Positions 1 through 64,000 of a stretch of DNA of 64,000 bases are shown here, in pieces. The notes beneath the pieces were generated by a model. That model was not told where the DNA came from, ran no database searches, and was given only the letters and a program-made list of their open reading frames with translations. Position 1 is the first letter of the stretch, and each line of letters starts with the position of its first letter. The DNA is taken from assembly GCA_005799495.1 (NCBI GenBank), contig SYGP01000012.1:1-64000 (forward strand), written 5' to 3'. The position numbers were made by a program, and so were the translations under genes. This stretch comes from Planctomycetia bacterium (GTDB taxonomy: Bacteria > Planctomycetota > Phycisphaerae > Phycisphaerales > SM1A02).

Positions 1-1564
1 TGCGGATGTGGCTGCCGTCTACATCGACGTCGGTCATGATGATGATGCGTCCGTAGCGAAGCTTGGAGACATCGAGATCGCTGCCGATGCCGCACTGCAG
101 CGCCTGCACGAGCGTCTGGATTTCCTCGAACGCAAGGACCTTGTCGAGTCGGCACTTCTCGACATTCAGCAACTTGCCGCGCAGCGGAAGGATCGCTTGG
201 TGCACATGATCGCGCCCGCCCTTGGCGCTGCCACCTGCGCTGTCACCCTCGACGATGAAGATCTCGGTGGACTCGACATCGTCGCTGGAGCAGTCTGCGA
301 GCTTCTGCGGCAGCGCACTGTCGCCGAGCGCACCCTTGCGCTTGATGAGTTCGCGCGCCTTCCGCGCCGCCTCGCGCGCTTCCGCCGCCAGGATTGCCCG
401 CTGGCAGATCAACTTCGCTTCGCGCGGGTTGGAATCCATCCACGCCGTCAACTCCTCGGCGACTGCAGCGCTCACGAAGCCCTCGATCTCCTCGTTCAGC
501 AGTTTTTCCTTGGTCTGGTTGTTGAACTGGGGGTTCGGCAGCTTGACGCTGACGACGACGGTCAGTCCTTCGCGCAGGTCGTCGCCGCTCGGCACGAGGT
601 CCTTCACGATCCCCTCGCGCTTGGCGTAGCCGTTCACCACGCGCGTCAGTGCAGATTTGAATCCCGCGACATGCGTTCCGCCATCGGGATTGCGGATGTT
701 GTTGCCGAACGCCAGCAGATTCTCCGCCGTCGCATCGGTGTACTGCATCGCGATGTCGCACTCGAGCCCCCGTTCACTGTCCGTGCGGCGCACGCTGATG
801 CACGGGCTCTGCGTCACCTTCGCGTCGTTCAGCCAGCGCACATACGACGCGATCCCCGACTTGTCGCAGAAGGTCACATCGCGCTGCGACCCATCGGAAC
901 CCACATGCTCATCGATGAATCGGATCGACACGCCGGGGTTGAGGAATGCCAACTCGCGCAGCCGCGACTCGAGCATGTCCGCGCGAAACTGGGTGTCGGG
1001 AAAGATGTCGGGATCGGGGAGGAAAGTGATGCGCGTCCCGTTCTTGGCGACGCCCGATTCGCGGATGCGGTGCAGCGGCTTGGTGCAGTGACCGCGCTCG
1101 AACGAAATGCCCCATGCCACGCCGGCCTTGTGCACTTCCACTTCCGTCCATGCGCTGAGCGCGTTCACGCACTTCACGCCAACGCCGTGCAAACCGCCCG
1201 ACACCTGGTAGGCGTTGTTGTCGAACTTTCCGCCCGCATGCAGCTCGGTCAGGATGACTTCGATCGCCGGGCGGCCGTCGATCTTCGGGTTGTCGCTGCG
1301 CATCGGATCGACGGGCATGCCGCGCCCGTCGTCGATGACGGTGCAGGAACCGTCGACACCCAGCCGCACGATCACCTGCGTGGCGAACCCCGCCATCGAC
1401 TCGTCGATGGAGTTGTCCACGCACTCGTACACGAGGTGGTGAAGGGCGTTCAGCCCCGTGCCGCCGACATACATGCCCGGGCGCTTGCGGATCGCTTCAA
1501 GACCCTCAAGAACTTGAATGTCTTCCGCGGAATATCGGGTTTCTGGCTCGGTCTGTTGGGTCAT
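1..1564 (-). CDS. gyrB: DNA gyrase subunit B, C-terminally cut by the window edge
   Basis: This is the ATPase subunit of DNA gyrase, which drives negative supercoiling with GyrA. Reading leftward from the ATG at 1564, the protein begins MTQQTEPETRYSAEDIQVLE. It then shows the GHKL ATPase signatures YECVDNSIDE, DDGRGMPVD and GGLHGVGVKCVNALS. The Toprim domain shows EGDSAGGSAKGGRD near residue 437 and IIMTDVDVDGSHIR at the very end, so the Mg-binding D-x-D-x-D is present. About 521 codons are visible; family members are usually about 800 residues, so the rest lies left of position 1. ParE shares these motifs, but the N-terminus and the GSAKGGRD stretch fit GyrB better. The gene is divergent from the amidase gene, 121 bp apart. 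Confidence 0.95.
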   Translation of the reverse strand, partial: MTQQTEPETRYSAEDIQVLEGLEAIRKRPGMYVGGTGLNALHHLVYECVDNSIDESMAGFATQVIVRLGVDGSCTVIDDGRGMPVDPMRSDNPKIDGRPAIEVILTELHAGGKFDNNAYQVSGGLHGVGVKCVNALSAWTEVEVHKAGVAWGISFERGHCTKPLHRIRESGVAKNGTRITFLPDPDIFPDTQFRADMLESRLRELAFLNPGVSIRFIDEHVGSDGSQRDVTFCDKSGIASYVRWLNDAKVTQSPCISVRRTDSERGLECDIAMQYTDATAENLLAFGNNIRNPDGGTHVAGFKSALTRVVNGYAKREGIVKDLVPSGDDLREGLTVVVSVKLPNPQFNNQTKEKLLNEEIEGFVSAAVAEELTAWMDSNPREAKLICQRAILAAEAREAARKARELIKRKGALGDSALPQKLADCSSDDVESTEIFIVEGDSAGGSAKGGRDHVHQAILPLRGKLLNVEKCRLDKVLAFEEIQTLVQALQCGIGSDLDVSKLRYGRIIIMTDVDVDGSHIR

Positions 1565-1685
1565 TTGTGTGGGTGGCGTTCTCCGCGCCGGAGGATCCTG
1601 AATCCTACCCGAACAAGGGGGGGAAACGGGGCGTAATCTTCATGCGTTTCATGGGTTGGGTCGATAGCAAGGGAGGCAAGCCACG

Positions 1686-2426
1686 ATGTCCAACTCAGCG
1701 TCCAGTGATCTTCCCGAAATCGGGAGGGCGCGGCTACTGCCGCACCTTCCGCGGCGCACGCTGTTGATGCTCGGCATGGGTCTGCTCGCGGGATGCGCAA
1801 CGACACCCGTGCGCCGCGTGACTCGGCTTCCCTCGCCACTGTGGCCTGATGATTCGCTGCTCGCTGCTGCGCCGACCGTCGTGACGCCTCCGCCGGCGCC
1901 GCTTCCCCCTGCACCACCGATGACGGGTGTGATTCCTCGAAGTTCGTGGACAAGCGGAACGCCCGATACGCGCAACATCGACCCGATGCTTCCCGTGCGA
2001 TGGGTCACGGTTCATCACGATGGGATGACCGCCTTCACGGCGACGGACATGGCAGCGTGCAAGGGGCGCCTTGAACTGATTCGCAACGGTCACCGAGGAA
2101 AGGGCTGGGCGGACATCGGCTACCACTATGTCATCGACCGCGCTGGGCGCGTGTGGGAGGGGCGGGACATTCGCTACCAGGGGGCGCATGTGAAGGACAA
2201 CAACGAGGGGAATGTGGGGATCCTCATGGTCGGCAACTTCGACCTGCACACGCCCAGCATGGCCCAGTTGGCAGCGCTCGATCGGCACTTGCGTGTGTGC
2301 ATGAAGAAGTACGGGCTTCGCAGCACGCAAGTGCGTTCCCATCAGGAGTGGTCGAGCGCCCGCACCGCCTGTCCGGGGCGGCACATGCAGAGCAAGATGA
2401 ACGGCATTCGCCGGGCGCTCGCCTGA
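1686..2426 (+). CDS. PGRP/amidase_2-type N-acetylmuramoyl-L-alanine amidase, lipoprotein
   Basis: This is a predicted zinc amidase that cuts the bond between muramic acid and L-Ala in peptidoglycan. The 246-residue product has a twin-arginine-like start (LPRRTLLMLGMGLLAGC) ending in a lipobox, so it is probably an envelope lipoprotein and possibly Tat-exported. A proline-rich linker follows to about residue 80. The PGRP fold then shows VTVHHDG (first His ligand), YHYVIDRAGRVWEGR, NVGILMVGNFD, and RSHQEW with TACPG (second His and Cys ligands). The His-to-Cys gap is two residues longer than in the common GHRD-type motif. A good ribosome site (GGGAGG) precedes the ATG. It could instead be a cell-wall recycling or defence amidase; the substrate cannot be told from sequence. 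Confidence 0.9.
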   Translation: MSNSASSDLPEIGRARLLPHLPRRTLLMLGMGLLAGCATTPVRRVTRLPSPLWPDDSLLAAAPTVVTPPPAPLPPAPPMTGVIPRSSWTSGTPDTRNIDPMLPVRWVTVHHDGMTAFTATDMAACKGRLELIRNGHRGKGWADIGYHYVIDRAGRVWEGRDIRYQGAHVKDNNEGNVGILMVGNFDLHTPSMAQLAALDRHLRVCMKKYGLRSTQVRSHQEWSSARTACPGRHMQSKMNGIRRALA

Positions 2427-2465
2427 CCCGTCGCGCCGCAGTCCGTCACACCCCAAAGCGGTCGA

Positions 2466-2696
2466 TCAGTCGCGCGTGTCTGGCGGCGCCTGCTCCGCCG
2501 TGTCCGCCGTGGGCGCTTCGTCGCGATGCGCGGCGATGCGGCGTTCGCGCGCGAGTCGTGCGCGAGCGTCGTCCGCGTCGAGCTTGCGCTGGAGGTCGCG
2601 GTCGCCTGCCTCCTGATGATTCACCAGTTTCCACACGCCGAAGCCGACGGCCGCCATGCTGGCGACCGCAACGATCATGAGGAGCGCAGAACCCAT
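2466..2696 (-). CDS. Small single-span membrane protein of unknown function
   Basis: This is a 76-residue protein with one N-terminal hydrophobic segment (ALLMIVAVASMAAVGFGVWK) followed by a highly charged, Arg/Asp/Glu-rich and probably helical tail. I do not recognise the family. The layout (short periplasmic start, one span, cytoplasmic charged tail) resembles small accessory subunits of membrane complexes, but nothing nearby suggests a partner. It converges on the amidase gene, 39 bp away, and diverges from the acidic unknown at 2942. The clean separation of a hydrophobic and a charged half argues that it is real rather than a chance reading frame. Confidence 0.6.
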   Translation of the reverse strand: MGSALLMIVAVASMAAVGFGVWKLVNHQEAGDRDLQRKLDADDARARLARERRIAAHRDEAPTADTAEQAPPDTRD

Positions 2697-2941
2697 GACG
2701 GAAGCGTAACGGTGCCTGTCGAGTGTGGAAGTGCGGATGCGGGCAGCCGTTTTGGATCAGGGGCGATGCTCCAAAGCGGCGTGCGATCGCGTGCAAAACG
2801 GGATGGGCAGAGGTGAGCCAAGAAAATGCGCCCGCCAACCTGCGCACGAGGTGCGCGCGCCTAGCGTGCCACGCGGAGAGGCGCGTTCGCGCCGCGCCCG
2901 CGCTGGGCAGGACGGGGACCGACAACAAAAAGGGGACAAAC

Positions 2942-3526
2942 ATGCGGCAGAATCACTCATGCAGATGTGCGCAATCGCGCACGGAGATCGACCAACTTCA
3001 TGAACGCAAGCGCCGTGACCGAGCGGAGGCGATCGACCGTCTCGTGGCGGATGCGCGCGAGAGGGGCGGGTGCACGGACCGCATGTACTGGACGCTTGTG
3101 CACGACTTTGAGCGGGCAGATTGGACGACCAACCTGCAGCAACTCGAGGAGATCGGCGTCGTGCCGCCACCACCTTCGGATGTGGGCGACACGGAGTTGT
3201 CACTCGTGCTGTGGGATCTGATCGATGCGCTTGCGGGACTTGGCGTCTACCTCATCCACACGGATCACCTGACAGACCGCGAACTCTACGAGCAGCTGAT
3301 GCTTCATGTGCTGTGCGAGCAGGTGCGTGATCTTCCGCCCGATGCGAGCGTGCATGAGTACATCGATCTGTCGCTCCTGCGTCTGCATGGCGATTCGCAA
3401 GACCACGAGGACGAAATGCCTCCGGACGCTGCGCCACCCTCCTGGCACGACGCGATCCACGCATCGGCTTCCGCGGACGGGCGCCGAGATCATCTGCTGC
3501 CGAGGCCGCCTGCGCAGGGTCCGTGA
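2942..3526 (+). CDS. Acidic hypothetical protein
   Basis: This encodes 194 residues, rich in Asp, Glu, His and Leu, with no signal peptide or membrane segment. The start is set at the ATG at 2942 because a ribosome site (AAGGGG) lies just upstream; the longer open frame to its left has no protein-like character. The core from about residue 75 to 140 contains short predicted helices with conserved-looking motifs (LVLWDLIDALAGLGVYLIHT, DRELYEQLMLHVLCEQ, LPPDASVHEYIDL). The C-terminus is a disordered Pro/His tail. I do not recognise the family and assign no function. It is followed by a 0.55 kb stretch without a gene, so it is probably transcribed alone. Confidence 0.7.
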   Translation: MRQNHSCRCAQSRTEIDQLHERKRRDRAEAIDRLVADARERGGCTDRMYWTLVHDFERADWTTNLQQLEEIGVVPPPPSDVGDTELSLVLWDLIDALAGLGVYLIHTDHLTDRELYEQLMLHVLCEQVRDLPPDASVHEYIDLSLLRLHGDSQDHEDEMPPDAAPPSWHDAIHASASADGRRDHLLPRPPAQGP

Positions 3527-3713
3527 TTGGCGTTCCTGTTTGGCGTTCCTGATTGGGCCGACCGATCGGCAACGAAGCGCGGGCGAAGGGGACAAAAAAA
3601 CGGGTCTTCGGGAATCCGTGTGGGTCACTCTGCTGCCGCAGGCTGATCCGCGCGCTTCAACGCTCAGGCCGGTTCGCTCGAAGACCGACCGAGACGCTGC
3701 TCCGGGTAAAAAG

Positions 3714-3730
3714 TGTCCCGTATTGGGACA
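3714..3730. repeat. Perfect inverted repeat TGTCCC-N5-GGGACA
   Basis: Two 6-bp arms (TGTCCC at 3714-3719, GGGACA at 3725-3730) are separated by the 5-nt spacer GTATT. The symmetry and short spacer fit a binding site for a dimeric regulator, but there is no gene start within 300 bp downstream to assign it to. It could also be the top of a longer RNA stem. Confidence 0.35.
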
Positions 3731-3856
3731 ATTCTTGCCGCGAGTAAGACAAATCGCACGTTTTCTCCGGTCTTCGCCTGACCCCTGTGACCCCTGACCC
3801 CCGCCCAGAGCCCCACCGCAGCCCACACGATTTCCCGAAGCGCCAAAAAAACAACT

Positions 3857-3892
3857 GGCGGATCGGCGCCCGCTGAGGTGCGCCGATCCGCC
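3857..3892 (-). terminator. Perfect 13-bp hairpin, intrinsic-terminator-like on the minus strand
   Basis: The arms GGCGGATCGGCGC (3857-3869) and GCGCCGATCCGCC (3880-3892) pair perfectly around a 10-nt loop. Read on the minus strand, the stem is followed within about five bases by a run of seven T (complement of the A run at 3845-3851), the classic intrinsic terminator layout. On the plus strand no T-run follows directly. No minus-strand gene is visible to its right, so the transcript it would end is unknown. Confidence 0.5.
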
Positions 3893-4073
3893 TCGTTGGC
3901 CAACGGTTGTTTGTTGCGAAACCTCACCGCACCGATGGGCTTGGAACAACTGTCGGATTCCTAGGCGCGCATCGCAAGCGAAAGGACAAATTTTTGGGCT
4001 AAACTTTCCGCCGATGAATCCGTGGACCGCGAGCCAAGCAGTACCCGAAGGCTCGCAAGTGGCTCGCTTCCAA

Positions 4074-4490
4074 ATGGATACGCGGAAATGCCCGCGCTCA
4101 CTCCTTCGCTTCGCGGCGATTGCGCTGACAGCCGCGACCGCCGCGGTGGCGTCGGTTGCGTGCTCAAGCGGGCCCCGCAGGGTGACCGTTCCAGCGCCGC
4201 TTGTCGGGAAGTGGTTCGGGCAGAACTCGGGAGATTCGATCGAGTTCACCGACTCAGGCGTGTTCGTGGTTGAACTCCGAGGGGTTGATCCGCTCATCGG
4301 ACGCTGCGTGTTCAAAGGCACGCGCATCACGCTGCGGTATCAACTTGGGTCCACCATCTGCCCAGAAGAGCCGGGTGAATACACCTTCGAAGTGGACGGA
4401 TCATCGCTGAAGTTCATCGATGCTGCAGACACCTGTCAGACGCGCAGGGATGCATTCGCTCAATCCTGGCGGCGGAGCGAGCAAGGATGA
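4074..4490 (+). CDS. Small lipoprotein, lipocalin-like size
   Basis: This is a 138-residue predicted lipoprotein. MDTRKCPRSLLRFAAIAL starts the signal peptide, which ends in a lipobox-like SVAC, so the acylated Cys would be near residue 30. The mature part (about 105 residues) begins LVGKWFGQNSGDSIEF and alternates strands with turn residues, as in small beta-barrel or lipocalin-like proteins. It contains three further Cys. I chose the ATG at 4074 because it gives a normal signal peptide; the ATG at 4014 would add 20 residues in front and also lacks a ribosome site. It overlaps the next gene by 4 bp, so the two are probably co-translated and may act together in the envelope. Confidence 0.7.
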   Translation: MDTRKCPRSLLRFAAIALTAATAAVASVACSSGPRRVTVPAPLVGKWFGQNSGDSIEFTDSGVFVVELRGVDPLIGRCVFKGTRITLRYQLGSTICPEEPGEYTFEVDGSSLKFIDAADTCQTRRDAFAQSWRRSEQG

Positions 4491-6334
4491 TGCTGGTCGT
4501 TGCCGTGATCCTTTCGGCCGTGTCTGTCTCCGCACTCGGTCCGCCTGTGCGTGGTACGGCGGCGCCCGCAAGCGCACTCGAATGCTTCGGTGAGGCAGGC
4601 GAGCAGCGGATCGTGCTCCTCGCGGGAGGGTCGGGGCAGGCGGATGAAGAACTGAAGAACGCCCGCGAGGAACTCGCCAAGGTCGCGTCGGAGATTCTGG
4701 CGGAAGTCCAGCAGCCGCAGGCCGCGGATGAAGAGCAGCCCGAGACACAGTCGAGGCGCGGCGGTTCATCCAAGCGTGGATCTGCGCTGTCCTCGCTCCG
4801 ACCGAAGTTGGAAGCGCTCACGCAGTCCGCCGCCACCGTGCGCCTCCTGCAACTGGTGGGCGCTGCGCCCGACACGGAGCGAATGAGTGTGGCGCAGGAG
4901 TACCTGACGCATGCCGCGTTCGCGCGCGCTCTGGCGCTGATCGTCGATCCGGCCAACGAGGATGCGGGAAAGGTGCAGCGTGTCGCGCGGCTGCTCATGC
5001 AGGAGCGCTCCAAGGCGGTCGATGCCGCGCCCGAACTTGCGGCGGCCATTTCGGTGGTGTGTGATGCGCCCGTCGTCGCCCAAGTGAACGAGAATCTGGC
5101 GAGCGGAAGTGGAGCGCTGCCGGTGTTCGATCACCTCTGCCGAAACGAACGCAGTTTGGTCTTCGGGATCAAGGATGTGCCGAGCGAGGCATGGGTCTTC
5201 GTGGTGGATGTCGCCGCGCCTGAGGCGGAGATGCAGTGGGCTGTGCAGCAGTTCGCGAAGCAGCAGGACATCGGCGCGTTGTACGACCGAGTCGAGTACG
5301 ACATCGACCATCTGGAGAGGGGTACGCCCAAGAAGGTGACGCAGGCGGGCTGGAACCTGCCGAACATTCTGAAGCATGGCGGAGTCTGCGCCGATCAGGC
5401 GTATTTCTGTGCGACAATCAGCAAGTCCCTCGGCGCGCCTGCCGCGGTGACGGTCGGACGCGATGGCAGTTTGAGCCACGCCTGGATCGGCTACGCGATG
5501 CGTGGTCGCGGTGGTCCGAGCTGGTTGGAGTGGGGGCGTTTCGGCGGATACATGGGAGTCGAGGGGATGATCCTGCATCCGCAGACGGGGAAGTCCGTGT
5601 CGAGCACGCTGATGCCGATGCTGACCCAATATGGGCGAACGCCCGCTGCCGATCGACGGCTGGTGGCGGGGCTTCGCATCGCGGCTGCCGAGGCGAAGCC
5701 CGTCGATGCTGCGCTTGAACTGGCGCGTCTGGGGCTGCAGATCGGCGTCACGGATTCGCGAACATGGGATGTGGTGGCGCGAGCGGCCGCGAGCGGCAAG
5801 ATGAGTGATGAGCAGAAGACGCAGTGGTCGGAGGATGTCATCACCTTGTGCCTCGACTCGTATCCCGAGTTCTCGTGGCGCATGATTGAGCCGATGATCA
5901 CATCGATTCCAGATGCGCAGGAGCGCGTTCGCATGCTGGATCGGTTTGCGGGCGTCTTCGCAGCCCGCGGGGACATCGTGGGACAGATCCTCATGCAGCA
6001 GGCTCGACTGCTCGAAGCCGCGGGCGACTTCACCGCGGCGGGACGCTGCTACGACAGCATCATCTCGAACTACGCGAACGAAGGACCCTTCGCGTTCGAT
6101 GCGGCAATCGCCGGCGCCAAGATCCTCCGCAATCAGGGCAACATGATGGGTCTCATTCAGTTCATGCAGCGCGCGTTCCGCAACATGGATCCGCCGAAAA
6201 ACATCAGCCCGAACTTTGCTCGTCAGACGAATTGGTATCGCTGCGGATCGATGCTGATCGACGCTCTCCGCGCCGCAGGCCAAGGCCAGCAGGCGGATCT
6301 CATCCGAGCCCAGATGGATTCGGTGATGAACTGA
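4487..6334 (+). CDS. Secreted transglutaminase-like protein
   Basis: This is a 615-residue exported protein with an N-terminal signal sequence (MMLVVAVILSAVSVSALG). A helical Glu/Gln-rich stretch with an acidic low-complexity patch follows to about residue 110. A transglutaminase-like papain-fold core then carries GGVCADQA (Cys301) and SHAWIGY (His331); I could not fix the third, acidic residue. The C-terminal 250 residues are helical and TPR-like (ARLLEAAGDFTAAGRCYDSI). Such proteins act as peptidases or protein-modifying enzymes, and the substrate here is unknown. Translation is coupled to the small lipoprotein upstream (ATGA overlap). Its 3' end runs 112 bp into the oppositely oriented SprT-like gene. 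Confidence 0.8.
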   Translation: MMLVVAVILSAVSVSALGPPVRGTAAPASALECFGEAGEQRIVLLAGGSGQADEELKNAREELAKVASEILAEVQQPQAADEEQPETQSRRGGSSKRGSALSSLRPKLEALTQSAATVRLLQLVGAAPDTERMSVAQEYLTHAAFARALALIVDPANEDAGKVQRVARLLMQERSKAVDAAPELAAAISVVCDAPVVAQVNENLASGSGALPVFDHLCRNERSLVFGIKDVPSEAWVFVVDVAAPEAEMQWAVQQFAKQQDIGALYDRVEYDIDHLERGTPKKVTQAGWNLPNILKHGGVCADQAYFCATISKSLGAPAAVTVGRDGSLSHAWIGYAMRGRGGPSWLEWGRFGGYMGVEGMILHPQTGKSVSSTLMPMLTQYGRTPAADRRLVAGLRIAAAEAKPVDAALELARLGLQIGVTDSRTWDVVARAAASGKMSDEQKTQWSEDVITLCLDSYPEFSWRMIEPMITSIPDAQERVRMLDRFAGVFAARGDIVGQILMQQARLLEAAGDFTAAGRCYDSIISNYANEGPFAFDAAIAGAKILRNQGNMMGLIQFMQRAFRNMDPPKNISPNFARQTNWYRCGSMLIDALRAAGQGQQADLIRAQMDSVMN

Positions 6335-6798
6335 CGCGCGCGTTTGCGTCGCCGTGTTTTCCGCACGGGGCGTTGCCGCGCATCGATGAAGTCGCGCAGG
6401 GATGGCGGCAAGCACTCGATGGGAATGGTCACGCGGGGCTCGAAGCCCACTTGCCGCATGCAGTGCCGCCAGGGAGCACCGTGCGGCTGAACACGATCGC
6501 CCAACCGGCGATGCACAGCCACATGCGCGAGTTCGTGGCAGAGCACTTCACGAAGGAGCGCCTCGCAGCCGCTCCCGGCAAGCGCGCAGTTCATCCGAAT
6601 CAGCCCACGCTTGCTGTAGGCGCGCCCGAGGCTGCGAACCATCCGACCACTCCACCGCACGAGGCACTCGTGCGCGAGTCGTTCATCCTGCCAGCGGCGG
6701 CACCACGAAATCGCTTCCACGCGCAGCGTTTCGCAGATGTCAGGCGGCCAAGGAAGCGCATCGGAAGCGGCTCCGACACTCGAAACGACATAGTCCAT
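6223..6798 (-). CDS. SprT-like zinc metalloprotein
   Basis: This is a 191-residue SprT/Spartan-like domain protein. Eukaryotic Spartan removes DNA-protein crosslinks; bacterial members are poorly understood. The zinc site is clear: CHELAHVAVHRR gives H-E-x-x-H and QPHGAPWR supplies the third His. GRAYSKRGLIRMN before it matches the strand that precedes the helix in this family. I chose the ATG at 6798 (MDYVVSSVG); a start at 6846 would add 16 unconvincing residues. After about residue 150 the sequence becomes basic (RKTRRRKRARQ). The last 37 codons lie opposite the transglutaminase gene's 3' end, so the true tail may be an accidental extension. Confidence 0.75.
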   Translation of the reverse strand: MDYVVSSVGAASDALPWPPDICETLRVEAISWCRRWQDERLAHECLVRWSGRMVRSLGRAYSKRGLIRMNCALAGSGCEALLREVLCHELAHVAVHRRLGDRVQPHGAPWRHCMRQVGFEPRVTIPIECLPPSLRDFIDARQRPVRKTRRRKRARQFITESIWARMRSACWPWPAARRASISIDPQRYQFV

Positions 6799-6881
6799 CG
6801 TGCGCGAGTGTAGATGCGCACAGTGCCCCGCCGAATCGACCTGCAAGACCGTTGTCCAAATCGGGTGCTATTGTTCCCCCC

Positions 6882-8549
6882 GTGGGTGATTCAAGTGGCT
6901 CTCGGCCGAGTGCGTTCCAGCTCCTCTTCGACGCGCGCCTGAACAGGGCGGGCGCATTCACCTCCGAGGAACGCGAGGCGTTCGGGCTCGAAGGGTTGCT
7001 GCCGGATGCGGTGGAAACCCACCACTTGCAATTGCAGCGCGCGCGTGCGCAGTTCGATGCACAGCCCACCGACCTCGGGCGTTACCAGTTCATGTCGGCG
7101 CTGCACGACCGGCAGGAGCGCCTCTTCTTCGCGCTCATCCGCAGCGACTTCCAGCGGTTCATGCCGATTGTCTACACGCCGACCGTGGGTGAAGCGTGCC
7201 AGCGTTTCGGGCACATCATGCGACGACCCAAGGGCATGTACATCTCGGTTCGTCACCGCGGTCGTATCGCCCGAGTGCTCCGCAACTGGCCCGTTCGTGA
7301 CATCCGCTTCATCGTGGTCACCGACGGTGAACGCATCCTCGGACTCGGCGATCTCGGCGTGTGCGGCATGCCGATCCCCATCGGCAAGCTCGCGCTTTAC
7401 ACCGCATGTGCGGGCGTTCCTCCCGAAGCGGCGCTGCCCGTGGTGCTCGACATGGGCACGAACAACGAGTCCTTCCTCGAAGATCCGCTCTATCCAGGGC
7501 TTCGCCAGCCGCGCATCGCCGCGAGCGAGGCGGTGTCGTTCGTCGACGAGTTCGTCGATGCGGTGCAGGAGGTGTTCCCGAGCTGCTGCATTCAGTTCGA
7601 GGACTTCACGAACCGCCATGCGATTCCCATGCTCGCGCGGTATCGAAACCGCGTGTGCATGTTCAACGACGACATCCAGGGGACCGCAGCGGTCGGCGTT
7701 GCAGGGCTCTTTGGCGCATGTCGCATCGCACGCAGCAGCATGCGCGAGCAGCGACTGCTGTTCCTCGGCGCTGGGAACGCAGCGGTCGGTATCGCGGATC
7801 TGTTCGTGCGGCACCTCGAGTCGATCGGTGTGCCGCAGCGTGATGCGCTCGCGCGCTGCCACTTCATGAACTCGCGCGGGCTCGTTCACGCGGGCATGGG
7901 CGGACTGCCCGACTATCTGCATCGGTACGCGCATCCGATCGCCGTTCCCGTGCCGCCGAGCGTTCAGGGAAATGAACATTCGCCCGTCACGCGGCTGCTC
8001 GATGCCGTGGAGATCATCCGCCCAACGGCGCTCATCGGGGTGTCGGCGATGCCGAACACGTTCGATGAGGCGGTGATCCGATCGATGGCGCGCATCCATT
8101 CGCGGCCGATCATCTTCCCACTCTCGAACCCGACATCGAAGTCCGAGTGCACCGCAGAGGAAGCGATCCGCTTCAGCGATGGGCGCGCCGTTGTCGCGAC
8201 GGGAAGCCCCTTTCCGCCCATGCACTTTCAAGGAAAGTTGTTCGTGCCCGGGCAAGGCAACAACGTCTACATCTATCCCGCGATCGGGATGGCGGTCTTT
8301 GCCACACAGGCTCGCCGGGTGACTGATGAGATGTTCCTGCGTGCTGCGGAGTCGCTTGCCGCACAGACCACCGATCAGGATCTTTCGGTGGGGCTCATCT
8401 TCCCGCCCATCGCATCCATCCTCGATACGAGCATCCGCATCGCGATCGATGTCGCATCACTGGTCTTCGATGCGGGACTCGCGCGCGTCGATCGGCCTGA
8501 GGACATCGAGGCATTTGTGCGAAGGCAGGTCTACGACCCGGACTTCTGA
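6882..8549 (+). CDS. maeA: NAD-dependent malic enzyme
   Basis: This enzyme oxidatively decarboxylates malate to pyruvate and CO2, making NADH. The 555-residue length and motifs match the large malic enzyme family: YTPTVGEACQRFG, DGERILGLGDLGVCGMPIPI, DFTNRHAIPMLARYRNRVC followed by FNDDIQGTAAV (metal and malate site), and the dinucleotide fold FLGAGNAAVGIADL. The start is a GTG at 6882, directly before VGDSSGSRPSAFQLLF; the open frame upstream is low-complexity and opposite the SprT-like gene. NAD rather than NADP preference is inferred from the family's usual behaviour only. It diverges from the SprT-like gene and converges on the DUF1573 gene with a 19-bp overlap. Together with PPDK (38502) it could connect malate to phosphoenolpyruvate. 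Confidence 0.93.
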   Translation: MGDSSGSRPSAFQLLFDARLNRAGAFTSEEREAFGLEGLLPDAVETHHLQLQRARAQFDAQPTDLGRYQFMSALHDRQERLFFALIRSDFQRFMPIVYTPTVGEACQRFGHIMRRPKGMYISVRHRGRIARVLRNWPVRDIRFIVVTDGERILGLGDLGVCGMPIPIGKLALYTACAGVPPEAALPVVLDMGTNNESFLEDPLYPGLRQPRIAASEAVSFVDEFVDAVQEVFPSCCIQFEDFTNRHAIPMLARYRNRVCMFNDDIQGTAAVGVAGLFGACRIARSSMREQRLLFLGAGNAAVGIADLFVRHLESIGVPQRDALARCHFMNSRGLVHAGMGGLPDYLHRYAHPIAVPVPPSVQGNEHSPVTRLLDAVEIIRPTALIGVSAMPNTFDEAVIRSMARIHSRPIIFPLSNPTSKSECTAEEAIRFSDGRAVVATGSPFPPMHFQGKLFVPGQGNNVYIYPAIGMAVFATQARRVTDEMFLRAAESLAAQTTDQDLSVGLIFPPIASILDTSIRIAIDVASLVFDAGLARVDRPEDIEAFVRRQVYDPDF

Positions 8550-9700
8550 GCCGGGTTGGGCGCTGGCACCGGCCCAGACGCGGACGCGGGCATGACCTGC
8601 GCATACACCCAGAAGTCGCTGCTCCGTGTGTTTCCGCTCGGGTCGCGCGCCGTCATCGACACGGGCGCGAGCAGGATTGCCGCACCGTTCGCAGATCCCG
8701 TGCGGTCACCCATCGCTCCCGCAGTGGCCGTGGCAACCATCGATACCAGTGCGCCCTCGCTATCCGAGCGCTGTCCGACAAACTTCACATCGATGCGCGA
8801 GTCCTTCGACTGAACGCCCGTCACGGTCCAACCCTGCGCGCGCTTGAGCTCAAACTCGAACGGAAGCGGCACGTCCACCCGCAGTGAGCCAAGATTGGCG
8901 CGGTACTCCGCGAAGGGCAGTTGCGGCGTGATCTTGGTGCAGGCGTGCCGCACACGCATGTCGATCACAGGAGCAAGCGGATGATCGGTCTCGATGATCA
9001 GGTAGGGGGGCATCCGGTCACAGGGGATGCCTTGAAAGTCATACGCCACGTCGTAGGCAGTCTGCGGCTCGTCGCGTGCAGGGTTCCACCCGATGAACTG
9101 CGGCGGCTTGCCCATGACCGAGAGCACCCGAAACGGGCGGCCATCGGTGCACGACACCTTCATCTCACCCACGAGCGGTGGCGGCGCGACCGAGGGACTG
9201 CGCTGCGGGTCATCGAACAGATTGATGTAGGGCATGCGTTTGTTTTCGATCACATCGATGCAGGTCGACCGAACGGCATACGCGATCTCTCCTTGCATTT
9301 GCAGCGTGATCGGCGCACTGCGATCGGAAAAGGTCAGCGTCACTGCGGCTGTCTTGACTCCCGTCGATGCGGCGACCTTCATCGTGAGGGGAATCTCGAT
9401 GCTGCCCTTCGGCGGGATGACCTTGCCCGTCGCATCGACAGTCGTGCAGGTGCAAGTCGGAACGACGGACGCGATCGTGATCGGCTTGTCGGTGATGTTC
9501 GACAGCCGGAACGAACGCGTGATCGTGTCGCGCGGCTGCATGAGTCCAAGGCTGATGAACGGAGGATCAACGAGAATGCTGGCACTTGCTCCCTGCGCCG
9601 ATGCGTGCTGGCTGAACGACAGTCCGATCATCGTGGCCAACGCAAGCGCGCGAGCGGTCCACGGACGCAGCCGGGCAGCCATTCGGCAGAGGATCATCAT
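8531..9700 (-). CDS. Exported DUF1573 protein, paralogue 1
   Basis: This is a 389-residue exported protein with a signal peptide (MMILCRMAARLRPWTARALA, then cleavage near QHASAQ). Residues about 45-135 form a DUF1573 Ig-like domain, with FRLSNITDKPITIASVVPTC followed by TCTTVD, holding the C-x-C pair typical of the family. The remaining 230 residues have no domain name I know but clearly match the protein at 19510: FRVLSVMGKPPQFIGW, PCDRMPPYLIIETDHPLAP and DMRVRHACT. Function is unknown; DUF1573 proteins are secreted and common in Bacteroidetes and planctomycetes. I set the start at the paired ATGs at 9700/9697; the upstream open frame lies opposite the next gene. It diverges from the MDR gene by 23 bp. 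Confidence 0.8.
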   Translation of the reverse strand: MMILCRMAARLRPWTARALALATMIGLSFSQHASAQGASASILVDPPFISLGLMQPRDTITRSFRLSNITDKPITIASVVPTCTCTTVDATGKVIPPKGSIEIPLTMKVAASTGVKTAAVTLTFSDRSAPITLQMQGEIAYAVRSTCIDVIENKRMPYINLFDDPQRSPSVAPPPLVGEMKVSCTDGRPFRVLSVMGKPPQFIGWNPARDEPQTAYDVAYDFQGIPCDRMPPYLIIETDHPLAPVIDMRVRHACTKITPQLPFAEYRANLGSLRVDVPLPFEFELKRAQGWTVTGVQSKDSRIDVKFVGQRSDSEGALVSMVATATAGAMGDRTGSANGAAILLAPVSMTARDPSGNTRSSDFWVYAQVMPASASGPVPAPNPAQKSGS

Positions 9701-9723
9701 CGCTCCACTATAGGATCGCGACC

Positions 9724-10803
9724 ATGAAAGCCATCGTGATCGAGCGGCAAGGCAACCCGGTCGCTGCGAATGTTTCGCTTGTCGACGGACGCGATCAGCC
9801 GCAGCCAGGAACCGGCGAGGTGCTCGTGCGGACGGAAGCGTCGGCGCTGAATAGTCTTGATTTGTGGGTCGGGCGCGGCCTCCCTGGAATCGACACTCGA
9901 TATCCGTTTTCGTCAGGATCGGATGGCGCTGGCACAGTCGTCGCACTCGGGCAGGGGGTCGATCCTGTGTGGCTCGGGCGGCGGGTTCTGTTGAACGCAG
10001 CTGTCGTTCAGGAACAACAGCCGAACCCGCTCCGTGCGGAGGCCGGTGAGGACATCTCCATGATCGGCGAGCATGTCGAGGGCACGATGCGCGAGTTCTT
10101 CACGGCACCAGCGGCAAACCTGCTCGACATTGGTGACATCGATGCGGTGCAAGCGGCTGCGTTCGGACTCACGCACTTGACGGCTTGGCGAATGCTGATG
10201 ACCCGAGCGCGCCTCCAAGCTGGGTCGACCGTTCTGGTGACGGGCATTGGCGGGGGAGTGGCACTTGCCCTTCTCAATATCGCGAAGCACTTCGGTTGTC
10301 AGGTCGTCGTGACGAGTCGGCACCGAGAGAAGCTCGATCGCGCGTTGGCCCTCGGCGCCGCTCATGGCGTGCTTGATGATGGATCAGATTGGTCGAAGGG
10401 AGTTCGCGCTTGGACCGGGCGGCGGGGCGTTGATGTAGTGGCTGATTCGGTAGGAAAGGCGGTGCATTTGCAAAGCATCAAGAGTCTTGCCAGAGGCGGC
10501 GTCTTCGTCACCTGCGGCGCAACCACGGGCGGTGACGCAACAACGGATCTGACCCGGGTCTTCTGGAATCAGTTGTCGATTTTGGGCTCCACCATGGGGG
10601 ACATGTCGGAGTTTCGGGCTGTGACCGCCCTTCTGCACAGCGGTGCGATCAAGCCGATTGTGGACTCGGTCCACACGCCGCACCACGCCAAGGCAGCCTT
10701 CGAGCGGCTCGAGTCGAGGGAGCAGTTTGGCAAAATCGTCATCGACTGGCGCTCAGGCGCTTCGACAAGTCCGATAATGGCGCATTTGATGAAATGCTCC
10801 TAA
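9724..10803 (+). CDS. Zinc-independent MDR-family oxidoreductase (quinone reductase-like)
   Basis: This is a 359-residue medium-chain dehydrogenase/reductase. The N-terminal GroES-like fold begins MKAIVIERQGNPVAANVSLV. The nucleotide-binding half shows VLVTGIGGGVALALLNIAKH and GCQVVVTSRHREKLDRALAL, the pattern of NAD(P)H-dependent quinone reductases and enoyl reductases. The catalytic-zinc Cys/His motif is not seen (SDGAGTV replaces the GHE motif), nor is the four-Cys structural zinc loop, so a zinc-free reductase is more likely than an alcohol dehydrogenase. The substrate cannot be named. The last 15 residues (SGASTSPIMAHLMKCS) are a short unrelated-looking tail. It diverges from the DUF1573 gene and stands apart from the secreted protein downstream. 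Confidence 0.85.
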   Translation: MKAIVIERQGNPVAANVSLVDGRDQPQPGTGEVLVRTEASALNSLDLWVGRGLPGIDTRYPFSSGSDGAGTVVALGQGVDPVWLGRRVLLNAAVVQEQQPNPLRAEAGEDISMIGEHVEGTMREFFTAPAANLLDIGDIDAVQAAAFGLTHLTAWRMLMTRARLQAGSTVLVTGIGGGVALALLNIAKHFGCQVVVTSRHREKLDRALALGAAHGVLDDGSDWSKGVRAWTGRRGVDVVADSVGKAVHLQSIKSLARGGVFVTCGATTGGDATTDLTRVFWNQLSILGSTMGDMSEFRAVTALLHSGAIKPIVDSVHTPHHAKAAFERLESREQFGKIVIDWRSGASTSPIMAHLMKCS

Positions 10804-10816
10804 ATATCAAACAAAA

Positions 10817-10845
10817 TTAGCGCAGGGGTAGAGCGGTTCTATGTT
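10817..10845 (+). promoter_or_regulatory. Weak sigma-70-like promoter candidate
   Basis: TTAGCG (10817-10822), a 17-nt spacer and TATGTT (10840-10845) lie about 108 bp before the ATG of the large secreted protein. The match to consensus is poor in the first box and partial in the second. The location in the only A/T-rich patch of the intergenic region is the main support. Confidence 0.3.
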
Positions 10846-10952
10846 TACGACGATGCCATGTTGGCACTGCGTTCATGAGTTGTTCGGGCGCAGCTGAGCG
10901 TGTTCGATTCAATCACCTCTGTTCGGCTTTCTCAATCAAGTTAGGAGTTCGG

Positions 10953-13466
10953 ATGAACATCACTGGAGTCTTCAAGTCAACGGTGGTTGCTGGCACTTTC
11001 GCCGCAGCCTTCATCGCCGCGGGAGCGGCAGCCCAAGGCGACGAGTGTTCGGGAGCAACCGTGCTCGCGAACGGAACGCCTTCAGCATTCGACACAGCGG
11101 CTGCGACGCCAAGCGCGGGAGCTGTGGATGACACGCTTTGCGCCGGCACCTTCCTGAACTGGCTCGCCACGCAAAACGATGTCTGGTTCAAGTTCACGGC
11201 GACGGAGTCGGGACTTCTTGAGATCAACACCTGCCTCAGCGGCAGTTACGACACCTCGATCGTCGTGTACTCGGGCACTTGCTCGGCACTGACCCCGATC
11301 GCCTGCAACGGCGATGGCGCCGGGCTGGCAGGTTGCCAGCAGTATTACTCACGAATCACTGATCTTGCTTTGAACGCCAACCAAACCGTCTTCATCCGCG
11401 TCGGTGGCTACGACGGAGCCGTCGGCAGCGGACAGATTGTCGCTTCGTTTGCTGGCGTTCCAGCTGGCTGCCTTGGTGCAGTCGGAGCGTGCAACGAACC
11501 GCACGGTGGACTCGGCTGCGACACCCCGGCATGTTGCTCGCAGGTGTGCGCGTTCAATCCGATTTGCTGCGATGTCGGCTGGGACGCTTCCTGCGTCGCG
11601 AACGCCATTGAGCTTTGCGGATATTACTTCTGCCCACCCCAATCGGGCGCGCCGGCCAACAACTGTGCAACGGCGGCGACATCGGTGTCGGGAAGCGCCG
11701 ACAGTGTGCAGACCTTCAACACCACCAACGCAACGATGGACGGACCCGACCACGCTGGGGCGACCTGCGCGTCGGGCAGCGATATCTTTGCCCATGACGT
11801 TTGGTGGAAGATCGTGCCGGCAAACAATGGCGCGCTGGTTCTTTCCACATGCGGTTCAGTCAGCTACGACAACAAGTTGGCGGTCTACAACCTCGGAACC
11901 GACCCCGCTGCGTTCGACTACAACGAGTTGGCTGGTGCGCTCGTTGGATGCAACGACGATGGAACCGCTTGTGATACCTCAGCGACTCCGCCACAACCTT
12001 ACGCGTCGGAACTGTCGGTGAATGTTGTGGCCGGTAGCACCTACCTGATTCGCCTTGGCTCCTATGCGGAGGGCGAAACTGGGTCGGGACAGTTGCGGAT
12101 CACCGTTCCTGCCGCATGCACCCTGCCTTCGGGCGGCGGGGCGGAAGGCGAGGATTGCGGATCTGACACGAACGATGGTTGCAATGGCACCACGGGCGGA
12201 TTTGCCAACCTGAACTTTGGCGAAACGGTCCGCGGAAACTTCTGGGCCGATGCAGATACCCGCGACACGGACTTCTACCAGTTCCAAGTCACGGCTCCGA
12301 CGCAGGTCACTGTGTCGGTCAAGTCGTCGAGTTTGGTGACGGTCCTCCTGCTCAAGGGTGATCTCACTGTGGCAGAATGCGCTGGCGTGCAGATCATCTC
12401 TGCAGGCTCTGGTGTATGCCCCACCTCGGCATCGTCCTGCTTGACCCCAGGTGTCTACTACGCCTTTGCAGCGGTCAATGGTTTCACTGGCGTTCCTTGC
12501 GGATCGGGCTCGATCAATGAGTACTCGATCGAGTTGTCTGGCGTTCCAGCAACCTGCCCAATCACCCTCTCGGGTGGTTTCGACGGAACGGCCACGCAGC
12601 CGGGCGTTTGTGATAACCCTGGTCCGACCACGGTGACCACATCCACCGCTGCCCCGGGCGCTGGAATCGTTGCCTGTGCAGCAAATCCAGCGTTCCCGAA
12701 CTGCGCGGCTGGTGGTTCAACTGTCAACTCGTATGCGCGCTCGATTCCCGCCGGTCAGTTGAACGGCGAGATCAGCTGCATCGATCTTGGCGTCTTCTGT
12801 GTTGCCCGCGATGTGAATGCCGCGAACACCGCGTGCGTCCTTTACATCAGCGATCTCGCCCTGCCCGCAAAGGTCGGAATCTATGCCGACTTGGATGGCG
12901 GCGCTCCGAGGTTCAAGACGGCCGACGGCGGCGTCGACGGCGGCGACCTCGAGGCGATCTTTGTTCAGGATGTGCTGGTTCCTGGTGGTGCGTACACGGC
13001 GACCCTCAACTTTGAGGCTCCTGTGTGCGTTCAGGAATACGCGGACAAGAACCTGGTGGTGATCTTGGACTGCCCGGACTTCGCGAATGTGGCACAGCCT
13101 GGAGTGCCGCAGGGTGCTGGCTACCAACTCCGTGCCGGCGGCGGCGCAGTTACTGGCCAGGGTTCCAACACCTATGTGCGGCTCAGCTGCGCGGACGGTG
13201 CTGGTGCTTATGTTCTTGCGGAGTCGCTCGGTGCCACCTTCACGGCCCAGTGGATCGTGAATGTGAACGGCACCAATGGCGCAAGCTGCAACGCACCTGC
13301 GTGCCCGGCCGACTTCAACGGCGACGGCGTGCGCAACGGAACGGACCTCACCGTGATCCTCTCCAGCTGGGGAACCCCAGCCGGCGACGTGAACGGCGAC
13401 GGCACCACCAATGGAACAGACCTCACGGTGCTGCTCAGCGGTTGGGGCGCATGCCCAACTGGTTGA
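10953..13466 (+). CDS. Large Cys-rich secreted protein with dockerin-like C-terminus
   Basis: This is an 837-residue exported protein. The ATG at 10953 follows a ribosome site (TTAGGAG) and opens a signal peptide (MNITGVFKSTVVAGTFAAAF) cut near AAAQ. Two beta-sandwich repeats resembling pre-peptidase C-terminal domains follow (DVWFKFTATESGLLEINTC and DVWWKIVPANNGALVLSTC). A compact Cys-rich module sits between them (GLGCDTPACCSQVC, NPICCDVGWDASCV), with about ten Cys in 50 residues. A third PPC-like part (RDTDFYQFQVTAPTQVTVSV) and a beta-rich region come next. The end is a two-copy dockerin-like anchor (DFNGDGVRNGTDLT, DVNGDGTTNGTDLT). No catalytic motif is visible, so an adhesive or structural surface role is the best guess. 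An intrinsic terminator follows. Confidence 0.85.
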   Translation: MNITGVFKSTVVAGTFAAAFIAAGAAAQGDECSGATVLANGTPSAFDTAAATPSAGAVDDTLCAGTFLNWLATQNDVWFKFTATESGLLEINTCLSGSYDTSIVVYSGTCSALTPIACNGDGAGLAGCQQYYSRITDLALNANQTVFIRVGGYDGAVGSGQIVASFAGVPAGCLGAVGACNEPHGGLGCDTPACCSQVCAFNPICCDVGWDASCVANAIELCGYYFCPPQSGAPANNCATAATSVSGSADSVQTFNTTNATMDGPDHAGATCASGSDIFAHDVWWKIVPANNGALVLSTCGSVSYDNKLAVYNLGTDPAAFDYNELAGALVGCNDDGTACDTSATPPQPYASELSVNVVAGSTYLIRLGSYAEGETGSGQLRITVPAACTLPSGGGAEGEDCGSDTNDGCNGTTGGFANLNFGETVRGNFWADADTRDTDFYQFQVTAPTQVTVSVKSSSLVTVLLLKGDLTVAECAGVQIISAGSGVCPTSASSCLTPGVYYAFAAVNGFTGVPCGSGSINEYSIELSGVPATCPITLSGGFDGTATQPGVCDNPGPTTVTTSTAAPGAGIVACAANPAFPNCAAGGSTVNSYARSIPAGQLNGEISCIDLGVFCVARDVNAANTACVLYISDLALPAKVGIYADLDGGAPRFKTADGGVDGGDLEAIFVQDVLVPGGAYTATLNFEAPVCVQEYADKNLVVILDCPDFANVAQPGVPQGAGYQLRAGGGAVTGQGSNTYVRLSCADGAGAYVLAESLGATFTAQWIVNVNGTNGASCNAPACPADFNGDGVRNGTDLTVILSSWGTPAGDVNGDGTTNGTDLTVLLSGWGACPTG

Positions 13467-13528
13467 TGCAGGTGGTCTGACTGGAAGGACCGCCCGCGCG
13501 GTCTGGACGACAACAAGGTGATTTGAAC

Positions 13529-13564
13529 AAAGGGTCCCTCGGCATGCCGAGGGACCCTTTTCAA
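13529..13564 (+). terminator. Intrinsic terminator after the large secreted protein
   Basis: A perfect 32-bp palindrome has arms at 13529-13544 and 13545-13560 (AAAGGGTCCCTCGGCA and its complement), running into a short T run. It lies 62 bp after the stop codon. Near-perfect symmetry means it could also end transcription from the right, including the tmRNA precursor. Confidence 0.85.
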
Positions 13565-13672
13565 TTCCGCGCCAGCAGTGGTGGCGGAGTGCGCAGCACC
13601 TCCGCACCGCCGCAGCGCAGCGCAGCAGCGCCGCAGCTCTTGAGCTTTGAGTGCCCGAGGGGGCGAGATGAG

Positions 13673-14022
13673 TGGAGCCGAGGGGAGTCGAACCCCTGTG
13701 CCGATCCAGATGACAAGCCGCTTCTACGCGTGTATCCGCCTATTCAATCTCGGTTCCCGCTCCGCAAGGCGGCGGCGTGCAGAGAACCTTGGCATGCAAA
13801 AGTCTCGTTCCCGCAGGGCATGCCAGCCCTTGGCAACCAGCCCGATGTGTGTCGGTCCCCCGCCTCATCGGGCGTCAGACGGGGTGACCGCGCGGACCAA
13901 TTAGGCCGCGAGTGCGTACTGCGTATTGGCAGACGTGTTGTGCATCATTTTTACGTGGCCTAGATGCTTCCACGACGCGCCACGACAGGCCATGGCTGGC
14001 CGGTCGAAGCCAATTCGGCCCC
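13673..14022 (-). ncRNA. ssrA: tmRNA (ssrA), one-piece, tag ANTQYALAA
   Basis: This is transfer-messenger RNA, which rescues stalled ribosomes and tags the broken protein for proteolysis. The minus strand reads GGGGCCG at the 5' end (14022) and CGGCTCC plus discriminator A at the 3' end (13673). These form a seven-pair acceptor stem with G-U at the third pair, the alanine identity element. The T arm GGGGTTCGACTCCCC precedes the 3' end. CCA is not encoded. The tag frame lies at 13901-13930: GCC AAT ACG CAG TAC GCA CTC GCG GCC TAA, giving ANTQYALAA, with the usual YALAA degron end. The length of 350 nt is normal. It diverges from the MsrB-MsrA gene. ClpS, a substrate adaptor, is encoded at 59737. 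Confidence 0.95.
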
Positions 14023-14108
14023 AAATGTCAAAGACGCTTGGAGTGTACTCCGTGTTCGAACCGAATCCACTGAGATCGCTCGTCGACCTACTCTTGAGCG
14101 GCGTACCA

Positions 14109-15242
14109 ATGCCCATGCCACGAAGAACCAGACCAAGACTGTTCCGCATTCATGTGCTGCTGTGTGCTCTGCACATCGCGGCGATTTCGTCCGCGTGCGA
14201 TGAGTCGAATGGTGTCGCGGTGGCGCAATCGAAGGAGAGTGATCCCGTGAAGAGTTCGCAAGTCATGAGTGCGCCCCGCCGCTACTCGAGGTCCGGCTAT
14301 GACATCACACCGCTGACCAAGGCCCGCGTCGAGGCGTTGGCAAGCAAACTTGATGCGGAGGCGTTTCGGGTCACGCAGCAGTCGGGGACCGAACCCGCGT
14401 TCTGCGGCAACTTGGTGGACAACAAGAAGGATGGCACCTACTGCTGTGTGGTGTGCGGTCTGCCGCTGTTTGCAAGCAGCAACAAGTTCCACTCTGGAAC
14501 GGGCTGGCCGAGTTTCTTCGCACCCGTGGACCGCGCGCATGTGGCGGAGCGCGAGGACAGTTCCCATGGCATGGATCGAGTGGAGATCAACTGCGCGCGG
14601 TGTGGTGCGCATCTTGGTCATGTGTTTGAGGATGGGCCAAAGCCGACTGGCTTGCGGTATTGCCTGAACAGCGCCGCGCTGAAGTTCTATGAGAAGGGAA
14701 GCGAGATGCCGAGCGAGAGCAAGCCGATCAAGACGGAAACCGCATACTTTGCCGGTGGGTGCTTCTGGGGGATTGAGCACATCTTCCAGCAGGCACCTGG
14801 CGTGATCTCCGCAGAGAGCGGGTACATGCAGGGGCAGACGGACAAGCCGACATACCGCGAGGTGTGTGATGGTGATACGGGGCATGCAGAGGCGGTTCGT
14901 GTGGTGTTCGACCCAACCGTCATCACCTACCGCCAGTTGTTGCAGGGCTTCTTCAAGATGCATGATCCCACGCAGGTGAATCGGCAGGGCCCCGATGCGG
15001 GGACGCAGTACCGCAGCGGCGTGTTCTGTGCGACGCCGCAGCAGTTGGAAGAGGCGCGCGCGTATGTGGCGGAGTTGAACGCAAAGAGCGCCTTCCGAAA
15101 GCCGATTGCGACGCAGGTGGAGGCGGCGAAGACCTTCTTCCCCGCAGAGGACTATCACCAGGACTATGTGGACAAGACTGGCCGCTCATGTCATGTGGGC
15201 AACCCGTGGCCTGAGGTGCTCGGTGCGGCTGCGAAGCCGTGA
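14109..15242 (+). CDS. msrBA: MsrB-MsrA methionine sulfoxide reductase fusion, exported
   Basis: This is a bifunctional repair enzyme reducing both methionine sulfoxide stereoisomers: MsrB the R form, MsrA the S form. The 377-residue protein begins with a signal-like segment ([20 protein letters not shown]) ending in ISSAC, an imperfect lipobox, so it is probably periplasmic or membrane-anchored. The MsrB domain (about residues 60-190) has the zinc pairs CVVCG and [14 protein letters not shown], and catalytic RYCLNSAAL. The MsrA domain follows with [12 protein letters not shown] and a C-terminal [11 protein letters not shown]. Domain order is B then A. The start at 14109 or 14115 is chosen because the frame further left runs into tmRNA. 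The M28 peptidase gene starts 7 bp downstream, so they likely share a transcript. Confidence 0.93.
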
Positions 15243-15249
15243 AGCCGTG

Positions 15250-17244
15250 ATGATGCACGCGGTCGTGCCCGTGGTGATTTCGATTGCGGCGTTGGCCGCT
15301 GTGGATGATCCGAGCGCACCTGTTCCCGTGCGTGCGGATGCGGCGGAAGTCGCGGCTGTTCGTGATGCAGCGCTGTCCTGTGTGGACGCGAAGAGTCTGA
15401 GACAGTTTCATGATCTGCTTGCGTCGGAGCCGCATGTGGCTGGAACCCCTGGCGATGCGCGTGAGATTCGCCGCATTGAGTTGGCGTTTCGGGGCATGGG
15501 GCTCGAGACGGAAGTGTTCGAGTTCTGGCCTCTGTTGGCGGTGCCTGTTTCTGCGCGAGTGGAGATCGTGACTGCGGACGGTGCGGCCGTTCCGCCAGGA
15601 GGCGCGCGTCGCGGCGTGCTGCCTGTGATCGAGAAAAATCTTGCGGAGGATCCGTCTGCGGCGCATCCTGATTTGAGTTGGGGTTGGTGCGCGTATGGCG
15701 GATCGGGTGATGTCGAGGGCGAAGTGGTGTACGCGAACTATGGACGCGCTGAGGACTTCGCCAACCTCAAGGAGTGGGGGATCGACTTGAACGGCCGAAT
15801 CGTTCTTGCGCGGTACGGCGGCAACTTCCGTGGCTTCAAGGAGCTGTTCGCGCGCGAGGCAGGAGCGGTTGGCTTGCTGGTGTTCATCGATCCTGCGGAC
15901 AGCGGATTCAGCAAGGGCGAGACCTATCCAGATGGTCCGTGGGCGAACGATTCGTGCATTCAACGAGGGTCGATGCTGTCGCTCGGGTATCCAGGCGACC
16001 CGCTCACGCCTGGCTGGTCGGCGATGAAGAATGCACGGCGACTGTCGGAGTCAGAGGTTGCGTTTCCTGCGCTGCCCGTTCAGCCGATTGGCTATGCGGC
16101 TGCGGGGCAGATCATGGCGCGCATGAAGGGAGAGCCGATCCGTGATGAGTCGTGGCGCGGCGGGATGCAGATGGAGTATCGGCTGACGGGCGGCGGCGAG
16201 TGTCGCGTACGCATGGCAGTTGAGCAGCGGCGCGAGATCCAGCGAACCGCGAATGTGATTGCCCGGTTGCGTGGTTCGTCAGGAGATGGAACAACGCTGA
16301 TCATTGGGTGCCACCACGATGCGTGGGGGTTTGGTGCGGCGGACCCGCTCGCGGGAACGATCGTGTTGATGGAGTGCGCGCGTGCATTCGCGAACGCTGC
16401 CGCGGCTGGGAAGCGACCCGCGTGCGATCTGCTGTTCTGCGCGTGGGGCGCTGAAGAGTTCGGGATCATCGGTTCAACGGAGTGGGTGGAGGCGAATGCG
16501 TCGCAGCTTCAGACTGCCCGCGCCTACATCAACCTTGATATGGCATCGATGGGCATGAACCTCGGTGTGTCGGCTTCGCCGTCGATCCGCGCGGCCGTGG
16601 GCGCTGCGTGCGGGATCGATGTCACCACGATCGGCGTGCCCGGCGGCGGGAGCGATCATGTGGGATTCCTGTTCCATGCGGGAGTGCCGTGTGCGTCCGT
16701 GGGCGCGGGCGGCGCTCCAGGAACGGCATACCACTCGAACTACGACACGACTGCGTGGTACAGGAAATCTGTCGGCGACGACTATGCCAGCGCAGAACTC
16801 GTCAGTCGAGCGACGGTCTCGCTGGTGGCTTCTTTGTCGGCCGCTGGGGCAGCGTGGGACGCGCCGTCGGACACCGTTCGCGCGGTGCTTGAGGGGTGCG
16901 AGCGGATAAGAGGCGAGGCGGCGGGGTCAACTGGCGATCCGTTGGCGGGTGCGCGAGGTGAGGCCGCGTCGCGAGTGGCTGCGTGCTTGGCAGGCTGCGT
17001 GCCGACCCGCGGTGGACACCGATTGTTCTACTGCTCGGAAGGGCTGCCGGGGCGCCCATGGTTCAAGAACCTGCTGTACGCCACCAATCCAGACAACAGT
17101 TATCAATGCGCCGACTTGCCAGGGATTCGCTGGGCAAGAAGCCGGGCGGAGCTTGATTTGGCGGTCGAACAACTTTGCGCGGCCGCAAAGGAGGCTTCGG
17201 CGAAAGGCGGCGGGGCGGATATCCCCGAGGACAATACCCAGTAA
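15250..17244 (+). CDS. M28 metallopeptidase, glutamate carboxypeptidase II-like
   Basis: This is a 664-residue secreted zinc exopeptidase. A short signal sequence (MMHAVVPVVISIAALAAVDD) leads into an N-terminal region and a PA domain (VEGEVVYANYGRAEDFANLK, GRIVLARYGGNFRGFKELFA). The M28 catalytic core follows. The five ligands of the two-zinc site are visible: CHHDAW (His), ADPLAG (Asp), WGAEEFG (catalytic Glu and ligand Glu), NLDMAS (Asp) and YHSNYDT (His). The layout and the phrase GSTEWVEAN match the glutamate carboxypeptidase II/NAALADase branch (M28B), which removes C-terminal Glu or acts as a carboxy- or aminopeptidase. The C-terminal helical dimerisation part is partly recognisable. 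It follows msrBA by 7 bp. The substrate cannot be predicted. Confidence 0.92.
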   Translation: MMHAVVPVVISIAALAAVDDPSAPVPVRADAAEVAAVRDAALSCVDAKSLRQFHDLLASEPHVAGTPGDAREIRRIELAFRGMGLETEVFEFWPLLAVPVSARVEIVTADGAAVPPGGARRGVLPVIEKNLAEDPSAAHPDLSWGWCAYGGSGDVEGEVVYANYGRAEDFANLKEWGIDLNGRIVLARYGGNFRGFKELFAREAGAVGLLVFIDPADSGFSKGETYPDGPWANDSCIQRGSMLSLGYPGDPLTPGWSAMKNARRLSESEVAFPALPVQPIGYAAAGQIMARMKGEPIRDESWRGGMQMEYRLTGGGECRVRMAVEQRREIQRTANVIARLRGSSGDGTTLIIGCHHDAWGFGAADPLAGTIVLMECARAFANAAAAGKRPACDLLFCAWGAEEFGIIGSTEWVEANASQLQTARAYINLDMASMGMNLGVSASPSIRAAVGAACGIDVTTIGVPGGGSDHVGFLFHAGVPCASVGAGGAPGTAYHSNYDTTAWYRKSVGDDYASAELVSRATVSLVASLSAAGAAWDAPSDTVRAVLEGCERIRGEAAGSTGDPLAGARGEAASRVAACLAGCVPTRGGHRLFYCSEGLPGRPWFKNLLYATNPDNSYQCADLPGIRWARSRAELDLAVEQLCAAAKEASAKGGGADIPEDNTQ

Positions 17245-17258
17245 CTGCCCCATTTCTT

Positions 17259-17287
17259 TTGAACGGGACGGATTCCCACTCTATAGT
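17259..17287 (+). promoter_or_regulatory. Strong sigma-70-type promoter before the GSDH-family gene
   Basis: TTGAAC (17259-17264), exactly 17 nt, then TATAGT (17282-17287). Both boxes match consensus at four or five of six positions, with ideal spacing. The likely start of transcription is about 7 nt downstream, leaving a leader of about 45 nt before the ATG at 17340. Confidence 0.75.
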
Positions 17288-17300
17288 GAGGAGTCCTCAC
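17286..17300. promoter_or_regulatory. Possible operator palindrome GTGAGGA-G-TCCTCAC
   Basis: A perfect 7-1-7 inverted repeat overlaps the last bases of the -10 box and the expected transcription start. A repressor bound here would block the promoter, so this is a natural operator position. No regulator gene is next to it, so the cognate protein is unknown. Confidence 0.5.
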
Positions 17301-17339
17301 GATTCAAGCTCGAACCCGACACATCGACTGAGACCAACC

Positions 17340-18713
17340 ATGCGACCAATCCACGCTCTCTCCCTGATCTCGATCGGACTGCTTTGTGCTCCCGCTGCGG
17401 CTGGCGTAACTCCGATTCGCCCGAAGCAGGTCATCGCCACCGGCTTGGTGTATCCAACTTGGATTGGACACGCCCCTGGAGACGAAAGCAGGCTGTTCGT
17501 TTTGGAAAAGGCTGGTCGTGTGCGCATCATCACGCTCGGCGCGACGCCGGCGCTGCTGGCGACGAACTTCCTCAACATCGATCCGATTGTCACGGGCGGC
17601 GCATCGGTCAGTGACGAGCAAGGCTTGCTCGGGATGGCATTCGACCCGGATTATGCAACGAATGGGCAGTTCTATGTGTACTACACGGGCTCTGGCACCA
17701 ATAACCTTGCCCGCTACACCGTTTCGAGCAATCCCAACGTTGCAAACAGCACGGGCGTCGTGATGATGACTTGGTCCGATCCGTACGTGAATCACAACGG
17801 CGGCGACATCCACTTCAAGCCCGGCACTCGCGACCTCTACATGGGCACTGGTGACGGCGGCAGCGCGAATGATCCAGGCAATGTCGCGCAGAACCTCACG
17901 AGCCGCTTGGGCAAGATGCACCGCATCACCCCGACGGTTGGTGGATCATCACCGTACTACACGATCCCTGCGTCGAATCCATTTGTCGGCGGTTCGACGA
18001 CAGCCGATGACACGGTTTGGTCCTATGGACTCCGAAATCCGTGGCGTTGGTGCTTCGATCGGGCGAACGGCGACATGTACATCGCAGATGTCGGACAGAA
18101 TGCCGTTGAAGAGGTGAACTTTGAACCCAATGGCACGGCAGGAGGCCGGAACTACGGCTGGCGCTGCACGGAAGGAACTTCCTGCACGGGATTGACTGGC
18201 TGCACCTGCAATGGAACCGGCTTGACCGCACCCATTCGGACTTACTCCCACAACACAGCGGGTGGTTACAGCATCACCGGCGGTCGCGTGTACCGGGGAT
18301 GCGCGATGCCTGACATGCAGGGCATCTACTTCTATGTCGATTACGGGTCGAACAACTCTTGGTCGCTGCGCATGGTCAACGGCGCGGTGACCGAGTTCGT
18401 GACAAGGAACTCCGAGCTGCAGACTTCGCTCGGCGGCCAGACCGTCAATCAGGTGGTCGCCTTCGGTGAGGATGCGCTCGGTGAGTTGTACATGGCGGAT
18501 CACGGCGGGGGGATCTTCAAGATCGTTCCGCAAAGTGGCGAGGTGACCTGCGTTCCACCGAATCCGTCCGATCTCAACGATGACGGCGTCGTGAATGGTG
18601 CGGATCTCACCTTGCTCTTGAGCTGCTGGGGCTCGACTTGCGGCGACATCGACGGCAGTGGGAGCACCGACGGTTCGGATCTGGCCTCCATGCTCTCGGC
18701 TTGGACTGGCTGA
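17340..18713 (+). CDS. Secreted PQQ/GSDH-type sugar dehydrogenase with dockerin-like C-terminus
   Basis: This is a 457-residue exported beta-propeller of the soluble glucose/sorbosone dehydrogenase family, enzymes that oxidise sugars with PQQ. The signal peptide is MRPIHALSLISIGLLCAPAA. Family signatures follow in order: YPTWIGHAPGDESRLFVLEK, EQGLLGMAFDPDY, VNHNGGDIHFKPG (proposed catalytic His), YMGTGDGG (calcium/PQQ loop), SYGLRNPWRWCFDRANGDMY and ADVGQNAVEEVN. The last 45 residues are the two-copy dockerin-like anchor (DLNDDGVVNGADLTLL, DIDGSGSTDGSDLASM). The actual substrate and PQQ use are inferred. The gene has its own strong promoter and possible operator. It converges on the TerC gene 33 bp downstream. 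Confidence 0.88.
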   Translation: MRPIHALSLISIGLLCAPAAAGVTPIRPKQVIATGLVYPTWIGHAPGDESRLFVLEKAGRVRIITLGATPALLATNFLNIDPIVTGGASVSDEQGLLGMAFDPDYATNGQFYVYYTGSGTNNLARYTVSSNPNVANSTGVVMMTWSDPYVNHNGGDIHFKPGTRDLYMGTGDGGSANDPGNVAQNLTSRLGKMHRITPTVGGSSPYYTIPASNPFVGGSTTADDTVWSYGLRNPWRWCFDRANGDMYIADVGQNAVEEVNFEPNGTAGGRNYGWRCTEGTSCTGLTGCTCNGTGLTAPIRTYSHNTAGGYSITGGRVYRGCAMPDMQGIYFYVDYGSNNSWSLRMVNGAVTEFVTRNSELQTSLGGQTVNQVVAFGEDALGELYMADHGGGIFKIVPQSGEVTCVPPNPSDLNDDGVVNGADLTLLLSCWGSTCGDIDGSGSTDGSDLASMLSAWTG

Positions 18714-18745
18714 GCGTTCGCGTCGATTCTCTGCGAACTATCCCT

Positions 18746-19489
18746 TCAACTGCCGCTCGGTGGAGCGGGGGTCTTGTGGCGTGCTCGAATCTTGATGTTG
18801 ACGAGTTCCACGCCGAGGGAGAACGCCATCGCGAAGTAGATGGCGCCCTTGGGGACGTGGACTTGGATGGCCTCGAGCACCAGCCCTGAACCGATGAGCA
18901 CGAGGAACGCCAGCGCGAGCGTCTTCAGCGTCGGATGTCGGGTGACCACCTGCGACACCTTGCCGGCAAAGGCGATCATCACCAATACCGCGACGATGAT
19001 CGCTGCCACCATCACGCTGATCTGGCTCGCCATCCCGACTGCCGTGATGACCGAGTCGATGGAAAAGACAATATCTATGAGGCAGATTTGCAGGAGCACA
19101 AGCCCAACCACTGCCTTGCTGGCGGATTGCGCATTGTGTGTCGCGGGTCCTTCGACTTGGTGGTGCATCTCGAGGACCGCCTTCGCCATCAGTACCAGTC
19201 CGCCCGTCCCGAGAACCAGATCTCGGATGCTTGGCGCGAATGTGAGGCTTGCGAGCGAGATTGAAAAGAGGGGGTCGGTGAGACTCGCGAGCCAAGTAAT
19301 CGAGAAGAGAAGCCCGATTCGGACGCCCATGGCCAGCAGCAGCCCGAACTGCCGTGCGAACTCTCGCTGCGATGGCGGCAACTTCTCGCACAGAATCGCG
19401 ATGTAGATGACGTTGTCGATTCCAAGCACGATCTCAAGTGCCGCGAGAGCGACGAATCCGACGGCACTATCGATGGTGAGCCATTCCAC
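18746..19489 (-). CDS. TerC-family integral membrane protein
   Basis: This is a 247-residue polytopic protein of the TerC family, whose members are tied to tellurite resistance or manganese export. The start MEWLTIDSAVGFVALAALEI leads to the family signature EIVLGIDNVIYIAILCEKLP. A second, internal copy of the motif follows (LIDIVFSIDSVITAVGMA); the paired Asp residues in the membrane are probable metal ligands. Seven or so hydrophobic segments are visible, with a central His/Glu linker and a short Arg/Lys/Pro tail. It lies between two plus-strand genes and diverges from the second DUF1573 gene by 20 bp. Metal transport is the best-supported role, but the ion is not certain. Confidence 0.9.
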   Translation of the reverse strand: MEWLTIDSAVGFVALAALEIVLGIDNVIYIAILCEKLPPSQREFARQFGLLLAMGVRIGLLFSITWLASLTDPLFSISLASLTFAPSIRDLVLGTGGLVLMAKAVLEMHHQVEGPATHNAQSASKAVVGLVLLQICLIDIVFSIDSVITAVGMASQISVMVAAIIVAVLVMIAFAGKVSQVVTRHPTLKTLALAFLVLIGSGLVLEAIQVHVPKGAIYFAMAFSLGVELVNIKIRARHKTPAPPSGS

Positions 19490-19509
19490 GACGGTCGTAG
19501 ACTAGTGTC

Positions 19510-20589
19510 ATGCGACCTCCGAGCCATGCGTTCCTGATCGCCGCTGCTGCATGGGTGCTGTCTGCGGGTTGGACGGGAGCGCAGTCGCAGCAGCAGGTGG
19601 TGCCGCCGGCACCTGTCGCGGTCGAGCCGCCGCAAATCGATTTTGGCAAGGTCAAGCCTGGAAGCAAGTTGCCCGGCACATTCCGCCTTCGGAACTTGGC
19701 TCCGAGTGCGGTGACGGTGAAGGCTGTGACACCGAGCTGCAAATGCACCGACATTTCGCTTGCCCCCGGCACAGTCATCCCGGTGGGTGGCAGTGTGGAA
19801 GTCGCTGCAACGCTTGCCGTACCCACAACGCCTGGGGAGAAGGATGCAAAGGTATTCATCACCTTTGAGGGCTTTGGTGCCCCCACGATGGCGATGCTGA
19901 AGGCCGATGCGACACTGCCGATTCGAGCGACGCCGTCGTTCGTGGATGCGCTGAAGGGGACATTGACGGGCGTCGTGCAGGTGAGCAGCGAGGATCAGCA
20001 GCCGTTTCGTGTGCTCAGCGCAGGAGGCGTGGCTCCGATCTTCGTGAACTTCGATCCAGCGAGCGACGCGCCGCGATCGACCTACATCTTGCGCTGGAAC
20101 TTTCCGAACGCGCCGTGCGAGAAGATGCCGCTGTGGTGGGTGGTGGAGACGGATCGTCCCGACTGTCCGTTGATTCCCCTGCGTTTTCGCCACGAGTGCA
20201 CGGGGATGCGCGCGGATCCAGGCAAGGAGGCGCGTTTCTGGTTCATCCCAGAACCGCTGCTGCTTGCCAACCGTGTCGCTGTCGGATCATCCGTGGTGTT
20301 GCCCCTCGTGATCGAGCACTACAACCCGAAGTCGAAGGGCGCCGTGATGCGCGCCGACTGGTCGCAGGTGAAGTCGGTGCAGTCGCTGTCGCCTGACTTG
20401 GTTGCCACGCTCGAGGGAGCGAAGCCCGGCGCGAAGAACGATGTCGAGGTGCAGGTTCGTGTCGCGCCTGCGCCGTCGGCGCGCGGAGCGATCTATGCGC
20501 CCATCGAAATCACGACCGCGACTGGATCGGCAGTCGTGGCGGTCTCGATGCAGGTGGCGGAGCCTGCAGCAGATCCAGCCAAGCAGTGA
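19510..20589 (+). CDS. Exported DUF1573 protein, paralogue 2
   Basis: This is a 359-residue exported protein (signal MRPPSHAFLIAAAAWVLSAG). The DUF1573 Ig-like domain covers about residues 35-125 (QIDFGKVKPGSKLPGTFRLR, then TPSCKCTDIS with the C-x-C). The C-terminal two-thirds aligns by eye with the protein at 8531: FRVLSAGGVAPIFVNFDPAS, PCEKMPLWWVVETDRPDCP and PLRFRHECTGM. Two unlinked copies in one genome, sharing several conserved Cys and the ETD motif, suggest a distinct family with a conserved extra domain. The function is unknown; a role in envelope assembly or surface display is only a guess. The phosphoesterase gene begins 3 bp after its stop, so it probably leads a four-gene operon ending at 23363. 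Confidence 0.82.
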   Translation: MRPPSHAFLIAAAAWVLSAGWTGAQSQQQVVPPAPVAVEPPQIDFGKVKPGSKLPGTFRLRNLAPSAVTVKAVTPSCKCTDISLAPGTVIPVGGSVEVAATLAVPTTPGEKDAKVFITFEGFGAPTMAMLKADATLPIRATPSFVDALKGTLTGVVQVSSEDQQPFRVLSAGGVAPIFVNFDPASDAPRSTYILRWNFPNAPCEKMPLWWVVETDRPDCPLIPLRFRHECTGMRADPGKEARFWFIPEPLLLANRVAVGSSVVLPLVIEHYNPKSKGAVMRADWSQVKSVQSLSPDLVATLEGAKPGAKNDVEVQVRVAPAPSARGAIYAPIEITTATGSAVVAVSMQVAEPAADPAKQ

Positions 20590-20592
20590 GCG

Positions 20593-21471
20593 ATGGAACT
20601 GCCGCGACCAAACTGGATCGATGCGGACGAGATGATCGAGTTGTTCGAGCGGGCCGCGGACACGCTGCTTCGTTCGCCGCTGCGACGCGGTTCGACCGTG
20701 CACCTGCCGCCGCGTGGTCGACTGCTGGCAACTGGTGACATCCACGATTTTCCAGGGCATCTCGAGGCGATTGTGCGACTGGCAGAGCTGGATGGTTCGC
20801 CCGATCACCATGTCATGCTGCACGAGCTGATCCATGGCGAGAGGCTGGTGGACCGCATGGACATGTCGTATCGGAACTTGGCGGTGGTGGCGCGGTTGGT
20901 GGTGGAGTATCCGCTGCAGGTGCACCCGCTGTTGGCGAACCACGAGTTGGCGCAGTGCCAGCGGATGGCAGTCAGCAAGGGTGGCGGCGATCAGGTGGCG
21001 ATGTTCGACGATGGACTGGAGTATGTCTTCGGCGAACGGGCGGAAGAGGTCGCGACGGCGATCCGCGAGTTCATCTTGGCCTTCCCGTTGGTGCTGCGCG
21101 CTGACAACGGACTGTGGTGCGCACACTCGATTCCGAGCCGCTATGACTTTGATGATGGGGCGTTCGATCGACGGCTCGAGGACGCGGACTATCGTTCGCC
21201 CAAGGGAACGGCGTGGACGGTGGTTTGGGGACGAACGCAAGACCCTGATCATGTGCAGACCCTGCTGACGCGATTGCACGCGAAGTTGTTTGTGGTGGGG
21301 CACTGCTCGGTGGAGATGGGCGCGGCATCGCCTGTCGATGGTTTGGTGGTGCTCAACAGTGACCATGAGCGTGGCGCGGTGGCGTTCATCGCGTTGGATC
21401 GGCCGCTGCCAAGCGCGGATGAACTGGTCAAGCAAGCCATTCCGCTGGTGCTGCACAGACCGCTGTCATGA
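20593..21471 (+). CDS. Calcineurin-like metallophosphoesterase
   Basis: This is a 292-residue cytosolic protein with the metallophosphoesterase fold. The two-metal motifs are ATGDIHDFPGH (D-x-H), a long helix containing HHVMLHELIHGERLVDRMDM (Asp and His candidates), LLANHEL (usual form GNHE; the first Gly is Ala here), CAHSIP and VVGHCSVEMG (G-H-x motif). The pattern resembles PPP-type protein phosphatases and ApaH-like hydrolases. The substrate may be a phosphoprotein or dinucleotide, and sequence alone does not decide. It follows the DUF1573 gene by 3 bp and overlaps tsaB by 4 bp, so all are probably one transcript. Confidence 0.82.
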   Translation: MELPRPNWIDADEMIELFERAADTLLRSPLRRGSTVHLPPRGRLLATGDIHDFPGHLEAIVRLAELDGSPDHHVMLHELIHGERLVDRMDMSYRNLAVVARLVVEYPLQVHPLLANHELAQCQRMAVSKGGGDQVAMFDDGLEYVFGERAEEVATAIREFILAFPLVLRADNGLWCAHSIPSRYDFDDGAFDRRLEDADYRSPKGTAWTVVWGRTQDPDHVQTLLTRLHAKLFVVGHCSVEMGAASPVDGLVVLNSDHERGAVAFIALDRPLPSADELVKQAIPLVLHRPLS

Positions 21472-22202
21472 CACGCGTGCTGTTGGCGATCGAGAGCAGC
21501 CAGCGAACGGTTTCGGTGGCACTGCGGACGGAGAGTGGAGCTGCGAGCGAGGTCGTTGCCGATGGCGATCCGCGTGAGCACGATCTGCTGTTGCCTGCGA
21601 TCGATCGCATTTGTCGTGATGCGGGCGTGACGCCCCGCGACATCGGCGCAGTCGCCGTCTCGACGGGCCCTGGAGGATTCACCGGGCTGCGTGTCGCGGT
21701 CGCCACTGCGAAGGGGCTCTGCGAGTCGTTGGGGATTCCAGCGATCGATGTGCGGAGTTGTTTGGTGGCGGCGGAGACACTCCGTGAGCGCTGGAGCGCA
21801 CAGGGGGCCCTTCAGGGGGCCCTTGTGGCCGTGGCGCTTGCGAGCAAGGGCAGTGGATGTTGGCTGTCGGTGGTGCGTACGGAGGCCGATGAGTGCATGA
21901 CGGTGGTGGAGGAGGGGTGGCGCGATGATGCGCAGCTTCCGCCACACATGTGCGCCCTGATCGCGGATGTGCATGCGCCGCCTGGGCTGCGTTCATGCGC
22001 CGCGGCCACGGGAGTGGCGGTGATCGAGCCGCTCTTCACCGCACGCGCATGCCTTGCCGTGGCGGAGCGGCAACTGCGTGCTGGGCAAGTGTGCGATGCG
22101 CTCTCGCTGGGTGTGCGTTATCCGCGCGAACCCGAGGCGGTGCTGAACTGGCGTGCCCGATATCCAACGCGCACGGACGCGTCTCGCGGCGAAGTTCGCT
22201 GA
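21468..22202 (+). CDS. tsaB: tRNA threonylcarbamoyladenosine biosynthesis protein TsaB
   Basis: TsaB forms a complex with TsaD and TsaE that installs t6A at position 37 of ANN-decoding tRNAs. It has an ASKHA fold but no catalysis of its own and serves as a dimerisation platform. The 244-residue protein starts MTRVLLAIESSQRTVSVALR and carries the family signature STGPGGFTGLRVAVATAKGL near residue 67. The C-terminal half is variable, as usual. A perfect 12-bp tandem duplication at 21801-21824 gives QGALQGAL inside the family's variable region. Translation is coupled to the phosphoesterase (ATGA overlap). The genes for TsaD and TsaE are not in this window. Confidence 0.93.
   Translation: MTRVLLAIESSQRTVSVALRTESGAASEVVADGDPREHDLLLPAIDRICRDAGVTPRDIGAVAVSTGPGGFTGLRVAVATAKGLCESLGIPAIDVRSCLVAAETLRERWSAQGALQGALVAVALASKGSGCWLSVVRTEADECMTVVEEGWRDDAQLPPHMCALIADVHAPPGLRSCAAATGVAVIEPLFTARACLAVAERQLRAGQVCDALSLGVRYPREPEAVLNWRARYPTRTDASRGEVR
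21801..21824 (+). repeat. Perfect 12-bp tandem duplication inside tsaB
   Basis: CAGGGGGCCCTT occurs twice in direct succession (21801-21812 and 21813-21824). It is in frame and adds the four residues QGAL. It lies in the poorly conserved second half of TsaB and probably arose by slippage. Confidence 0.8.
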
Positions 22203-22235
22203 AGTTTCCTCTTTGGCTGAAGGCGCGGGGGCCAT

Positions 22236-23363
22236 GTGCCGAAACAGGACGCGATGGAACGCGATGCGAGCAATGTTGGGAAATGTGATCGGCCCGTGCT
22301 GCTGCTTGTCGGCGGCCTGGATGTTTCCGCGGAGTGGACAGCGTGCAGTGACTTTGGCGTGGTCCCTCGGCTTGCGCGAAGCGCAGATCTGGCGGAGGCG
22401 ATGGAATGGATCGCGTCGCACTGGGCCGACACGGTGGTCGTGGATGCCGCGTGCCTTGGAACGCAGGCACAGGGGACTGCCTGGCTGACTTCACTTCGGG
22501 AGATTCGTCCGCATGCGGGCGTGATTCTGGTCGGCAGCCCGACGGCGAATCTTGGAGATGCGACGAGCATGGTGGCCGCGCTGTTCGGCGTTGGGCTTGG
22601 TGATTGGCTGGAACGCGATCAGTGGAGTTCGGCGTGGTCATCCGGTCGTGTCGCCCGCTGGTTGCTCGAGAGTGTGCAGCGGCGAGGGCGCGATGAGCGG
22701 TCGCGTCTGGTGGAGGGCGCATGCGCGCGACTGACGCAGGAGCGGCGCGGATTGGAGGAGCGCCTCGGGAAAGCGTGCGCAGACTTGTCGAAGGCGCGTG
22801 CAGACGCGGAAGAGCGCGAGGCTGTGGCTTCGATGCGCAGTGAGTGCAGTGCGATCCTGTCGATGGAGGTGGAGCCCGCGCCGATCATCGAGTGGAGTCT
22901 GCAGTACTTCATCGCGCGCGTTGGACCGACCAATGTGTCGCTCTTCGTTCGCGAGGGGGAGCGCTTCGTCGTCGGCGGATATGTGCGTGACGATCTGTCG
23001 CGGCGGGCTGCGGGCGGCATGCTCGAGCATCTGTCGACGGGTTGGTGCGAGAGCATCGCATCGCAACGCGCCGTTGTGCGGATTGCAGATGGGAACGCGG
23101 TCGCCCCGCGGTGGGTGGAGCTGCAGGGCGTTCTGCCTGGTAGGTCGGTGTTGGCATTTCCGTGCGCTGGCGATGAACTGGCGCAGGTGCCCGCGGTGGT
23201 GATTGCCTTTCGCGATGGTCGGCGTCCGTTTGGCCCTGATCTGGAACGGGTCGGGCGGGCGCTCGGACCTGCGCTCGGCGGGGCGATCGCGCGCGCACGG
23301 CGGGTTCTTGGGCGCATGCAGCCTCAGTGGCCGCGTTCACCGAAGGATCAACCTTCGGAGTGA
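22236..23363 (+). CDS. Degenerate receiver-like domain with coiled coil and GAF-like domain
   Basis: This encodes about 375 residues from a GTG at 22236 (or about 369 from the ATG at 22254). Residues 20-130 have the alternating beta-alpha pattern of a response-regulator receiver: VLLLVGGLDV, TVVVDAACLG with a possible phospho-acceptor Asp, and GVILVGSPTA. The acidic pair after strand 1 is replaced by Gly-Gly, and no conserved Lys is seen on the last strand, so phosphorylation is doubtful. A coiled coil follows (GLEERLGKACADLSKARADA). A GAF-like sensory domain completes the protein (EWSLQYFIARVGPTNVSLFV, REGERFVVGGYVRDDL). There is no DNA-binding or kinase output domain. It is probably a signalling adaptor. 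It closes the operon and converges on psd. Confidence 0.65.
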   Translation: MPKQDAMERDASNVGKCDRPVLLLVGGLDVSAEWTACSDFGVVPRLARSADLAEAMEWIASHWADTVVVDAACLGTQAQGTAWLTSLREIRPHAGVILVGSPTANLGDATSMVAALFGVGLGDWLERDQWSSAWSSGRVARWLLESVQRRGRDERSRLVEGACARLTQERRGLEERLGKACADLSKARADAEEREAVASMRSECSAILSMEVEPAPIIEWSLQYFIARVGPTNVSLFVREGERFVVGGYVRDDLSRRAAGGMLEHLSTGWCESIASQRAVVRIADGNAVAPRWVELQGVLPGRSVLAFPCAGDELAQVPAVVIAFRDGRRPFGPDLERVGRALGPALGGAIARARRVLGRMQPQWPRSPKDQPSE

Positions 23364-23369
23364 GTGCGA

Positions 23370-24035
23370 TCAGGCGCGTGGCGTCGCCGCGCGAATGGAG
23401 GCGAGCACCGTGACGCCGCCAACGACACGCGCACCCTTCCGGACTTGGACCGTGGACGCGTGCGCTGCAGGGATGATGAGCTCGGTCGTCGAACCGAACT
23501 TGATCATGCCAAAGCGCGCGGCGCGTTCAAAGCGTTGACCGGGGACCACGGGGCACACGATGCGCCGTGCGATGGCTCCTGACACTTGACGCACACCCAG
23601 CCGCGTTCCATCCGAGGCTTCGATCACGATCAGATTTGATTCGTTGACCTTCGCGCTCTCCTCCGAGCGCGCATCGAGATACTGCCCAGGCGTGTGCAGG
23701 ATCGACACGATGCTGCACGCGCAGGGCATGCGGTTGATGTGCACATCGAGCACACTGAGGAAGATGCGGATGATTACGGCTGGTCCATGCACGGCGGGAT
23801 GGTGATCGACCGCTTCGACAGCGGAGATCACGCCGTCGGCAGGGCTGACGAGATCGCTCGGGTTGTCGGTGGCTGGTCGTCGAAAGAGCGGATCGCGGAA
23901 GAACGCTGCAACGGCGAACCAGAGGATGCCAACGATGGTGATGAGCCACCAAGATGGCCCAAGGAGAAGAAGCGCGGCAATGGCAGCGAGCGTGGCGAGC
24001 CCCCATTCGCGCATCCCGAATCCGCTGAGGATCAT
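23370..24035 (-). CDS. psd: Phosphatidylserine decarboxylase, short (archaeal-type) form
   Basis: This enzyme makes phosphatidylethanolamine from phosphatidylserine; it is a pyruvoyl enzyme made by self-cleavage. The 221-residue length and motifs fit the compact PSD-A type: FFRDPLFRR, LVSPADGVIS, VLDVHINRMP (catalytic Asp/His region), and MIKFGSTTEL, where cleavage at Gly-Ser would form the pyruvoyl group. Two hydrophobic segments at residues 12-50 anchor it in the inner membrane. The ATG overlaps the stop of the HTH-membrane gene by 4 bp, so the pair is translationally coupled. The usual partner pssA is not in the window. It could instead act on archaetidylserine-like substrates, but phosphatidylserine is most likely. 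Confidence 0.9.
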   Translation of the reverse strand: MILSGFGMREWGLATLAAIAALLLLGPSWWLITIVGILWFAVAAFFRDPLFRRPATDNPSDLVSPADGVISAVEAVDHHPAVHGPAVIIRIFLSVLDVHINRMPCACSIVSILHTPGQYLDARSEESAKVNESNLIVIEASDGTRLGVRQVSGAIARRIVCPVVPGQRFERAARFGMIKFGSTTELIIPAAHASTVQVRKGARVVGGVTVLASIRAATPRA

Positions 24036-25246
24036 CCGTCGATGGACTTTCCGACGAAGAAGCCGATGCCGCCGAAGAGCAGCGTGCCGCCGGCGAGTCC
24101 CCCGAGCCAGAGCATCATGTTGTCCCCCGTGATCTCGCCAGCAAGCGCCGATCCACCTGAGGAACGCGTTCCAACCACGATGAGTGCGGCAACAACGATG
24201 GCAGCAAGCGCTCCCACCATCAGTCCGATGCCCAGCCCACTCGACGCACCATCGACGGTCTCCGCAGCAACAAGAACGGGTGTCGCGCCGCGTGCCGCCG
24301 ATGTTGTCGCCATCGCAGGCGCTGCCGCATCGGCATCCACGAACGCCTCGCCACCCACCTCGTCGGTCGGTGCGAACAGGTCAGTGTCCGCAGAGAGCGA
24401 TCCGCCGCCACCGTCGAAGGAGTCTGCGCCATCATCGAGAAGCGCAGCGCTGATGCTGGACGCATCGGCATCGGCAGAGTCATCCAAGCCGCGACCAACC
24501 GGCTCGAGCGAGAGGTCGTCGCCAGCCATCGAACTACCGTCCGCTGCAGGAGTGGGGCGCTTTGGCTGCGGGCGGGTGGGCATGGCCATCGACCCACTCA
24601 TTTCATTGAGAGCCATCCCCGACCCAGAGTCGCTTGGCGGGGCAGCCTGAGCGGGTGATGCCGGCTTCGTCGTGGAGTCTTCGAGCCCAAGGTCCAGATC
24701 CAATCCGAGATCGAGACCGCTGCCGGATCCCATCGATGCGGGGTTGTTCGGGAGTGCATGTGGACTGGATGCGCTTGGAACTGCACCAAGACCGGAGTCA
24801 TCGAGATCGAGCGCGATGCCACTGCCCGACTCGGCAGCCCTTGCAACCGGCGGAGGAGGTGCCTGCGCTGGCGCGATGCCTGAGTCAGCGAGGTCGAGGT
24901 CGAGCAAGTCGAGTTCTGCTCCGCTGCCACCACCTGCGGCGGGTGGTGCGGGCTGTGGTTCATCATCGAACTTGAGTTCATCGAGCACCGCGCTGCCGGA
25001 GTTCTCGCTGAGGTCAATGTCCAGCTGAAGAGGCTGAGGTGAAGCTGGAGCTTCGTCCTCGAGCGCAAGTTCGATGTTGCCAAGGTCGTCCACGACAAGC
25101 TGGTCGATGACCGCCTTCTTGAAGTGGGTCACATCGTGCATCTTGAACTCTTCCAATTGCCCCGAATCGACCATGGCGCGCAGCTCGGACTCCGACTTCT
25201 GGAGTTTCGCTGCAGCCTCGTCGATGGTGTAGAAGAGCTTGGCCAT
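24032..25246 (-). CDS. HTH protein with acidic repeats and two C-terminal membrane segments
   Basis: This is a 404-residue protein. Residues 1-50 form an excisionase/MerR-type winged HTH (FYTIDEAAAKLQKSESELRA, FKMHDVTHFKKAVIDQLVVD). A long low-complexity region, about residues 55-325, is rich in Asp, Leu, Ser, Gly and Pro, with repeated units such as SGSGIALDLDDSGLG and SGSGLDLGLDLDLGLEDS. Two hydrophobic segments end the protein (GLGIGLMVGALAAIVVAALI and MMLWLGGLAGGTLLFGGIGF). The HTH would sit in the cytoplasm, tethered by a flexible acidic linker. It is translationally coupled to psd. I do not recognise a characterised homologue. The HTH may bind DNA or may bind a protein. Confidence 0.75.
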   Translation of the reverse strand: MAKLFYTIDEAAAKLQKSESELRAMVDSGQLEEFKMHDVTHFKKAVIDQLVVDDLGNIELALEDEAPASPQPLQLDIDLSENSGSAVLDELKFDDEPQPAPPAAGGGSGAELDLLDLDLADSGIAPAQAPPPPVARAAESGSGIALDLDDSGLGAVPSASSPHALPNNPASMGSGSGLDLGLDLDLGLEDSTTKPASPAQAAPPSDSGSGMALNEMSGSMAMPTRPQPKRPTPAADGSSMAGDDLSLEPVGRGLDDSADADASSISAALLDDGADSFDGGGGSLSADTDLFAPTDEVGGEAFVDADAAAPAMATTSAARGATPVLVAAETVDGASSGLGIGLMVGALAAIVVAALIVVGTRSSGGSALAGEITGDNMMLWLGGLAGGTLLFGGIGFFVGKSIDG

Positions 25247-25280
25247 GAGACCCCGCCGGACTCCGTACGCTACGGGCGAA

Positions 25281-26381
25281 ATGCCTTACGCGCAAGGCAC
25301 TCCATGCGGTGCAGAGAAGGGCAAAGTGCTTCCGCTGCGGGTCGAAAAGTGGTTCCAAGGGAACGCCCGCGACTTGCCCTGGCGGAGGCGGCGTACCGCA
25401 TATGGGACGGTCGTCAGCGAGTTCATGCTGCAGCAGACGCAGGTTGTGCGCGTGTGCGATGCTTGGCGGAAGTTCTTGAGGCGGTTCCCGTCGGTTGCGA
25501 GCCTTGCGCGGGCGCGTGAACGGGATGTTCTGGCTGCCTGGGCCGGCCTTGGGTACTACCGCCGTGCTCGCCATCTCCACGCGGCTGCAAGGGCGATGAT
25601 GGCCCTCCACCGCGGGCATGTTCCGCGGACGCGGCACGAACTCGAGGCCCTGCCTGGGGTCGGTCCGTACTGCGCTGGGGCGATCGCGTCGATCGCGTTT
25701 GGTCAGCGGGAGGCGATTGTCGATGGGAATGTCGCGCGCGTGATGATGCGTGTGCACGGCCGCGCCGTTGATCTCACGAAGGGTGCGGGCAAGCGTTGGG
25801 TGTGGAAGCGCGCGCAGGAGTATGTCGATGCGGCGCGTGATCCCAGTCATGCAAACGAGGGGCTCATGGAGTTGGGCGCGACGATTTGCACGCCGCGGTT
25901 GCCGCGGTGCGAGGAGTGCCCGCTGAACGCCTTGTGCAGCGCACGGCGCATGCAACGACAGCATCACATTCCCAAGGCGAAGGTTGCACCGATGCGAACG
26001 CGCGTTCACCGTGCGGCGATCCTTGCGGTGTCGGCTGGATGGATGGCGCAGCGCGTGCTTCCTGCGGGCGGCTTGTGGGCGGGACTGCCGTTCCCGCCGA
26101 TGGAGGAGAGTGGTCGGCGCCTCTCGGCCTCGATGGTTGCTGCGCGGATGGGGGTTGATGCGGGTGCCTTGGATCGGTGCGGTTCGTTCGTGTTCCAGAC
26201 CTCGCACCGTGAGGTGCACTTTGTGGTCTGGCGGTTGGATACGCGTGTCGCGCGGCATCTGCGACAAGCGGGGCGCGATGGTTGGTTCTGGCGTCGCGTG
26301 GGTTCCGTGACGGACGCGCCCTCGACAGGCGCGGTACGCCGGATCCTGCAGTGCGGGGGTACTCTGCCGCTCCTGCGATGA
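25281..26381 (+). CDS. mutY: A/G-specific adenine glycosylase MutY
   Basis: MutY removes adenine mispaired with 8-oxoguanine. The 366-residue protein has SEFMLQQTQV (catalytic Glu region), LGYYRRARHLH, the helix-hairpin-helix LPGVGPYCAGAIASIAFG and VDGNVARVMMRVHG with the catalytic Asp. The four-Cys iron-sulfur cluster ligands lie in CTPRLPRCEECPLNALC. A C-terminal NUDIX-like 8-oxoG recognition domain follows from about residue 250 and looks divergent. The start at 25281 (MPYAQGTP) avoids overlapping the divergent HTH gene; an in-frame start at 25239 would overlap it by 8 bp. The stop overlaps the start of the next lipoprotein gene by 4 bp. Confidence 0.94.
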   Translation: MPYAQGTPCGAEKGKVLPLRVEKWFQGNARDLPWRRRRTAYGTVVSEFMLQQTQVVRVCDAWRKFLRRFPSVASLARARERDVLAAWAGLGYYRRARHLHAAARAMMALHRGHVPRTRHELEALPGVGPYCAGAIASIAFGQREAIVDGNVARVMMRVHGRAVDLTKGAGKRWVWKRAQEYVDAARDPSHANEGLMELGATICTPRLPRCEECPLNALCSARRMQRQHHIPKAKVAPMRTRVHRAAILAVSAGWMAQRVLPAGGLWAGLPFPPMEESGRRLSASMVAARMGVDAGALDRCGSFVFQTSHREVHFVVWRLDTRVARHLRQAGRDGWFWRRVGSVTDAPSTGAVRRILQCGGTLPLLR

Positions 26382-26911
26382 ACGCGCCTCGCCGACAACT
26401 CGGATCACGCGGTCGCCTTCGGCGGTGTGCAGTCATGTCCGCGTCGCTGTGCATCGCGCTGGGGTGTCAGCCAAAGGAGAACCCTGTCCTATCGAACACG
26501 GAGTTCGAGGGCGAGAAATATCCCCCGAATGCGCTGTACTCACCCGAGCAGGAAGCGCAGTTGGTTCAGGCGATGCAGGCCACGGCGAAGGGCATGCCGG
26601 TGAAGCCGCTGACGAGTGCGCCCGATGCCGTGCGCTGGTCGGATGTGCCTGCGGCTGCGAGCGAGGCGATCGAGCGCGCGGAGATGGGGCTTGTCAGTTC
26701 GGCGCTCGATGGCGACACATGGACCTTCGTCATTCGAACGCAAGGCGGCGGACCTGCCACGCTGACGGTCACCAAGAAACCAGCGCCTGCGATGTATCTC
26801 GCCACGGCGAAGGTCGGCACCTTTGGCGAGCGCGAGGTGGAGGCGGAACGCGTCGTGCGCGAGTTCCGCATGGCCATGCGGCGATTCGGTTCGCTGAAGC
26901 GTCCGTCCTGA
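26378..26911 (+). CDS. Lipoprotein of unknown function coupled to mutY
   Basis: This encodes 177 residues with an Arg-rich start, hydrophobic segment and lipobox (MSASLCIALGC), so it is a predicted lipoprotein. The mature protein contains PPNALYSPEQEAQLVQAM, a helical middle and a strand-rich part (TWTFVIRTQGGGPATLTVTK) followed by a helix with EREVEAERVVREFRMAM. I do not recognise the family. The coupling to MutY by an ATGA overlap is probably just tight packing, since MutY is cytoplasmic. It converges on gatA 54 bp downstream. Confidence 0.7.
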   Translation: MNAPRRQLGSRGRLRRCAVMSASLCIALGCQPKENPVLSNTEFEGEKYPPNALYSPEQEAQLVQAMQATAKGMPVKPLTSAPDAVRWSDVPAAASEAIERAEMGLVSSALDGDTWTFVIRTQGGGPATLTVTKKPAPAMYLATAKVGTFGEREVEAERVVREFRMAMRRFGSLKRPS

Positions 26912-26965
26912 TGGCCCCCGTGTGAATGGGGTTCATTCGTGCGCGCCCCGCGGAGCGCGGCTGCG

Positions 26966-28417
26966 CTACTGCGGATGTTCGCGTCCGCCATGCGTGCGTT
27001 CAAACGCATGCGCGATCTGCAGCAGGCGCGAGTCGGCAAAGGCGGGAGCCTGAAGTTGAATGCCGATCGGCAGGCGGGTGCCCGTGCTGTCGTCGAATCC
27101 CGCGGGAAGCGAGATGCCACAGATGCCGGCGATATTGGTATTCACGGTGTAGACATCGCACAGGTACATCGAGAGCGGATCGGTCACTCCGCCGATGGGG
27201 AAGGCGGCCGTGGGTGCGGTGGGTCCGAGGATCACATCGCACTGCGTGAACGCGGCATCGAACTCGTTCTTGATGAGTCGGCGCACTTGCAGCGCGCGGC
27301 GGTAGTAGGCGTCGTAGTACCCCGCGCTGAGCACATAGGTGCCGAGCATGATGCGCCGTTGCACTTCCGCGCCGAAGCCCTCCGCGCGACTGGCGGAGAA
27401 GAGCGCATTCACATCGGCAAAGTTGCCGCTGGCTCGGTGTCCGTAGCGAATGCCATCGAAGCGCGCGAGATTGCTCGATGCTTCCGCCGGCGCGATGACG
27501 TAGTAGGTGGAAATGCCGACATCCGTGAGCGGGAGTTCCACATCGACAAGCTGTGCGCCGATGGCGCGGAACGAATCACTCGCGCGCGCGAGCGCGGCAT
27601 CGACGGCGGGGCTGTTGCCCTTTCGGTACTGCGCGGGAATGCCGATGCGCAGTCCCTTCGGCATTTGTTCCAGAAACGGCAGCGGATCGTCCACCACCTC
27701 GGGTGCGCAAGTGGAATCGAGCGGGTCATCGCCCGCCATGACGCGGTAGAGCAGCGCAGCATCGCGAACGCTGTGGGTGATCGGTCCGATCTGGTCGAGG
27801 CTGCTGCCGAACGCCACCAGTCCGTGGCGCGAAATGCGTCCGTAACTCGGCTTGAATCCCACCACGCCGCAGAGCGCAGCGGGCTGTCGGATGGATCCAC
27901 CCGTATCCGAGCCGAGCGCAGCAGCGCACAGGTTCGCAGCGACCGCTGCCGCGCTGCCGCCTGAACTGCCGCCTGGGATACGGTTCGTATCCCATGGATT
28001 TCTCACGGCGCCCCACGCACAGGTTTCGCAGGACGATCCCATCGCAAACTCATCCATGTTGGTCTTGCCGATGATGATCGCGCCCGCCCGCTCGAGGCGT
28101 TCCACGGCAGTTGCATCGAAGGGCGAGCGATAGGTCTCGAGCATGCGAGAGGAGCACGTGGTGCGGCCCGTGCGCGTCGCGATGTTGTCCTTCACCGCGA
28201 TGGGAACGCCCGCAAGTTCGCCGCTGCGCCGGCCAGCGGCAATGTCGGCATCGATGCGATCGGCCGATGCGAGCGCAGTCTCGGCAAACACCTCGTGGAA
28301 ACTGTGGAGGGTTCGATCCGCCGCCGCGATTCGATCGAGGGTGGACTGCACGACGGCGCGCGCGGTGATCTCGCGTCGCGCGATCTTGTCCCGAATGTCG
28401 ACGAGATCGCCGGTCAC
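26966..28417 (-). CDS. gatA: Glutamyl-tRNA(Gln)/aspartyl-tRNA(Asn) amidotransferase subunit A
   Basis: GatA is the glutaminase subunit of the GatCAB complex, which amidates misacylated Glu-tRNA(Gln) and/or Asp-tRNA(Asn). The 483-residue protein has the amidase signature with the Ser-cisSer-Lys triad: VPIAVKDNIATRTG (Lys), GGSSGGSAAAVAANL and SDTGGSIRQPAALCG (both Ser). The start is the GTG at 28417, which overlaps the gatC stop by 4 bp; the open frame upstream is opposite-strand noise. GatB, the kinase and transamidase subunit, is encoded far away at the right edge of the window (63795). Confidence 0.96.
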   Translation of the reverse strand: MTGDLVDIRDKIARREITARAVVQSTLDRIAAADRTLHSFHEVFAETALASADRIDADIAAGRRSGELAGVPIAVKDNIATRTGRTTCSSRMLETYRSPFDATAVERLERAGAIIIGKTNMDEFAMGSSCETCAWGAVRNPWDTNRIPGGSSGGSAAAVAANLCAAALGSDTGGSIRQPAALCGVVGFKPSYGRISRHGLVAFGSSLDQIGPITHSVRDAALLYRVMAGDDPLDSTCAPEVVDDPLPFLEQMPKGLRIGIPAQYRKGNSPAVDAALARASDSFRAIGAQLVDVELPLTDVGISTYYVIAPAEASSNLARFDGIRYGHRASGNFADVNALFSASRAEGFGAEVQRRIMLGTYVLSAGYYDAYYRRALQVRRLIKNEFDAAFTQCDVILGPTAPTAAFPIGGVTDPLSMYLCDVYTVNTNIAGICGISLPAGFDDSTGTRLPIGIQLQAPAFADSRLLQIAHAFERTHGGREHPQ

Positions 28418-28728
28418 GCCGAGTCTCCGCCGAGCACCTTGGGAACGGCGATGAAGGCGCCTTCGGTCTTGGGGGCGTTGGCGAGCACCTCCATCATGGA
28501 CAGGGTTGCGCACGGTTCATCGGCGCGCAAGCGGTTCCGCATGGGAAGCGGCTGCGCCATCGGTTCGAGATCTTTCGTGTCGACGGCCTGCAGCTGGGCG
28601 ATGTGTCCGAGAATGGCGACGAGCGAGTCGCGCATCGCAGGCAGACGATCCTCCACCATCGCGAGGCGCGCGAGGCGCGCCACATGACGGACATCGTTGA
28701 CCGTCAATGACTCGGCAGGATTTGGCAT
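28414..28728 (-). CDS. gatC: Amidotransferase subunit C
   Basis: GatC is the small subunit that wraps around and stabilises GatA and GatB. The 104-residue protein begins MPNPAESLTVNDVRHVARLA, the usual GatC start, and contains QLQAVDTKDLEPMAQPLPMR and LRADEPC, matching the conserved hinge (V-D-x-x-D-x-E-P). The C-terminus (APKTEGAFIAVPKVLGG) also fits the family. A much longer open frame extends upstream, but its extra part lies opposite the efflux adaptor gene. The stop overlaps the gatA GTG. The gene diverges from the efflux adaptor 75 bp away, so their promoters share that gap. Confidence 0.95.
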   Translation of the reverse strand: MPNPAESLTVNDVRHVARLARLAMVEDRLPAMRDSLVAILGHIAQLQAVDTKDLEPMAQPLPMRNRLRADEPCATLSMMEVLANAPKTEGAFIAVPKVLGGDSA

Positions 28729-28802
28729 GGTCGCGGAGTCTAGGGGCATGAGGCAAGTGTTCGGCGCAAAGACGGTGAGTGGAATACCATCGGTTGTTCG
28801 CC

Positions 28803-30149
28803 ATGCGCTCTCCCCGCCCGAGTACAGCAGTTCGTCTGACGCGGGCGCTCTTGGCCCTCGCATTCCTCGGCGGTTCGATTGGACTGCTGGTGCTCTTTGC
28901 ACTGACGCGTCCGCTGCCTCACCTGGCGGACAGGTCGGGAGTCGAGCAGCCCGTCGCGGTGTTCCGCGTGCGTTCCGTCCAAGTTCCGCGGCAGTGGACG
29001 GGGTACGGCATCGTGCGCGCGTCGGATTCCGCCGATGTCCCCGCGCGCGTCGGGGGTGTTGTCCTGGAGGTGAATCAGGCCGTGCGCGAGGGAGTCGCGG
29101 TGGAGGCGGGTGCCTTCCTCCTCCAACTGGACGATCAGGATTTTCGCCGCGCACAGCTGGCTGCTGAGCAACAACTTGCTGCAATCGATGCGCAGATGCA
29201 GTCGCTCGCGGTTGAGGAGGCTGCGCTTCGGGAACGCGTTCGGCTTGCTCAGGAGGAGACGGATCTGATTCGTGCGGATGAGCAGCGCGTTCGTGATGCA
29301 GTGCAGTCGGGGGCGGCCGTGCCACGTGAATTGGACCGTGCCCGCCAAGCAGTGATCGTCGTGGAGAGGGCCTTTCTGTTGCTGCGAGAGGCGGCGGATC
29401 AGGTCGTTCCGCGCCGCGCCGCGCTCCTTGCGCAGGATGAGATGCAGCGGACGATGAGGGATACCGCCCAGAGGAATGTGGAACGCTGTCGCGTGACATC
29501 GCCCATCGCGGGCTCCGTGCAGCGATTCGATTTGGAGGTGGGGGAGAATGTGCTGCCAGGGCAAGTCGTGGCGCGCATCGTGGATCCCCGTCGGCTCGAG
29601 ATTCCCATTCGCCTTCCATCGTCTGCGCGCGGCTTCGTCGCTGTGGACGATCCCGTGCGAATCGAGACGGTGGGGCAAGTGCCGCGCGAAGTGGTTGCGG
29701 CGATTGCACGGATCGAGCCCGAGGACAACGCGCTCGATCGCACCATGATCGTTCATGTGGATGTGCCACCGAGTGGTGCTGCGGTTCCATTGGCGCCGGG
29801 TGAGTTCGTCGAGGCGGCGGTCAACGCGGCGGATGCCAAGTCTCACTCGGTCGTTCCTCGGCGTTCGGTCCGGAGCGACCGTGTGATGGCGCTGCGAGAT
29901 GGCAAGTTGGTTGGTGTGCCTGTCGTGGTGTCGCACTCCTTCGTCGGTTCGCTCGCGGGGAGCGGGATCAGCGATACGGAGTGGGTGGTGTTGCAGGAAC
30001 CGCTGCCCGATGGTCTCGAGATCTCGCTCGAGGGCGGTCGGAGCATTGCGCCCGGGACCCGCGTTCGTGCGGCGGATCCAGGCGCTGCGTCGGCTGCAGC
30101 GGTCCAGCCGGCGCGTCCATCGGTCGACGGCGAAGCAGAGGCACGATGA
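28803..30149 (+). CDS. RND efflux periplasmic adaptor (HlyD/AcrA family)
   Basis: This is a 448-residue membrane fusion protein linking an inner-membrane RND pump to an outer-membrane channel. The N-terminal membrane anchor (LTRALLALAFLGGSIGLLVL) is followed by a lipoyl half (GYGIVRASDSADVPARVGGV). A long coiled-coil hairpin with heptads runs from about residue 110 to 230. The second lipoyl half (CRVTSPIAGSVQRFDLEVGE) and a beta-barrel and membrane-proximal part complete it. The Ala/Pro-rich tail looks disordered. Its stop overlaps the pump gene by 4 bp. No outer-membrane factor gene is next to the pair, so the complex probably borrows a channel encoded elsewhere. The substrate is unknown. 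Confidence 0.88.
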   Translation: MRSPRPSTAVRLTRALLALAFLGGSIGLLVLFALTRPLPHLADRSGVEQPVAVFRVRSVQVPRQWTGYGIVRASDSADVPARVGGVVLEVNQAVREGVAVEAGAFLLQLDDQDFRRAQLAAEQQLAAIDAQMQSLAVEEAALRERVRLAQEETDLIRADEQRVRDAVQSGAAVPRELDRARQAVIVVERAFLLLREAADQVVPRRAALLAQDEMQRTMRDTAQRNVERCRVTSPIAGSVQRFDLEVGENVLPGQVVARIVDPRRLEIPIRLPSSARGFVAVDDPVRIETVGQVPREVVAAIARIEPEDNALDRTMIVHVDVPPSGAAVPLAPGEFVEAAVNAADAKSHSVVPRRSVRSDRVMALRDGKLVGVPVVVSHSFVGSLAGSGISDTEWVVLQEPLPDGLEISLEGGRSIAPGTRVRAADPGAASAAAVQPARPSVDGEAEAR

Positions 30150-33100
30150 TCGGCATCGTTCGTTTCTTCGTCCGAAACACGGTTCCATCGAATCTGATCA
30201 CGATCGGTGTGATCGTGGGTGGCATCTTTGCCGCATTGCATATTCGCCGCGAGTTCTTCCCTGACATTGAGCCCGATATGGCTCGGGTGGTGCTGTCGTT
30301 CCCCGGCGCTTCGCCGAGCGAGGTCGAGGAGTCGCTCGCGCGCCGGGTGGAGGATGTCGCGGTCGAGGTCGAAGGTGTTTCGAGGCTTGAAACGGTCATC
30401 TTCGAAGGCGGTGGAGCGATCGTGGTGAAGTTCGATGATGGTGTCGATGTCCGCAAGCGGACGGATGACCTGCGTGACCGTGTTGAGGCACTCACGGACC
30501 TCCCGCCGGAAGCCGATCGCATTCGTGTCGTTGAGTTTGAACCCAATCTGCCCGTGATCCAGGTCACGGTGTCAGGCGATGCGGATCCGCAGACGCTGAA
30601 GCAGACGATTCGGCAGGTCGCTGACGACTTGAAGACCTTTCCAGGCATGGGACAAGTGGTCGTGAGCGGAACGCGCGACGATGAACTGCGTGTGGAGGTG
30701 AACTTTGAAGAAGCCGTGCGACACGGCATATCCGTGACGCGCATCGCCGATTCGATCACCGCATGGATGCGCGAAGTGCCCGGTGGCACCGTGCGCGGCA
30801 TCGACGGCGAGGTGAAGGTCCGCACGCTGGGCGTGGAAGAACGAAGCGACCGCGTCCGTGGGATCGTGGTCAAGGGAAGCGATGAGGGCGCGATTCTGCG
30901 GGTGGGTGATGTGGCCACCGTGCGCGAGGGCTTCGTGGAGGATGATGTCTCTCGCCGCTTCAACGGGCAGCCATCTGCCAACTGCACGGTGTTCCGAAAG
31001 TCAGGGCAGGATGCGGTCGATATGGCGCAGTTTGCGCGCGGCTATGTCGCAGCACGCCGAGGTGAGCCGCTCGATCCGGCATTCCGCGAGCGCCTTCTCG
31101 GATCGCCGCGATTGCAGGGCTATGAACTCGGTGTGACTCGTGGGCCGCCCGGCGTGCAGATTCAGGCGCACAACGATCTCGCGCGGTTGATCGAAGGGCG
31201 ACTTGACCTCTTGACGCGCAATGGACTGCAGGGCGGCCTTCTTGTGTTCGTCGTGCTCCTGCTCGGATTGCACTGGCGCGCCGCTTGCTTCGTCACACTT
31301 GGCATTCTCGTCGCGGTGCTTGGGACGGTGCTTCTGATGGATGTCTCGGGGGTGTCACTCAATCTGCTGACGATGTTCGCGCTGCTGATGGCGCTTGGCA
31401 TGCTGGCTGATGACGCAATCGTGTTCTCGGAGAGCATGGAGACGGAAGCTGCCAAGGGCGGCACCGTGGAGGAAGGCATCCTTCGAGGAGTGGACCGCGT
31501 GATCTGGCCAGTGTTCGCGAGCGTGACGACAACGGTGGTCGCATTCGTGCCTCTGCTGCTGGTGCGTGGTCGGGTCGGCGACATCATCGGGGAGTTGCCG
31601 ATCGTCGTTTCGCTTGCGCTGCTCTGCAGTCTTGCGGAGGCAATCTTCTTGCTGCCAGGACACATGGCGGGTGGTTTTGCGCGTGAACGCCGAGGCACGC
31701 CAACATGGTTGGACCGCAAACTGCGCTGGTTCGACCGATGGCGGGAGAGCGTTCTCTGGCCGGCGCTGGAGGGACGAACCGAGAAGATTGCTCGCTGGTC
31801 GATCGATCGTCGATACCTCACGGTGTCCGTGGGAATCTCCCTCTTCATCGTGTCGGTGGCTTTGGTCGTGGGAGGGCGTTTGCCGTTCACGTTCCTGCCC
31901 AACGACGATGCAGAGACTGCGGTGGTCGACATCCGCATGCCGCTTGGAGTTCCTGCCAGTCTGACGAAGGAGATCGGTGCCCGCGTGGAGCGCGCGGCTC
32001 GCGAGCAGTCAGAAGTTCGTGCGATCACATCGATCTACGGGGTCCGACTGAACTATGAGACGGCTGTCGCCGACAATGCCGCGAGCAATCTTGCTCAGAT
32101 CTTCATCGAGCTGGCACCTGTGGAGGAACGCGAGCGACGATCCGGAGAGGTGATCGATTCGATCATCCGGGGAGCCGGGCCACTCCAGGAGGTCGAGTCC
32201 CTGAATGTGCAGGAGATATCGGGTGGACCGTCGGGTGCGGACATCACCTACGAAGTGGCGGGCGAGAATGTCGATGACCTGCGGGAGGTTGTGGAGGGCA
32301 TCAAGTCCTTGCTGATCGCAGTCGATGGCGTGATCAGTGTGGCAGACAATGACTTTGATGCACAGCCCGAGTTGCAAGTGGAACCGCATCCCGGCGCTGC
32401 AGCACTTGGCTTGTCGGCAGTGGAGATCGCGCGCCAAGTACGCGGAGCGCTGTTCGGCATCGATGCGCACATCTTCAGCGACAACCGCGAGGACATCGAT
32501 GTCCGAGTCCGCATGGATAGCGGGCTGCGTTCTGCCACGAACTTCGGTGAACGGTTGTGGATCATCACTCCGATGGGCACTGCGGTGCCGCTGCAGGAAG
32601 TCGCGAAAGTGCGCGAGCGAACATCGCCGAGTTCCATCTCCCGCATCGATCGACTGCGAACCATCGTGGTGACTGCCGATACGGCGCAGGGCACGCGACC
32701 GGAAGGGGTCGTGGAACGCGTCGGTTCGGATGTGCGGGAACTCGTGGCGAAGTACCCGAGTGTCGTGATTCGCGAGGGTGGCAGACAGAAGGATCTGAAC
32801 GAGGCATTTGCGGCACTGCCGTATGCGGCGGGCGCGGCGCTGCTGATGATCTATGCGATTCTCGCGTGGCTCTTTGGCAGCTACCTCCAGCCGCTCGGCG
32901 TGATGGCGTCGATCCCGTTCGGCATCATCGGCATGGTGTTCGGACATGTGCTGTTCGGGGCGGAGCTCACCTTCCTCAGCATCATCGGGCTTGTTGCACT
33001 CGCGGGCATCGTCGTGAACAACGCCCTGGTGCTGATTGACTTCGTGAATGCTTATGTTGCCGCGGGGAGTGATTTGCATGACGCGCTCATCGCAGCGGCC

Positions 33101-33391
33101 GCGCGGCGCTTGCGCGCCATCCTGCTGACATCGGTGACCACGATCTTTGGACTCGGCCCACTCATTCTGGAGCCCTCGTTTCAGGCGAAGTTCCTTGCGC
33201 CCATGGCCATCACGATTGCAGGTGGCCTTGCGAGCGCGACCGCGCTGACTCTGCTGCTGCTGCCCGCAGTCATTCTCATCATCGACGACGCAAAGCGGCT
33301 GATGGGTTGGAAGACCGAGGCTTCCTCGCTGGCGTCCTCGGACGACGCACCGCCACCCCATGAGGCACTCGACCATGGCTCGACGACCTAA
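30146..33391 (+). CDS. RND-family efflux permease
   Basis: This is a 1081-residue inner-membrane proton antiporter of the AcrB/HAE1 type. It starts MIGIVRFFVRNTVPSNLITI, with REFFPDIEPDMARVVLSFPG at the usual position of the first porter loop. The proton-relay Asp pair sits in the fourth span (LLMALGMLADDAIVFSESME). Two six-span halves separated by two large periplasmic loops are visible; the second half starts near YLTVSVGISLFIVSVALVVG. The conserved NNALVLIDF motif is near residue 960. The C-terminal cytosolic tail is Ser/Asp/His-rich. It is translationally coupled to the adaptor and overlaps the ROK gene by 17 bp, so all three are likely co-transcribed. Confidence 0.93.
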   Translation: MIGIVRFFVRNTVPSNLITIGVIVGGIFAALHIRREFFPDIEPDMARVVLSFPGASPSEVEESLARRVEDVAVEVEGVSRLETVIFEGGGAIVVKFDDGVDVRKRTDDLRDRVEALTDLPPEADRIRVVEFEPNLPVIQVTVSGDADPQTLKQTIRQVADDLKTFPGMGQVVVSGTRDDELRVEVNFEEAVRHGISVTRIADSITAWMREVPGGTVRGIDGEVKVRTLGVEERSDRVRGIVVKGSDEGAILRVGDVATVREGFVEDDVSRRFNGQPSANCTVFRKSGQDAVDMAQFARGYVAARRGEPLDPAFRERLLGSPRLQGYELGVTRGPPGVQIQAHNDLARLIEGRLDLLTRNGLQGGLLVFVVLLLGLHWRAACFVTLGILVAVLGTVLLMDVSGVSLNLLTMFALLMALGMLADDAIVFSESMETEAAKGGTVEEGILRGVDRVIWPVFASVTTTVVAFVPLLLVRGRVGDIIGELPIVVSLALLCSLAEAIFLLPGHMAGGFARERRGTPTWLDRKLRWFDRWRESVLWPALEGRTEKIARWSIDRRYLTVSVGISLFIVSVALVVGGRLPFTFLPNDDAETAVVDIRMPLGVPASLTKEIGARVERAAREQSEVRAITSIYGVRLNYETAVADNAASNLAQIFIELAPVEERERRSGEVIDSIIRGAGPLQEVESLNVQEISGGPSGADITYEVAGENVDDLREVVEGIKSLLIAVDGVISVADNDFDAQPELQVEPHPGAAALGLSAVEIARQVRGALFGIDAHIFSDNREDIDVRVRMDSGLRSATNFGERLWIITPMGTAVPLQEVAKVRERTSPSSISRIDRLRTIVVTADTAQGTRPEGVVERVGSDVRELVAKYPSVVIREGGRQKDLNEAFAALPYAAGAALLMIYAILAWLFGSYLQPLGVMASIPFGIIGMVFGHVLFGAELTFLSIIGLVALAGIVVNNALVLIDFVNAYVAAGSDLHDALIAAAARRLRAILLTSVTTIFGLGPLILEPSFQAKFLAPMAITIAGGLASATALTLLLLPAVILIIDDAKRLMGWKTEASSLASSDDAPPPHEALDHGSTT

Positions 33392-34361
33392 ACGAAGCGG
33401 ACTTGTCGCGGGGATCGATCTCGGAGGCACCAAGGTGACCTTTGGCGTCTTGAATGCAGAGGGCAAGATCCTCGCGATGGACAAGCGCAAGACCAAGGCG
33501 ATCACGGGCATGGAGGGCGTACTCGACCGCGTGGTGGATGGTCTTGAGCGAACATGCAAGGAGGCAGGGAGCACACTGCGGGATCTGGATGCAGTCGGCA
33601 TCGGTGCACCAAGTCCAGTGGACTTCGATGAGGGCGTGGCCATTCATGCAGTCAATCTCGGTTGGAAGAATGTTCCACTTCGGAAGCTGCTGGAGGATCG
33701 TCTCGATCTTCCCGTCCTGGTCGACAACGATGTGAATGTCGCGGCATGGGGCGAGTTCACCGCGGGTGCCGCGCGCGGTTGGTCCGATGCCCTGGGCGTG
33801 TGGGTGGGGACTGGCATCGGTGGTGGGATCATTCTGGGCGGCAAGTTGTGGCGAGGGGCTTTTCACACGGCTGGTGAGTTGGGGCATATGGTGCTGCAGC
33901 CGAGGGGGGGTCTTGGTCGGCGCACGGTCGAAGAGCACTGCAGTCGACTGGCGATGATCCGCGCGATGGAGACGCTGATCAGCAGTCATCCGCAGAGCCG
34001 TATGCGCGCCGTTCTGCCTCGAACGCCGGAGGATGGTCCCATCGGCAGTTCGACGATCGCCGAGGCGTACCGCGCTGGTGACGAACTCGTGCTTCGCGTC
34101 GTCGATGACGCCGCGGATTTGCTTGGGCTTGCCATTGCCAATGCCGTGACGCTGCTGTCCGTCCGAGGCGTGGTGCTTGGCGGCGGTGTGACGGATGCTC
34201 TCGGGAAGCCGTTTGTGGATCGTGTGCGTGAGTCGTTCGAGTGGCATGTCTTTCCGACAACGCTGCGGAAATGTCGAGTGGTCGCCGCGGAACTGGGCGA
34301 TGCTGCCGGAATCGTTGGCGCTGCCGCACTCGCCCGCACGCACCTCATCGGCGGCGGGTAG
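33375..34361 (+). CDS. ROK-family sugar kinase with a degenerate zinc motif
   Basis: This is a 328-residue ROK protein (glucokinase, N-acetylsugar kinase or repressor-related). It has the phosphate-binding start VAGIDLGGTKVTFGVLNAEG, the catalytic region DNDVNVAAWGEFTAGAARGW, GTGIGGGIILGGKLWRGAFH and GELGHMV, whose His is normally a zinc ligand. The usual C-G-C-G-x-x-G-C zinc motif after it is replaced by RGGLGRRTVEEHCSR, so the structural zinc is probably lost. No HTH is present, so it is a kinase rather than a NagC-type repressor. I prefer the ATG at 33375 (GAGG 9 bases upstream); 33360 is an alternative. It overlaps the RND gene by 17 bp, an odd pairing for a sugar kinase. Confidence 0.87.
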   Translation: MARRPKRSGLVAGIDLGGTKVTFGVLNAEGKILAMDKRKTKAITGMEGVLDRVVDGLERTCKEAGSTLRDLDAVGIGAPSPVDFDEGVAIHAVNLGWKNVPLRKLLEDRLDLPVLVDNDVNVAAWGEFTAGAARGWSDALGVWVGTGIGGGIILGGKLWRGAFHTAGELGHMVLQPRGGLGRRTVEEHCSRLAMIRAMETLISSHPQSRMRAVLPRTPEDGPIGSSTIAEAYRAGDELVLRVVDDAADLLGLAIANAVTLLSVRGVVLGGGVTDALGKPFVDRVRESFEWHVFPTTLRKCRVVAAELGDAAGIVGAAALARTHLIGGG

Positions 34362-34371
34362 ATCGCGGTCG

Positions 34372-35514
34372 TCAGGCGTCGACGAGCGGGTGGCGATCCG
34401 CTTTCGAGAGGGTGAAGGATGTGCCCGCTGTTTCGCGGGCAAGACGCTCGGCGAGCCGCGGCAGATAGCCGCGCTCGCTGACGGTGTGCCCGCTCAGCAG
34501 AAGCGAACATCCTTGGCGGACGGCCGCGAGTTGTTCATGGTGCCGGGCTTCACCCGTGAAGAAGAGTGTGGCGCCCGCTTCGAGTGCGCTGCGGAGCAGG
34601 CCCATGCCCGCGCCCGCGCAGACAGCGACGACTTCGTGCCGCTGACCTTCGCTGCCTGGAACGATTGCCGCTTCGAGTCGACGCGCTGGGAGATGGCGGC
34701 GCAGTCGCTGCGCGATCTCCGCCGTTGTCTGCGGTTCGCTGAGGTGGACGGCACGACCTTGACCTTGGAAGGCGCTGGGATGCTGGGCAAGCGAGTGCAC
34801 TTCGATCGCTGGAGTCTCGTAGGGATGAGCAGAACGCGCCGCCGCAAGCGCCGCGGGCAGAGCCTTCGCGCCGCACACCATCTCGAGGCGAAGTTCTGGG
34901 ACACGCTCAAGTTTCCCTCGCCGACCGACTCGCGGTCGCGTCGATGCGCTGCCGAAAAATGTGCCTTCCACGACCGCTGTCGTCGAGCACTGCGAATAGG
35001 CGCCGATGCGTCCAGCGCCAGCGATCGCCATGGCGCCGCGGATGCGTTCCACTGCATCGCTCGGTGCAAACACGACGATCTTGAACGCCTCGTGGCCCGA
35101 CAGCGAAGTGGTCGGTTGCAGTGGGCGGATCAGTCCATCCCCGATCCCCTCGATCAGCCAATCGTTGATGCCGCCAGCGGCCGCATCGAGAGCGGTGTGG
35201 GGCGAGAGCAGGGCAATCCCCCTCAGCACGAGCGCTGCAACGGCTCCTGTGGCTGCATCTTGCCGGACGAGACGCTTGATGGGATCGAAAATGGGAGGGT
35301 GGTATGCCACGACCGCGTGGACGCCCAGTTCGATCGCTTCCTCCGCGACCTGCTCGGTCAGGTCGATCGTGAGAAGAACGCGTTCACAGCGAGAATCGGC
35401 ATCCCCAGCGAGAAGTCCCACATTGTCCCAGTCGGCGGCCAGTGAGGGCGGTGCGACTTGCGCGAGAGCGCGGGCGAGATCTCCGACGCGGCGAGCCTTC
35501 CTTGGCATCGCCAA
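34372..35514 (-). CDS. NIF3/YbgI-family dinuclear-metal protein with inserted PII-like domain
   Basis: This is a 380-residue member of the widespread NIF3 family (GTP cyclohydrolase 1 type 2-like). These form hexameric toroids with a two-metal site; the cellular role is not settled. Conserved parts are DWDNVGLLAGD, VHAVVAYHPPIFDPIKRL (His ligand), SPHTALDAAAGGINDWL (His and Asp) and, near the end, TGEARHHEQL and SGHTVSERGY (His and Glu). Between them, about residues 140-255, lies the long insert typical of the bacterial YqfO type, with a PII/CutA-like fold (FKIVVFAPSDAVERIRGAMA, SAHPYETPAIEV). It starts 72 bp from the divergent PhoH gene. Confidence 0.9.
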   Translation of the reverse strand: MAMPRKARRVGDLARALAQVAPPSLAADWDNVGLLAGDADSRCERVLLTIDLTEQVAEEAIELGVHAVVAYHPPIFDPIKRLVRQDAATGAVAALVLRGIALLSPHTALDAAAGGINDWLIEGIGDGLIRPLQPTTSLSGHEAFKIVVFAPSDAVERIRGAMAIAGAGRIGAYSQCSTTAVVEGTFFGSASTRPRVGRRGKLERVPELRLEMVCGAKALPAALAAARSAHPYETPAIEVHSLAQHPSAFQGQGRAVHLSEPQTTAEIAQRLRRHLPARRLEAAIVPGSEGQRHEVVAVCAGAGMGLLRSALEAGATLFFTGEARHHEQLAAVRQGCSLLLSGHTVSERGYLPRLAERLARETAGTSFTLSKADRHPLVDA

Positions 35515-35586
35515 ACGGTACCCGCCGTCCAGATTTCATGCATCTTGAAAGTGGAATCGCGCGTCGGAAACCTAGAATGTGGAAAC

Positions 35587-37035
35587 ATGGTTCACGGCAC
35601 GCAGGCGGGTTCGGTTCCCGAACAGTCCAAGCGATCGGAAGATTCCACAGCGGGTGATGCGCAGGTGCGCAAGCATTTCGTGCTCGATACGAATGTGCTG
35701 CTCCACAATCCCCAGTCCCTGTTCAAGTTCGAAGAGCACGAGGTGGTGATTCCCCTCGCAGTCCTCGAAGAACTGGACACCTTCAAGAAGAACAATGATG
35801 AGAAGGGGCGGAACGCGCGGCAGGTGATCCGATCGCTCGATCGCCTGCGTGGGATGGGGCATCTGTTTGATGGCGTCGTGTGGAATGAGCAGGGTGGTTC
35901 GGTGAAGGTGGTTCGCTTGAAGCCCGCCGAGTCCTTCGATCTTGATCTGGCGATCGCCGACAATCGCATCATCGCGGTGGCCCATGCGTTGAACGCATCC
36001 GGCCTGCGCACCATCTTCGTGTCGAAGGACATCAATGCCCGCGTCAAGTGCGATGCGATCGGCGTGACTGCCGAGGACTTCGAAGCGGACCGCGTGGATG
36101 CCGACTGGCTCGATACAGGCTTTTTCATCAGTCGCGTGCCGCGCGATGTGATCGATGACCTGTACTCGGAGCGGCAGCTTCCCATCCATCGCCTCGAGGC
36201 GGTTCCCAATGCGATTCCGATCGTGGAGGGGGAGCAGCAGGGCATCCTGCCGAACCACTTCGTGTCGCTGATCGATGAGAGTGACCCCTCGCATACCGGA
36301 CTTGCCCGTCGGCTGGGTGATACTGGACATCTCATCCCCGTCACCGGTCCGCGCAAGCCGATCTACGGCGTGATCGCGCGCAATGTGCAGCAAACGATGG
36401 CACTCGATCTGCTGCTCGATGACGAGGTGAAGCTGGTCACGCTGATCGGACCTGCCGGCACGGGCAAGACGCTTATGGCGATCGCATCGGGCATGCACAA
36501 GGTGTTCAAGGAGGAGCGTTTCGACAAGCTGCTCGTCGCCCGCCCCATCATGCCGCTCGGGCGCGACATCGGCTACCTGCCAGGCGACAAGGATGAGAAG
36601 TTGTCGATGTGGATGCAGCCCATCTTCGACAACATCGCCTATCTGCTTTCCACGCGTGGCGGGCACACGAGCAGCGAGCCTGACAGCAAGTCGACCGAGC
36701 AGCGCATTGACCAGTTGGTTGCGTCGCGCAAGTTGGTGTTGGAGCCGATCACCTACATCCGCGGGCGAAGCATTCCACACCAGTTCATCATCGTGGACGA
36801 GGCGCAGAACCTCTCGCCGCATGAGGTGAAGACGATCGTGTCACGTGTTGGGGATGGAACGAAGATCGTGTTGTGCGGCGACATCGGGCAGATCGACAAC
36901 CCCTACCTCGACGCGTCCAGCAATGGTCTGTCGCATCTCATCGAGCGCATGAAGGGTCATCGGATCGCAGGCCACGTCACGCTCTCCAAGACGGAGCGGA
37001 GTGAACTCGCCAGCATCGCAGCCGAAATGCTCTGA
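35587..37035 (+). CDS. phoH: PIN-domain and PhoH-type ATPase fusion (PhoH2/YlaK-like)
   Basis: This is a 482-residue two-domain protein. The PIN nuclease-like half (about residues 30-180) has HFVLDTNVLLHNPQSLFKFE, LAVLEELDTFKKNNDEKGRN and DLDLAIADNRIIAVA with the acidic metal ligands. The PhoH ATPase half has LIGPAGTGKTLMAIASGMHK (Walker A), ARPIMPLGRDIGYLPGDKDE and FIIVDEAQNLSPHEV (Walker B). This architecture is reported to act as an RNA helicase-RNase in other bacteria; here the activity is inferred. The ATG at 35587 is used; the upstream frame overlaps the divergent NIF3 gene. The 3' end overlaps the convergent pabB gene by 195 bp. Confidence 0.92.
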   Translation: MVHGTQAGSVPEQSKRSEDSTAGDAQVRKHFVLDTNVLLHNPQSLFKFEEHEVVIPLAVLEELDTFKKNNDEKGRNARQVIRSLDRLRGMGHLFDGVVWNEQGGSVKVVRLKPAESFDLDLAIADNRIIAVAHALNASGLRTIFVSKDINARVKCDAIGVTAEDFEADRVDADWLDTGFFISRVPRDVIDDLYSERQLPIHRLEAVPNAIPIVEGEQQGILPNHFVSLIDESDPSHTGLARRLGDTGHLIPVTGPRKPIYGVIARNVQQTMALDLLLDDEVKLVTLIGPAGTGKTLMAIASGMHKVFKEERFDKLLVARPIMPLGRDIGYLPGDKDEKLSMWMQPIFDNIAYLLSTRGGHTSSEPDSKSTEQRIDQLVASRKLVLEPITYIRGRSIPHQFIIVDEAQNLSPHEVKTIVSRVGDGTKIVLCGDIGQIDNPYLDASSNGLSHLIERMKGHRIAGHVTLSKTERSELASIAAEML

Positions 37036-38397
37036 CGGGGTCTCGGCCGCATTGGCGAGTGCGTTCATGAACACCTGCGTCTTGGTGATGCACTCGAGGT
37101 GTTCATCTGCCGCAACGCTGTCTGCCACGATGCCGCAGCCGGCGTTGTAGTCGATGTCCCAGCGGTCGCCCGCGTCGCGCGTCAGTCGTGCCGTGCGGAT
37201 CGCCACGGAAAAGTGCGAACTTCCGCAGCGGCTCGCCATGCCGATCGCACCGCAGTACGCGCTGCGCGGACCTGCCTCCAGTGCATCAATGACCTGCATG
37301 GCGCGCACCTTTGGCGCACCCGTCACGGACCCTGGCGGGAAGCACGCGGCAAAGGTGGCGGAGAGCGGCAGACGCTCGGGCAGCGTTCCCGAGACTTCCG
37401 CGACGGACTGCAACACCGTGGAGTGATGCTCGATCGAGCGCCGTTCGGTGACGGTGATCGATCCGATCTCGCAGATACGACCAAGATCGTTGCGCATGAG
37501 ATCGACGATCATGTTGAGCTCCGCCGCATCCTTGTTGCTCGACCGCAAATCTTCCGGATCGTGTCCCGCTGGGCGTGTGCCCTTCATGGGGCGTGTCGAG
37601 ATGCGGCGCGATGCGCCATCCACGGACAGGAAGAGTTCGGGGCTCAGGGACAGCAGCGATGTATGGGCATCGAGTTCGAGGAACGCGCCATGTCGTGGGG
37701 CTGTCGTCGCGAGCGCGTGGAGCGCCAGTGCGCGCGGGGAGCCAGCGATTGCTGCACGGAAACCACGCGTGATGTTCGCTTGAAAGATGTCTCCTGCGCG
37801 GATGAGTTCTCGGGTGCGTTCGACCATCGCCTCGAAGGTCGCGCGTCCTGCGGCACTGTCGCGGTCGAGCGAGCGGCGCACCTCGAATCGCTGCGGCCGC
37901 AGGAGGGTGGAACTGTCGATCCACTCCTCCGGTCCATCGCCGATCGCCTCTCCCACGTCGAACCACTGGCCTGTGGCATGGCAGTGCACGGCGGCGCGGG
38001 GAACATCGCAGAGCACGGCATCGGGCCAGAGTTGCCCAGCCGAAAGCGATCCCGCCCCATCGCGCAGACGCGCGGCGGGTTCGAACATCGCGCCGCACTC
38101 GTAGCCAACGAAACCGATCCAGCCGCCCGCAAAGGGCAGGGTGATCTCCCCACAGCGAATCGGCGGACAGCGCGAGCCGAGGCGGTCGAGTGCGGCCTCG
38201 AGTTGCGCACGGCCATGCTGTTGCCGATTCACGCGAACGCATGCTCGGCGCGGGGCAAACACACTGAAGCGTGAGTGGCGGGTGGGCGGACCACCGCTGA
38301 TGAGCGAGAGGAGTGGCAGTTCCCTCTTCCAGAAACGCATGACGCGCAGAGGAGAACATCTCCACGGCAGCGGACGAACAAGAGGCGTTTCCGACAT
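36841..38397 (-). CDS. pabB: Aminodeoxychorismate synthase component I (PabB)
   Basis: This is a chorismate-using enzyme of the TrpE/PabB family that makes aminodeoxychorismate for folate. PabB rather than TrpE is favoured by RPMKGTRPAG, where Lys sits at the position that is Ala in anthranilate synthase. Other motifs are AGDIFQANITRGF, SLSPELFLSVDG, ELNMIVDLMRNDLGRI, HSTVLQSVAEVSG and CFPPGSVTGAPKVRAM. The conserved core ends near ECITKTQVFMNALANA (residue about 450). The remaining 65 codons lie opposite the PhoH coding 3' end and look like an unselected tail, so the overlap probably came from loss of the original stop. No pabA or pabC is adjacent. It diverges from ppdK by about 100 bp. Confidence 0.9.
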   Translation of the reverse strand: MSETPLVRPLPWRCSPLRVMRFWKRELPLLSLISGGPPTRHSRFSVFAPRRACVRVNRQQHGRAQLEAALDRLGSRCPPIRCGEITLPFAGGWIGFVGYECGAMFEPAARLRDGAGSLSAGQLWPDAVLCDVPRAAVHCHATGQWFDVGEAIGDGPEEWIDSSTLLRPQRFEVRRSLDRDSAAGRATFEAMVERTRELIRAGDIFQANITRGFRAAIAGSPRALALHALATTAPRHGAFLELDAHTSLLSLSPELFLSVDGASRRISTRPMKGTRPAGHDPEDLRSSNKDAAELNMIVDLMRNDLGRICEIGSITVTERRSIEHHSTVLQSVAEVSGTLPERLPLSATFAACFPPGSVTGAPKVRAMQVIDALEAGPRSAYCGAIGMASRCGSSHFSVAIRTARLTRDAGDRWDIDYNAGCGIVADSVAADEHLECITKTQVFMNALANAAETPSEHFGCDAGEFTPLRLGERDVACDPMTLHALDEMRQTIAGRVEVGVVDLPDVAAQHDLRSIPNT

Positions 38398-38501
38398 GGA
38401 TGCATGGTAGGAGCATTGCGAGGGATTTCCTGCGTTCTTGCGCGTTCGTCGGATGGTGAGCGCTCCTTCGATAGACTTCGAAATCCTGCACGGAACCCCC
38501 T

Positions 38502-41234
38502 ATGCCAGCCATGACCACACGACGGACGAAACCCTCCCGCACCCAACCCTCGCGAAAGAGCGCGGCAAAGAAGACTCGAACCGCCGAGAGAGCCCGCGGT
38601 CGAGCGACCAAGCGCGTGTACTACTTTGGCGCGACCAAGACCGAGGGGCGCATGGATCAGAAGATGCTGCTCGGTGGCAAGGGAGCGAACCTTGCGGACA
38701 TGACTTCCATCGGTCTGCCGGTGCCGCCCGGATTCACGATCACCACCGAGACCTGCGGGGAGTACTCGCGCGGCGGGAACCGATTGCCGAGCGGACTGAT
38801 GGATGAGGTGCGCCGAAACATCACGCTGCTCGAGCGCGAACTCGGCAAGAAGTTCGGCGATCGGCGCAATCCGCTGTTGGTCTCCGTGCGTTCGGGTGCT
38901 GCGGTGAGCATGCCTGGCATGATGGACACTGTGTTGAACCTCGGTCTGACGGATGAGGTGGTTGCTGGGATGGCGGCGACGACGGGGAACCCGCGGTTCG
39001 CGTACGACGCCTATCGGCGTCTCATCAACATGTTCGGCGATGTCGTGATGGGTGTCGATCACCATCACTTTGAGCACGCGTTCAATGCCATCAAGTCTCG
39101 GTACGGCGTGTCGGAAGACACGGCGGTTCCAGAAGATGGGCTGAAGGAGCTTTGCATCGCGTATCAGTCGGTGTACCGCCAGCATGTCGGCGAGCCGTTC
39201 CCGCAGGATCCGCTGAAGCAGCTCGAACAGTCGGTGCAGGCCGTGTTCCGCAGTTGGAACGGCGACCGCGCCGTGGCCTATCGCCGCATCAACGAGATCA
39301 AGGGGTTGGTCGGCACCGCGGTCAATGTGCAGGCGATGGCCTACGGCAACATGGGCGAGGATTCGGGAACGGGAGTTGCGTTCACTCGTGACCCTTCCAC
39401 GGGTGAGAATGTGTTTTACGGCGAGTTCCTGGTGAACGCGCAGGGCGAGGATGTGGTGGCCGGGATTCGAACGCCGCGCCCGATCAGCGAGATGCAGGAG
39501 TGGAACGCCAAGGTATGGAAGCAGCTGCTGGCGGTGCGCAAGAAGTTGGAGCGGCACTACAAGGACATGCAGGACATCGAGTTCACGGTCGAGCGTGGTC
39601 GCCTCTTCATGCTGCAAACGCGCACGGGCAAGCGAAACGGTGTTGCGTCGGTGCGGACGGCGGTCGAGATGGTGAAGGAGCGACTGATTGATGAACGGAC
39701 CGCCCTGAAGCGGATTCCAGCGGGGGATCTCGTGCAGTTGCTGCTTCCCTATTTCTCCGAGCAGGACAAGCGCGGCGCAGAGGTCCTGACACGCGGCATC
39801 GCTGCGAGCCCGGGAGCTGCTTCGGGCAAGTTGGCGTTCACGGCCGCCGAGGCGGTCGATCGCACGAACGCGGGCGAGTCGGTGTTGCTGATTCGCCGCG
39901 AGACTTCTCCCGAGGATGTTGCGGGCATGCACAAGGCTGTCGGCATCCTGACTTCGACGGGCGGCAAGACGAGCCACGCAGCGGTGGTGGCGGTGGGTTG
40001 GGGCAAGTGCTGTGTGGTCGGTGCGGGAGACCTGTCGATCGATGCGGAGGCCGGCACGGTGACAATTCATGGGCGAACCTTCGGGCGGTCCGACATGCTC
40101 TCGATCGACGGTTCCACCGGCGAAGTCATCGTGGGCGCGCTTCCGCGCACGGTTCCGCAGTCGATTTCAGGGGACTTTGCGCAAGTGATGAAGTGGTCGC
40201 AGAAGTACGCGACGATGGGCGTTCGGGCGAATGCGGATACGCCTGCCGATGCTCGTCGCGCACGCGAGTTCGGTGCTATCGGCATTGGCCTCTGCCGAAC
40301 CGAGCACATGTTCTTCGAGTCGGATCGCATCCAGGCCGTGCGGCAGATGATCCTTTCCGAACGCCTGAGCGATCGCGAGATCGCGCTCGCGCGGCTCCTG
40401 CCATTCCAGCGCGCGGACTTCGTGGGCATCTTTACGGCGATGGAGGGGCTGCCAGTCACCGTGCGACTTCTTGATCCGCCGTTGCACGAGTTCGTCCCGC
40501 ATGAGGAGGCGGCGCAGCAGTCCCTTGCGGATGCGGCTGGGGTCACGCTCGCCGATGTGCAGCGACGCGTGGCGCAGCTCCATGAGGCGAATCCGATGCT
40601 CGGTCATCGCGGCTGTCGCCTCGCCGTGACGTACCCGGAGATCCTCGTGATGCAGGTTCGTGCGATTGTCGAGGCTGCGGCGGATTGCCATGCGGAGGGA
40701 ATCGATGCGCGCCCCGAAATCATGATTCCGCTGATCGGCACGCGCCGTGAGTTGGCGATTCTGCGCGAACTGACGGAGCGGACGGTGACAGAGGTGCTCT
40801 CACAGCGCAACCTCCGCAAGCTCCAGATTCCGATCGGCACGATGATCGAGATTCCACGCGCAGCGGTGACTGCCGACGAGATCGCTGAGGTGGCGGAGTT
40901 CTTCTCCTTCGGTACCAATGATCTCACGCAGATGACATTCGGCTTCAGCCGTGATGACATCGGCTCGTTCATGCCGTCGTATCTCGAGCAGGGCATCGTG
41001 GACAAGGATCCCTTCCAGTCGATTGATGTGGATGGCGTGGGATCGCTCGTGTCCATGGCGTGTGCGAAGGGACGCGCCAAGCGCGCAAAGCTCAAGCTCG
41101 GCGTTTGCGGCGAGCATGGCGGCGACCCCGCATCGATCCGCTTCTTCCAGAAGTGCGGCCTCGACTATGTGTCCTGCTCTCCCTTCCGCGTTCCTGTGGC
41201 GCGGCTCTCCGCAGCACAGGCGGCGCTCGGTTGA
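38502..41234 (+). CDS. ppdK: Pyruvate, phosphate dikinase
   Basis: PPDK interconverts pyruvate, ATP and phosphate with phosphoenolpyruvate, AMP and pyrophosphate. The 910-residue protein has an unusual Lys/Arg/Ser-rich tail of about 37 residues before the family start (YYFGATKTEGRMDQKMLLGG). The ATP-grasp domain follows (SVRSGAAVSMPGMMDTVLN). The swivelling domain carries GGKTSHAAVVAVGWGKCCVV with the catalytic His, and the PEP/pyruvate TIM barrel has CRTEHMFF, GTMIEIPRAA, FGTNDLTQMTFG and GVCGEHGGDPASIRFF. Length apart from the tail is normal. It leads an 11 kb plus-strand run, and the CBM9-like gene begins a few bases after its end. With malic enzyme it could run pyruvate to PEP. Confidence 0.96.
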   Translation: MPAMTTRRTKPSRTQPSRKSAAKKTRTAERARGRATKRVYYFGATKTEGRMDQKMLLGGKGANLADMTSIGLPVPPGFTITTETCGEYSRGGNRLPSGLMDEVRRNITLLERELGKKFGDRRNPLLVSVRSGAAVSMPGMMDTVLNLGLTDEVVAGMAATTGNPRFAYDAYRRLINMFGDVVMGVDHHHFEHAFNAIKSRYGVSEDTAVPEDGLKELCIAYQSVYRQHVGEPFPQDPLKQLEQSVQAVFRSWNGDRAVAYRRINEIKGLVGTAVNVQAMAYGNMGEDSGTGVAFTRDPSTGENVFYGEFLVNAQGEDVVAGIRTPRPISEMQEWNAKVWKQLLAVRKKLERHYKDMQDIEFTVERGRLFMLQTRTGKRNGVASVRTAVEMVKERLIDERTALKRIPAGDLVQLLLPYFSEQDKRGAEVLTRGIAASPGAASGKLAFTAAEAVDRTNAGESVLLIRRETSPEDVAGMHKAVGILTSTGGKTSHAAVVAVGWGKCCVVGAGDLSIDAEAGTVTIHGRTFGRSDMLSIDGSTGEVIVGALPRTVPQSISGDFAQVMKWSQKYATMGVRANADTPADARRAREFGAIGIGLCRTEHMFFESDRIQAVRQMILSERLSDREIALARLLPFQRADFVGIFTAMEGLPVTVRLLDPPLHEFVPHEEAAQQSLADAAGVTLADVQRRVAQLHEANPMLGHRGCRLAVTYPEILVMQVRAIVEAAADCHAEGIDARPEIMIPLIGTRRELAILRELTERTVTEVLSQRNLRKLQIPIGTMIEIPRAAVTADEIAEVAEFFSFGTNDLTQMTFGFSRDDIGSFMPSYLEQGIVDKDPFQSIDVDGVGSLVSMACAKGRAKRAKLKLGVCGEHGGDPASIRFFQKCGLDYVSCSPFRVPVARLSAAQAALG

Positions 41235-41242
41235 ACGCAGCG

Positions 41243-42100
41243 GTGCGGGATGCCGCATCCGTCGCCGTGCGTCTCGCGGCGGGTGCTGTGGGTGCTGTGG
41301 CGTGGCTCGGGGCCGTTGGATGCTCCGAGCCGCGCACGATTCGGGCACCCTTTGCCTTGACCGCTCCAGTCATCGACGGTCGCGGTGACGATGCGGTCTG
41401 GCAGAGTGCCGCCTGGAGCGCTGACTTCGTGGATATCGAGGGACCTGAACGCCCGACGCCGCGGCAGCGCACGCGGGTGAAGATGGCGTGGAGCGATGTC
41501 GGACTTTTCATTCTGGCGGAGCTGGATGAAATCGATCTCTGGGCGACGCTGCGTACGCACGACGAGATCGTGTTCCACGACAATGACTTTGAGGTGTTCA
41601 TTGATCCCGATGGAGATGGCCGCGAGTACTACGAGATCGAGGTCAATGCATACGGGACGGTGTTCGATCTCTATCTGCCGGTTGCGTACCGCGCGGGCGG
41701 GATAGCGAACCATGGATGGACCGCCCGCGGGATGCGGTTGGCGATCGCCCTCGATGGCACCGTGAACGACAATCGAGATCGTGACCGAGGATGGACGGTC
41801 GAGATGGAACTGCCTTGGACGCTCTTCGAGCCGGTCGCGACCGATGCGAATGGTGTGGGCGTCATGACTTTCCAGCAGTGCAAGCGTCCGCCGATTGCCG
41901 GAGACGCTTGGCGAATCAACTTCTCCCGTGTCCAGTGGCAACTCGAGCGTGTCGGTACTGGATACGGAAAGGTGCCGGGGCGCGCCGAGGACAATTGGGT
42001 GTGGACGCCGCAGTGGATGATCGACATGCATGTTCCGCAGAGGTGGGGGCGGGTGGTGTTTGATGCGCCCCGCGCATTTTCGGGAGGTCGAGCGCAGTAG
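41243..42100 (+). CDS. Lipoprotein with carbohydrate-binding family 9-like domain
   Basis: This encodes about 285 residues. The start codon is not ATG: GTG at 41243, or a TTG at 41231 overlapping the ppdK stop. The signal peptide ends in the lipobox LGAVGC. The mature part has the CBM9/DOMON-like jelly-roll pattern seen in exported sugar- or cytochrome-binding proteins: APVIDGRGDDAVWQSAAWSA, VKMAWSDVGLFILAELDEID, HDNDFEVFIDPDGDGREYYE, GWTVEMELPWTLF and WRINFSRVQWQ. No catalytic domain is attached. It may bind a glycan at the cell surface. The close spacing to ppdK is probably incidental. The HIT gene starts 10 bp after its stop. Confidence 0.82.
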   Translation: MRDAASVAVRLAAGAVGAVAWLGAVGCSEPRTIRAPFALTAPVIDGRGDDAVWQSAAWSADFVDIEGPERPTPRQRTRVKMAWSDVGLFILAELDEIDLWATLRTHDEIVFHDNDFEVFIDPDGDGREYYEIEVNAYGTVFDLYLPVAYRAGGIANHGWTARGMRLAIALDGTVNDNRDRDRGWTVEMELPWTLFEPVATDANGVGVMTFQQCKRPPIAGDAWRINFSRVQWQLERVGTGYGKVPGRAEDNWVWTPQWMIDMHVPQRWGRVVFDAPRAFSGGRAQ

Positions 42101-42110
42101 CCTGCGCCGA

Positions 42111-42527
42111 ATGCCGAGCATCTTCACGCGGATCATTCGCCACGAGATCCCAGCACACTTCGTCCTTGAGGAGCCGCATGTCGTGGCCTTTCTGGACATC
42201 GCGCCGCTCTCGCGCGGGCATGTGCTGGTTGTGCCAGTGGAAGAGAAGGAGTTCCTCCATCAGCTGAGTCCGGCTTCCGCGGAGGCGGTGGGTCGTGTGC
42301 TGCAGAGGGTGGCGGCGGCAGTCGTCGATGCCACGGGAACGCCGGACTACAACATCCTGCAGAACAACGGGGCGCCAGCGCACCAAGCGGTTCCTCATGT
42401 GCACTTCCATGTGATTCCTCGGCAGGCGAGTGGTGCTGGTCTCTCTCTGCAGTGGCGCTCGGGCGCACTCGATGCGGCCGATGCAGGCGTGTTGGTCGCG
42501 GCCATTCGCCAGCGTCTGAACGCGTGA
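42111..42527 (+). CDS. HIT-family nucleotide-binding protein (Hint-like)
   Basis: This is a 138-residue histidine-triad protein starting MPSIFTRIIRHEIPAHFVLE, as in Hint-type phosphoramidate hydrolases. The active-site triad is PHVHFHVIPR (His96, 98, 100). FLDIAPLSRGHVLVVP and YNILQNNGAPAHQAV complete the fold. Such proteins hydrolyse AMP-N or related nucleotidyl bonds, but the physiological substrate is rarely known. The ATG at 42111 lies 10 bp after the CBM9-like gene. The birA gene starts 5 bp after its stop. Confidence 0.93.
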   Translation: MPSIFTRIIRHEIPAHFVLEEPHVVAFLDIAPLSRGHVLVVPVEEKEFLHQLSPASAEAVGRVLQRVAAAVVDATGTPDYNILQNNGAPAHQAVPHVHFHVIPRQASGAGLSLQWRSGALDAADAGVLVAAIRQRLNA

Positions 42528-42532
42528 TCTCT

Positions 42533-43318
42533 ATGGCTCGACCCCTGGATGCGTGGCCTGATGTGCTCGAGGCGGTGTGTGCATCGAACGCGACCTTCAC
42601 TTGTGTTCAGGTGATCCGAAGCACCGCATCGACGCAGGACATCGCGCGGGGCGCGGAGGTGGGGTGTGTGATCGTTGCGGGCAGGCAGACTGGCGGTCGT
42701 GGTCGGCAGGGGAGAGCGTGGGCCGATACGGGTGATGAAGGACTGGCGATCAGCTTCACGGCACCGAACGATGCGCGCGCGTGGGTTTCCCTTTCGGTCG
42801 CTCTCGCCGCAGCGGAGGCGAGCGAGGATGTCTGTCTGGACACGAGTGGGACTGCACCGATCGTTCAACTGAAGTTTCCGAATGACCTCATGGTTGCGGG
42901 GCGCAAGTTGGGCGGCATCCTGGTGGAACGCGCTGGAGGCAAGACCATCATCGGCGTCGGGATCAACTGCGCGCAGCGTTCGTTTCCACCGGCGCTTGCG
43001 CAGCGAGCGACGAGTCTCGCGCTGCAGGGCTTCGTGGTGGATCGCTGTGATCTTGCGTGTCGCCTGATCGCACGCGTCGATCAGTGGCTGCATGCGGATG
43101 CGGAGAATGTCGCGAGCAGCTTTCGGCAGCGTGACGCCCTTCGCGGGCAGGTGAGGCAGTTCGTGACGCCCGGCGGGATGGTCGAGGGAATGGTGATCGA
43201 TGTCGATCCGTTGCGTGGCATCGTGGTGCGAACCAGTCGTGGGGATCAGGTGCTGCCACCTGAGCAGACCAGCGTTTTTGTGGAGGAAGATCGGTATGGA
43301 AGCACCCAGAGCCCGTGA
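42533..43318 (+). CDS. birA: Biotin-[acetyl-CoA-carboxylase] ligase without HTH domain
   Basis: This enzyme attaches biotin to carboxylase carrier proteins through biotinyl-AMP. The 261-residue product has the biotin/ATP loop GRQTGGRGRQGRAW, VQLKFPNDLMVAGRKLGGIL and TIIGVGINCAQR, then an SH3-like C-terminal domain (GGMVEGMVIDVDPLRGIVVR). It begins directly at the catalytic domain, so unlike E. coli BirA it has no repressor HTH and is monofunctional. Its substrate carrier protein is not in the window. The gene sits within the ppdK-to-FAD oxidoreductase run. Confidence 0.93.
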   Translation: MARPLDAWPDVLEAVCASNATFTCVQVIRSTASTQDIARGAEVGCVIVAGRQTGGRGRQGRAWADTGDEGLAISFTAPNDARAWVSLSVALAAAEASEDVCLDTSGTAPIVQLKFPNDLMVAGRKLGGILVERAGGKTIIGVGINCAQRSFPPALAQRATSLALQGFVVDRCDLACRLIARVDQWLHADAENVASSFRQRDALRGQVRQFVTPGGMVEGMVIDVDPLRGIVVRTSRGDQVLPPEQTSVFVEEDRYGSTQSP

Positions 43319-43393
43319 ACTTCGCGGGAAAGCGCTGGGATGATTGAGGTTGCTGCCGCAAATGACCGATGCAGGCGTATTCTGATCTGCCCG

Positions 43394-44284
43394 ATGCGCC
43401 CGATGGCCTTGAATGCTCTCGCCCCTTTGCTGGCGCTCTGCGCGGTGGCGTCCGTGCACGCGCAGCGAGATGCGCCCATGCAGCAGAACCACTCGACACG
43501 CGATGTCGACACATCGATGAACTATCCGGCGGAGCAGCGGGTTGCGGACCGCGGTGGACTGAGCACTTCGCCTCGTCAGATGCCGATGGAGTTGGCGGAG
43601 CCGCAGGGCTTCGATCGCCTCTACGAAGTGCCGGGAAAGTCGGGCATGTTCTACCGGGCGAACGGCGGACTGTTCCTCGTGTTTGAGCGTGGCACCTATG
43701 CGAAGGTGCAAGACAAGCAGAAGCGCGTCTGGACAATCCCAACAGTCCCGCCGGGAGGTCAGTACTACATCGGCAAGCCGGACTGGTCTTCCATCCGACG
43801 GTTCGGTGCTCTGCCTGCGGGAAGTGTGGGTGTTCACAAGGATGCAAGACTCGCGCGGCGCCAGTCTTCGGATGCGGTGACCGAGGTCGACATTCGCGAA
43901 GTCGATCTTCGTGTCGATGCGCGCGTCGATACGGAAGTTGTGGCCGCACGTGCGGGTTCTGCACTGACCGAGTCCATCACCGCCCCAGCGACCGAAGGCG
44001 CGGATGTGCCGCGAGTCGCAGCGAAGCCAAGCGGGGCTGCATCATCGGAAGTCGTCCGCACGCAGTCGCCTGCAGCGGCCGCCGAAGCCGTCGAGATGCC
44101 TGTATTCGCAAGCAAGGCGCCCGATGCAGCCGCGTGGGCCCGAACGCTGCCGCAAGGGGTTGATCGTTCATTCCTGATCGAGCGCGGTGATGATGTGCAG
44201 CCGAGGATGACAGCGGATTTCCTTTACCGCCAGCGCAGGCTCGATGGCATGTTCGAGCGGGCAATGGAATCCGGGGAGTCGTGA
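43394..44284 (+). CDS. Exported protein of unknown function
   Basis: This encodes about 296 residues from the ATG at 43394 (MRPMALNALAPLLALCAVAS), which gives a standard signal peptide cut near VHAQ; an ATG at 43340 would add 18 residues. A small folded region at about residues 60-140 contains GFDRLYEVPGKSGMFYRANG, LFLVFERGTYAKV and YYIGKPDW. An Ala/Val/Glu/Thr-rich low-complexity tail follows. No family was recognised. It is coupled to the next exported gene by a 1-nt overlap (TGATG), so the two probably act together at the envelope. Confidence 0.65.
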   Translation: MRPMALNALAPLLALCAVASVHAQRDAPMQQNHSTRDVDTSMNYPAEQRVADRGGLSTSPRQMPMELAEPQGFDRLYEVPGKSGMFYRANGGLFLVFERGTYAKVQDKQKRVWTIPTVPPGGQYYIGKPDWSSIRRFGALPAGSVGVHKDARLARRQSSDAVTEVDIREVDLRVDARVDTEVVAARAGSALTESITAPATEGADVPRVAAKPSGAASSEVVRTQSPAAAAEAVEMPVFASKAPDAAAWARTLPQGVDRSFLIERGDDVQPRMTADFLYRQRRLDGMFERAMESGES

Positions 44285-46065
44285 TGCGCGCCCGCGCGCT
44301 GAGCGCAGGTCCAGCGCTTCTGCCGATCGCGCTGGCACTGTGCGCGTCGGTGGTGGCACTCGCGCAGGATGTCGTCGCGCAGCAGAGCACGCACTTGCCA
44401 CAAACGCAGCGGCTTGTCGCACGCGAGACGAAGCCCGTGGCTGTACGGGGCGGCGTGTTGATGGTGCCGGTTGCACTGCAGGATGCGAGCGGAGGCTGGC
44501 CTGCTGCCATGACGATTCGCACGGCGGACGGAAGAACGATCGAAGCGCGTACGGCGAGCATCGAACCGCGTGTCGGTACAGGGACAGGCTGGAGTGCAGT
44601 ACGGATCGGAGCAGGCACGACCGCACCGCGCAGCGGACTCCCTGTTGTGCTTCTCGCTCCGTTGCCGAGGGACGGTGACGGACCGCTGTGGATCGGGGAT
44701 CAGCGGATCGACCCACTGTGGCTTGATCCGTGGCGCGCATCGGAGCGTGGGCAGTCGGAGTGGTCGCTTCGTACGGAGGACCTCCCGGATGGTTCGCTGC
44801 CCGATCAGCACTTCAGGACCGCATTGGTGGCGCAGTGGTATGGCAGTGAAGTGCCTGAGTGGGAGGGTGGGGATGTGGACCACCTGTACGCACGGGCGAT
44901 CGCAGGATTGTGGTCGGCTGCCATTTCCCGACTTCACCAGAATGAGCCGCGACTCGCAGAGTGCGTGATCGCTTCGGTTGCGGGCCGCTGCCACGGAGTG
45001 CTGGACGGCGAAGAGAGCACGCTCGGCGCCTGGGAAACTCGCGCTGAGGTGCTCGATGAGTTGCTGCGGACTCTGCTGGATCCGAAGGCCAACGGACTGG
45101 TGTTGGCTGAAGGTGCGCGACTGTGGCTCGATGCACGAGCGGAGCCGCTTTGCTGGTTCGAGCGTGATGATGGCGAGCGCGTTCATGTGTCCGTGGCGAA
45201 CCCCCGAGCCGAGCCGCTGACCGTGGCATTTCGATGGCCCAATGTTCGGACGCCATCTTTGGAGGCAGAAGTGGCGCCAGAGTCGTTCCAGTCATTCGCG
45301 GTTCCGCGTGAACGAACGGAGACCGAGCAGGTGGAACTGATCGACCCAAAGTTGCGTGAGGCGATTGAGGCGCATGGGCTCTCGGCACTCTTGCCGCCGG
45401 GTGAGCGCAGTGAGGCCGCGGGTGCACGAACATCGATGGAACAGCAGGTTCGGAGCATGCCCATCCTGTTTGTCGACTGTGCGCAGACCACGGCGTGGGT
45501 CCCGGTGGGATTCGGCAGAGTTGCCGCGCGTCCGCCGAGTGTCGACTTTGGTGTGTTCCTGCCGGCCGTCACGCTCGACGAGATTCGTTCCGGCGAATCA
45601 GCGCCGCTCCCGAAGGAATGGATGACATCCGCCGTGCTTCGCAAGCGGCCAAGCAGCTGGGAGCTTCTGATCGAGGCGCGCTTCGATCCGGCAGTTGCTG
45701 CACCCTCGGATCGGATTACCGTGACGCTTGAAAGCGATGCGGTTCGATCACTGATCTGTTCGCGCGATGGATCCATCCGTGCAAGTGGCGGCGAGTACGC
45801 CGAAGAAGTCGGCATTCACCAGTCTGCGGATCGGTGGCGGGTTCGAATCCCATTGCCGATGACATGGATTTCGGCCGGCGGCGAGGCATCCGCGAAGATC
45901 CAGCTCGCCATGGAACGCACGGTCGAGTGCCAGGGGAACGCCGTGCCCCTTCGGGCGCGCCGCCAGTTTGCCGGGGTTTCGCCGCCGTGGGTGCGGCCAG
46001 TGGCGAGCGGAATCCCGCTCGATCTCTCGAGTTGGGACCTGACGAGCGTTACACTGACCCCATGA
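44284..46065 (+). CDS. Large exported protein of unknown function
   Basis: This encodes 593 residues beginning with a signal peptide (MRARALSAGPALLPIALALC) cut near VVAQQ. The mature part appears to be mixed alpha/beta with Trp-rich stretches (WLDPWRASERGQSEWSL, WVPVGFGRVAARPPSVDFGV), a helical segment around residues 200-260 and beta-strands at the end. I see no catalytic motif and recognise no domain. Its stop overlaps the parA start by 4 bp (ATGA). The exported pair just ahead of a ParA ATPase invites the idea that ParA positions a surface structure, but that is speculative. Confidence 0.65.
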   Translation: MRARALSAGPALLPIALALCASVVALAQDVVAQQSTHLPQTQRLVARETKPVAVRGGVLMVPVALQDASGGWPAAMTIRTADGRTIEARTASIEPRVGTGTGWSAVRIGAGTTAPRSGLPVVLLAPLPRDGDGPLWIGDQRIDPLWLDPWRASERGQSEWSLRTEDLPDGSLPDQHFRTALVAQWYGSEVPEWEGGDVDHLYARAIAGLWSAAISRLHQNEPRLAECVIASVAGRCHGVLDGEESTLGAWETRAEVLDELLRTLLDPKANGLVLAEGARLWLDARAEPLCWFERDDGERVHVSVANPRAEPLTVAFRWPNVRTPSLEAEVAPESFQSFAVPRERTETEQVELIDPKLREAIEAHGLSALLPPGERSEAAGARTSMEQQVRSMPILFVDCAQTTAWVPVGFGRVAARPPSVDFGVFLPAVTLDEIRSGESAPLPKEWMTSAVLRKRPSSWELLIEARFDPAVAAPSDRITVTLESDAVRSLICSRDGSIRASGGEYAEEVGIHQSADRWRVRIPLPMTWISAGGEASAKIQLAMERTVECQGNAVPLRARRQFAGVSPPWVRPVASGIPLDLSSWDLTSVTLTP

Positions 46066-46967
46066 ATCGTGCCAAAGGCGCCAAGGTCGGGGCCTCAGCA
46101 GTGGCGGCGAATGAATCGCCCAAGCCGCGTGCTCGGGTCATCGCACTCCTCAATCAGAAGGGTGGCGTGGGCAAGACCACTTCCACCGCGAATCTCGGTG
46201 CGGCCTTCGCGCTCGAGGGCTTGCGAACCTTGGTCGTCGACCTCGATCCGCAGTCCAACCTCTCGTTGCACTTCGGACATGAGCCGGCGCCCGATCAGCC
46301 AACAGTTCGCGATCTGTTCATGGACGCGAACGCCCCAACGAGGTCACTTGTCCATGAGGCGCGTTCCAATCTTTGGTTCATTCCGAGTGATACCGAGCTC
46401 GCGCTCGTGGAGGGTGAACTCGCCCTGCAACCGGACATGCAGCACCTGCTGTCGAAGCGGCTCGAGGAGGTCATCGATTCCTTCGATGTGATTCTGCTTG
46501 ATTGTCCGCCGAGTCTTGGCGTGTTGACGGTCAATGCGCTGACAGTCGCCGACGAGGTGGTCGTGCCGATGCAGGCGCAGTACTTGGCACTGCGTGGTTT
46601 GGAGAAGTTGTTGGAGACCGTGCTGCTTGTGCAGCGTGCGCTGAACCCGCGTCTGCAGGTCGCGGGAGTGCTGCTGTGCATGCATGAGTCCCAGTCGAGT
46701 CACGGTCGCGCCGTGGTGGAGGAGATGGACGGCTATTTCGAACGCTTCCGTGCGAGCGGACTGCCGTGGCAGGATGCGCGCGTACTGCGTCCGCCCGTGC
46801 GTCGCAACATCAAGTTGGCGGAGGCGCCGAGTTTCGGCAAGACAATCTTCGACTATGCGCCGCAGTGCGCTGGCGCCGCGGATTACAAGGCACTTGCTGG
46901 TGCGCTGCGCGCGCGATGGCCATCCGCGACCGAGGCGATCGCAGTAGCCGCGGTTCCTGCGGCCTGA
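46062..46967 (+). CDS. parA: ParA-family ATPase, orphan
   Basis: This is a 301-residue deviant Walker-A ATPase (KGGVGKTT at residues 33-40) that partitions chromosomes, plasmids or cell-surface complexes. It also has VVDLDPQSNLSLHFG, VILLDCPPSLGVLTVNAL and PVRRNIKLAEAPSFG, the usual Soj/ParA pattern. The first 24 residues are a short, basic, probably disordered extension. No parB or parS-like palindrome was seen nearby. In a chromosomal ParABS system parB usually sits next door, so this is either a separated soj or an orphan that moves some other cargo. It is coupled by a 4-bp overlap to the exported unknown upstream. Confidence 0.88.
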   Translation: MNRAKGAKVGASAVAANESPKPRARVIALLNQKGGVGKTTSTANLGAAFALEGLRTLVVDLDPQSNLSLHFGHEPAPDQPTVRDLFMDANAPTRSLVHEARSNLWFIPSDTELALVEGELALQPDMQHLLSKRLEEVIDSFDVILLDCPPSLGVLTVNALTVADEVVVPMQAQYLALRGLEKLLETVLLVQRALNPRLQVAGVLLCMHESQSSHGRAVVEEMDGYFERFRASGLPWQDARVLRPPVRRNIKLAEAPSFGKTIFDYAPQCAGAADYKALAGALRARWPSATEAIAVAAVPAA

Positions 46968-46983
46968 TCACCCAAGCAGTCCG

Positions 46984-48141
46984 ATGACTTCCCGCACAGG
47001 CGAGTTGCGGATGGGTGAGCGCGGTCTTCTCGTCATGCGAGTGCTTGCGCTCGGCGGCTTGCTCGTGACGCTGGTCGCGACGCATTGGCCACGCTTGCAA
47101 TTGAGTTCGGAGGCGCCGAGCGACAAGGTCCTTCACGCCATCACCTACGGATTCCTGACGCTCCTGGTGTGGAGAGCGACATGGTTCGCCCGCCTGTGGC
47201 AGCTTGGTGGCGCCGTCGTGCTCCTTGCCTCGGTGGATGAGTGGACGCAGTCGCTTCCTCCGTTCTTTCGGCATACATCATGGAACGACTGGACCGCAGA
47301 CCTCGTGGGAGTTGCCGTCTGCGTGTTTCTCCTGTGGTGCTCGATGTCGGCGCGCGGATCGACGGGGGAACTTCGTCGTGCAGTTCGCGCTGCCTCGGAG
47401 CGCCGTCTCTTCGATCGGCCCTTCACATGGCTGGCGATGGTGACGTCCGCGGCCGTCGGTGCGCTTGTCGGGGGGGCAATCTCCGTCACGGTGTCGCGCT
47501 TGCTGCTTGCTGATGAACGCCCACTGCAGACTCTCTTCCTCGGCGCAGTCCTCTTCGCGGCGATGGGTGTGGACTGGACTGTGCGTGCTGGCGTTCGGGC
47601 GATGGCCAAGCAGATCATCAAGGCACGCCTGTGCCTGCAGTGCGGGGGAGCGATCGATGTGGTGGGCGAGGCAGGACAATGCCCCGACTGCGGACGGTCT
47701 TGGGTGCGTCAGCAGTGGGTTGCGATGCCGAACCTGTGGAGTCGCGACCGCGGGCGGCTTCGTCGATTCCTGCTGTGGCGCATCCCTCGCGCGGCGCTCA
47801 TCGCCTTCGTGGTGGTCGGTTCGCTCGGCATGTATGTGTGGGCGGCCCTGATGCTGGTGGATGTGTGGTTCGGTCAGCGGATCGCCGTACCCGGCGACAT
47901 GCGCGATCTCTTCGCCTACGCGTACGCCTTGGCGTGGATCGGACTGACCATTCGGCTCGTGCGGTCTGCGGTGGCAAGCAAACAGGCAATCGAAGGTCTG
48001 GAATGTGTGTCATGCGGACACCTCTTGCGGGGCGTTGGCGTGAGAGGTGGAGTGGGGGTGTGCCCAGAGTGCGGCGTTGAGTTCATCGCGCGACCCGAGG
48101 CGGACGCATGGCGGGTGCCCACGCCATCATCGACTGCCTAG
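46984..48141 (+). CDS. VanZ-like membrane protein with two zinc-ribbon motifs
   Basis: This is a 385-residue polytopic protein. The N-terminal third is VanZ-like: DKVLHAITYGFLTLLVW, VDEWTQSLPPFFRHTSW and NDWTADLVGVAVCVFLL, with about four membrane spans. The second part has two more spans (MVTSAAVGALVGGAISVTVS and LQTLFLGAVLFAAMG), then a C-x-x-C zinc ribbon (CLQCGG, 16 residues, CPDCG) and another membrane pair. The C-terminus has a second ribbon (CVSCGH, then CPECG). This fusion is not something I know as a characterised family. VanZ relatives affect glycopeptide susceptibility, but the domain's biochemical role is unknown. It follows parA by 16 bp. Confidence 0.78.
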   Translation: MTSRTGELRMGERGLLVMRVLALGGLLVTLVATHWPRLQLSSEAPSDKVLHAITYGFLTLLVWRATWFARLWQLGGAVVLLASVDEWTQSLPPFFRHTSWNDWTADLVGVAVCVFLLWCSMSARGSTGELRRAVRAASERRLFDRPFTWLAMVTSAAVGALVGGAISVTVSRLLLADERPLQTLFLGAVLFAAMGVDWTVRAGVRAMAKQIIKARLCLQCGGAIDVVGEAGQCPDCGRSWVRQQWVAMPNLWSRDRGRLRRFLLWRIPRAALIAFVVVGSLGMYVWAALMLVDVWFGQRIAVPGDMRDLFAYAYALAWIGLTIRLVRSAVASKQAIEGLECVSCGHLLRGVGVRGGVGVCPECGVEFIARPEADAWRVPTPSSTA

Positions 48142-48150
48142 GATCGCCCC

Positions 48151-49449
48151 ATGGAGAGCGCGCACGTGCTCATCATCGGTGGTGGAGTCGCAGGCCTCTG
48201 TGCCGCGATCGTGTGTGAACGCGCTGGCGTGAGTTGGCGACTGCTCGAGTCGAGCGAGCGCGTGGGCGGGCGGGTGTCGAGTCGTACCGTGGATGGGTGC
48301 ACGATTGACCATGGTTTCGCCGTGCTGCTTTCGTCGTATTCGGAGATCGCCCGATTCATCGATTGGAACGCCCTCGATGTGCGCGCCCTTCGCGCGAGCG
48401 CGCGCGTGTGGACGGGCGATCGATTCCGCACGATCGCGAATCCGCTCGCCCATCCTGCGGCGGGTGCTGCGGGGCTGTTCAGCGGACTGTTGTCGGTTCG
48501 AGATGTCGCAGTCCTTCTCCCGATGGCGGTCGGTGCGGCGTGGGGCGCTCGCATACCCGATCCGAGCGCGTGCCGCAGCATCAGCACGGAGCAACTGCTC
48601 TTCAAGCGAGGTGTCTCGCGCCGACTGATGGATTCGTTCTTTCGCCCGTTCTTCGGCGGGGTGTTTCTCGATCCAACGCTTGGATACGACGCTGCGCCCT
48701 TTGAGTGGAGACTCACGATGTTTGCGCGCGGACGCGCCACGCTGCCGAGGCGCGGCATGGGAGCGATCGCCGAGCAACTGCTGCGTGCGCTCCCGGAGCA
48801 GTCGCGAGGTGGTGTGTGGATGCGTTGTGGTGCGCAGGGGATCGAGTCCGCTCGGGATGGGGCAGGATGGCGCGTGAGCGATTCATGCGGAGGAACGCAT
48901 GCGGCTCGGCAACTGATCGTGGCATGCGATGCGCTGTCCGCGCGAAAGCTGTTGCCATCGCTTCCCGCGCGGCGCTGGTGCAGCACGGTGACGATGGTGT
49001 GGAAGATGAAGTCATCGAATTGCCCTCGAGCGCTTCGACGGCCGGAACTGTTGTTGGACGGCACGGGCAGGGGGCCCGTCAACCATGCCGTGTCGCCGAC
49101 AAGCGTTTGGCCAGATCAAGCGCCTGCGGGCGAGTCGCTCGTGAGTGGCAGTGTGATCGATTCGGAACTGTGCGAACTCTCCGACGCCGAGTTGGAATCG
49201 CGCTGTCGCAAGCAGTTCGCGGCGTGGTTTGGATCATGCGTCCTGGAGTGGAAGCACATTGCGACGGAGCGAATCACCCAGGCACTTCCGCGTCAGCACC
49301 CCGAAGATCTTGCGCTGCGCCCGGCCATGCATCACGCGGAGGGATTATGGATCGCTGGGGATCATGTGTCGGACGGATCGATCGAGGGCGCGATGCGTTC
49401 GGGCAGGTTGGCCGCCGAGTCCGCATGCGCCGCGCTTCGCGGGGAGTGA
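48151..49449 (+). CDS. FAD-dependent amine-oxidase/phytoene-desaturase-like oxidoreductase
   Basis: This is a 432-residue flavoprotein. The FAD-binding Rossmann motif is at the start (VLIIGGGVAGLCAAIVCERA), followed by ERVGGRVSSRTVDG. The C-terminal FAD motif is LWIAGDHVSDGSIEGAMRSG. The substrate domain in between has PFFGGVFLDPTLGYD and LPRRGMGAIAEQLLRAL, the latter close to the protoporphyrinogen oxidase and carotenoid desaturase pattern. No carotenoid or haem gene is adjacent, so the substrate is open; squalene or carotenoid-like lipids are plausible. It is the last gene of the plus-strand run from ppdK. Confidence 0.83.
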   Translation: MESAHVLIIGGGVAGLCAAIVCERAGVSWRLLESSERVGGRVSSRTVDGCTIDHGFAVLLSSYSEIARFIDWNALDVRALRASARVWTGDRFRTIANPLAHPAAGAAGLFSGLLSVRDVAVLLPMAVGAAWGARIPDPSACRSISTEQLLFKRGVSRRLMDSFFRPFFGGVFLDPTLGYDAAPFEWRLTMFARGRATLPRRGMGAIAEQLLRALPEQSRGGVWMRCGAQGIESARDGAGWRVSDSCGGTHAARQLIVACDALSARKLLPSLPARRWCSTVTMVWKMKSSNCPRALRRPELLLDGTGRGPVNHAVSPTSVWPDQAPAGESLVSGSVIDSELCELSDAELESRCRKQFAAWFGSCVLEWKHIATERITQALPRQHPEDLALRPAMHHAEGLWIAGDHVSDGSIEGAMRSGRLAAESACAALRGE

Positions 49450-49479
49450 GGCGGCGAGCGAGGCGGTTCAGTGTCGCGC

Positions 49480-49995
49480 TCAGCGAGTCGGCGGTGCGAA
49501 GCCCTCGATCGGAGCGCCCGCCGAGGTATCGCCCGGACTGGTCGTCGACGGGCTGAACGAGATGGCGGGCGGTGGGGGCGGCGTTGGAAAGACCAGCAAG
49601 TGGGCGGGACTCGTCATCGGATCGAGTTGGTTCATCGCAACCTCGACGCGTGCGGATCGGCTGTCCTTGCGGAAGTTCAACACCGTCGCGGCTCCACGCG
49701 CTTGCTTGGAGACAAGTATCCAGCCCTGCGCCATGAATCGCGCGCGAGTGTCGTTCACTTGCCGCACGGGGTCATCGATGTCACCTCGGTACAGAACCTC
49801 GACTCCTGAAATGCGCCCGCCTTCCCGCTGCAGATTCCGCGTGACGAGCGGCTCATAGCCCGCCACATTGGGGACATCGCTCTCCAGAACCACCTCCGGT
49901 GGTCCCTTGCAGCCGGCGGCCAGAAGTGCCATGAGCAGCAGGACAGAAGGAAGGTGCGTGGAATGCAGGATGTTTTGCGCCCAGCGCCGATTCAT
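49480..49995 (-). CDS. Lipoprotein of unknown function
   Basis: This encodes 171 residues with a lipobox (LLLMALLAAGC near residue 29) and a mature part with two segments that look folded (PEVVLESDVPNVAGYEPLVT and VEVLYRGDIDDPVRQVNDTR). A Pro/Ser/Thr-rich disordered tail follows (VFPTPPPPPAISFSPSTTS). I do not recognise the family. The gene is alone on the minus strand between the FAD oxidoreductase and murJ, 20 bp from murJ, so the two diverge from a very short promoter gap. Confidence 0.65.
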   Translation of the reverse strand: MNRRWAQNILHSTHLPSVLLLMALLAAGCKGPPEVVLESDVPNVAGYEPLVTRNLQREGGRISGVEVLYRGDIDDPVRQVNDTRARFMAQGWILVSKQARGAATVLNFRKDSRSARVEVAMNQLDPMTSPAHLLVFPTPPPPPAISFSPSTTSPGDTSAGAPIEGFAPPTR

Positions 49996-50015
49996 GCCGA
50001 TGAGGAGAATCTACC

Positions 50016-51650
50016 GTGGCAAAGGCGAGAGGTTTCGAGACACATGCCCGCACGATCTCCGTGTTCACGCTGCTCAGCCGCGTGACCGGCTTGGCGCGCG
50101 ATGCAGCGCTCAGCCGAGTGTTTGGTGTTGGCGTGGTGAACGATGCGTTTGCCTTCGCATTCATGGTGCCGAATCTCTTTCGCCGGCTCTTCGGCGAGGG
50201 TGCGCTGACTTCCAGTTTCCTGCCCGTCTACTCGAAACTTGAAGCGTCCGAGCCTGCTGTCGCCACGCACGTCGCACGGCTTGTGCTTTCGAGGACCGCC
50301 ATCTTCCTTTCAGTGGTCTGTCTCATCGGCGAGGGTGTGCTGATCGCCGCATGGCCCGACAGCGCGATCACCTCGGCGCTGCTCTCCGCGAAGCTCGTCG
50401 CCATTCTCCTTCCCTACATGCCACTCGTCTGTCTCGTGGCGTTGGTCGGTGCAGTCCTGCAGGTGCACGGCAGATTCGGTCCCACGGCAGCAGCGCCGGT
50501 GATTCTCAATCTGGCGGTGGTCGTCAGTGCGGTTGGACTTGCACCGCCGATGGCGCGGTGGATGGGAGTGGCGGAGATGGAGCCATCTTCACACATCGTG
50601 TGGGTTGCCTCGAGCGTGCTCGTTGCGGGGGTCCTGCAACTCCTGTGGAGTCTGGCTGCACTCCGTACCGTTCGGGTGCGCGGATCGATGGTGATGCCGC
50701 CGGGCGGCGACGAATCGGCGCGCATGAGTTTCCGTCGGGTGATTCTGCAGGCGGTCCCCATGGCGATCGGACTTGGAGTGCTGCAAGTGAACACCTTCAT
50801 TGATGGGTTGATTGCGAGCTATCCGACCATCATCGGCCCGACGATTGTGGGCATTGCGTACCCGCTGGAGGAGGGCGCGATGGCATCCCTCTCTTTCGCG
50901 CAGCGACTTTATGAGTTCCCGCTCGGCGTGTTCGGCATTTCCGTCGCGACGGCGATCTTCCCGCAACTGTCGCGCGAAGCAAACGACCTCACTGCGTTTC
51001 GCGCCTCCGTCGCACGCGCATTACGGATCGTGGCGTTCATCGGGCTCCCTGCCAGCGTCGGATTGATGCTCGTGTGCACGCCACTGACCGCCGTGGTTTT
51101 TCAGGGCGAGTCCTTCTCGGCGGATGACACGGCGCGCGTGGCCACGATCCTGCTGGCGTATGCCCCCGCGATCTGGGCGTACAGCGCGAACCATCTCTTG
51201 ACGCGCGCCTTCTATGCGCGCGGTGAGTCGATGACGCCGGTCAAGGTCGCGGCTGCGATGGTGGTTCTGAACTTTGTTCTGAACATCACGCTCATCTGGA
51301 CGCCGCTGCGCACGGCCGGCTTGGCGTTGTCGACCGCCCTCTGCGCGGCGATTCAGATGGTGATCTTGATGCGCATTCTCTCGCGTCGAACGGGTGCGGT
51401 GGTGAGTGCCGAAGTGCGCGGAAGTTGGCTGCGTACTGCGCAGGCCAGCGCGATCATGGCCGTGACGCTCCTTGTCACGATGGGGCTGTGGCCGCAGCCA
51501 ACTTCGTGGGGCGGTCACGCGGTGCTGCTTTGCGTCAGCGTGGTCGTGGGCGGCGGCGTTTTCCTCTTCGCCGTTCGGATCATGCGAATGCCCGAGTTGG
51601 CTTGGGCGCTCGGACAGCGCGGTCGGAGCGCGAACGAATCACAACCGTGA
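50016..51650 (+). CDS. murJ: Lipid II flippase MurJ
   Basis: MurJ moves lipid II from the inner to the outer face of the cytoplasmic membrane for peptidoglycan synthesis. The 544-residue protein begins with FETHARTISVFTLLSRVTGL and RDAALSRVFGVGVVNDAFAF, the family's N-terminal motif with the conserved Arg residues, followed by MVPNLFRRLFGEGALTSSFL. About 14 hydrophobic segments are spread over the whole length, as expected for the MOP exporter fold. A functional MurJ supports the view that this planctomycete makes peptidoglycan, consistent with the amidase at 1686. It stands alone on the plus strand and converges on the M16 pair. Confidence 0.94.
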   Translation: MAKARGFETHARTISVFTLLSRVTGLARDAALSRVFGVGVVNDAFAFAFMVPNLFRRLFGEGALTSSFLPVYSKLEASEPAVATHVARLVLSRTAIFLSVVCLIGEGVLIAAWPDSAITSALLSAKLVAILLPYMPLVCLVALVGAVLQVHGRFGPTAAAPVILNLAVVVSAVGLAPPMARWMGVAEMEPSSHIVWVASSVLVAGVLQLLWSLAALRTVRVRGSMVMPPGGDESARMSFRRVILQAVPMAIGLGVLQVNTFIDGLIASYPTIIGPTIVGIAYPLEEGAMASLSFAQRLYEFPLGVFGISVATAIFPQLSREANDLTAFRASVARALRIVAFIGLPASVGLMLVCTPLTAVVFQGESFSADDTARVATILLAYAPAIWAYSANHLLTRAFYARGESMTPVKVAAAMVVLNFVLNITLIWTPLRTAGLALSTALCAAIQMVILMRILSRRTGAVVSAEVRGSWLRTAQASAIMAVTLLVTMGLWPQPTSWGGHAVLLCVSVVVGGGVFLFAVRIMRMPELAWALGQRGRSANESQP

Positions 51651-51670
51651 CGACGCAGCGTGTGAGGCGT

Positions 51671-53218
51671 TCAGCTGCCTTGCGGTGCGGACTTGCTCGC
51701 TGAGGAACTTGCGGACGAAGGCGCAATCGGCTTCAGCGACACCGGGTCGCGGTCGGGAAGGCGCGTTGCGGGCCCGAACAGGTCCATGCGTGCGCGACCT
51801 TGCGTATCTCCCTTGGCAATGTCGTCCCAAGAGCCGACCACAAGGATCGTCATCTTTGCAGGATCCAGGTGCTTGCGCGCCACGCGCTGGATGTCCTCGG
51901 GCGTGACGGCGCGGATCTTGTCTCGATAGGTCTCCCAGAAGCCTGCTGGGCGGTTCGTCCACTCGTCGGACACGAACACGCCAAGTGTGCCCGCCTTGGA
52001 CGCAAAGGTATTGGGGAACGTCTCGACGAAGGAGTTCTTGGCCGTCTCCAACTCCGATGCACTGACAAGCGTGTCGCGCATCCGATTGATCTCATCCAAG
52101 ATCAGCTTCGTGGCGAGGGCGCAGGTGGGGCTCTTGCTCTCGAACGCCGCGCGGAACACGCCCGAATAAAACGGGCCCGCGCTGAAGCGAGAACCTGCAC
52201 TGTAGGCAAGGCCTTCGTCGCTGCGAACGCGCTGCATGATGCGGCTTGAGAACCCACCACCGCCAAGAATCTCGTTCATGACGAGGTATGGGAAGTAGTC
52301 GGGGTCATCGCGTTGGATCGACCGCATCCCGATCGACACCTTGCCCTGCGGAATGTCCTTCTGCGAATAGAAGACACCAGGCTTCATCTCGAAGGTGGGC
52401 GCCTCGGGCGGCGTATTCTTCGGACCTGCGGTCCAGCCAGCGAATGCCTTTTCCAGCATTGCCTTCATTGCATCTGGCTCGAAGTCGCCAGTGACGGCGA
52501 TGATCATGTTGCCAGGATGGAAGATGCGAGCAGCCATGGCGCGCATCTCATCCGGTGTGATCGCCGCAAGGCTCTCGCCCGTCAGTTGGCGTGATTCAAA
52601 GTGGTTTTCGCCGTACACCAGATAGGCCCACTCGCGTCCACTGATCGACGATGCGTCATCATTGCGCTGCTTGAGGCCTTCGAGTGCATCTGCGCGAGCG
52701 ACGGCAAACTTTTCATCATCGAATGCGGGGTTCCGAAGCATGTCAACCAGAATGCCCAGCCCATCCTCGAAGTTGGACTTGAGTGCATCGACCGAAGCGG
52801 ACGAACGCCAGTCGGCACTCGAGATGCCGATGTTTGCGGCCATGAACTCGATCTTCTCGTCGACCTCGTCGGCATCCATGGTGGTGGTTCCGCCACGACG
52901 GATCATGGCAGCGGTCATCGACGCCAAGCCCGCCCGATCCGCCGGGTCGAGGTTGCTCCCACCCATGCAGGTCATGCTCAGGTTGATGAGAGGGAACTCG
53001 TGGCTCGGCATCATGTACACGGGAGTGCCGTTGGAGAGGGTCGTGCGGTAGGTCGCAGCCTTGGGCGCTTCGAATCGCAGCGGTGGGAAGGTCAGTTTCT
53101 CGGGGCGCGTGGGGAGATCGCCGACAGCCGACGCGCTCGCCGCGGCAAGGGCAGCGGAAGAAGCGGCAGCAAGGGCGAGGCGGGTGATCTTGGAAAGGGG
53201 AAGTCTGGAGTTGTTCAT
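51671..53218 (-). CDS. M16 peptidase-like subunit lacking the zinc motif
   Basis: This is a 515-residue exported M16-fold protein (signal MNNSRLPLSKITRLALAAAS). The H-x-x-E-H zinc motif is absent at its expected place (SNLDPADRAGLASMTAAMIR), so this half cannot bind the catalytic zinc. The helper-half features are intact: FFIALVV-type strands, GGGGFSSRIMQRVRSDEG and LAYSAGSRF, holding the Arg/Tyr pair that stabilises the substrate backbone. The Ser-rich tail is disordered. The upstream gene at 55158 supplies the H-x-x-E-H half, 50 bp away, so the two are expected to form a heterodimer, as in other bacterial split M16B proteases. Secreted peptides are the likely substrates. Confidence 0.88.
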   Translation of the reverse strand: MNNSRLPLSKITRLALAAASSAALAAASASAVGDLPTRPEKLTFPPLRFEAPKAATYRTTLSNGTPVYMMPSHEFPLINLSMTCMGGSNLDPADRAGLASMTAAMIRRGGTTTMDADEVDEKIEFMAANIGISSADWRSSASVDALKSNFEDGLGILVDMLRNPAFDDEKFAVARADALEGLKQRNDDASSISGREWAYLVYGENHFESRQLTGESLAAITPDEMRAMAARIFHPGNMIIAVTGDFEPDAMKAMLEKAFAGWTAGPKNTPPEAPTFEMKPGVFYSQKDIPQGKVSIGMRSIQRDDPDYFPYLVMNEILGGGGFSSRIMQRVRSDEGLAYSAGSRFSAGPFYSGVFRAAFESKSPTCALATKLILDEINRMRDTLVSASELETAKNSFVETFPNTFASKAGTLGVFVSDEWTNRPAGFWETYRDKIRAVTPEDIQRVARKHLDPAKMTILVVGSWDDIAKGDTQGRARMDLFGPATRLPDRDPVSLKPIAPSSASSSASKSAPQGS

Positions 53219-53268
53219 GGGTGTTGTCTCTCTGGTCATTGGCATGAAGTGCATCTGCCGTTGTGCGA

Positions 53269-55158
53269 TCAGTCGTCCTGCTTCTCCAGTTGAGTGATGC
53301 GTTCCTGCATCTTCTTCATCATGAGATCCATCATCGGCTTCATCGCTGGAGGCATCTGGGATGCTTGGGAACTCATCTGCTCGATGGCAGTACGGAGCGC
53401 AGCTGCATCGGACTCCTTCATGATCTGGGCGACCATCTGCCGCGCCCGTGCCTGCATGGGTGCAGGCAACGCCGAGATATCTGGATCTTCGGCAGTGCTG
53501 CTGCTGGCGCTTGCCTTGCGCAGGTATGTCGCAACGGAGCGGTTGTTGCTGTCGAAGTACTTGCGCGCCACTCGCTGGATGTCGGCTGCGGTGACGGCCT
53601 GCAGCTTGCGTGGTTGTTCGTTGATCTCTTCCCATCCGCCGAGTGCTTCCGCGTATGCCAGTCCGATCATCAAACGGAAGTTGGACTGGAGGCCGCGGTA
53701 CGAGTCCGCAGCCACATTGTTCTTCACTTTTTGCAGTTCCTCATCGCCCACGGGTTCATCCTGCAGTCGCTTCAGTTCGCGGTACCAAGCCTCCTCGAGT
53801 TGCGCGGGAGTGGCGTCACCTTTGGTCTCTGCGGAGAACGAAAACGCACCAGCCATTCGACGCGAGTCCTGCTGTGCGCTCGCGCTCGATGCGATCTTCG
53901 ACCCCTCCACCATGGACTTGTAGAGACGGCCAGTACGACCATTGAGGATGCTCGCAAGCATGTCGAGCGGATAGGAGTCGGCATGGCGGAAAGGGACGGT
54001 GTGGTACCGCGCTTCGACTTGCGGCTGGCACTCCGCCTCGGCGTTCATTCGTTGTTCTGCCATTTGCTTGTGTTCAAGCGTGACAATGGGTGGCACTGGT
54101 GTGTTGCCGTTCTGCAGGCGTGCGAAGTAAGACGCGATGAGCGGCTTGACTTCCTTCGGGTCGAAGTCGCCCACGATCACTCCCACGAGATTGTTCGGGC
54201 GGTAGTAGGTATTCCAGTAGCGCATCGCCTCGTCCATCGTGTACGAGTTCAGGTCGCTGCTCCAACCGATGACGGGCCATGAGTAGGGGCTCGACATCCA
54301 GAACATCGCTTCGAATTGTTCTTGGAAGATGCCTGTGGGCGTGCTCTCGGTGCGAAGGCGGCGTTCCTCGTGCACCACATCGCGCTCGCTGTAGAACTCG
54401 CGGAAGACGCTGTCATTGAGCCTGTCGCTCTCCATCCAGCACCACAGTTCGAACTTGTTGCTCGGAACCGTGATGAAATAGAAGGTCAGGTCATAGGAAG
54501 TGAACGCATTCATGCGGCTTCCACCGCTCTTCGTGTAGACCTGGTCGAACTCGTCCTTCACGATCGATGCCGAGGCGCGCTGTTGCGTCTCGAGTTCGGC
54601 GATCTTGGCTTCGAGTGCCGTCGCTTGCTTGGCTCCCTCCGGTGTGGTGCGGTTCAACTTGGCCAGATCTGTCTTCATGGTGCCGATCGCCTGAGCATTG
54701 CCGCGCCCTTGCTGCGTCTCCATGGACCGCTTGAGTTGCGCGCGCAACTCGGCGAGCTCTGGCGTGTCGTTCGCAGCGTTCCACGGATCATCAATCTCGC
54801 CGCGGAAGAAACGCTGATACTGAGTCGTCCACACCGCCTTGTTGATTGCATCGCGCAGACGCTTCTGCTCGGCGCGGAAGTCCGCGTCCTTCTTCGCATC
54901 GCCGGTACCGATCGTGTTCGTTCCCTTGAACATCATGTGCTCGAAGAAGTGCGAGATGCCGGTGATGCCGGGGCGTTCGTTCGAACTTCCCACCTTGGCG
55001 AGCCAGCCTGCGGAGATGGTGTTGGGCTCATCGGTGCGCGGAATGAGCAGGAACTCCATTCCGTTGTCGAGGGTCAGAATCTCGGGCGTGACTTGCTGCG
55101 CCTGAACGGTCGTGACAAGGCAGCAGAACGAGAGGGCGGTCAGGATGGCGATTCGCAT
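53269..55158 (-). CDS. M16 zinc peptidase, active subunit with a coiled-coil insertion
   Basis: This is a 629-residue exported zinc protease (signal MRIAILTALSFCCLVTTVQA). The inverted zinc motif HFFEH is at residues 70-74 (GISHFFEHMMFKGT). The next conserved acidic region is VVHEERRLR. Between them lies an unusually long helical insert of roughly 110 residues, Gln/Lys/Glu-rich with heptads (LAELRAQLKRSMETQQGRGN, AKIAELETQQRASASIVKDE), which is absent from ordinary M16 members. The C-terminal half follows, then a Met-rich helical tail (MMDLMMKKMQERITQLEKQ). The Arg/Tyr pair is missing here and is provided by the downstream gene. The pair converges on murJ and diverges from the EEP gene. Confidence 0.9.
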   Translation of the reverse strand: MRIAILTALSFCCLVTTVQAQQVTPEILTLDNGMEFLLIPRTDEPNTISAGWLAKVGSSNERPGITGISHFFEHMMFKGTNTIGTGDAKKDADFRAEQKRLRDAINKAVWTTQYQRFFRGEIDDPWNAANDTPELAELRAQLKRSMETQQGRGNAQAIGTMKTDLAKLNRTTPEGAKQATALEAKIAELETQQRASASIVKDEFDQVYTKSGGSRMNAFTSYDLTFYFITVPSNKFELWCWMESDRLNDSVFREFYSERDVVHEERRLRTESTPTGIFQEQFEAMFWMSSPYSWPVIGWSSDLNSYTMDEAMRYWNTYYRPNNLVGVIVGDFDPKEVKPLIASYFARLQNGNTPVPPIVTLEHKQMAEQRMNAEAECQPQVEARYHTVPFRHADSYPLDMLASILNGRTGRLYKSMVEGSKIASSASAQQDSRRMAGAFSFSAETKGDATPAQLEEAWYRELKRLQDEPVGDEELQKVKNNVAADSYRGLQSNFRLMIGLAYAEALGGWEEINEQPRKLQAVTAADIQRVARKYFDSNNRSVATYLRKASASSSTAEDPDISALPAPMQARARQMVAQIMKESDAAALRTAIEQMSSQASQMPPAMKPMMDLMMKKMQERITQLEKQDD

Positions 55159-55260
55159 GCGTGTCTCCGTGGATGGGGGGGGTAGCGGGGGGGGAACATT
55201 TCTAGTCGAAAGTGGACAGTTGGCGTAGGCCTTGCGAGCAATCGGAGCTATGTTGCTCGT

Positions 55261-57090
55261 GTGAGAAGCAGTGACTTGTTTGCTGCGGCCTTGGCTGCGG
55301 CGGCTGTCGTTTCCACCGCGTCGTCGCAGGTGCGGGTGATGAACTACAACATTGCGAGGCAGCAGGGGTCCGCCACGGCAATCTCGGAAGTCATTGCCGC
55401 GGCGCATTCCGATAACAGCGTGGGTTGGGCGAAGCCTGTCGATCTCATGTTCTTTCAGGAGGTGCCCTCGAGTCAGGTGACTGCTCTGCAGAATCTCGTG
55501 AACGCCGCCGCTCCGGCCGGCGCGACCTACGCGCGCGCAACATTCAGCTCAAGCTCGCAGGAGGACTCTGCGAGTGGCGCGCAGTGCGCGTTCTACCGAA
55601 TCGAGACGATCAGCGAAATCGTTTCGGGGCACGCAGACATCTTCACGGGAGCGAGTCGTGCGTGCGACCGTTGGCTCTTCTCGCTGAACGGTTACTCGTC
55701 GTCCGCTGCGCGCCTGTACGCGTACAGCATGCACCTCGCCGCAGGCACGGGCGCGGCAGCTACTCGAGAGAGCGGCGCAGTCGCCGTGCGAAGCAATGCG
55801 AACGGACTCGGCGCAGGCCCTCGCGCGTTTTATGTCGGCGACTTCAATGTCTACAGCAACACTGAGGCTGCCTATCTCGCGTTTTTGGCAAGCGGTTTTG
55901 GCCAGGCCTTCGATCCGCTCGGCACGGGGGGATGGGGCGGGTCGTCGAATGCGATCAAGCACACGCAGAGTCCGCGTGACATCCAGACTGGGTTGGTTGG
56001 CGGCGGCATGGACGACCGTTTCGACCTGCACCTCGCGACGGCGCAGCTTCTGGACAACGAGGGGATCAGCATGATCTCCGGCACATGCCGCGCATTCGGG
56101 AATGACGGACAGCACTACAACTTGGCAATCAACGCTGGCGGGAACGCGTACTTCGTCGGTGAACCAAGCCGGTCGAATGCCCTTGCTCAGTCCCTCTTTG
56201 ACGCTTCCGATCACATTCCAGTTCTGGTGGATTACCAAGTCCCCGCTGTCCTGTCCGCCACCATGATGGGTGTTCCGCAGCGAGTCATTCAGGGAGCGCC
56301 TGTGAGCGTGACGGTTCGAGTGAAGAATGTGGCGGCAGTCGCCACACCGCTTGGAGCGGATGAACTGGATTACTCCATCACAAGCGTCGCGGGGCTGTTT
56401 GGTTCTGGCAGCGGCGTCGCGCCGCTCGCACCGGCAGAAGCAGTGACAACGCTGCAGTTGAACACGGGAGTCGTTGGTCTTGCCGAAGCACAGGCATCCG
56501 CGTGGACACTCTCCGAGGCTGCGCAGAACGCATCAGTCGATCTCATCAGCGAGTACACGGTCATCTCGCGCGCGCGACCCTCCTGGGCGGCGGGCAGCGT
56601 CGTGACATCAACGACGATTCCGGTGTCCGTGCCGCAGGGTGGCGGGGTGCAGGATGTCGATGTTCCTCTGCATAATGTCGCGTGGACAACGCTGCAGTCT
56701 CGGTTGGATGCGGACTTCGTATCGCTGCCGCCGGGCGCACCAGTCTCGGTTGTCGGCACGCTTCCGACCATGATTGCGCAGTTCCCGGGCACGCTGCGGC
56801 TGCGAGTCAACCCAAGTGGACTGCCGGTTGGACTCACATCGGTGGAGGGATCGCTGCTTGTGACGGACGAGGGTGTCCCAGGTGAAGGTGATGGAACCCT
56901 TCTCTTCACAGTGGCGATCACCGTCGGCGGCTCTTCCGATCCTGCGGATCTGAACGGTGATCAGACGGTCAATGCACTCGATTTGGCGATCCTGCTGTCG
57001 CAGTGGGGCAACGCTGGGAGTGCGGATTTGGATGGTTCAGGATCCGTCGATGGACCGGATCTTGCCCAACTGCTTGGATCGTGGGGTTGA
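55261..57090 (+). CDS. Secreted EEP-superfamily phosphodiesterase/nuclease with dockerin-like C-terminus
   Basis: This is a 609-residue secreted protein starting at a GTG (MRSSDLFAAALAAAAVVSTA signal). The endonuclease/exonuclease/phosphatase fold covers about residues 25-335. It shows VRVMNYNIARQQ (Asn), MFFQEVPSSQ (metal-binding Glu), YSMHLAAGTG (His), YVGDFNVYSN (Asp-Phe-Asn) and ASDHIPVLVDY (catalytic His), so the active site is complete. Ig-like, CARDB-like domains follow (VSVTVRVKNVAAVATPL). The end has two dockerin-like repeats (DLNGDQTVNALDLAILLSQW, DLDGSGSVDGPDLAQLL). It is likely an extracellular DNase or phosphodiesterase held at the surface. The gene is followed 35 bp later by another dockerin-ended enzyme. 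Confidence 0.9.
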   Translation: MRSSDLFAAALAAAAVVSTASSQVRVMNYNIARQQGSATAISEVIAAAHSDNSVGWAKPVDLMFFQEVPSSQVTALQNLVNAAAPAGATYARATFSSSSQEDSASGAQCAFYRIETISEIVSGHADIFTGASRACDRWLFSLNGYSSSAARLYAYSMHLAAGTGAAATRESGAVAVRSNANGLGAGPRAFYVGDFNVYSNTEAAYLAFLASGFGQAFDPLGTGGWGGSSNAIKHTQSPRDIQTGLVGGGMDDRFDLHLATAQLLDNEGISMISGTCRAFGNDGQHYNLAINAGGNAYFVGEPSRSNALAQSLFDASDHIPVLVDYQVPAVLSATMMGVPQRVIQGAPVSVTVRVKNVAAVATPLGADELDYSITSVAGLFGSGSGVAPLAPAEAVTTLQLNTGVVGLAEAQASAWTLSEAAQNASVDLISEYTVISRARPSWAAGSVVTSTTIPVSVPQGGGVQDVDVPLHNVAWTTLQSRLDADFVSLPPGAPVSVVGTLPTMIAQFPGTLRLRVNPSGLPVGLTSVEGSLLVTDEGVPGEGDGTLLFTVAITVGGSSDPADLNGDQTVNALDLAILLSQWGNAGSADLDGSGSVDGPDLAQLLGSWG

Positions 57091-57125
57091 ACCCTTCGCG
57101 ACGGATCCCGATCCCTGGAGAACGC

Positions 57126-59504
57126 ATGCCAGTGCCCCAATCAGATTCGTCAGCCCGTCAGACCTCATGCGGAATGCTGATCGGAAGCGATTGGGCGGGA
57201 GTGCCACGCAGGATCATTTTGATGTCTTGCATTCTTGCCTCCACGAGTGCTTCCCTCCTCGCTGGTGATCTCGCCGTGTCGAGCGTCGAGTTGCAGCAGG
57301 GGTACCAGAGCAGCGGCGGGACGACCACGCTTGTTGCGGGCAGGCCGACCACCGTGCGGGTCAAGATCGCCGTCACGGGGCAGACCACTGCGCAAGCGAG
57401 TGTGGACGCCGTGCTTCGGGTGAAAGTCAACGGGTCGCCCATGGCTGGGTCTCCTTTCTTCTCGAGGAACGGTCCGATCTCGGCGCCGATCTCTCCCAAC
57501 TCCGCAAATGTGAACGACACGCTGAACTTCACGGTCGTGGCCCCCGTGAGCAGTGATGTGGACTTCGAGGTGTTGGTGGATCCGCGCAATGTGGTGACCG
57601 AGTCGAATGAGGCGAACAATCTTTTTGCGCTGTCCAACAGGACCTTTGCCTGCCGCAAGACCCTCGACATGGCGTATGTGTCCGTGAACTACACGCCGGG
57701 GGGCGGGCAGCCCGCGGCCGCGACGATCGAGCCGGGCATTGGTGATGGGTTTTACCGCGGCATCTATCCCCACGGTGAGTTGAACTACCACCGCACGCCC
57801 ACGGGGCCGCTCACTTGGACGCAAAGCATCAACTCATCGAACAACGAGCTGCTGAGTGCGCTGCAAACGCTGCGGCTGTCCACGATTCCTGCCGCGGGAT
57901 ATGCGCGCCCCGAGTTCGTCTACGGCTGGTTGCCAGGGAATCCGTTCAGCGGGAATGGCCAGGCGATCGGCATTCCAGGCGATGCAGCGTTCGGCAACTC
58001 GGAGTCAACGCGGTTCCAGCGCACTTGTGCGCATGAGATCGGTCACTGCTGGGGACTGAGCCACACGAACAACACGCTCGGTACGGTTGGTTTCGATGTG
58101 GAACACCATTTGGCGAACCCGCTGAATCTTGCTCAGACACACGCGTCGTCACAGAGCGATGTGATGGTCGCGGGGCTCCTCACGAATCAGGCGTGGGTGA
58201 ACTCCTCGACCTACGCCGATTGCCTCTCCGACACGCGCAACGCGTGCGGGGCGTTCGATGCTCCCGGCGGTGGCGAGCAGCCATCGACGGATTGGGTCCG
58301 TGCGGTTCATCTGACTGGTTCGTTTGAACACTCGTCTCACCGGATTCAGTTGGATGTGCCCTCGACTCTTGACGCGGTATCCATCACGCCAGACGATCCG
58401 CGTGGAGATGTGCTGATCCAATCGATTGCCGACGATGGAACGATGCTGCACAGCGTTCGGTGGCGATCCGCAACGACGCGCGAGTCTTGCGCAGGCTGTG
58501 CAACGGGCGCGGCGTGCGTGCACGGCACATCTCCCGTCTCGCTCCTTGTTCCCGCGAGTACTCGAGGGCGCGTGCCAGCACGCATCGAACTGCGCGACAT
58601 TCGTTCAGGGCGCCTGCTGGCAGAACAGGTTCGATCGGCGCATTCCCCCGAAATCGTTTCCGTGGGCAGTGTGCCGCGGCTGGATGGCAGGGATGGAGCA
58701 GGTCAGTCAGTGCCGAGCCTCTGCGGACATGGTCCATACGCTGAAGTCCGTTGGAGCGCGACCGATGCCGACGGTGATGTGCTTCGTGCAAACATCCTGT
58801 ACAGCCGTGACGGAGGCGCGTCGTGGACTCCGCTTGCTGTTCACCAAACAGGTGAATCATTCGCCGTGTCGCTGGCCGACATTCCCGTTGCGGAGCCCGG
58901 ACTGGGGCTGGTGCATCTGCGCGTGAGTGACGGGCTGAACTTCGCCGATGCGGTCATGCCGGCAGCTTTCGGTTTCTTCGATCCATCTGGTTCACCAGCT
59001 GGTTCACCATCTGGGGCACCACAAGGTGGTGTGGCTGGTGCGGACTGGTCAGGATCATGGATCGTGAACCCGCCTGATGTGCACTTGCTGACGCCCAACA
59101 GTGGGAACTCGTTTCCGCAAGGGGCATCCATCCTGCTGCACGCCTCGGGCTGGGACCTGGAAGATCAGTTCCTGCCCGACACGGCGTTCACATGGCGGTC
59201 TTCCATCGCTGGACCGATCGGGACGGGCCGGCAGATTCTCGTGTCGTCGCTCTCGCCAGGTGCTCACACCATCACGCTTCGAGGAACCGATTCGAGTGGT
59301 CTGTTTGTGGAGCGCACGGTGAGCATCACCGTGACTGCGAGGCAGCTTTACTCCATTGACATCGATCGCTCTGGGGCGGTGGATGGCAGCGATCTCGCCA
59401 TTCTGCTCAGCAACTGGGCAGGATCGGGCGCGGGAGACGTGGACTTCGATGGCTCGGTGGGCGGCAGCGACTTGACCTTGTTGCTGTCGGGCTGGTCGAC
59501 CTGA
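57126..59504 (+). CDS. Secreted zinc metallopeptidase with CARDB and dockerin-like domains
   Basis: This encodes 792 residues from the ATG at 57126, which has a GGAG site five bases ahead; an in-frame GTG at 57201 would shorten a long signal peptide. A CARDB-like domain comes first (YQSSGGTTTLVAGRPTTVRV, then DPRNVVTESNEANNLF). The catalytic domain has the long zinc motif HEIGHCWGLSHT (H-E-x-x-H-x-x-G-x-x-H), as in metzincin-like secreted peptidases. After it come Ig- or fibronectin-like parts (ATDADGDVLRANILYSRDGG) and a Ser/Gly/Pro/Ala linker (GSPAGSPSGAPQGG). The dockerin-like pair ends the protein (DIDRSGAVDGSDLAILLSNW, DVDFDGSVGGSDLTLLLSGW). It lies 35 bp after the EEP gene, so both may be co-expressed. 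Confidence 0.87.
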   Translation: MPVPQSDSSARQTSCGMLIGSDWAGVPRRIILMSCILASTSASLLAGDLAVSSVELQQGYQSSGGTTTLVAGRPTTVRVKIAVTGQTTAQASVDAVLRVKVNGSPMAGSPFFSRNGPISAPISPNSANVNDTLNFTVVAPVSSDVDFEVLVDPRNVVTESNEANNLFALSNRTFACRKTLDMAYVSVNYTPGGGQPAAATIEPGIGDGFYRGIYPHGELNYHRTPTGPLTWTQSINSSNNELLSALQTLRLSTIPAAGYARPEFVYGWLPGNPFSGNGQAIGIPGDAAFGNSESTRFQRTCAHEIGHCWGLSHTNNTLGTVGFDVEHHLANPLNLAQTHASSQSDVMVAGLLTNQAWVNSSTYADCLSDTRNACGAFDAPGGGEQPSTDWVRAVHLTGSFEHSSHRIQLDVPSTLDAVSITPDDPRGDVLIQSIADDGTMLHSVRWRSATTRESCAGCATGAACVHGTSPVSLLVPASTRGRVPARIELRDIRSGRLLAEQVRSAHSPEIVSVGSVPRLDGRDGAGQSVPSLCGHGPYAEVRWSATDADGDVLRANILYSRDGGASWTPLAVHQTGESFAVSLADIPVAEPGLGLVHLRVSDGLNFADAVMPAAFGFFDPSGSPAGSPSGAPQGGVAGADWSGSWIVNPPDVHLLTPNSGNSFPQGASILLHASGWDLEDQFLPDTAFTWRSSIAGPIGTGRQILVSSLSPGAHTITLRGTDSSGLFVERTVSITVTARQLYSIDIDRSGAVDGSDLAILLSNWAGSGAGDVDFDGSVGGSDLTLLLSGWST

Positions 59505-59581
59505 ACGATCTGCACGAGCCCCGCGTGGTTGAACCGTCTGCATGAGCCAAATGGCATCCGGGCAGCAGCGCTCCGCGAAAA

Positions 59582-59655
59582 AGGCCGAGGTGGGATTCGA
59601 ACCCACGAATAACGGATTTGCAATCCGTCCCCTTGGACCACTTGGGTACTCGGCC
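59582..59655 (-). tRNA. tRNA-Cys (anticodon GCA)
   Basis: The minus strand folds as a 74-nt tRNA. The acceptor arms are GGCCGAG and CTCGGCC with U at the discriminator position, typical of tRNA-Cys. The anticodon loop is TTGCAAA between ACGGA and TCCGT, giving anticodon GCA. The T arm is GTGGGTTCGAATCCCAC. CCA is not encoded. A T run follows on the minus strand, giving a likely terminator. It diverges from clpS. Confidence 0.97.
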
Positions 59656-59736
59656 GAATGAGGGGGAGTGATATGGTGGCACCTTTCCCCCCTCGCGTCA
59701 AACGCAGCGGGAGGCTTCGCAGCGCGGGGGGTTCCA

Positions 59737-60063
59737 ATGGCAACGGCTCGTCGTTACCATTTCGATATGAGTCAAGGCGCAGTCGCTCTTCCCGAAGCCC
59801 AAAACGCTCCCAAGCCGATGACCAAGGGTCCCATGGGACCGTGGGCAGTTGTGGTTCACAACGACGACATCAACACCTTCGATTTCGTGATCCGATGCCT
59901 TCGCGAGATTGCGCGGCTCGATTCATCGATCGCCGTCGAGAAGACGATGGAGATTCATCAGGACGGCGCATCTGCGGTCGCGCACTCGCACCGCGAGCAT
60001 GCCGAACTCATCTGTGAACGACTCCAGGGCCGCGGACTCACCGCGACCTGCGAACCCGCCTGA
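59737..60063 (+). CDS. clpS: ATP-dependent Clp protease adaptor ClpS
   Basis: ClpS delivers N-degron substrates to the ClpAP/ClpCP protease and can modulate other adaptors. The product is 108 residues from the ATG at 59737 (GGGGGG five bases upstream) or 98 from the ATG at 59767. It has the family strand WAVVVHNDDINTFDFVI and the peptide-binding helix region AVEKTMEIHQDGASAVAHSH, followed by HAELICERLQGRGLTATCEP. The short N-terminal tail is variable as usual. ClpA/ClpC is not encoded here. It is divergent from tRNA-Cys and 86 bp ahead of the exported unknown. Confidence 0.93.
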   Translation: MATARRYHFDMSQGAVALPEAQNAPKPMTKGPMGPWAVVVHNDDINTFDFVIRCLREIARLDSSIAVEKTMEIHQDGASAVAHSHREHAELICERLQGRGLTATCEPA

Positions 60064-60148
60064 ACGCAATTGCTTGACGTTTGAGCCGCGGTGGGACCGC
60101 GCTGGGATGAGCGGCGGTGGATCGGAGATCAGGAACGCTTGGAGGAGC

Positions 60149-61471
60149 ATGGTGAAGAACCACTATCCGAGTCGTGCGGGGAACTTCAGCTGGTTGGTTG
60201 CGTTGCACTGTGTGGCGTCACTTCCTGTGCCGCTTGCGCACTTCGCTCCGCTGATGTCCTGCAGTGGTGTTTGCGCCGCGACGCAAGATGCGTCGAATAC
60301 ACCTGCCGCTGAACTTGAGCCGCCAGCTGCGGCGAAGTCCGCACCATCGTTGACGCCCGCGCAAGAGGCAGCGGAGATCAATGCATCGGGGCGGTTCCTG
60401 CCCCCGATCATCCCGGAAGGGGGCATGTTGCTGCGCGCGAATGCAACGCTTGCTCGCGATGACTTCCTCGGGGTGTGGACGATCGTCCTCGAGGATCGCA
60501 TCAATGGCGCGTCCAAACGAGCGCTGATCCTTCTGCCAGCTGGTCCGATGGGAGACATGATCGCGCGTCACCGACGTGCTGTCCGTGATGGAAGTTCCGC
60601 ACCGCTGTTTGAAGTGAGTGGCAAGGTGCTTGCCTTCAGTCGAACCAATTTCTTCCTGCCTTCGTTTGCTGCACCAATCACTCGAGTGATCGAGCCGACG
60701 CAGCAGGGTGCGCTCAATGCGCCGGGCTCGAGAAACGCAGGGGGGACCATAGGGCGTGCGGTTGCAGCACCGAAGAGCGCTGACTTGGCGACTTCAGGCG
60801 CAACAGCTGCAGACCCAGCGCCGTCCGTTGACCCCGAAGTCTTTGCACAGCAGCTCGAGCAGAAGCTGATGGCCCAAACCCCCTCGGTTCCCGCAAACAT
60901 CGACCCAGAACCTGCCGCCGTGCAGGCTGCGGCTGGTGTGGAGCAGCCGTCGCGCGCGACCGATCCGAACGAGCTGCCGATGCCGGAGATACCCATGCCA
61001 GCCGCGACGCAGTCGACCACCGAAACAGCGGCAACCTCGAACGGGAGTGCCGACGGCGATCAGCCGTTCGTCCTCCCGATTCCGCGCGATCCGAAAACCG
61101 CGGCGACACAGCGTCAGGGCGTGGCCCAATCCGCCGAGTTGCCGTCCATCGGCTTGGAAGAGCAAATGCCGGGCAGAGTTGCACCGCTGCTGCCACCCAT
61201 GCGCATCCACAGTCGACGCGGCGTCGTCACACGGGATCCGATCACGGGCAGTTGGCGATTCGTCCTCGCGTCGGGCTCGCGGGATGATGGCGATCACTCC
61301 ATCGAGATTCTGCCGTGTGAGCAGCTGAAGTCGCTGATCACGATTGCACGCTCGAGTCCTCTGCCCGTTCATGTGCTCCTGACGGGTGATGTGACGGTCA
61401 GCGACGGTCGCAACTACATCCTGCCCGTCCGCTCCAAGCCGATCTACGGTGGTCGCTGGATCGGACCGTGA
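60149..61471 (+). CDS. Exported protein with two similar domains and a low-complexity linker
   Basis: This encodes 440 residues from the ATG at 60149 (GGAGG close upstream; an ATG at 60107 is possible). The signal peptide is MVKNHYPSRAGNFSWLVALH with cleavage near AAT. Two small beta-rich domains show similar wording and may be a duplicated module: RARDDFLGVWTIVLEDR-like text near residue 95 with LILLPAGPMGDMIARH, and RDPITGSWRFVLASGSRDDG near residue 370 with IEILPCEQLKSLITIARSS. Each ends in a strand pair with FFLPSF or NYILPV. Between them lies a Pro/Ala/Thr-rich linker of about 190 residues. I do not recognise the family. It lies in a plus-strand run before the cyclophilin gene. Confidence 0.65.
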   Translation: MVKNHYPSRAGNFSWLVALHCVASLPVPLAHFAPLMSCSGVCAATQDASNTPAAELEPPAAAKSAPSLTPAQEAAEINASGRFLPPIIPEGGMLLRANATLARDDFLGVWTIVLEDRINGASKRALILLPAGPMGDMIARHRRAVRDGSSAPLFEVSGKVLAFSRTNFFLPSFAAPITRVIEPTQQGALNAPGSRNAGGTIGRAVAAPKSADLATSGATAADPAPSVDPEVFAQQLEQKLMAQTPSVPANIDPEPAAVQAAAGVEQPSRATDPNELPMPEIPMPAATQSTTETAATSNGSADGDQPFVLPIPRDPKTAATQRQGVAQSAELPSIGLEEQMPGRVAPLLPPMRIHSRRGVVTRDPITGSWRFVLASGSRDDGDHSIEILPCEQLKSLITIARSSPLPVHVLLTGDVTVSDGRNYILPVRSKPIYGGRWIGP

Positions 61472-61567
61472 TGATCGCGCTCTTGATGATCGCGCTCTTG
61501 GGGGCGCCCGCTTCGCAGCGGACTGTGCACGCATTGCCCTGACCGAAGACCTATCCTGCGCGGCGCG

Positions 61568-62050
61568 ATGACTGGAACGCTTCCGAAGCGATTTGTGCTG
61601 ACCACTTCGCTCGGCGAGATCGAGTTTGACGCGTGGGGCGATGTGGCACCGCTGCATGTCGCGAACTTTGCGAAGCTCTCGGCGAGCGGGTTCTACGAGG
61701 GGCTCCTGTTTCACCGCGTGATTCCAGGGTTTGTCGTGCAGGCAGGTTGCCCCCTGGGCGATGGCACGGGCGGGCCAGGCTGGAATGTCCCCGCGGAGTT
61801 CAGCAGTCGCCCACATGATTGTGGCGTTCTGTCGATGGCTCGGTCCATCGATGCGGACAGCGCAGGAAGCCAGTTCGTCATCTGTCTCTCGCGCGAAAGC
61901 TGCGCGCACCTCGATGGCGCGTACTCCGCGTTCGGTCAGGTGATGCGAGGTATGGATGTGCTGGAACAAATCGCAGCCGTGGAGTGCGAGCGATCGGGAC
62001 GCCCCGTGGATCCACCGCGCATCCTCAAGCTGGAGGCGTTCACCTCATGA
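61568..62050 (+). CDS. Peptidyl-prolyl cis-trans isomerase, cyclophilin type (cytosolic)
   Basis: This is a 160-residue cyclophilin with no signal peptide. The family motifs are LTTSLGEIEFDAWGDVAPLH, NFAKLSASGFYEGLLFHRVI (active-site Arg in FHRVI), VQAGCPLGDGTGGPGW and MARSIDADSAGSQFVI (Gln in SQF). The usual Trp and His near the end are replaced or not clear. Its stop overlaps the next gene's ATG by 4 bp. It assists proline-limited folding in the cytoplasm. A second, exported cyclophilin with an added N-terminal domain lies at 62454. Confidence 0.93.
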   Translation: MTGTLPKRFVLTTSLGEIEFDAWGDVAPLHVANFAKLSASGFYEGLLFHRVIPGFVVQAGCPLGDGTGGPGWNVPAEFSSRPHDCGVLSMARSIDADSAGSQFVICLSRESCAHLDGAYSAFGQVMRGMDVLEQIAAVECERSGRPVDPPRILKLEAFTS

Positions 62051-62418
62051 GTACTCCTGCAGCCCCTGACCGATTCGACAAGGTTCGCGATGCGATGCTC
62101 GCGTTCCGCGATGCGCGCGAATGGAAGCAGTTTCACGATCCGAAGAATCTGGCGGAGGGGCTCGCCATCGAAGCAGGCGAACTGTTGGAGGCGTTCCTCT
62201 GGAAGACGACGGAAGAGTGCCGCCGCGTACAGGATGATCCCCGGGCCGTCGCCAAGATCCGCGAGGAACTTGCGGACTGTTTCCTCTTCTGTGTGCTCAT
62301 GGCGGACGCATGCGACATCGACTTGATCAGCGCGGCGCACGACAAGATTGAAATGAATGCGCAGAAGTATCCGGTCGATCTCGCCAAGGGTCGGCGCGAC
62401 AAGTACGACGCGCTCTGA
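62047..62418 (+). CDS. MazG-like nucleotide pyrophosphohydrolase
   Basis: This is a 123-residue all-alpha NTP pyrophosphohydrolase of the MazG/dCTPase (RS21-C6-like) type. The metal-binding helix pattern is EAGELLEAFLWKT with E-x-x-E spaced as in the family, plus EELADCFLFCVLMADACDID (E-x-x-D). WKQFHDPKNLAEGLAIEAGE and EMNAQKYPVDLAKGRRDKYD match the small dCTPase group, which removes non-canonical or excess dCTP-like nucleotides. Translation is coupled to the cyclophilin gene by an ATGA overlap. It converges on the second cyclophilin gene. Confidence 0.92.
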   Translation: MSTPAAPDRFDKVRDAMLAFRDAREWKQFHDPKNLAEGLAIEAGELLEAFLWKTTEECRRVQDDPRAVAKIREELADCFLFCVLMADACDIDLISAAHDKIEMNAQKYPVDLAKGRRDKYDAL

Positions 62419-62453
62419 TCGTCAACACGCGGAGGAGTTCGGCAGAGTCGCGC

Positions 62454-63716
62454 TCAGCGCACGGTGGGTGGAACGCCGCCCGACTCAGTCGTCGGCTTGA
62501 CCCGCTCGCTGCTTCGATCGGTGCCGGGCATTCTCGCTGGAGCCGCGACCAACTGCATCGACAGAATCGCGGGAATCTCCTCGGGACGACCCGTGGATGG
62601 ATTCGCAATCGGCGACGCGGCGATCGAGTCGATGGTCCGTGATCCAGAAACCACGAATCCGAATGCGCAGTATTGCCCATCGAGACGCGCCGTGGCCTCG
62701 CGTCCGAGCGCGATGAAGAACTGGGAGCCCGCCGAATGCGGCTCATCCGCTCGCGCCATCGAGAGCACACCGTAGTCGTGTGGCAGCCTGCTTGGTTCAA
62801 GCGCCACGACATGACCAGGACCTCCGTTGCCCGTCAGCGTCGGATCGCCGCCCTGGATGACGAAGGGGCGGCCTTCGCGGTCTGCGGGGACGATGCGGTG
62901 GAATCCGCCGCGGTCGTAGAAGCCCTCGCGCACCAGGGTTCGGAAGTTCCACGCGGTCGCGGGAGCCTCGTGCGGAGCAAGCGCGATCCGCATCTCCCCG
63001 TGATCGGTGCGGACAAGCACGTCCATGTCCGGGTAGATGCGGTAGCCAGAGAGCACGGGTGGATCACCATCAATCCAGGATCGCTTGATTTCGTCGATCG
63101 TCGTGTCATCCGGGTCCAGCGCCTCGCTTCCCCAACCGACCACCTTCGTGAACTCCGTTGTTCCATCGGGTCGCTTGCTGCGCACCGTTCGGACAGGCGG
63201 CGGTTCGAGCAGCGGCTGTATGACGAGCGGAGATCCGATCGCGCTGTCATTCGCGGCGAGCTGCAGCCACGCTGCACGATTCATGCCTTGAACGCCAGGA
63301 AGCACGGACAGAAGGTCAACCCTTCCGCTGCGGAGCTCCTTCGCCATGCCCAGAACCTCTCCTGCGGAGTCGATCAGGAGCAGCGTGTACTGCGTCTCTG
63401 GGTCGGCACCTCGAATGATGACTTCGACAGGTCCGTTCGGCGGCGCAAACAGTCGTGCAGCGCGAATGCCGATCACATCGCTTCCACTTCGCGACGAGCG
63501 CAGATTGCCGTCCCGCGGCTCCGTGTGACGAGGCGGTGGAGCCGTACGCGGAGCAATCGTCGGGTCGCGAAGCGTTTGCGGACGGAGAGCGGGCCCAGCC
63601 GAGGGAGGCGGCGCTGTCGCAGGTGCCGTGCTTGGTGGAGGCGGATCCGTTGGTGTGGCTTGCAGCGCAAGGACACAGACCCATGTCGCACTCCAGGTTG
63701 CGAGGACGATCGCCAC
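62454..63716 (-). CDS. Exported cyclophilin-type isomerase with an extra N-terminal domain
   Basis: This encodes 420 residues from a GTG start (MAIVLATWSATWVCVLALQA signal). A Pro/Ala/Thr-rich stretch follows, then an unnamed beta-rich part at about residues 80-180 (NGPVEVIIRGADPETQYTLL and LIDSAGEVLGMAKELRSGRV). The C-terminal cyclophilin domain has DVLVRTDHGEMRIALAPHEA, FYDRGGFHRIVPADREGRPF, VIQGGDPTLTGNGGPGHVVA and PHSAGSQFFIALGREATARL with its active-site residues. It ends in a disordered Pro/Thr tail. It would assist folding of exported proteins, fitting the large number of secreted products in the window. It diverges from gatB by 78 bp. Confidence 0.9.
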   Translation of the reverse strand: MAIVLATWSATWVCVLALQATPTDPPPPSTAPATAPPPSAGPALRPQTLRDPTIAPRTAPPPRHTEPRDGNLRSSRSGSDVIGIRAARLFAPPNGPVEVIIRGADPETQYTLLLIDSAGEVLGMAKELRSGRVDLLSVLPGVQGMNRAAWLQLAANDSAIGSPLVIQPLLEPPPVRTVRSKRPDGTTEFTKVVGWGSEALDPDDTTIDEIKRSWIDGDPPVLSGYRIYPDMDVLVRTDHGEMRIALAPHEAPATAWNFRTLVREGFYDRGGFHRIVPADREGRPFVIQGGDPTLTGNGGPGHVVALEPSRLPHDYGVLSMARADEPHSAGSQFFIALGREATARLDGQYCAFGFVVSGSRTIDSIAASPIANPSTGRPEEIPAILSMQLVAAPARMPGTDRSSERVKPTTESGGVPPTVR

Positions 63717-63794
63717 GCGTGAACGCTATCACGGAACACCTGCCGCGCGATGCGGCTCGGTTCACGGTGTCCGCAAGGTCTTATCATCACCAAC

Positions 63795-64000
63795 ATGGCG
63801 CCCGAGGTTCGACCAGCCATCGTTCGCAAGCGGCTCATCATCGGGCTCGAGATCCATGTCGAGCTCGCCACGCGGACAAAGATGTTCACGAGCGCCCCGA
63901 ATGTGGCGCATCCCGATCACTTCGATGCGCCACCCAACACGCTCGTCACGCCGGTTGTTGCAGCGCTCCCTGGCACCCTGCCGGTGATGAATCGGCGGGC
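63795..64000 (+). CDS. gatB: Amidotransferase subunit B, N-terminal fragment at the window edge
   Basis: The last 206 bp encode the start of GatB, the kinase/transamidase subunit of GatCAB: MAPEVRPAIVRKRLIIGLEI, then HVELATRTKMFTSAPNVAHP and a PNTLVTPVVAALPGTLPVM segment, which match the family's first 65 residues. The active-site motifs lie beyond the window. gatA and gatC are about 35 kb to the left on the minus strand, so the three subunits are not in one operon here. Confidence 0.92.
   Translation, partial: MAPEVRPAIVRKRLIIGLEIHVELATRTKMFTSAPNVAHPDHFDAPPNTLVTPVVAALPGTLPVMNRR

Follow-up and report, generated by a model that had tools for sequence, protein, structure and literature searches.

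The window, the whole 64,000-nt stretch of planctomycete DNA analysed here, carries on its reverse strand a gene for a protein in which an N-terminal winged helix-turn-helix (HTH) domain is joined through a long acidic linker to C-terminal membrane helices. This gene overlaps psd. The features of the locus are:

24032–25246 (−): gene for a membrane-tethered winged-HTH protein (ORF of 404 aa; orthologues in the order and class)
25076–25246 (−): winged HTH domain, residues 1–57, net acidic (PF12728, AlphaFold2, Foldseek, charge analysis)
24257–25069 (−): acidic Ser/Gly/Ala-rich disordered linker, residues ~60–330 (pLDDT mostly < 50; composition; LDL/GSG enrichment)
24428–24514 (−): degenerate copy, LSLEPVGRGLDDSADADASSISAALLDDG, of a linear motif with the family consensus LSLETVGSGSGLLDLTRESDDTSLGAELLEE (alignment A1)
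24161–24250 (−): C-terminal membrane helix 1, residues 333–362 (hydropathy 2.95; AlphaFold2 helix)
24038–24118 (−): C-terminal membrane helix 2, residues 377–403 (AlphaFold2 helix; two membrane segments in most orthologues)
24032–24035 (−): 4-nt ATGA overlap between the HTH-gene stop codon and the psd start codon (read from the sequence)
23370–24035 (−): psd, phosphatidylserine decarboxylase, 221 aa (PF02666, E 6e-37)

The coordinates and the 4-nt overlap reported in the first-pass annotation are right, and the HTH–tether–membrane layout that it described is real and conserved by Pfam, AlphaFold2, hydropathy and orthologue comparison. Judged by its sequence, in which the FGST self-cleavage site is seen, the window psd product is a genuine phosphatidylserine decarboxylase. 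The sole domain recognised by Pfam in the 404-aa HTH-tether protein is HTH_17 (PF12728; residues 5–47, E 5e-4), where the window copy scores 20.6, below the Pfam cut-off of 27 bits, and orthologues (L093) score above it. An AlphaFold2 model based on 41 orthologues has a winged HTH over residues ~1–56 (block pLDDT 87–94), disorder over ~60–330 and helices at 333–362 and 377–403. No signal peptide is evident. The second helix is weak in the window copy, which has only one segment above a hydropathy of 1.6; the two membrane segments originally proposed agree with the AlphaFold2 helices and are found in 52 of 58 orthologues at a hydropathy threshold of 1.55. The loop between the helices is ∼17 residues long, and the C-terminal tails of class members are rich in Lys and Arg (mean 7.7 K/R, versus 0.9 in the loop). 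By the positive-inside rule, such tails combined with two helices and a short loop would place both the N- and the C-terminus in the cytoplasm.

The window linker (residues 61–338) is 17% D/E, 3% K/R and 24% S/G, with Ala as the most frequent residue. The stretch had been described as acidic Ser/Gly-rich repeats. At the protein level this term is fair, since LDL occurs 7 times against 0.4 expected and GSG 5 times against 0.5 (composition shuffles, p ∼2e-4); at the DNA level no relevant tandem repeats were found in the linker-coding sequence and there is no tandem array. When the whole alignment for the order is scored in windows of 20 columns, conservation peaks in a linker motif, VGSGSGLLDLTRESDDTSLGAELL (mean 0.82–0.83), and all HTH windows of the same size lie below this (0.61–0.76). 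A DDTSLGA-like core of the motif is present in 51/58 order proteins and 20/20 class proteins, compared with 7% of shuffled linkers; in the phylum set, where two class members are included, just 3 of 18 proteins have it. On these alignments the linker is more than a mere tether, as it carries the best-conserved stretch of the family. The motif is degenerate in the window protein and its two closest relatives, which makes the window protein a somewhat atypical family member to study, and the function of this copy may have shifted.

The gene is present as one copy in its own genome and is widespread. Its N-terminal 65 residues were found in 57 of 61 order genomes; of the four genomes without a match, three (G006, G010 and G016) have psd close to the end of a contig, at the place expected for the HTH gene. 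A profile built from 41 orthologues (A1) detected the family as a single-copy gene, mostly at full length, in all 120 sampled class genomes and gave matches in 170 of 244 genomes of a phylum sample that includes class members, although these counts are not independent trials since the relatives are phylogenetically correlated. Outside the class the A1 match is limited to the HTH region. The outer members read directly follow the same plan, in which a related HTH precedes an acidic, Ser-rich linker (with SDSDVKLV-type repeats in L175, L176, L179 and L184) and a single C-terminal membrane helix, and a scan of named contigs with one peptide pattern, suited to close relatives, returned records that were almost exclusively planctomycete. 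As far as sequences tell, one-helix versions are spread across the phylum Planctomycetota. Linker length in the family ranges from 130 to 320 residues. In five proteins from outside the class (L177, L178, L181, L183 and L188) the linker bears another signature, DxGMSTEP(I/L)D or LQTEP(L/V)D, and the differing signatures suggest lineage-specific docking motifs. One phylum member (L191, genome G070, 4165–5091) has a tandem pair of HTH domains ahead of the linker.

Foldseek searches with the HTH domain matched BldC, SoxR, RacA, NmlR, CbpM and Xis. The matches are weak (best E 7.5e-3), which is to be expected of a domain of 59 residues. CbpM (3ucs) was the lowest-E match of the full model and was also matched by the domain model, but the DNA binders BldC, SoxR, RacA and Xis match the fold as well as CbpM does. 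Two other matches were rejected: the defence protein MADS1 (E 0.064) reflects general HTH resemblance, and PDB 8vd6 (E 2.8e-15) is a repeat protein of which one helix-turn-helix stretch is matched five times at ∼12 bits each.

The domain thus has the winged HTH fold of HTH_17/excisionase/MerR-like proteins, but the DNA-contact surface expected with it is largely lacking in silico. Net charge, a crude proxy for such a surface, ranged from −7 to −1 (mean −4.0) in 56 distinct order orthologues and from +1 to +7 (mean +4.2) in 19 other HTH_17 domains from genomes of the same order; the ranges do not overlap, though related sequences are not independent. Mean charge was −1.8 for class members and −1.3 for other planctomycete members. 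The position before the wing aromatic is Arg in 18 of the 19 control domains and in none of 41 orthologues (Met in 27, His in 6, Lys in 2, others in the remainder), so that both the basic surface and the wing arginine are absent. The recognition helix contains acidic residues; at positions 35 and 43 of the family HTH a basic residue is conserved. Several members outside the class retain a basic wing residue (KFR/WKF), so DNA binding by an ancestral form is possible. Given the acidic surface and the lost contact residues, a protein is the most likely binding partner of the HTH domain, and a role as a classical transcription factor is less likely.

Gene neighbourhoods differ sharply between the window's order and the rest of the class. 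Of the order genomes in which both genes were detected (48 of 61), 46 have psd as the next gene downstream, in the same orientation, a count drawn, like the other neighbourhoods, largely from metagenome-assembled genomes with contig ends; the exceptions are an insertion in G045, which moves psd ∼2 kb away, and G027, in which the genes are far apart. The median gap is 21 nt; of 90 order loci, some of them redundant, 22 overlap by exactly 4 nt. The HTH gene and psd probably form an operon within the order. Outside it, among 101 class genomes, psd adjoins the HTH gene in none of the 93 genomes that bear it, so psd is a conserved neighbour within the order but not across Phycisphaerae. Fifteen of the 120 class genomes keep the HTH gene with psd missing, seven of them in the window's order. 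In order family f2, the nearly complete genomes G037, G042, G046, G050, G054, G058 and G380 have no detectable psd, so phosphatidylethanolamine synthesis there may be lost or different.

Outside the order, the HTH gene is instead followed directly by a gene for an OmpA-domain lipoprotein (PF00691) in 77 of 95 class genomes. The orthologous lipoprotein is present in 61/61 order genomes (in the window's own genome at G000:C26:19513-20241), and in 0 of 19 order genomes compared does its gene lie beside the HTH gene. Among 17 loci inspected outside the class, 5 also have the lipoprotein gene close to the HTH gene, which suggests that the pairing with the OmpA lipoprotein is the older arrangement. 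As psd is never adjacent in class genomes outside the order and the lipoprotein pairing appears older, the psd neighbourhood is real but derived; on this evidence of gene presence and gene order the HTH gene is not a psd accessory. Adjacency by itself is in any case no proof of common function. In 13 of 20 class loci (L155–L174) the gene immediately upstream of the HTH gene encodes a ∼150-aa protein that matches nothing in Pfam and has a single membrane segment, and this small membrane protein, the HTH protein and the OmpA lipoprotein make up a recurring three-gene cluster in the class.

No described family was found to fit all features of the protein, and several known systems share some of them. 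The closest precedent for the HTH domain is CbpM, which in Escherichia coli regulates the co-chaperone CbpA. CbpM has a MerR fold that lacks the residues with which MerR proteins contact DNA, and acidic residues form its interface with a basic J-domain (PMC4063869). The family HTH resembles it in combining a MerR-like fold with missing DNA-binding residues, and CbpM is among its top Foldseek matches. CbpM, however, is a soluble, coiled-coil dimer with neither disordered linker nor membrane helix, identity in the structural alignment is ∼22–25%, and the CbpM gene adjoins cbpA, while no J-domain gene was seen beside the HTH gene among annotated neighbours. The N-terminal domain of SpmX is lysozyme-like, whereas here it is a winged helix, and Pfam gave only the HTH and no lysozyme-like domain. 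SpmX, a polar scaffold of Caulobacter, continues from its folded N-terminal domain into a disordered region and two C-terminal membrane helices (PMC8849385), an order of parts also given by hydropathy and AlphaFold2 for the HTH-tether protein, the likeness being one of layout. RacA, BldC and Xis share the winged-helix fold but are DNA-binding proteins that lack a membrane anchor, and they possess the basic contact surface that the family HTH is missing. The outer planctomycete proteins with SDSDV repeats share the related HTH (profile A1), the acidic Ser-rich linker and a C-terminal membrane helix; they differ in having a single helix and other linker repeats and motifs, with the OmpA-lipoprotein neighbour in a minority only. 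In RodZ, a cytoplasmic HTH binds MreB. RodZ sits in the membrane and belongs, with MreB, to the Rod complex (PMC6946637). It likewise places an HTH on a membrane protein, but its HTH is of the HTH_25 type and it has a single membrane helix and a periplasmic domain, where the present protein has only an HTH_17 match and two membrane helices.

We tentatively favour, though with less than even confidence, a scaffold that is anchored in the membrane and binds other proteins through its acidic winged helix and its linker motif. The gene would represent, for Phycisphaerae, one branch of a family of membrane-anchored scaffold or adaptor proteins in planctomycetes. The C-terminal helices would anchor the protein in the cytoplasmic membrane with both ends cytoplasmic, and the disordered acidic linker of 130–320 residues would carry a short docking motif and keep the winged helix off the membrane. 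The winged helix itself, a MerR/BldC/Xis fold with an acidic surface, would dock a protein partner, as CbpM does. A role in envelope or membrane organisation is envisaged, the OmpA-domain lipoprotein gene being the putative ancestral neighbour and psd having probably become the downstream gene later and in one order only. For this reading we count the universal single-copy presence, the conserved linker motif, the charge, the CbpM match, the OmpA pairing and the basic C-tails; against it count the weak Foldseek values, the matches to DNA binders, the conserved basic positions 35 and 43, the basic wing of outer members and the degenerate motif of the window copy.

A rival is a membrane tether for the chromosome, in which the winged helix would hold DNA, either weakly or as a dimer or oligomer, and linker and helices would keep the nucleoid near the membrane. 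The best fold matches include BldC and RacA, which holds the nucleoid near the membrane indirectly, through DivIVA; a structural role would suit a protein that is anchored in the membrane and present everywhere as a single copy; and members outside the class retain a basic wing residue. We nevertheless find such a tether doubtful, given an acidic domain with acidic recognition-helix residues and, within the class, no wing Arg, and an acidic linker that would compete with DNA. The same poor DNA-contact surface counts against a membrane-held transcription factor, released by intramembrane proteolysis or working at the membrane like CadC or ToxR. A DNA-binding-type fold at the N-terminus and a membrane anchor at the C-terminus fit that design, but to our knowledge known factors of the CadC/ToxR kind carry a conventional DNA-binding domain, and a loop of only ∼17 aa leaves no periplasmic sensor domain; we rate this option as quite improbable.

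The membrane-lipid-linked sensor of the first-pass annotation would tune psd expression or Psd activity by membrane sensing, via translational coupling or contact. It draws on the position of psd in 46/48 order genomes, on the 4-nt overlap, found here and in many relatives, and on Psd being likewise a membrane enzyme. As the core role it is unlikely: the gene is class-universal (120/120), is kept in 15 genomes that have no psd (seven of them in the same order) and shows 0/93 adjacency outside the order, and psd sits downstream in an apparent operon, so that adjacency may be plain co-transcription. A RodZ-like adaptor whose HTH binds MreB has a very slight chance. MreB was found in 61/61 class genomes, and a Pfam HTH_25 search gave no match in the window's own genome; HTH_25 matches in 48 of 61 class genomes, however, mean that many may own a real RodZ, and both the HTH family and the membrane topology differ from those of RodZ.

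The scaffold that we favour would extend, in a broader version to which we assign a rather low probability, to a planctomycete-wide core scaffold that uses a MerR-type winged helix as a protein-docking module, holds it to the membrane by an acidic disordered linker with a short motif conserved better than the folded domain and, with an OmpA-type lipoprotein, organises the envelope or cell division. Planctomycete cell building and division are unusual, and a large share of planctomycete essential genes is reported to be without known function (PMC10632474). A class-universal, single-copy protein of the membrane that combines a repurposed transcription-factor fold with a strongly conserved motif in its disordered linker is a concrete, testable candidate for such a function. 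In line with the initial remark that no described system of this layout was known, our literature searches gave no description of the family: those on planctomycete HTH-membrane or excisionase low-complexity proteins returned nothing relevant, and the word excisionase does not occur in the main text of the P. limnophila essential-gene paper. The locus also cautions against inferring function from one neighbour, with psd in that place in one order and the OmpA-domain lipoprotein in most other class genomes. Where the lipoprotein gene is separate from the HTH gene, a gene named by eye as an MlaE-like permease lies near it in three of seven order loci (L305, L306 and L310).
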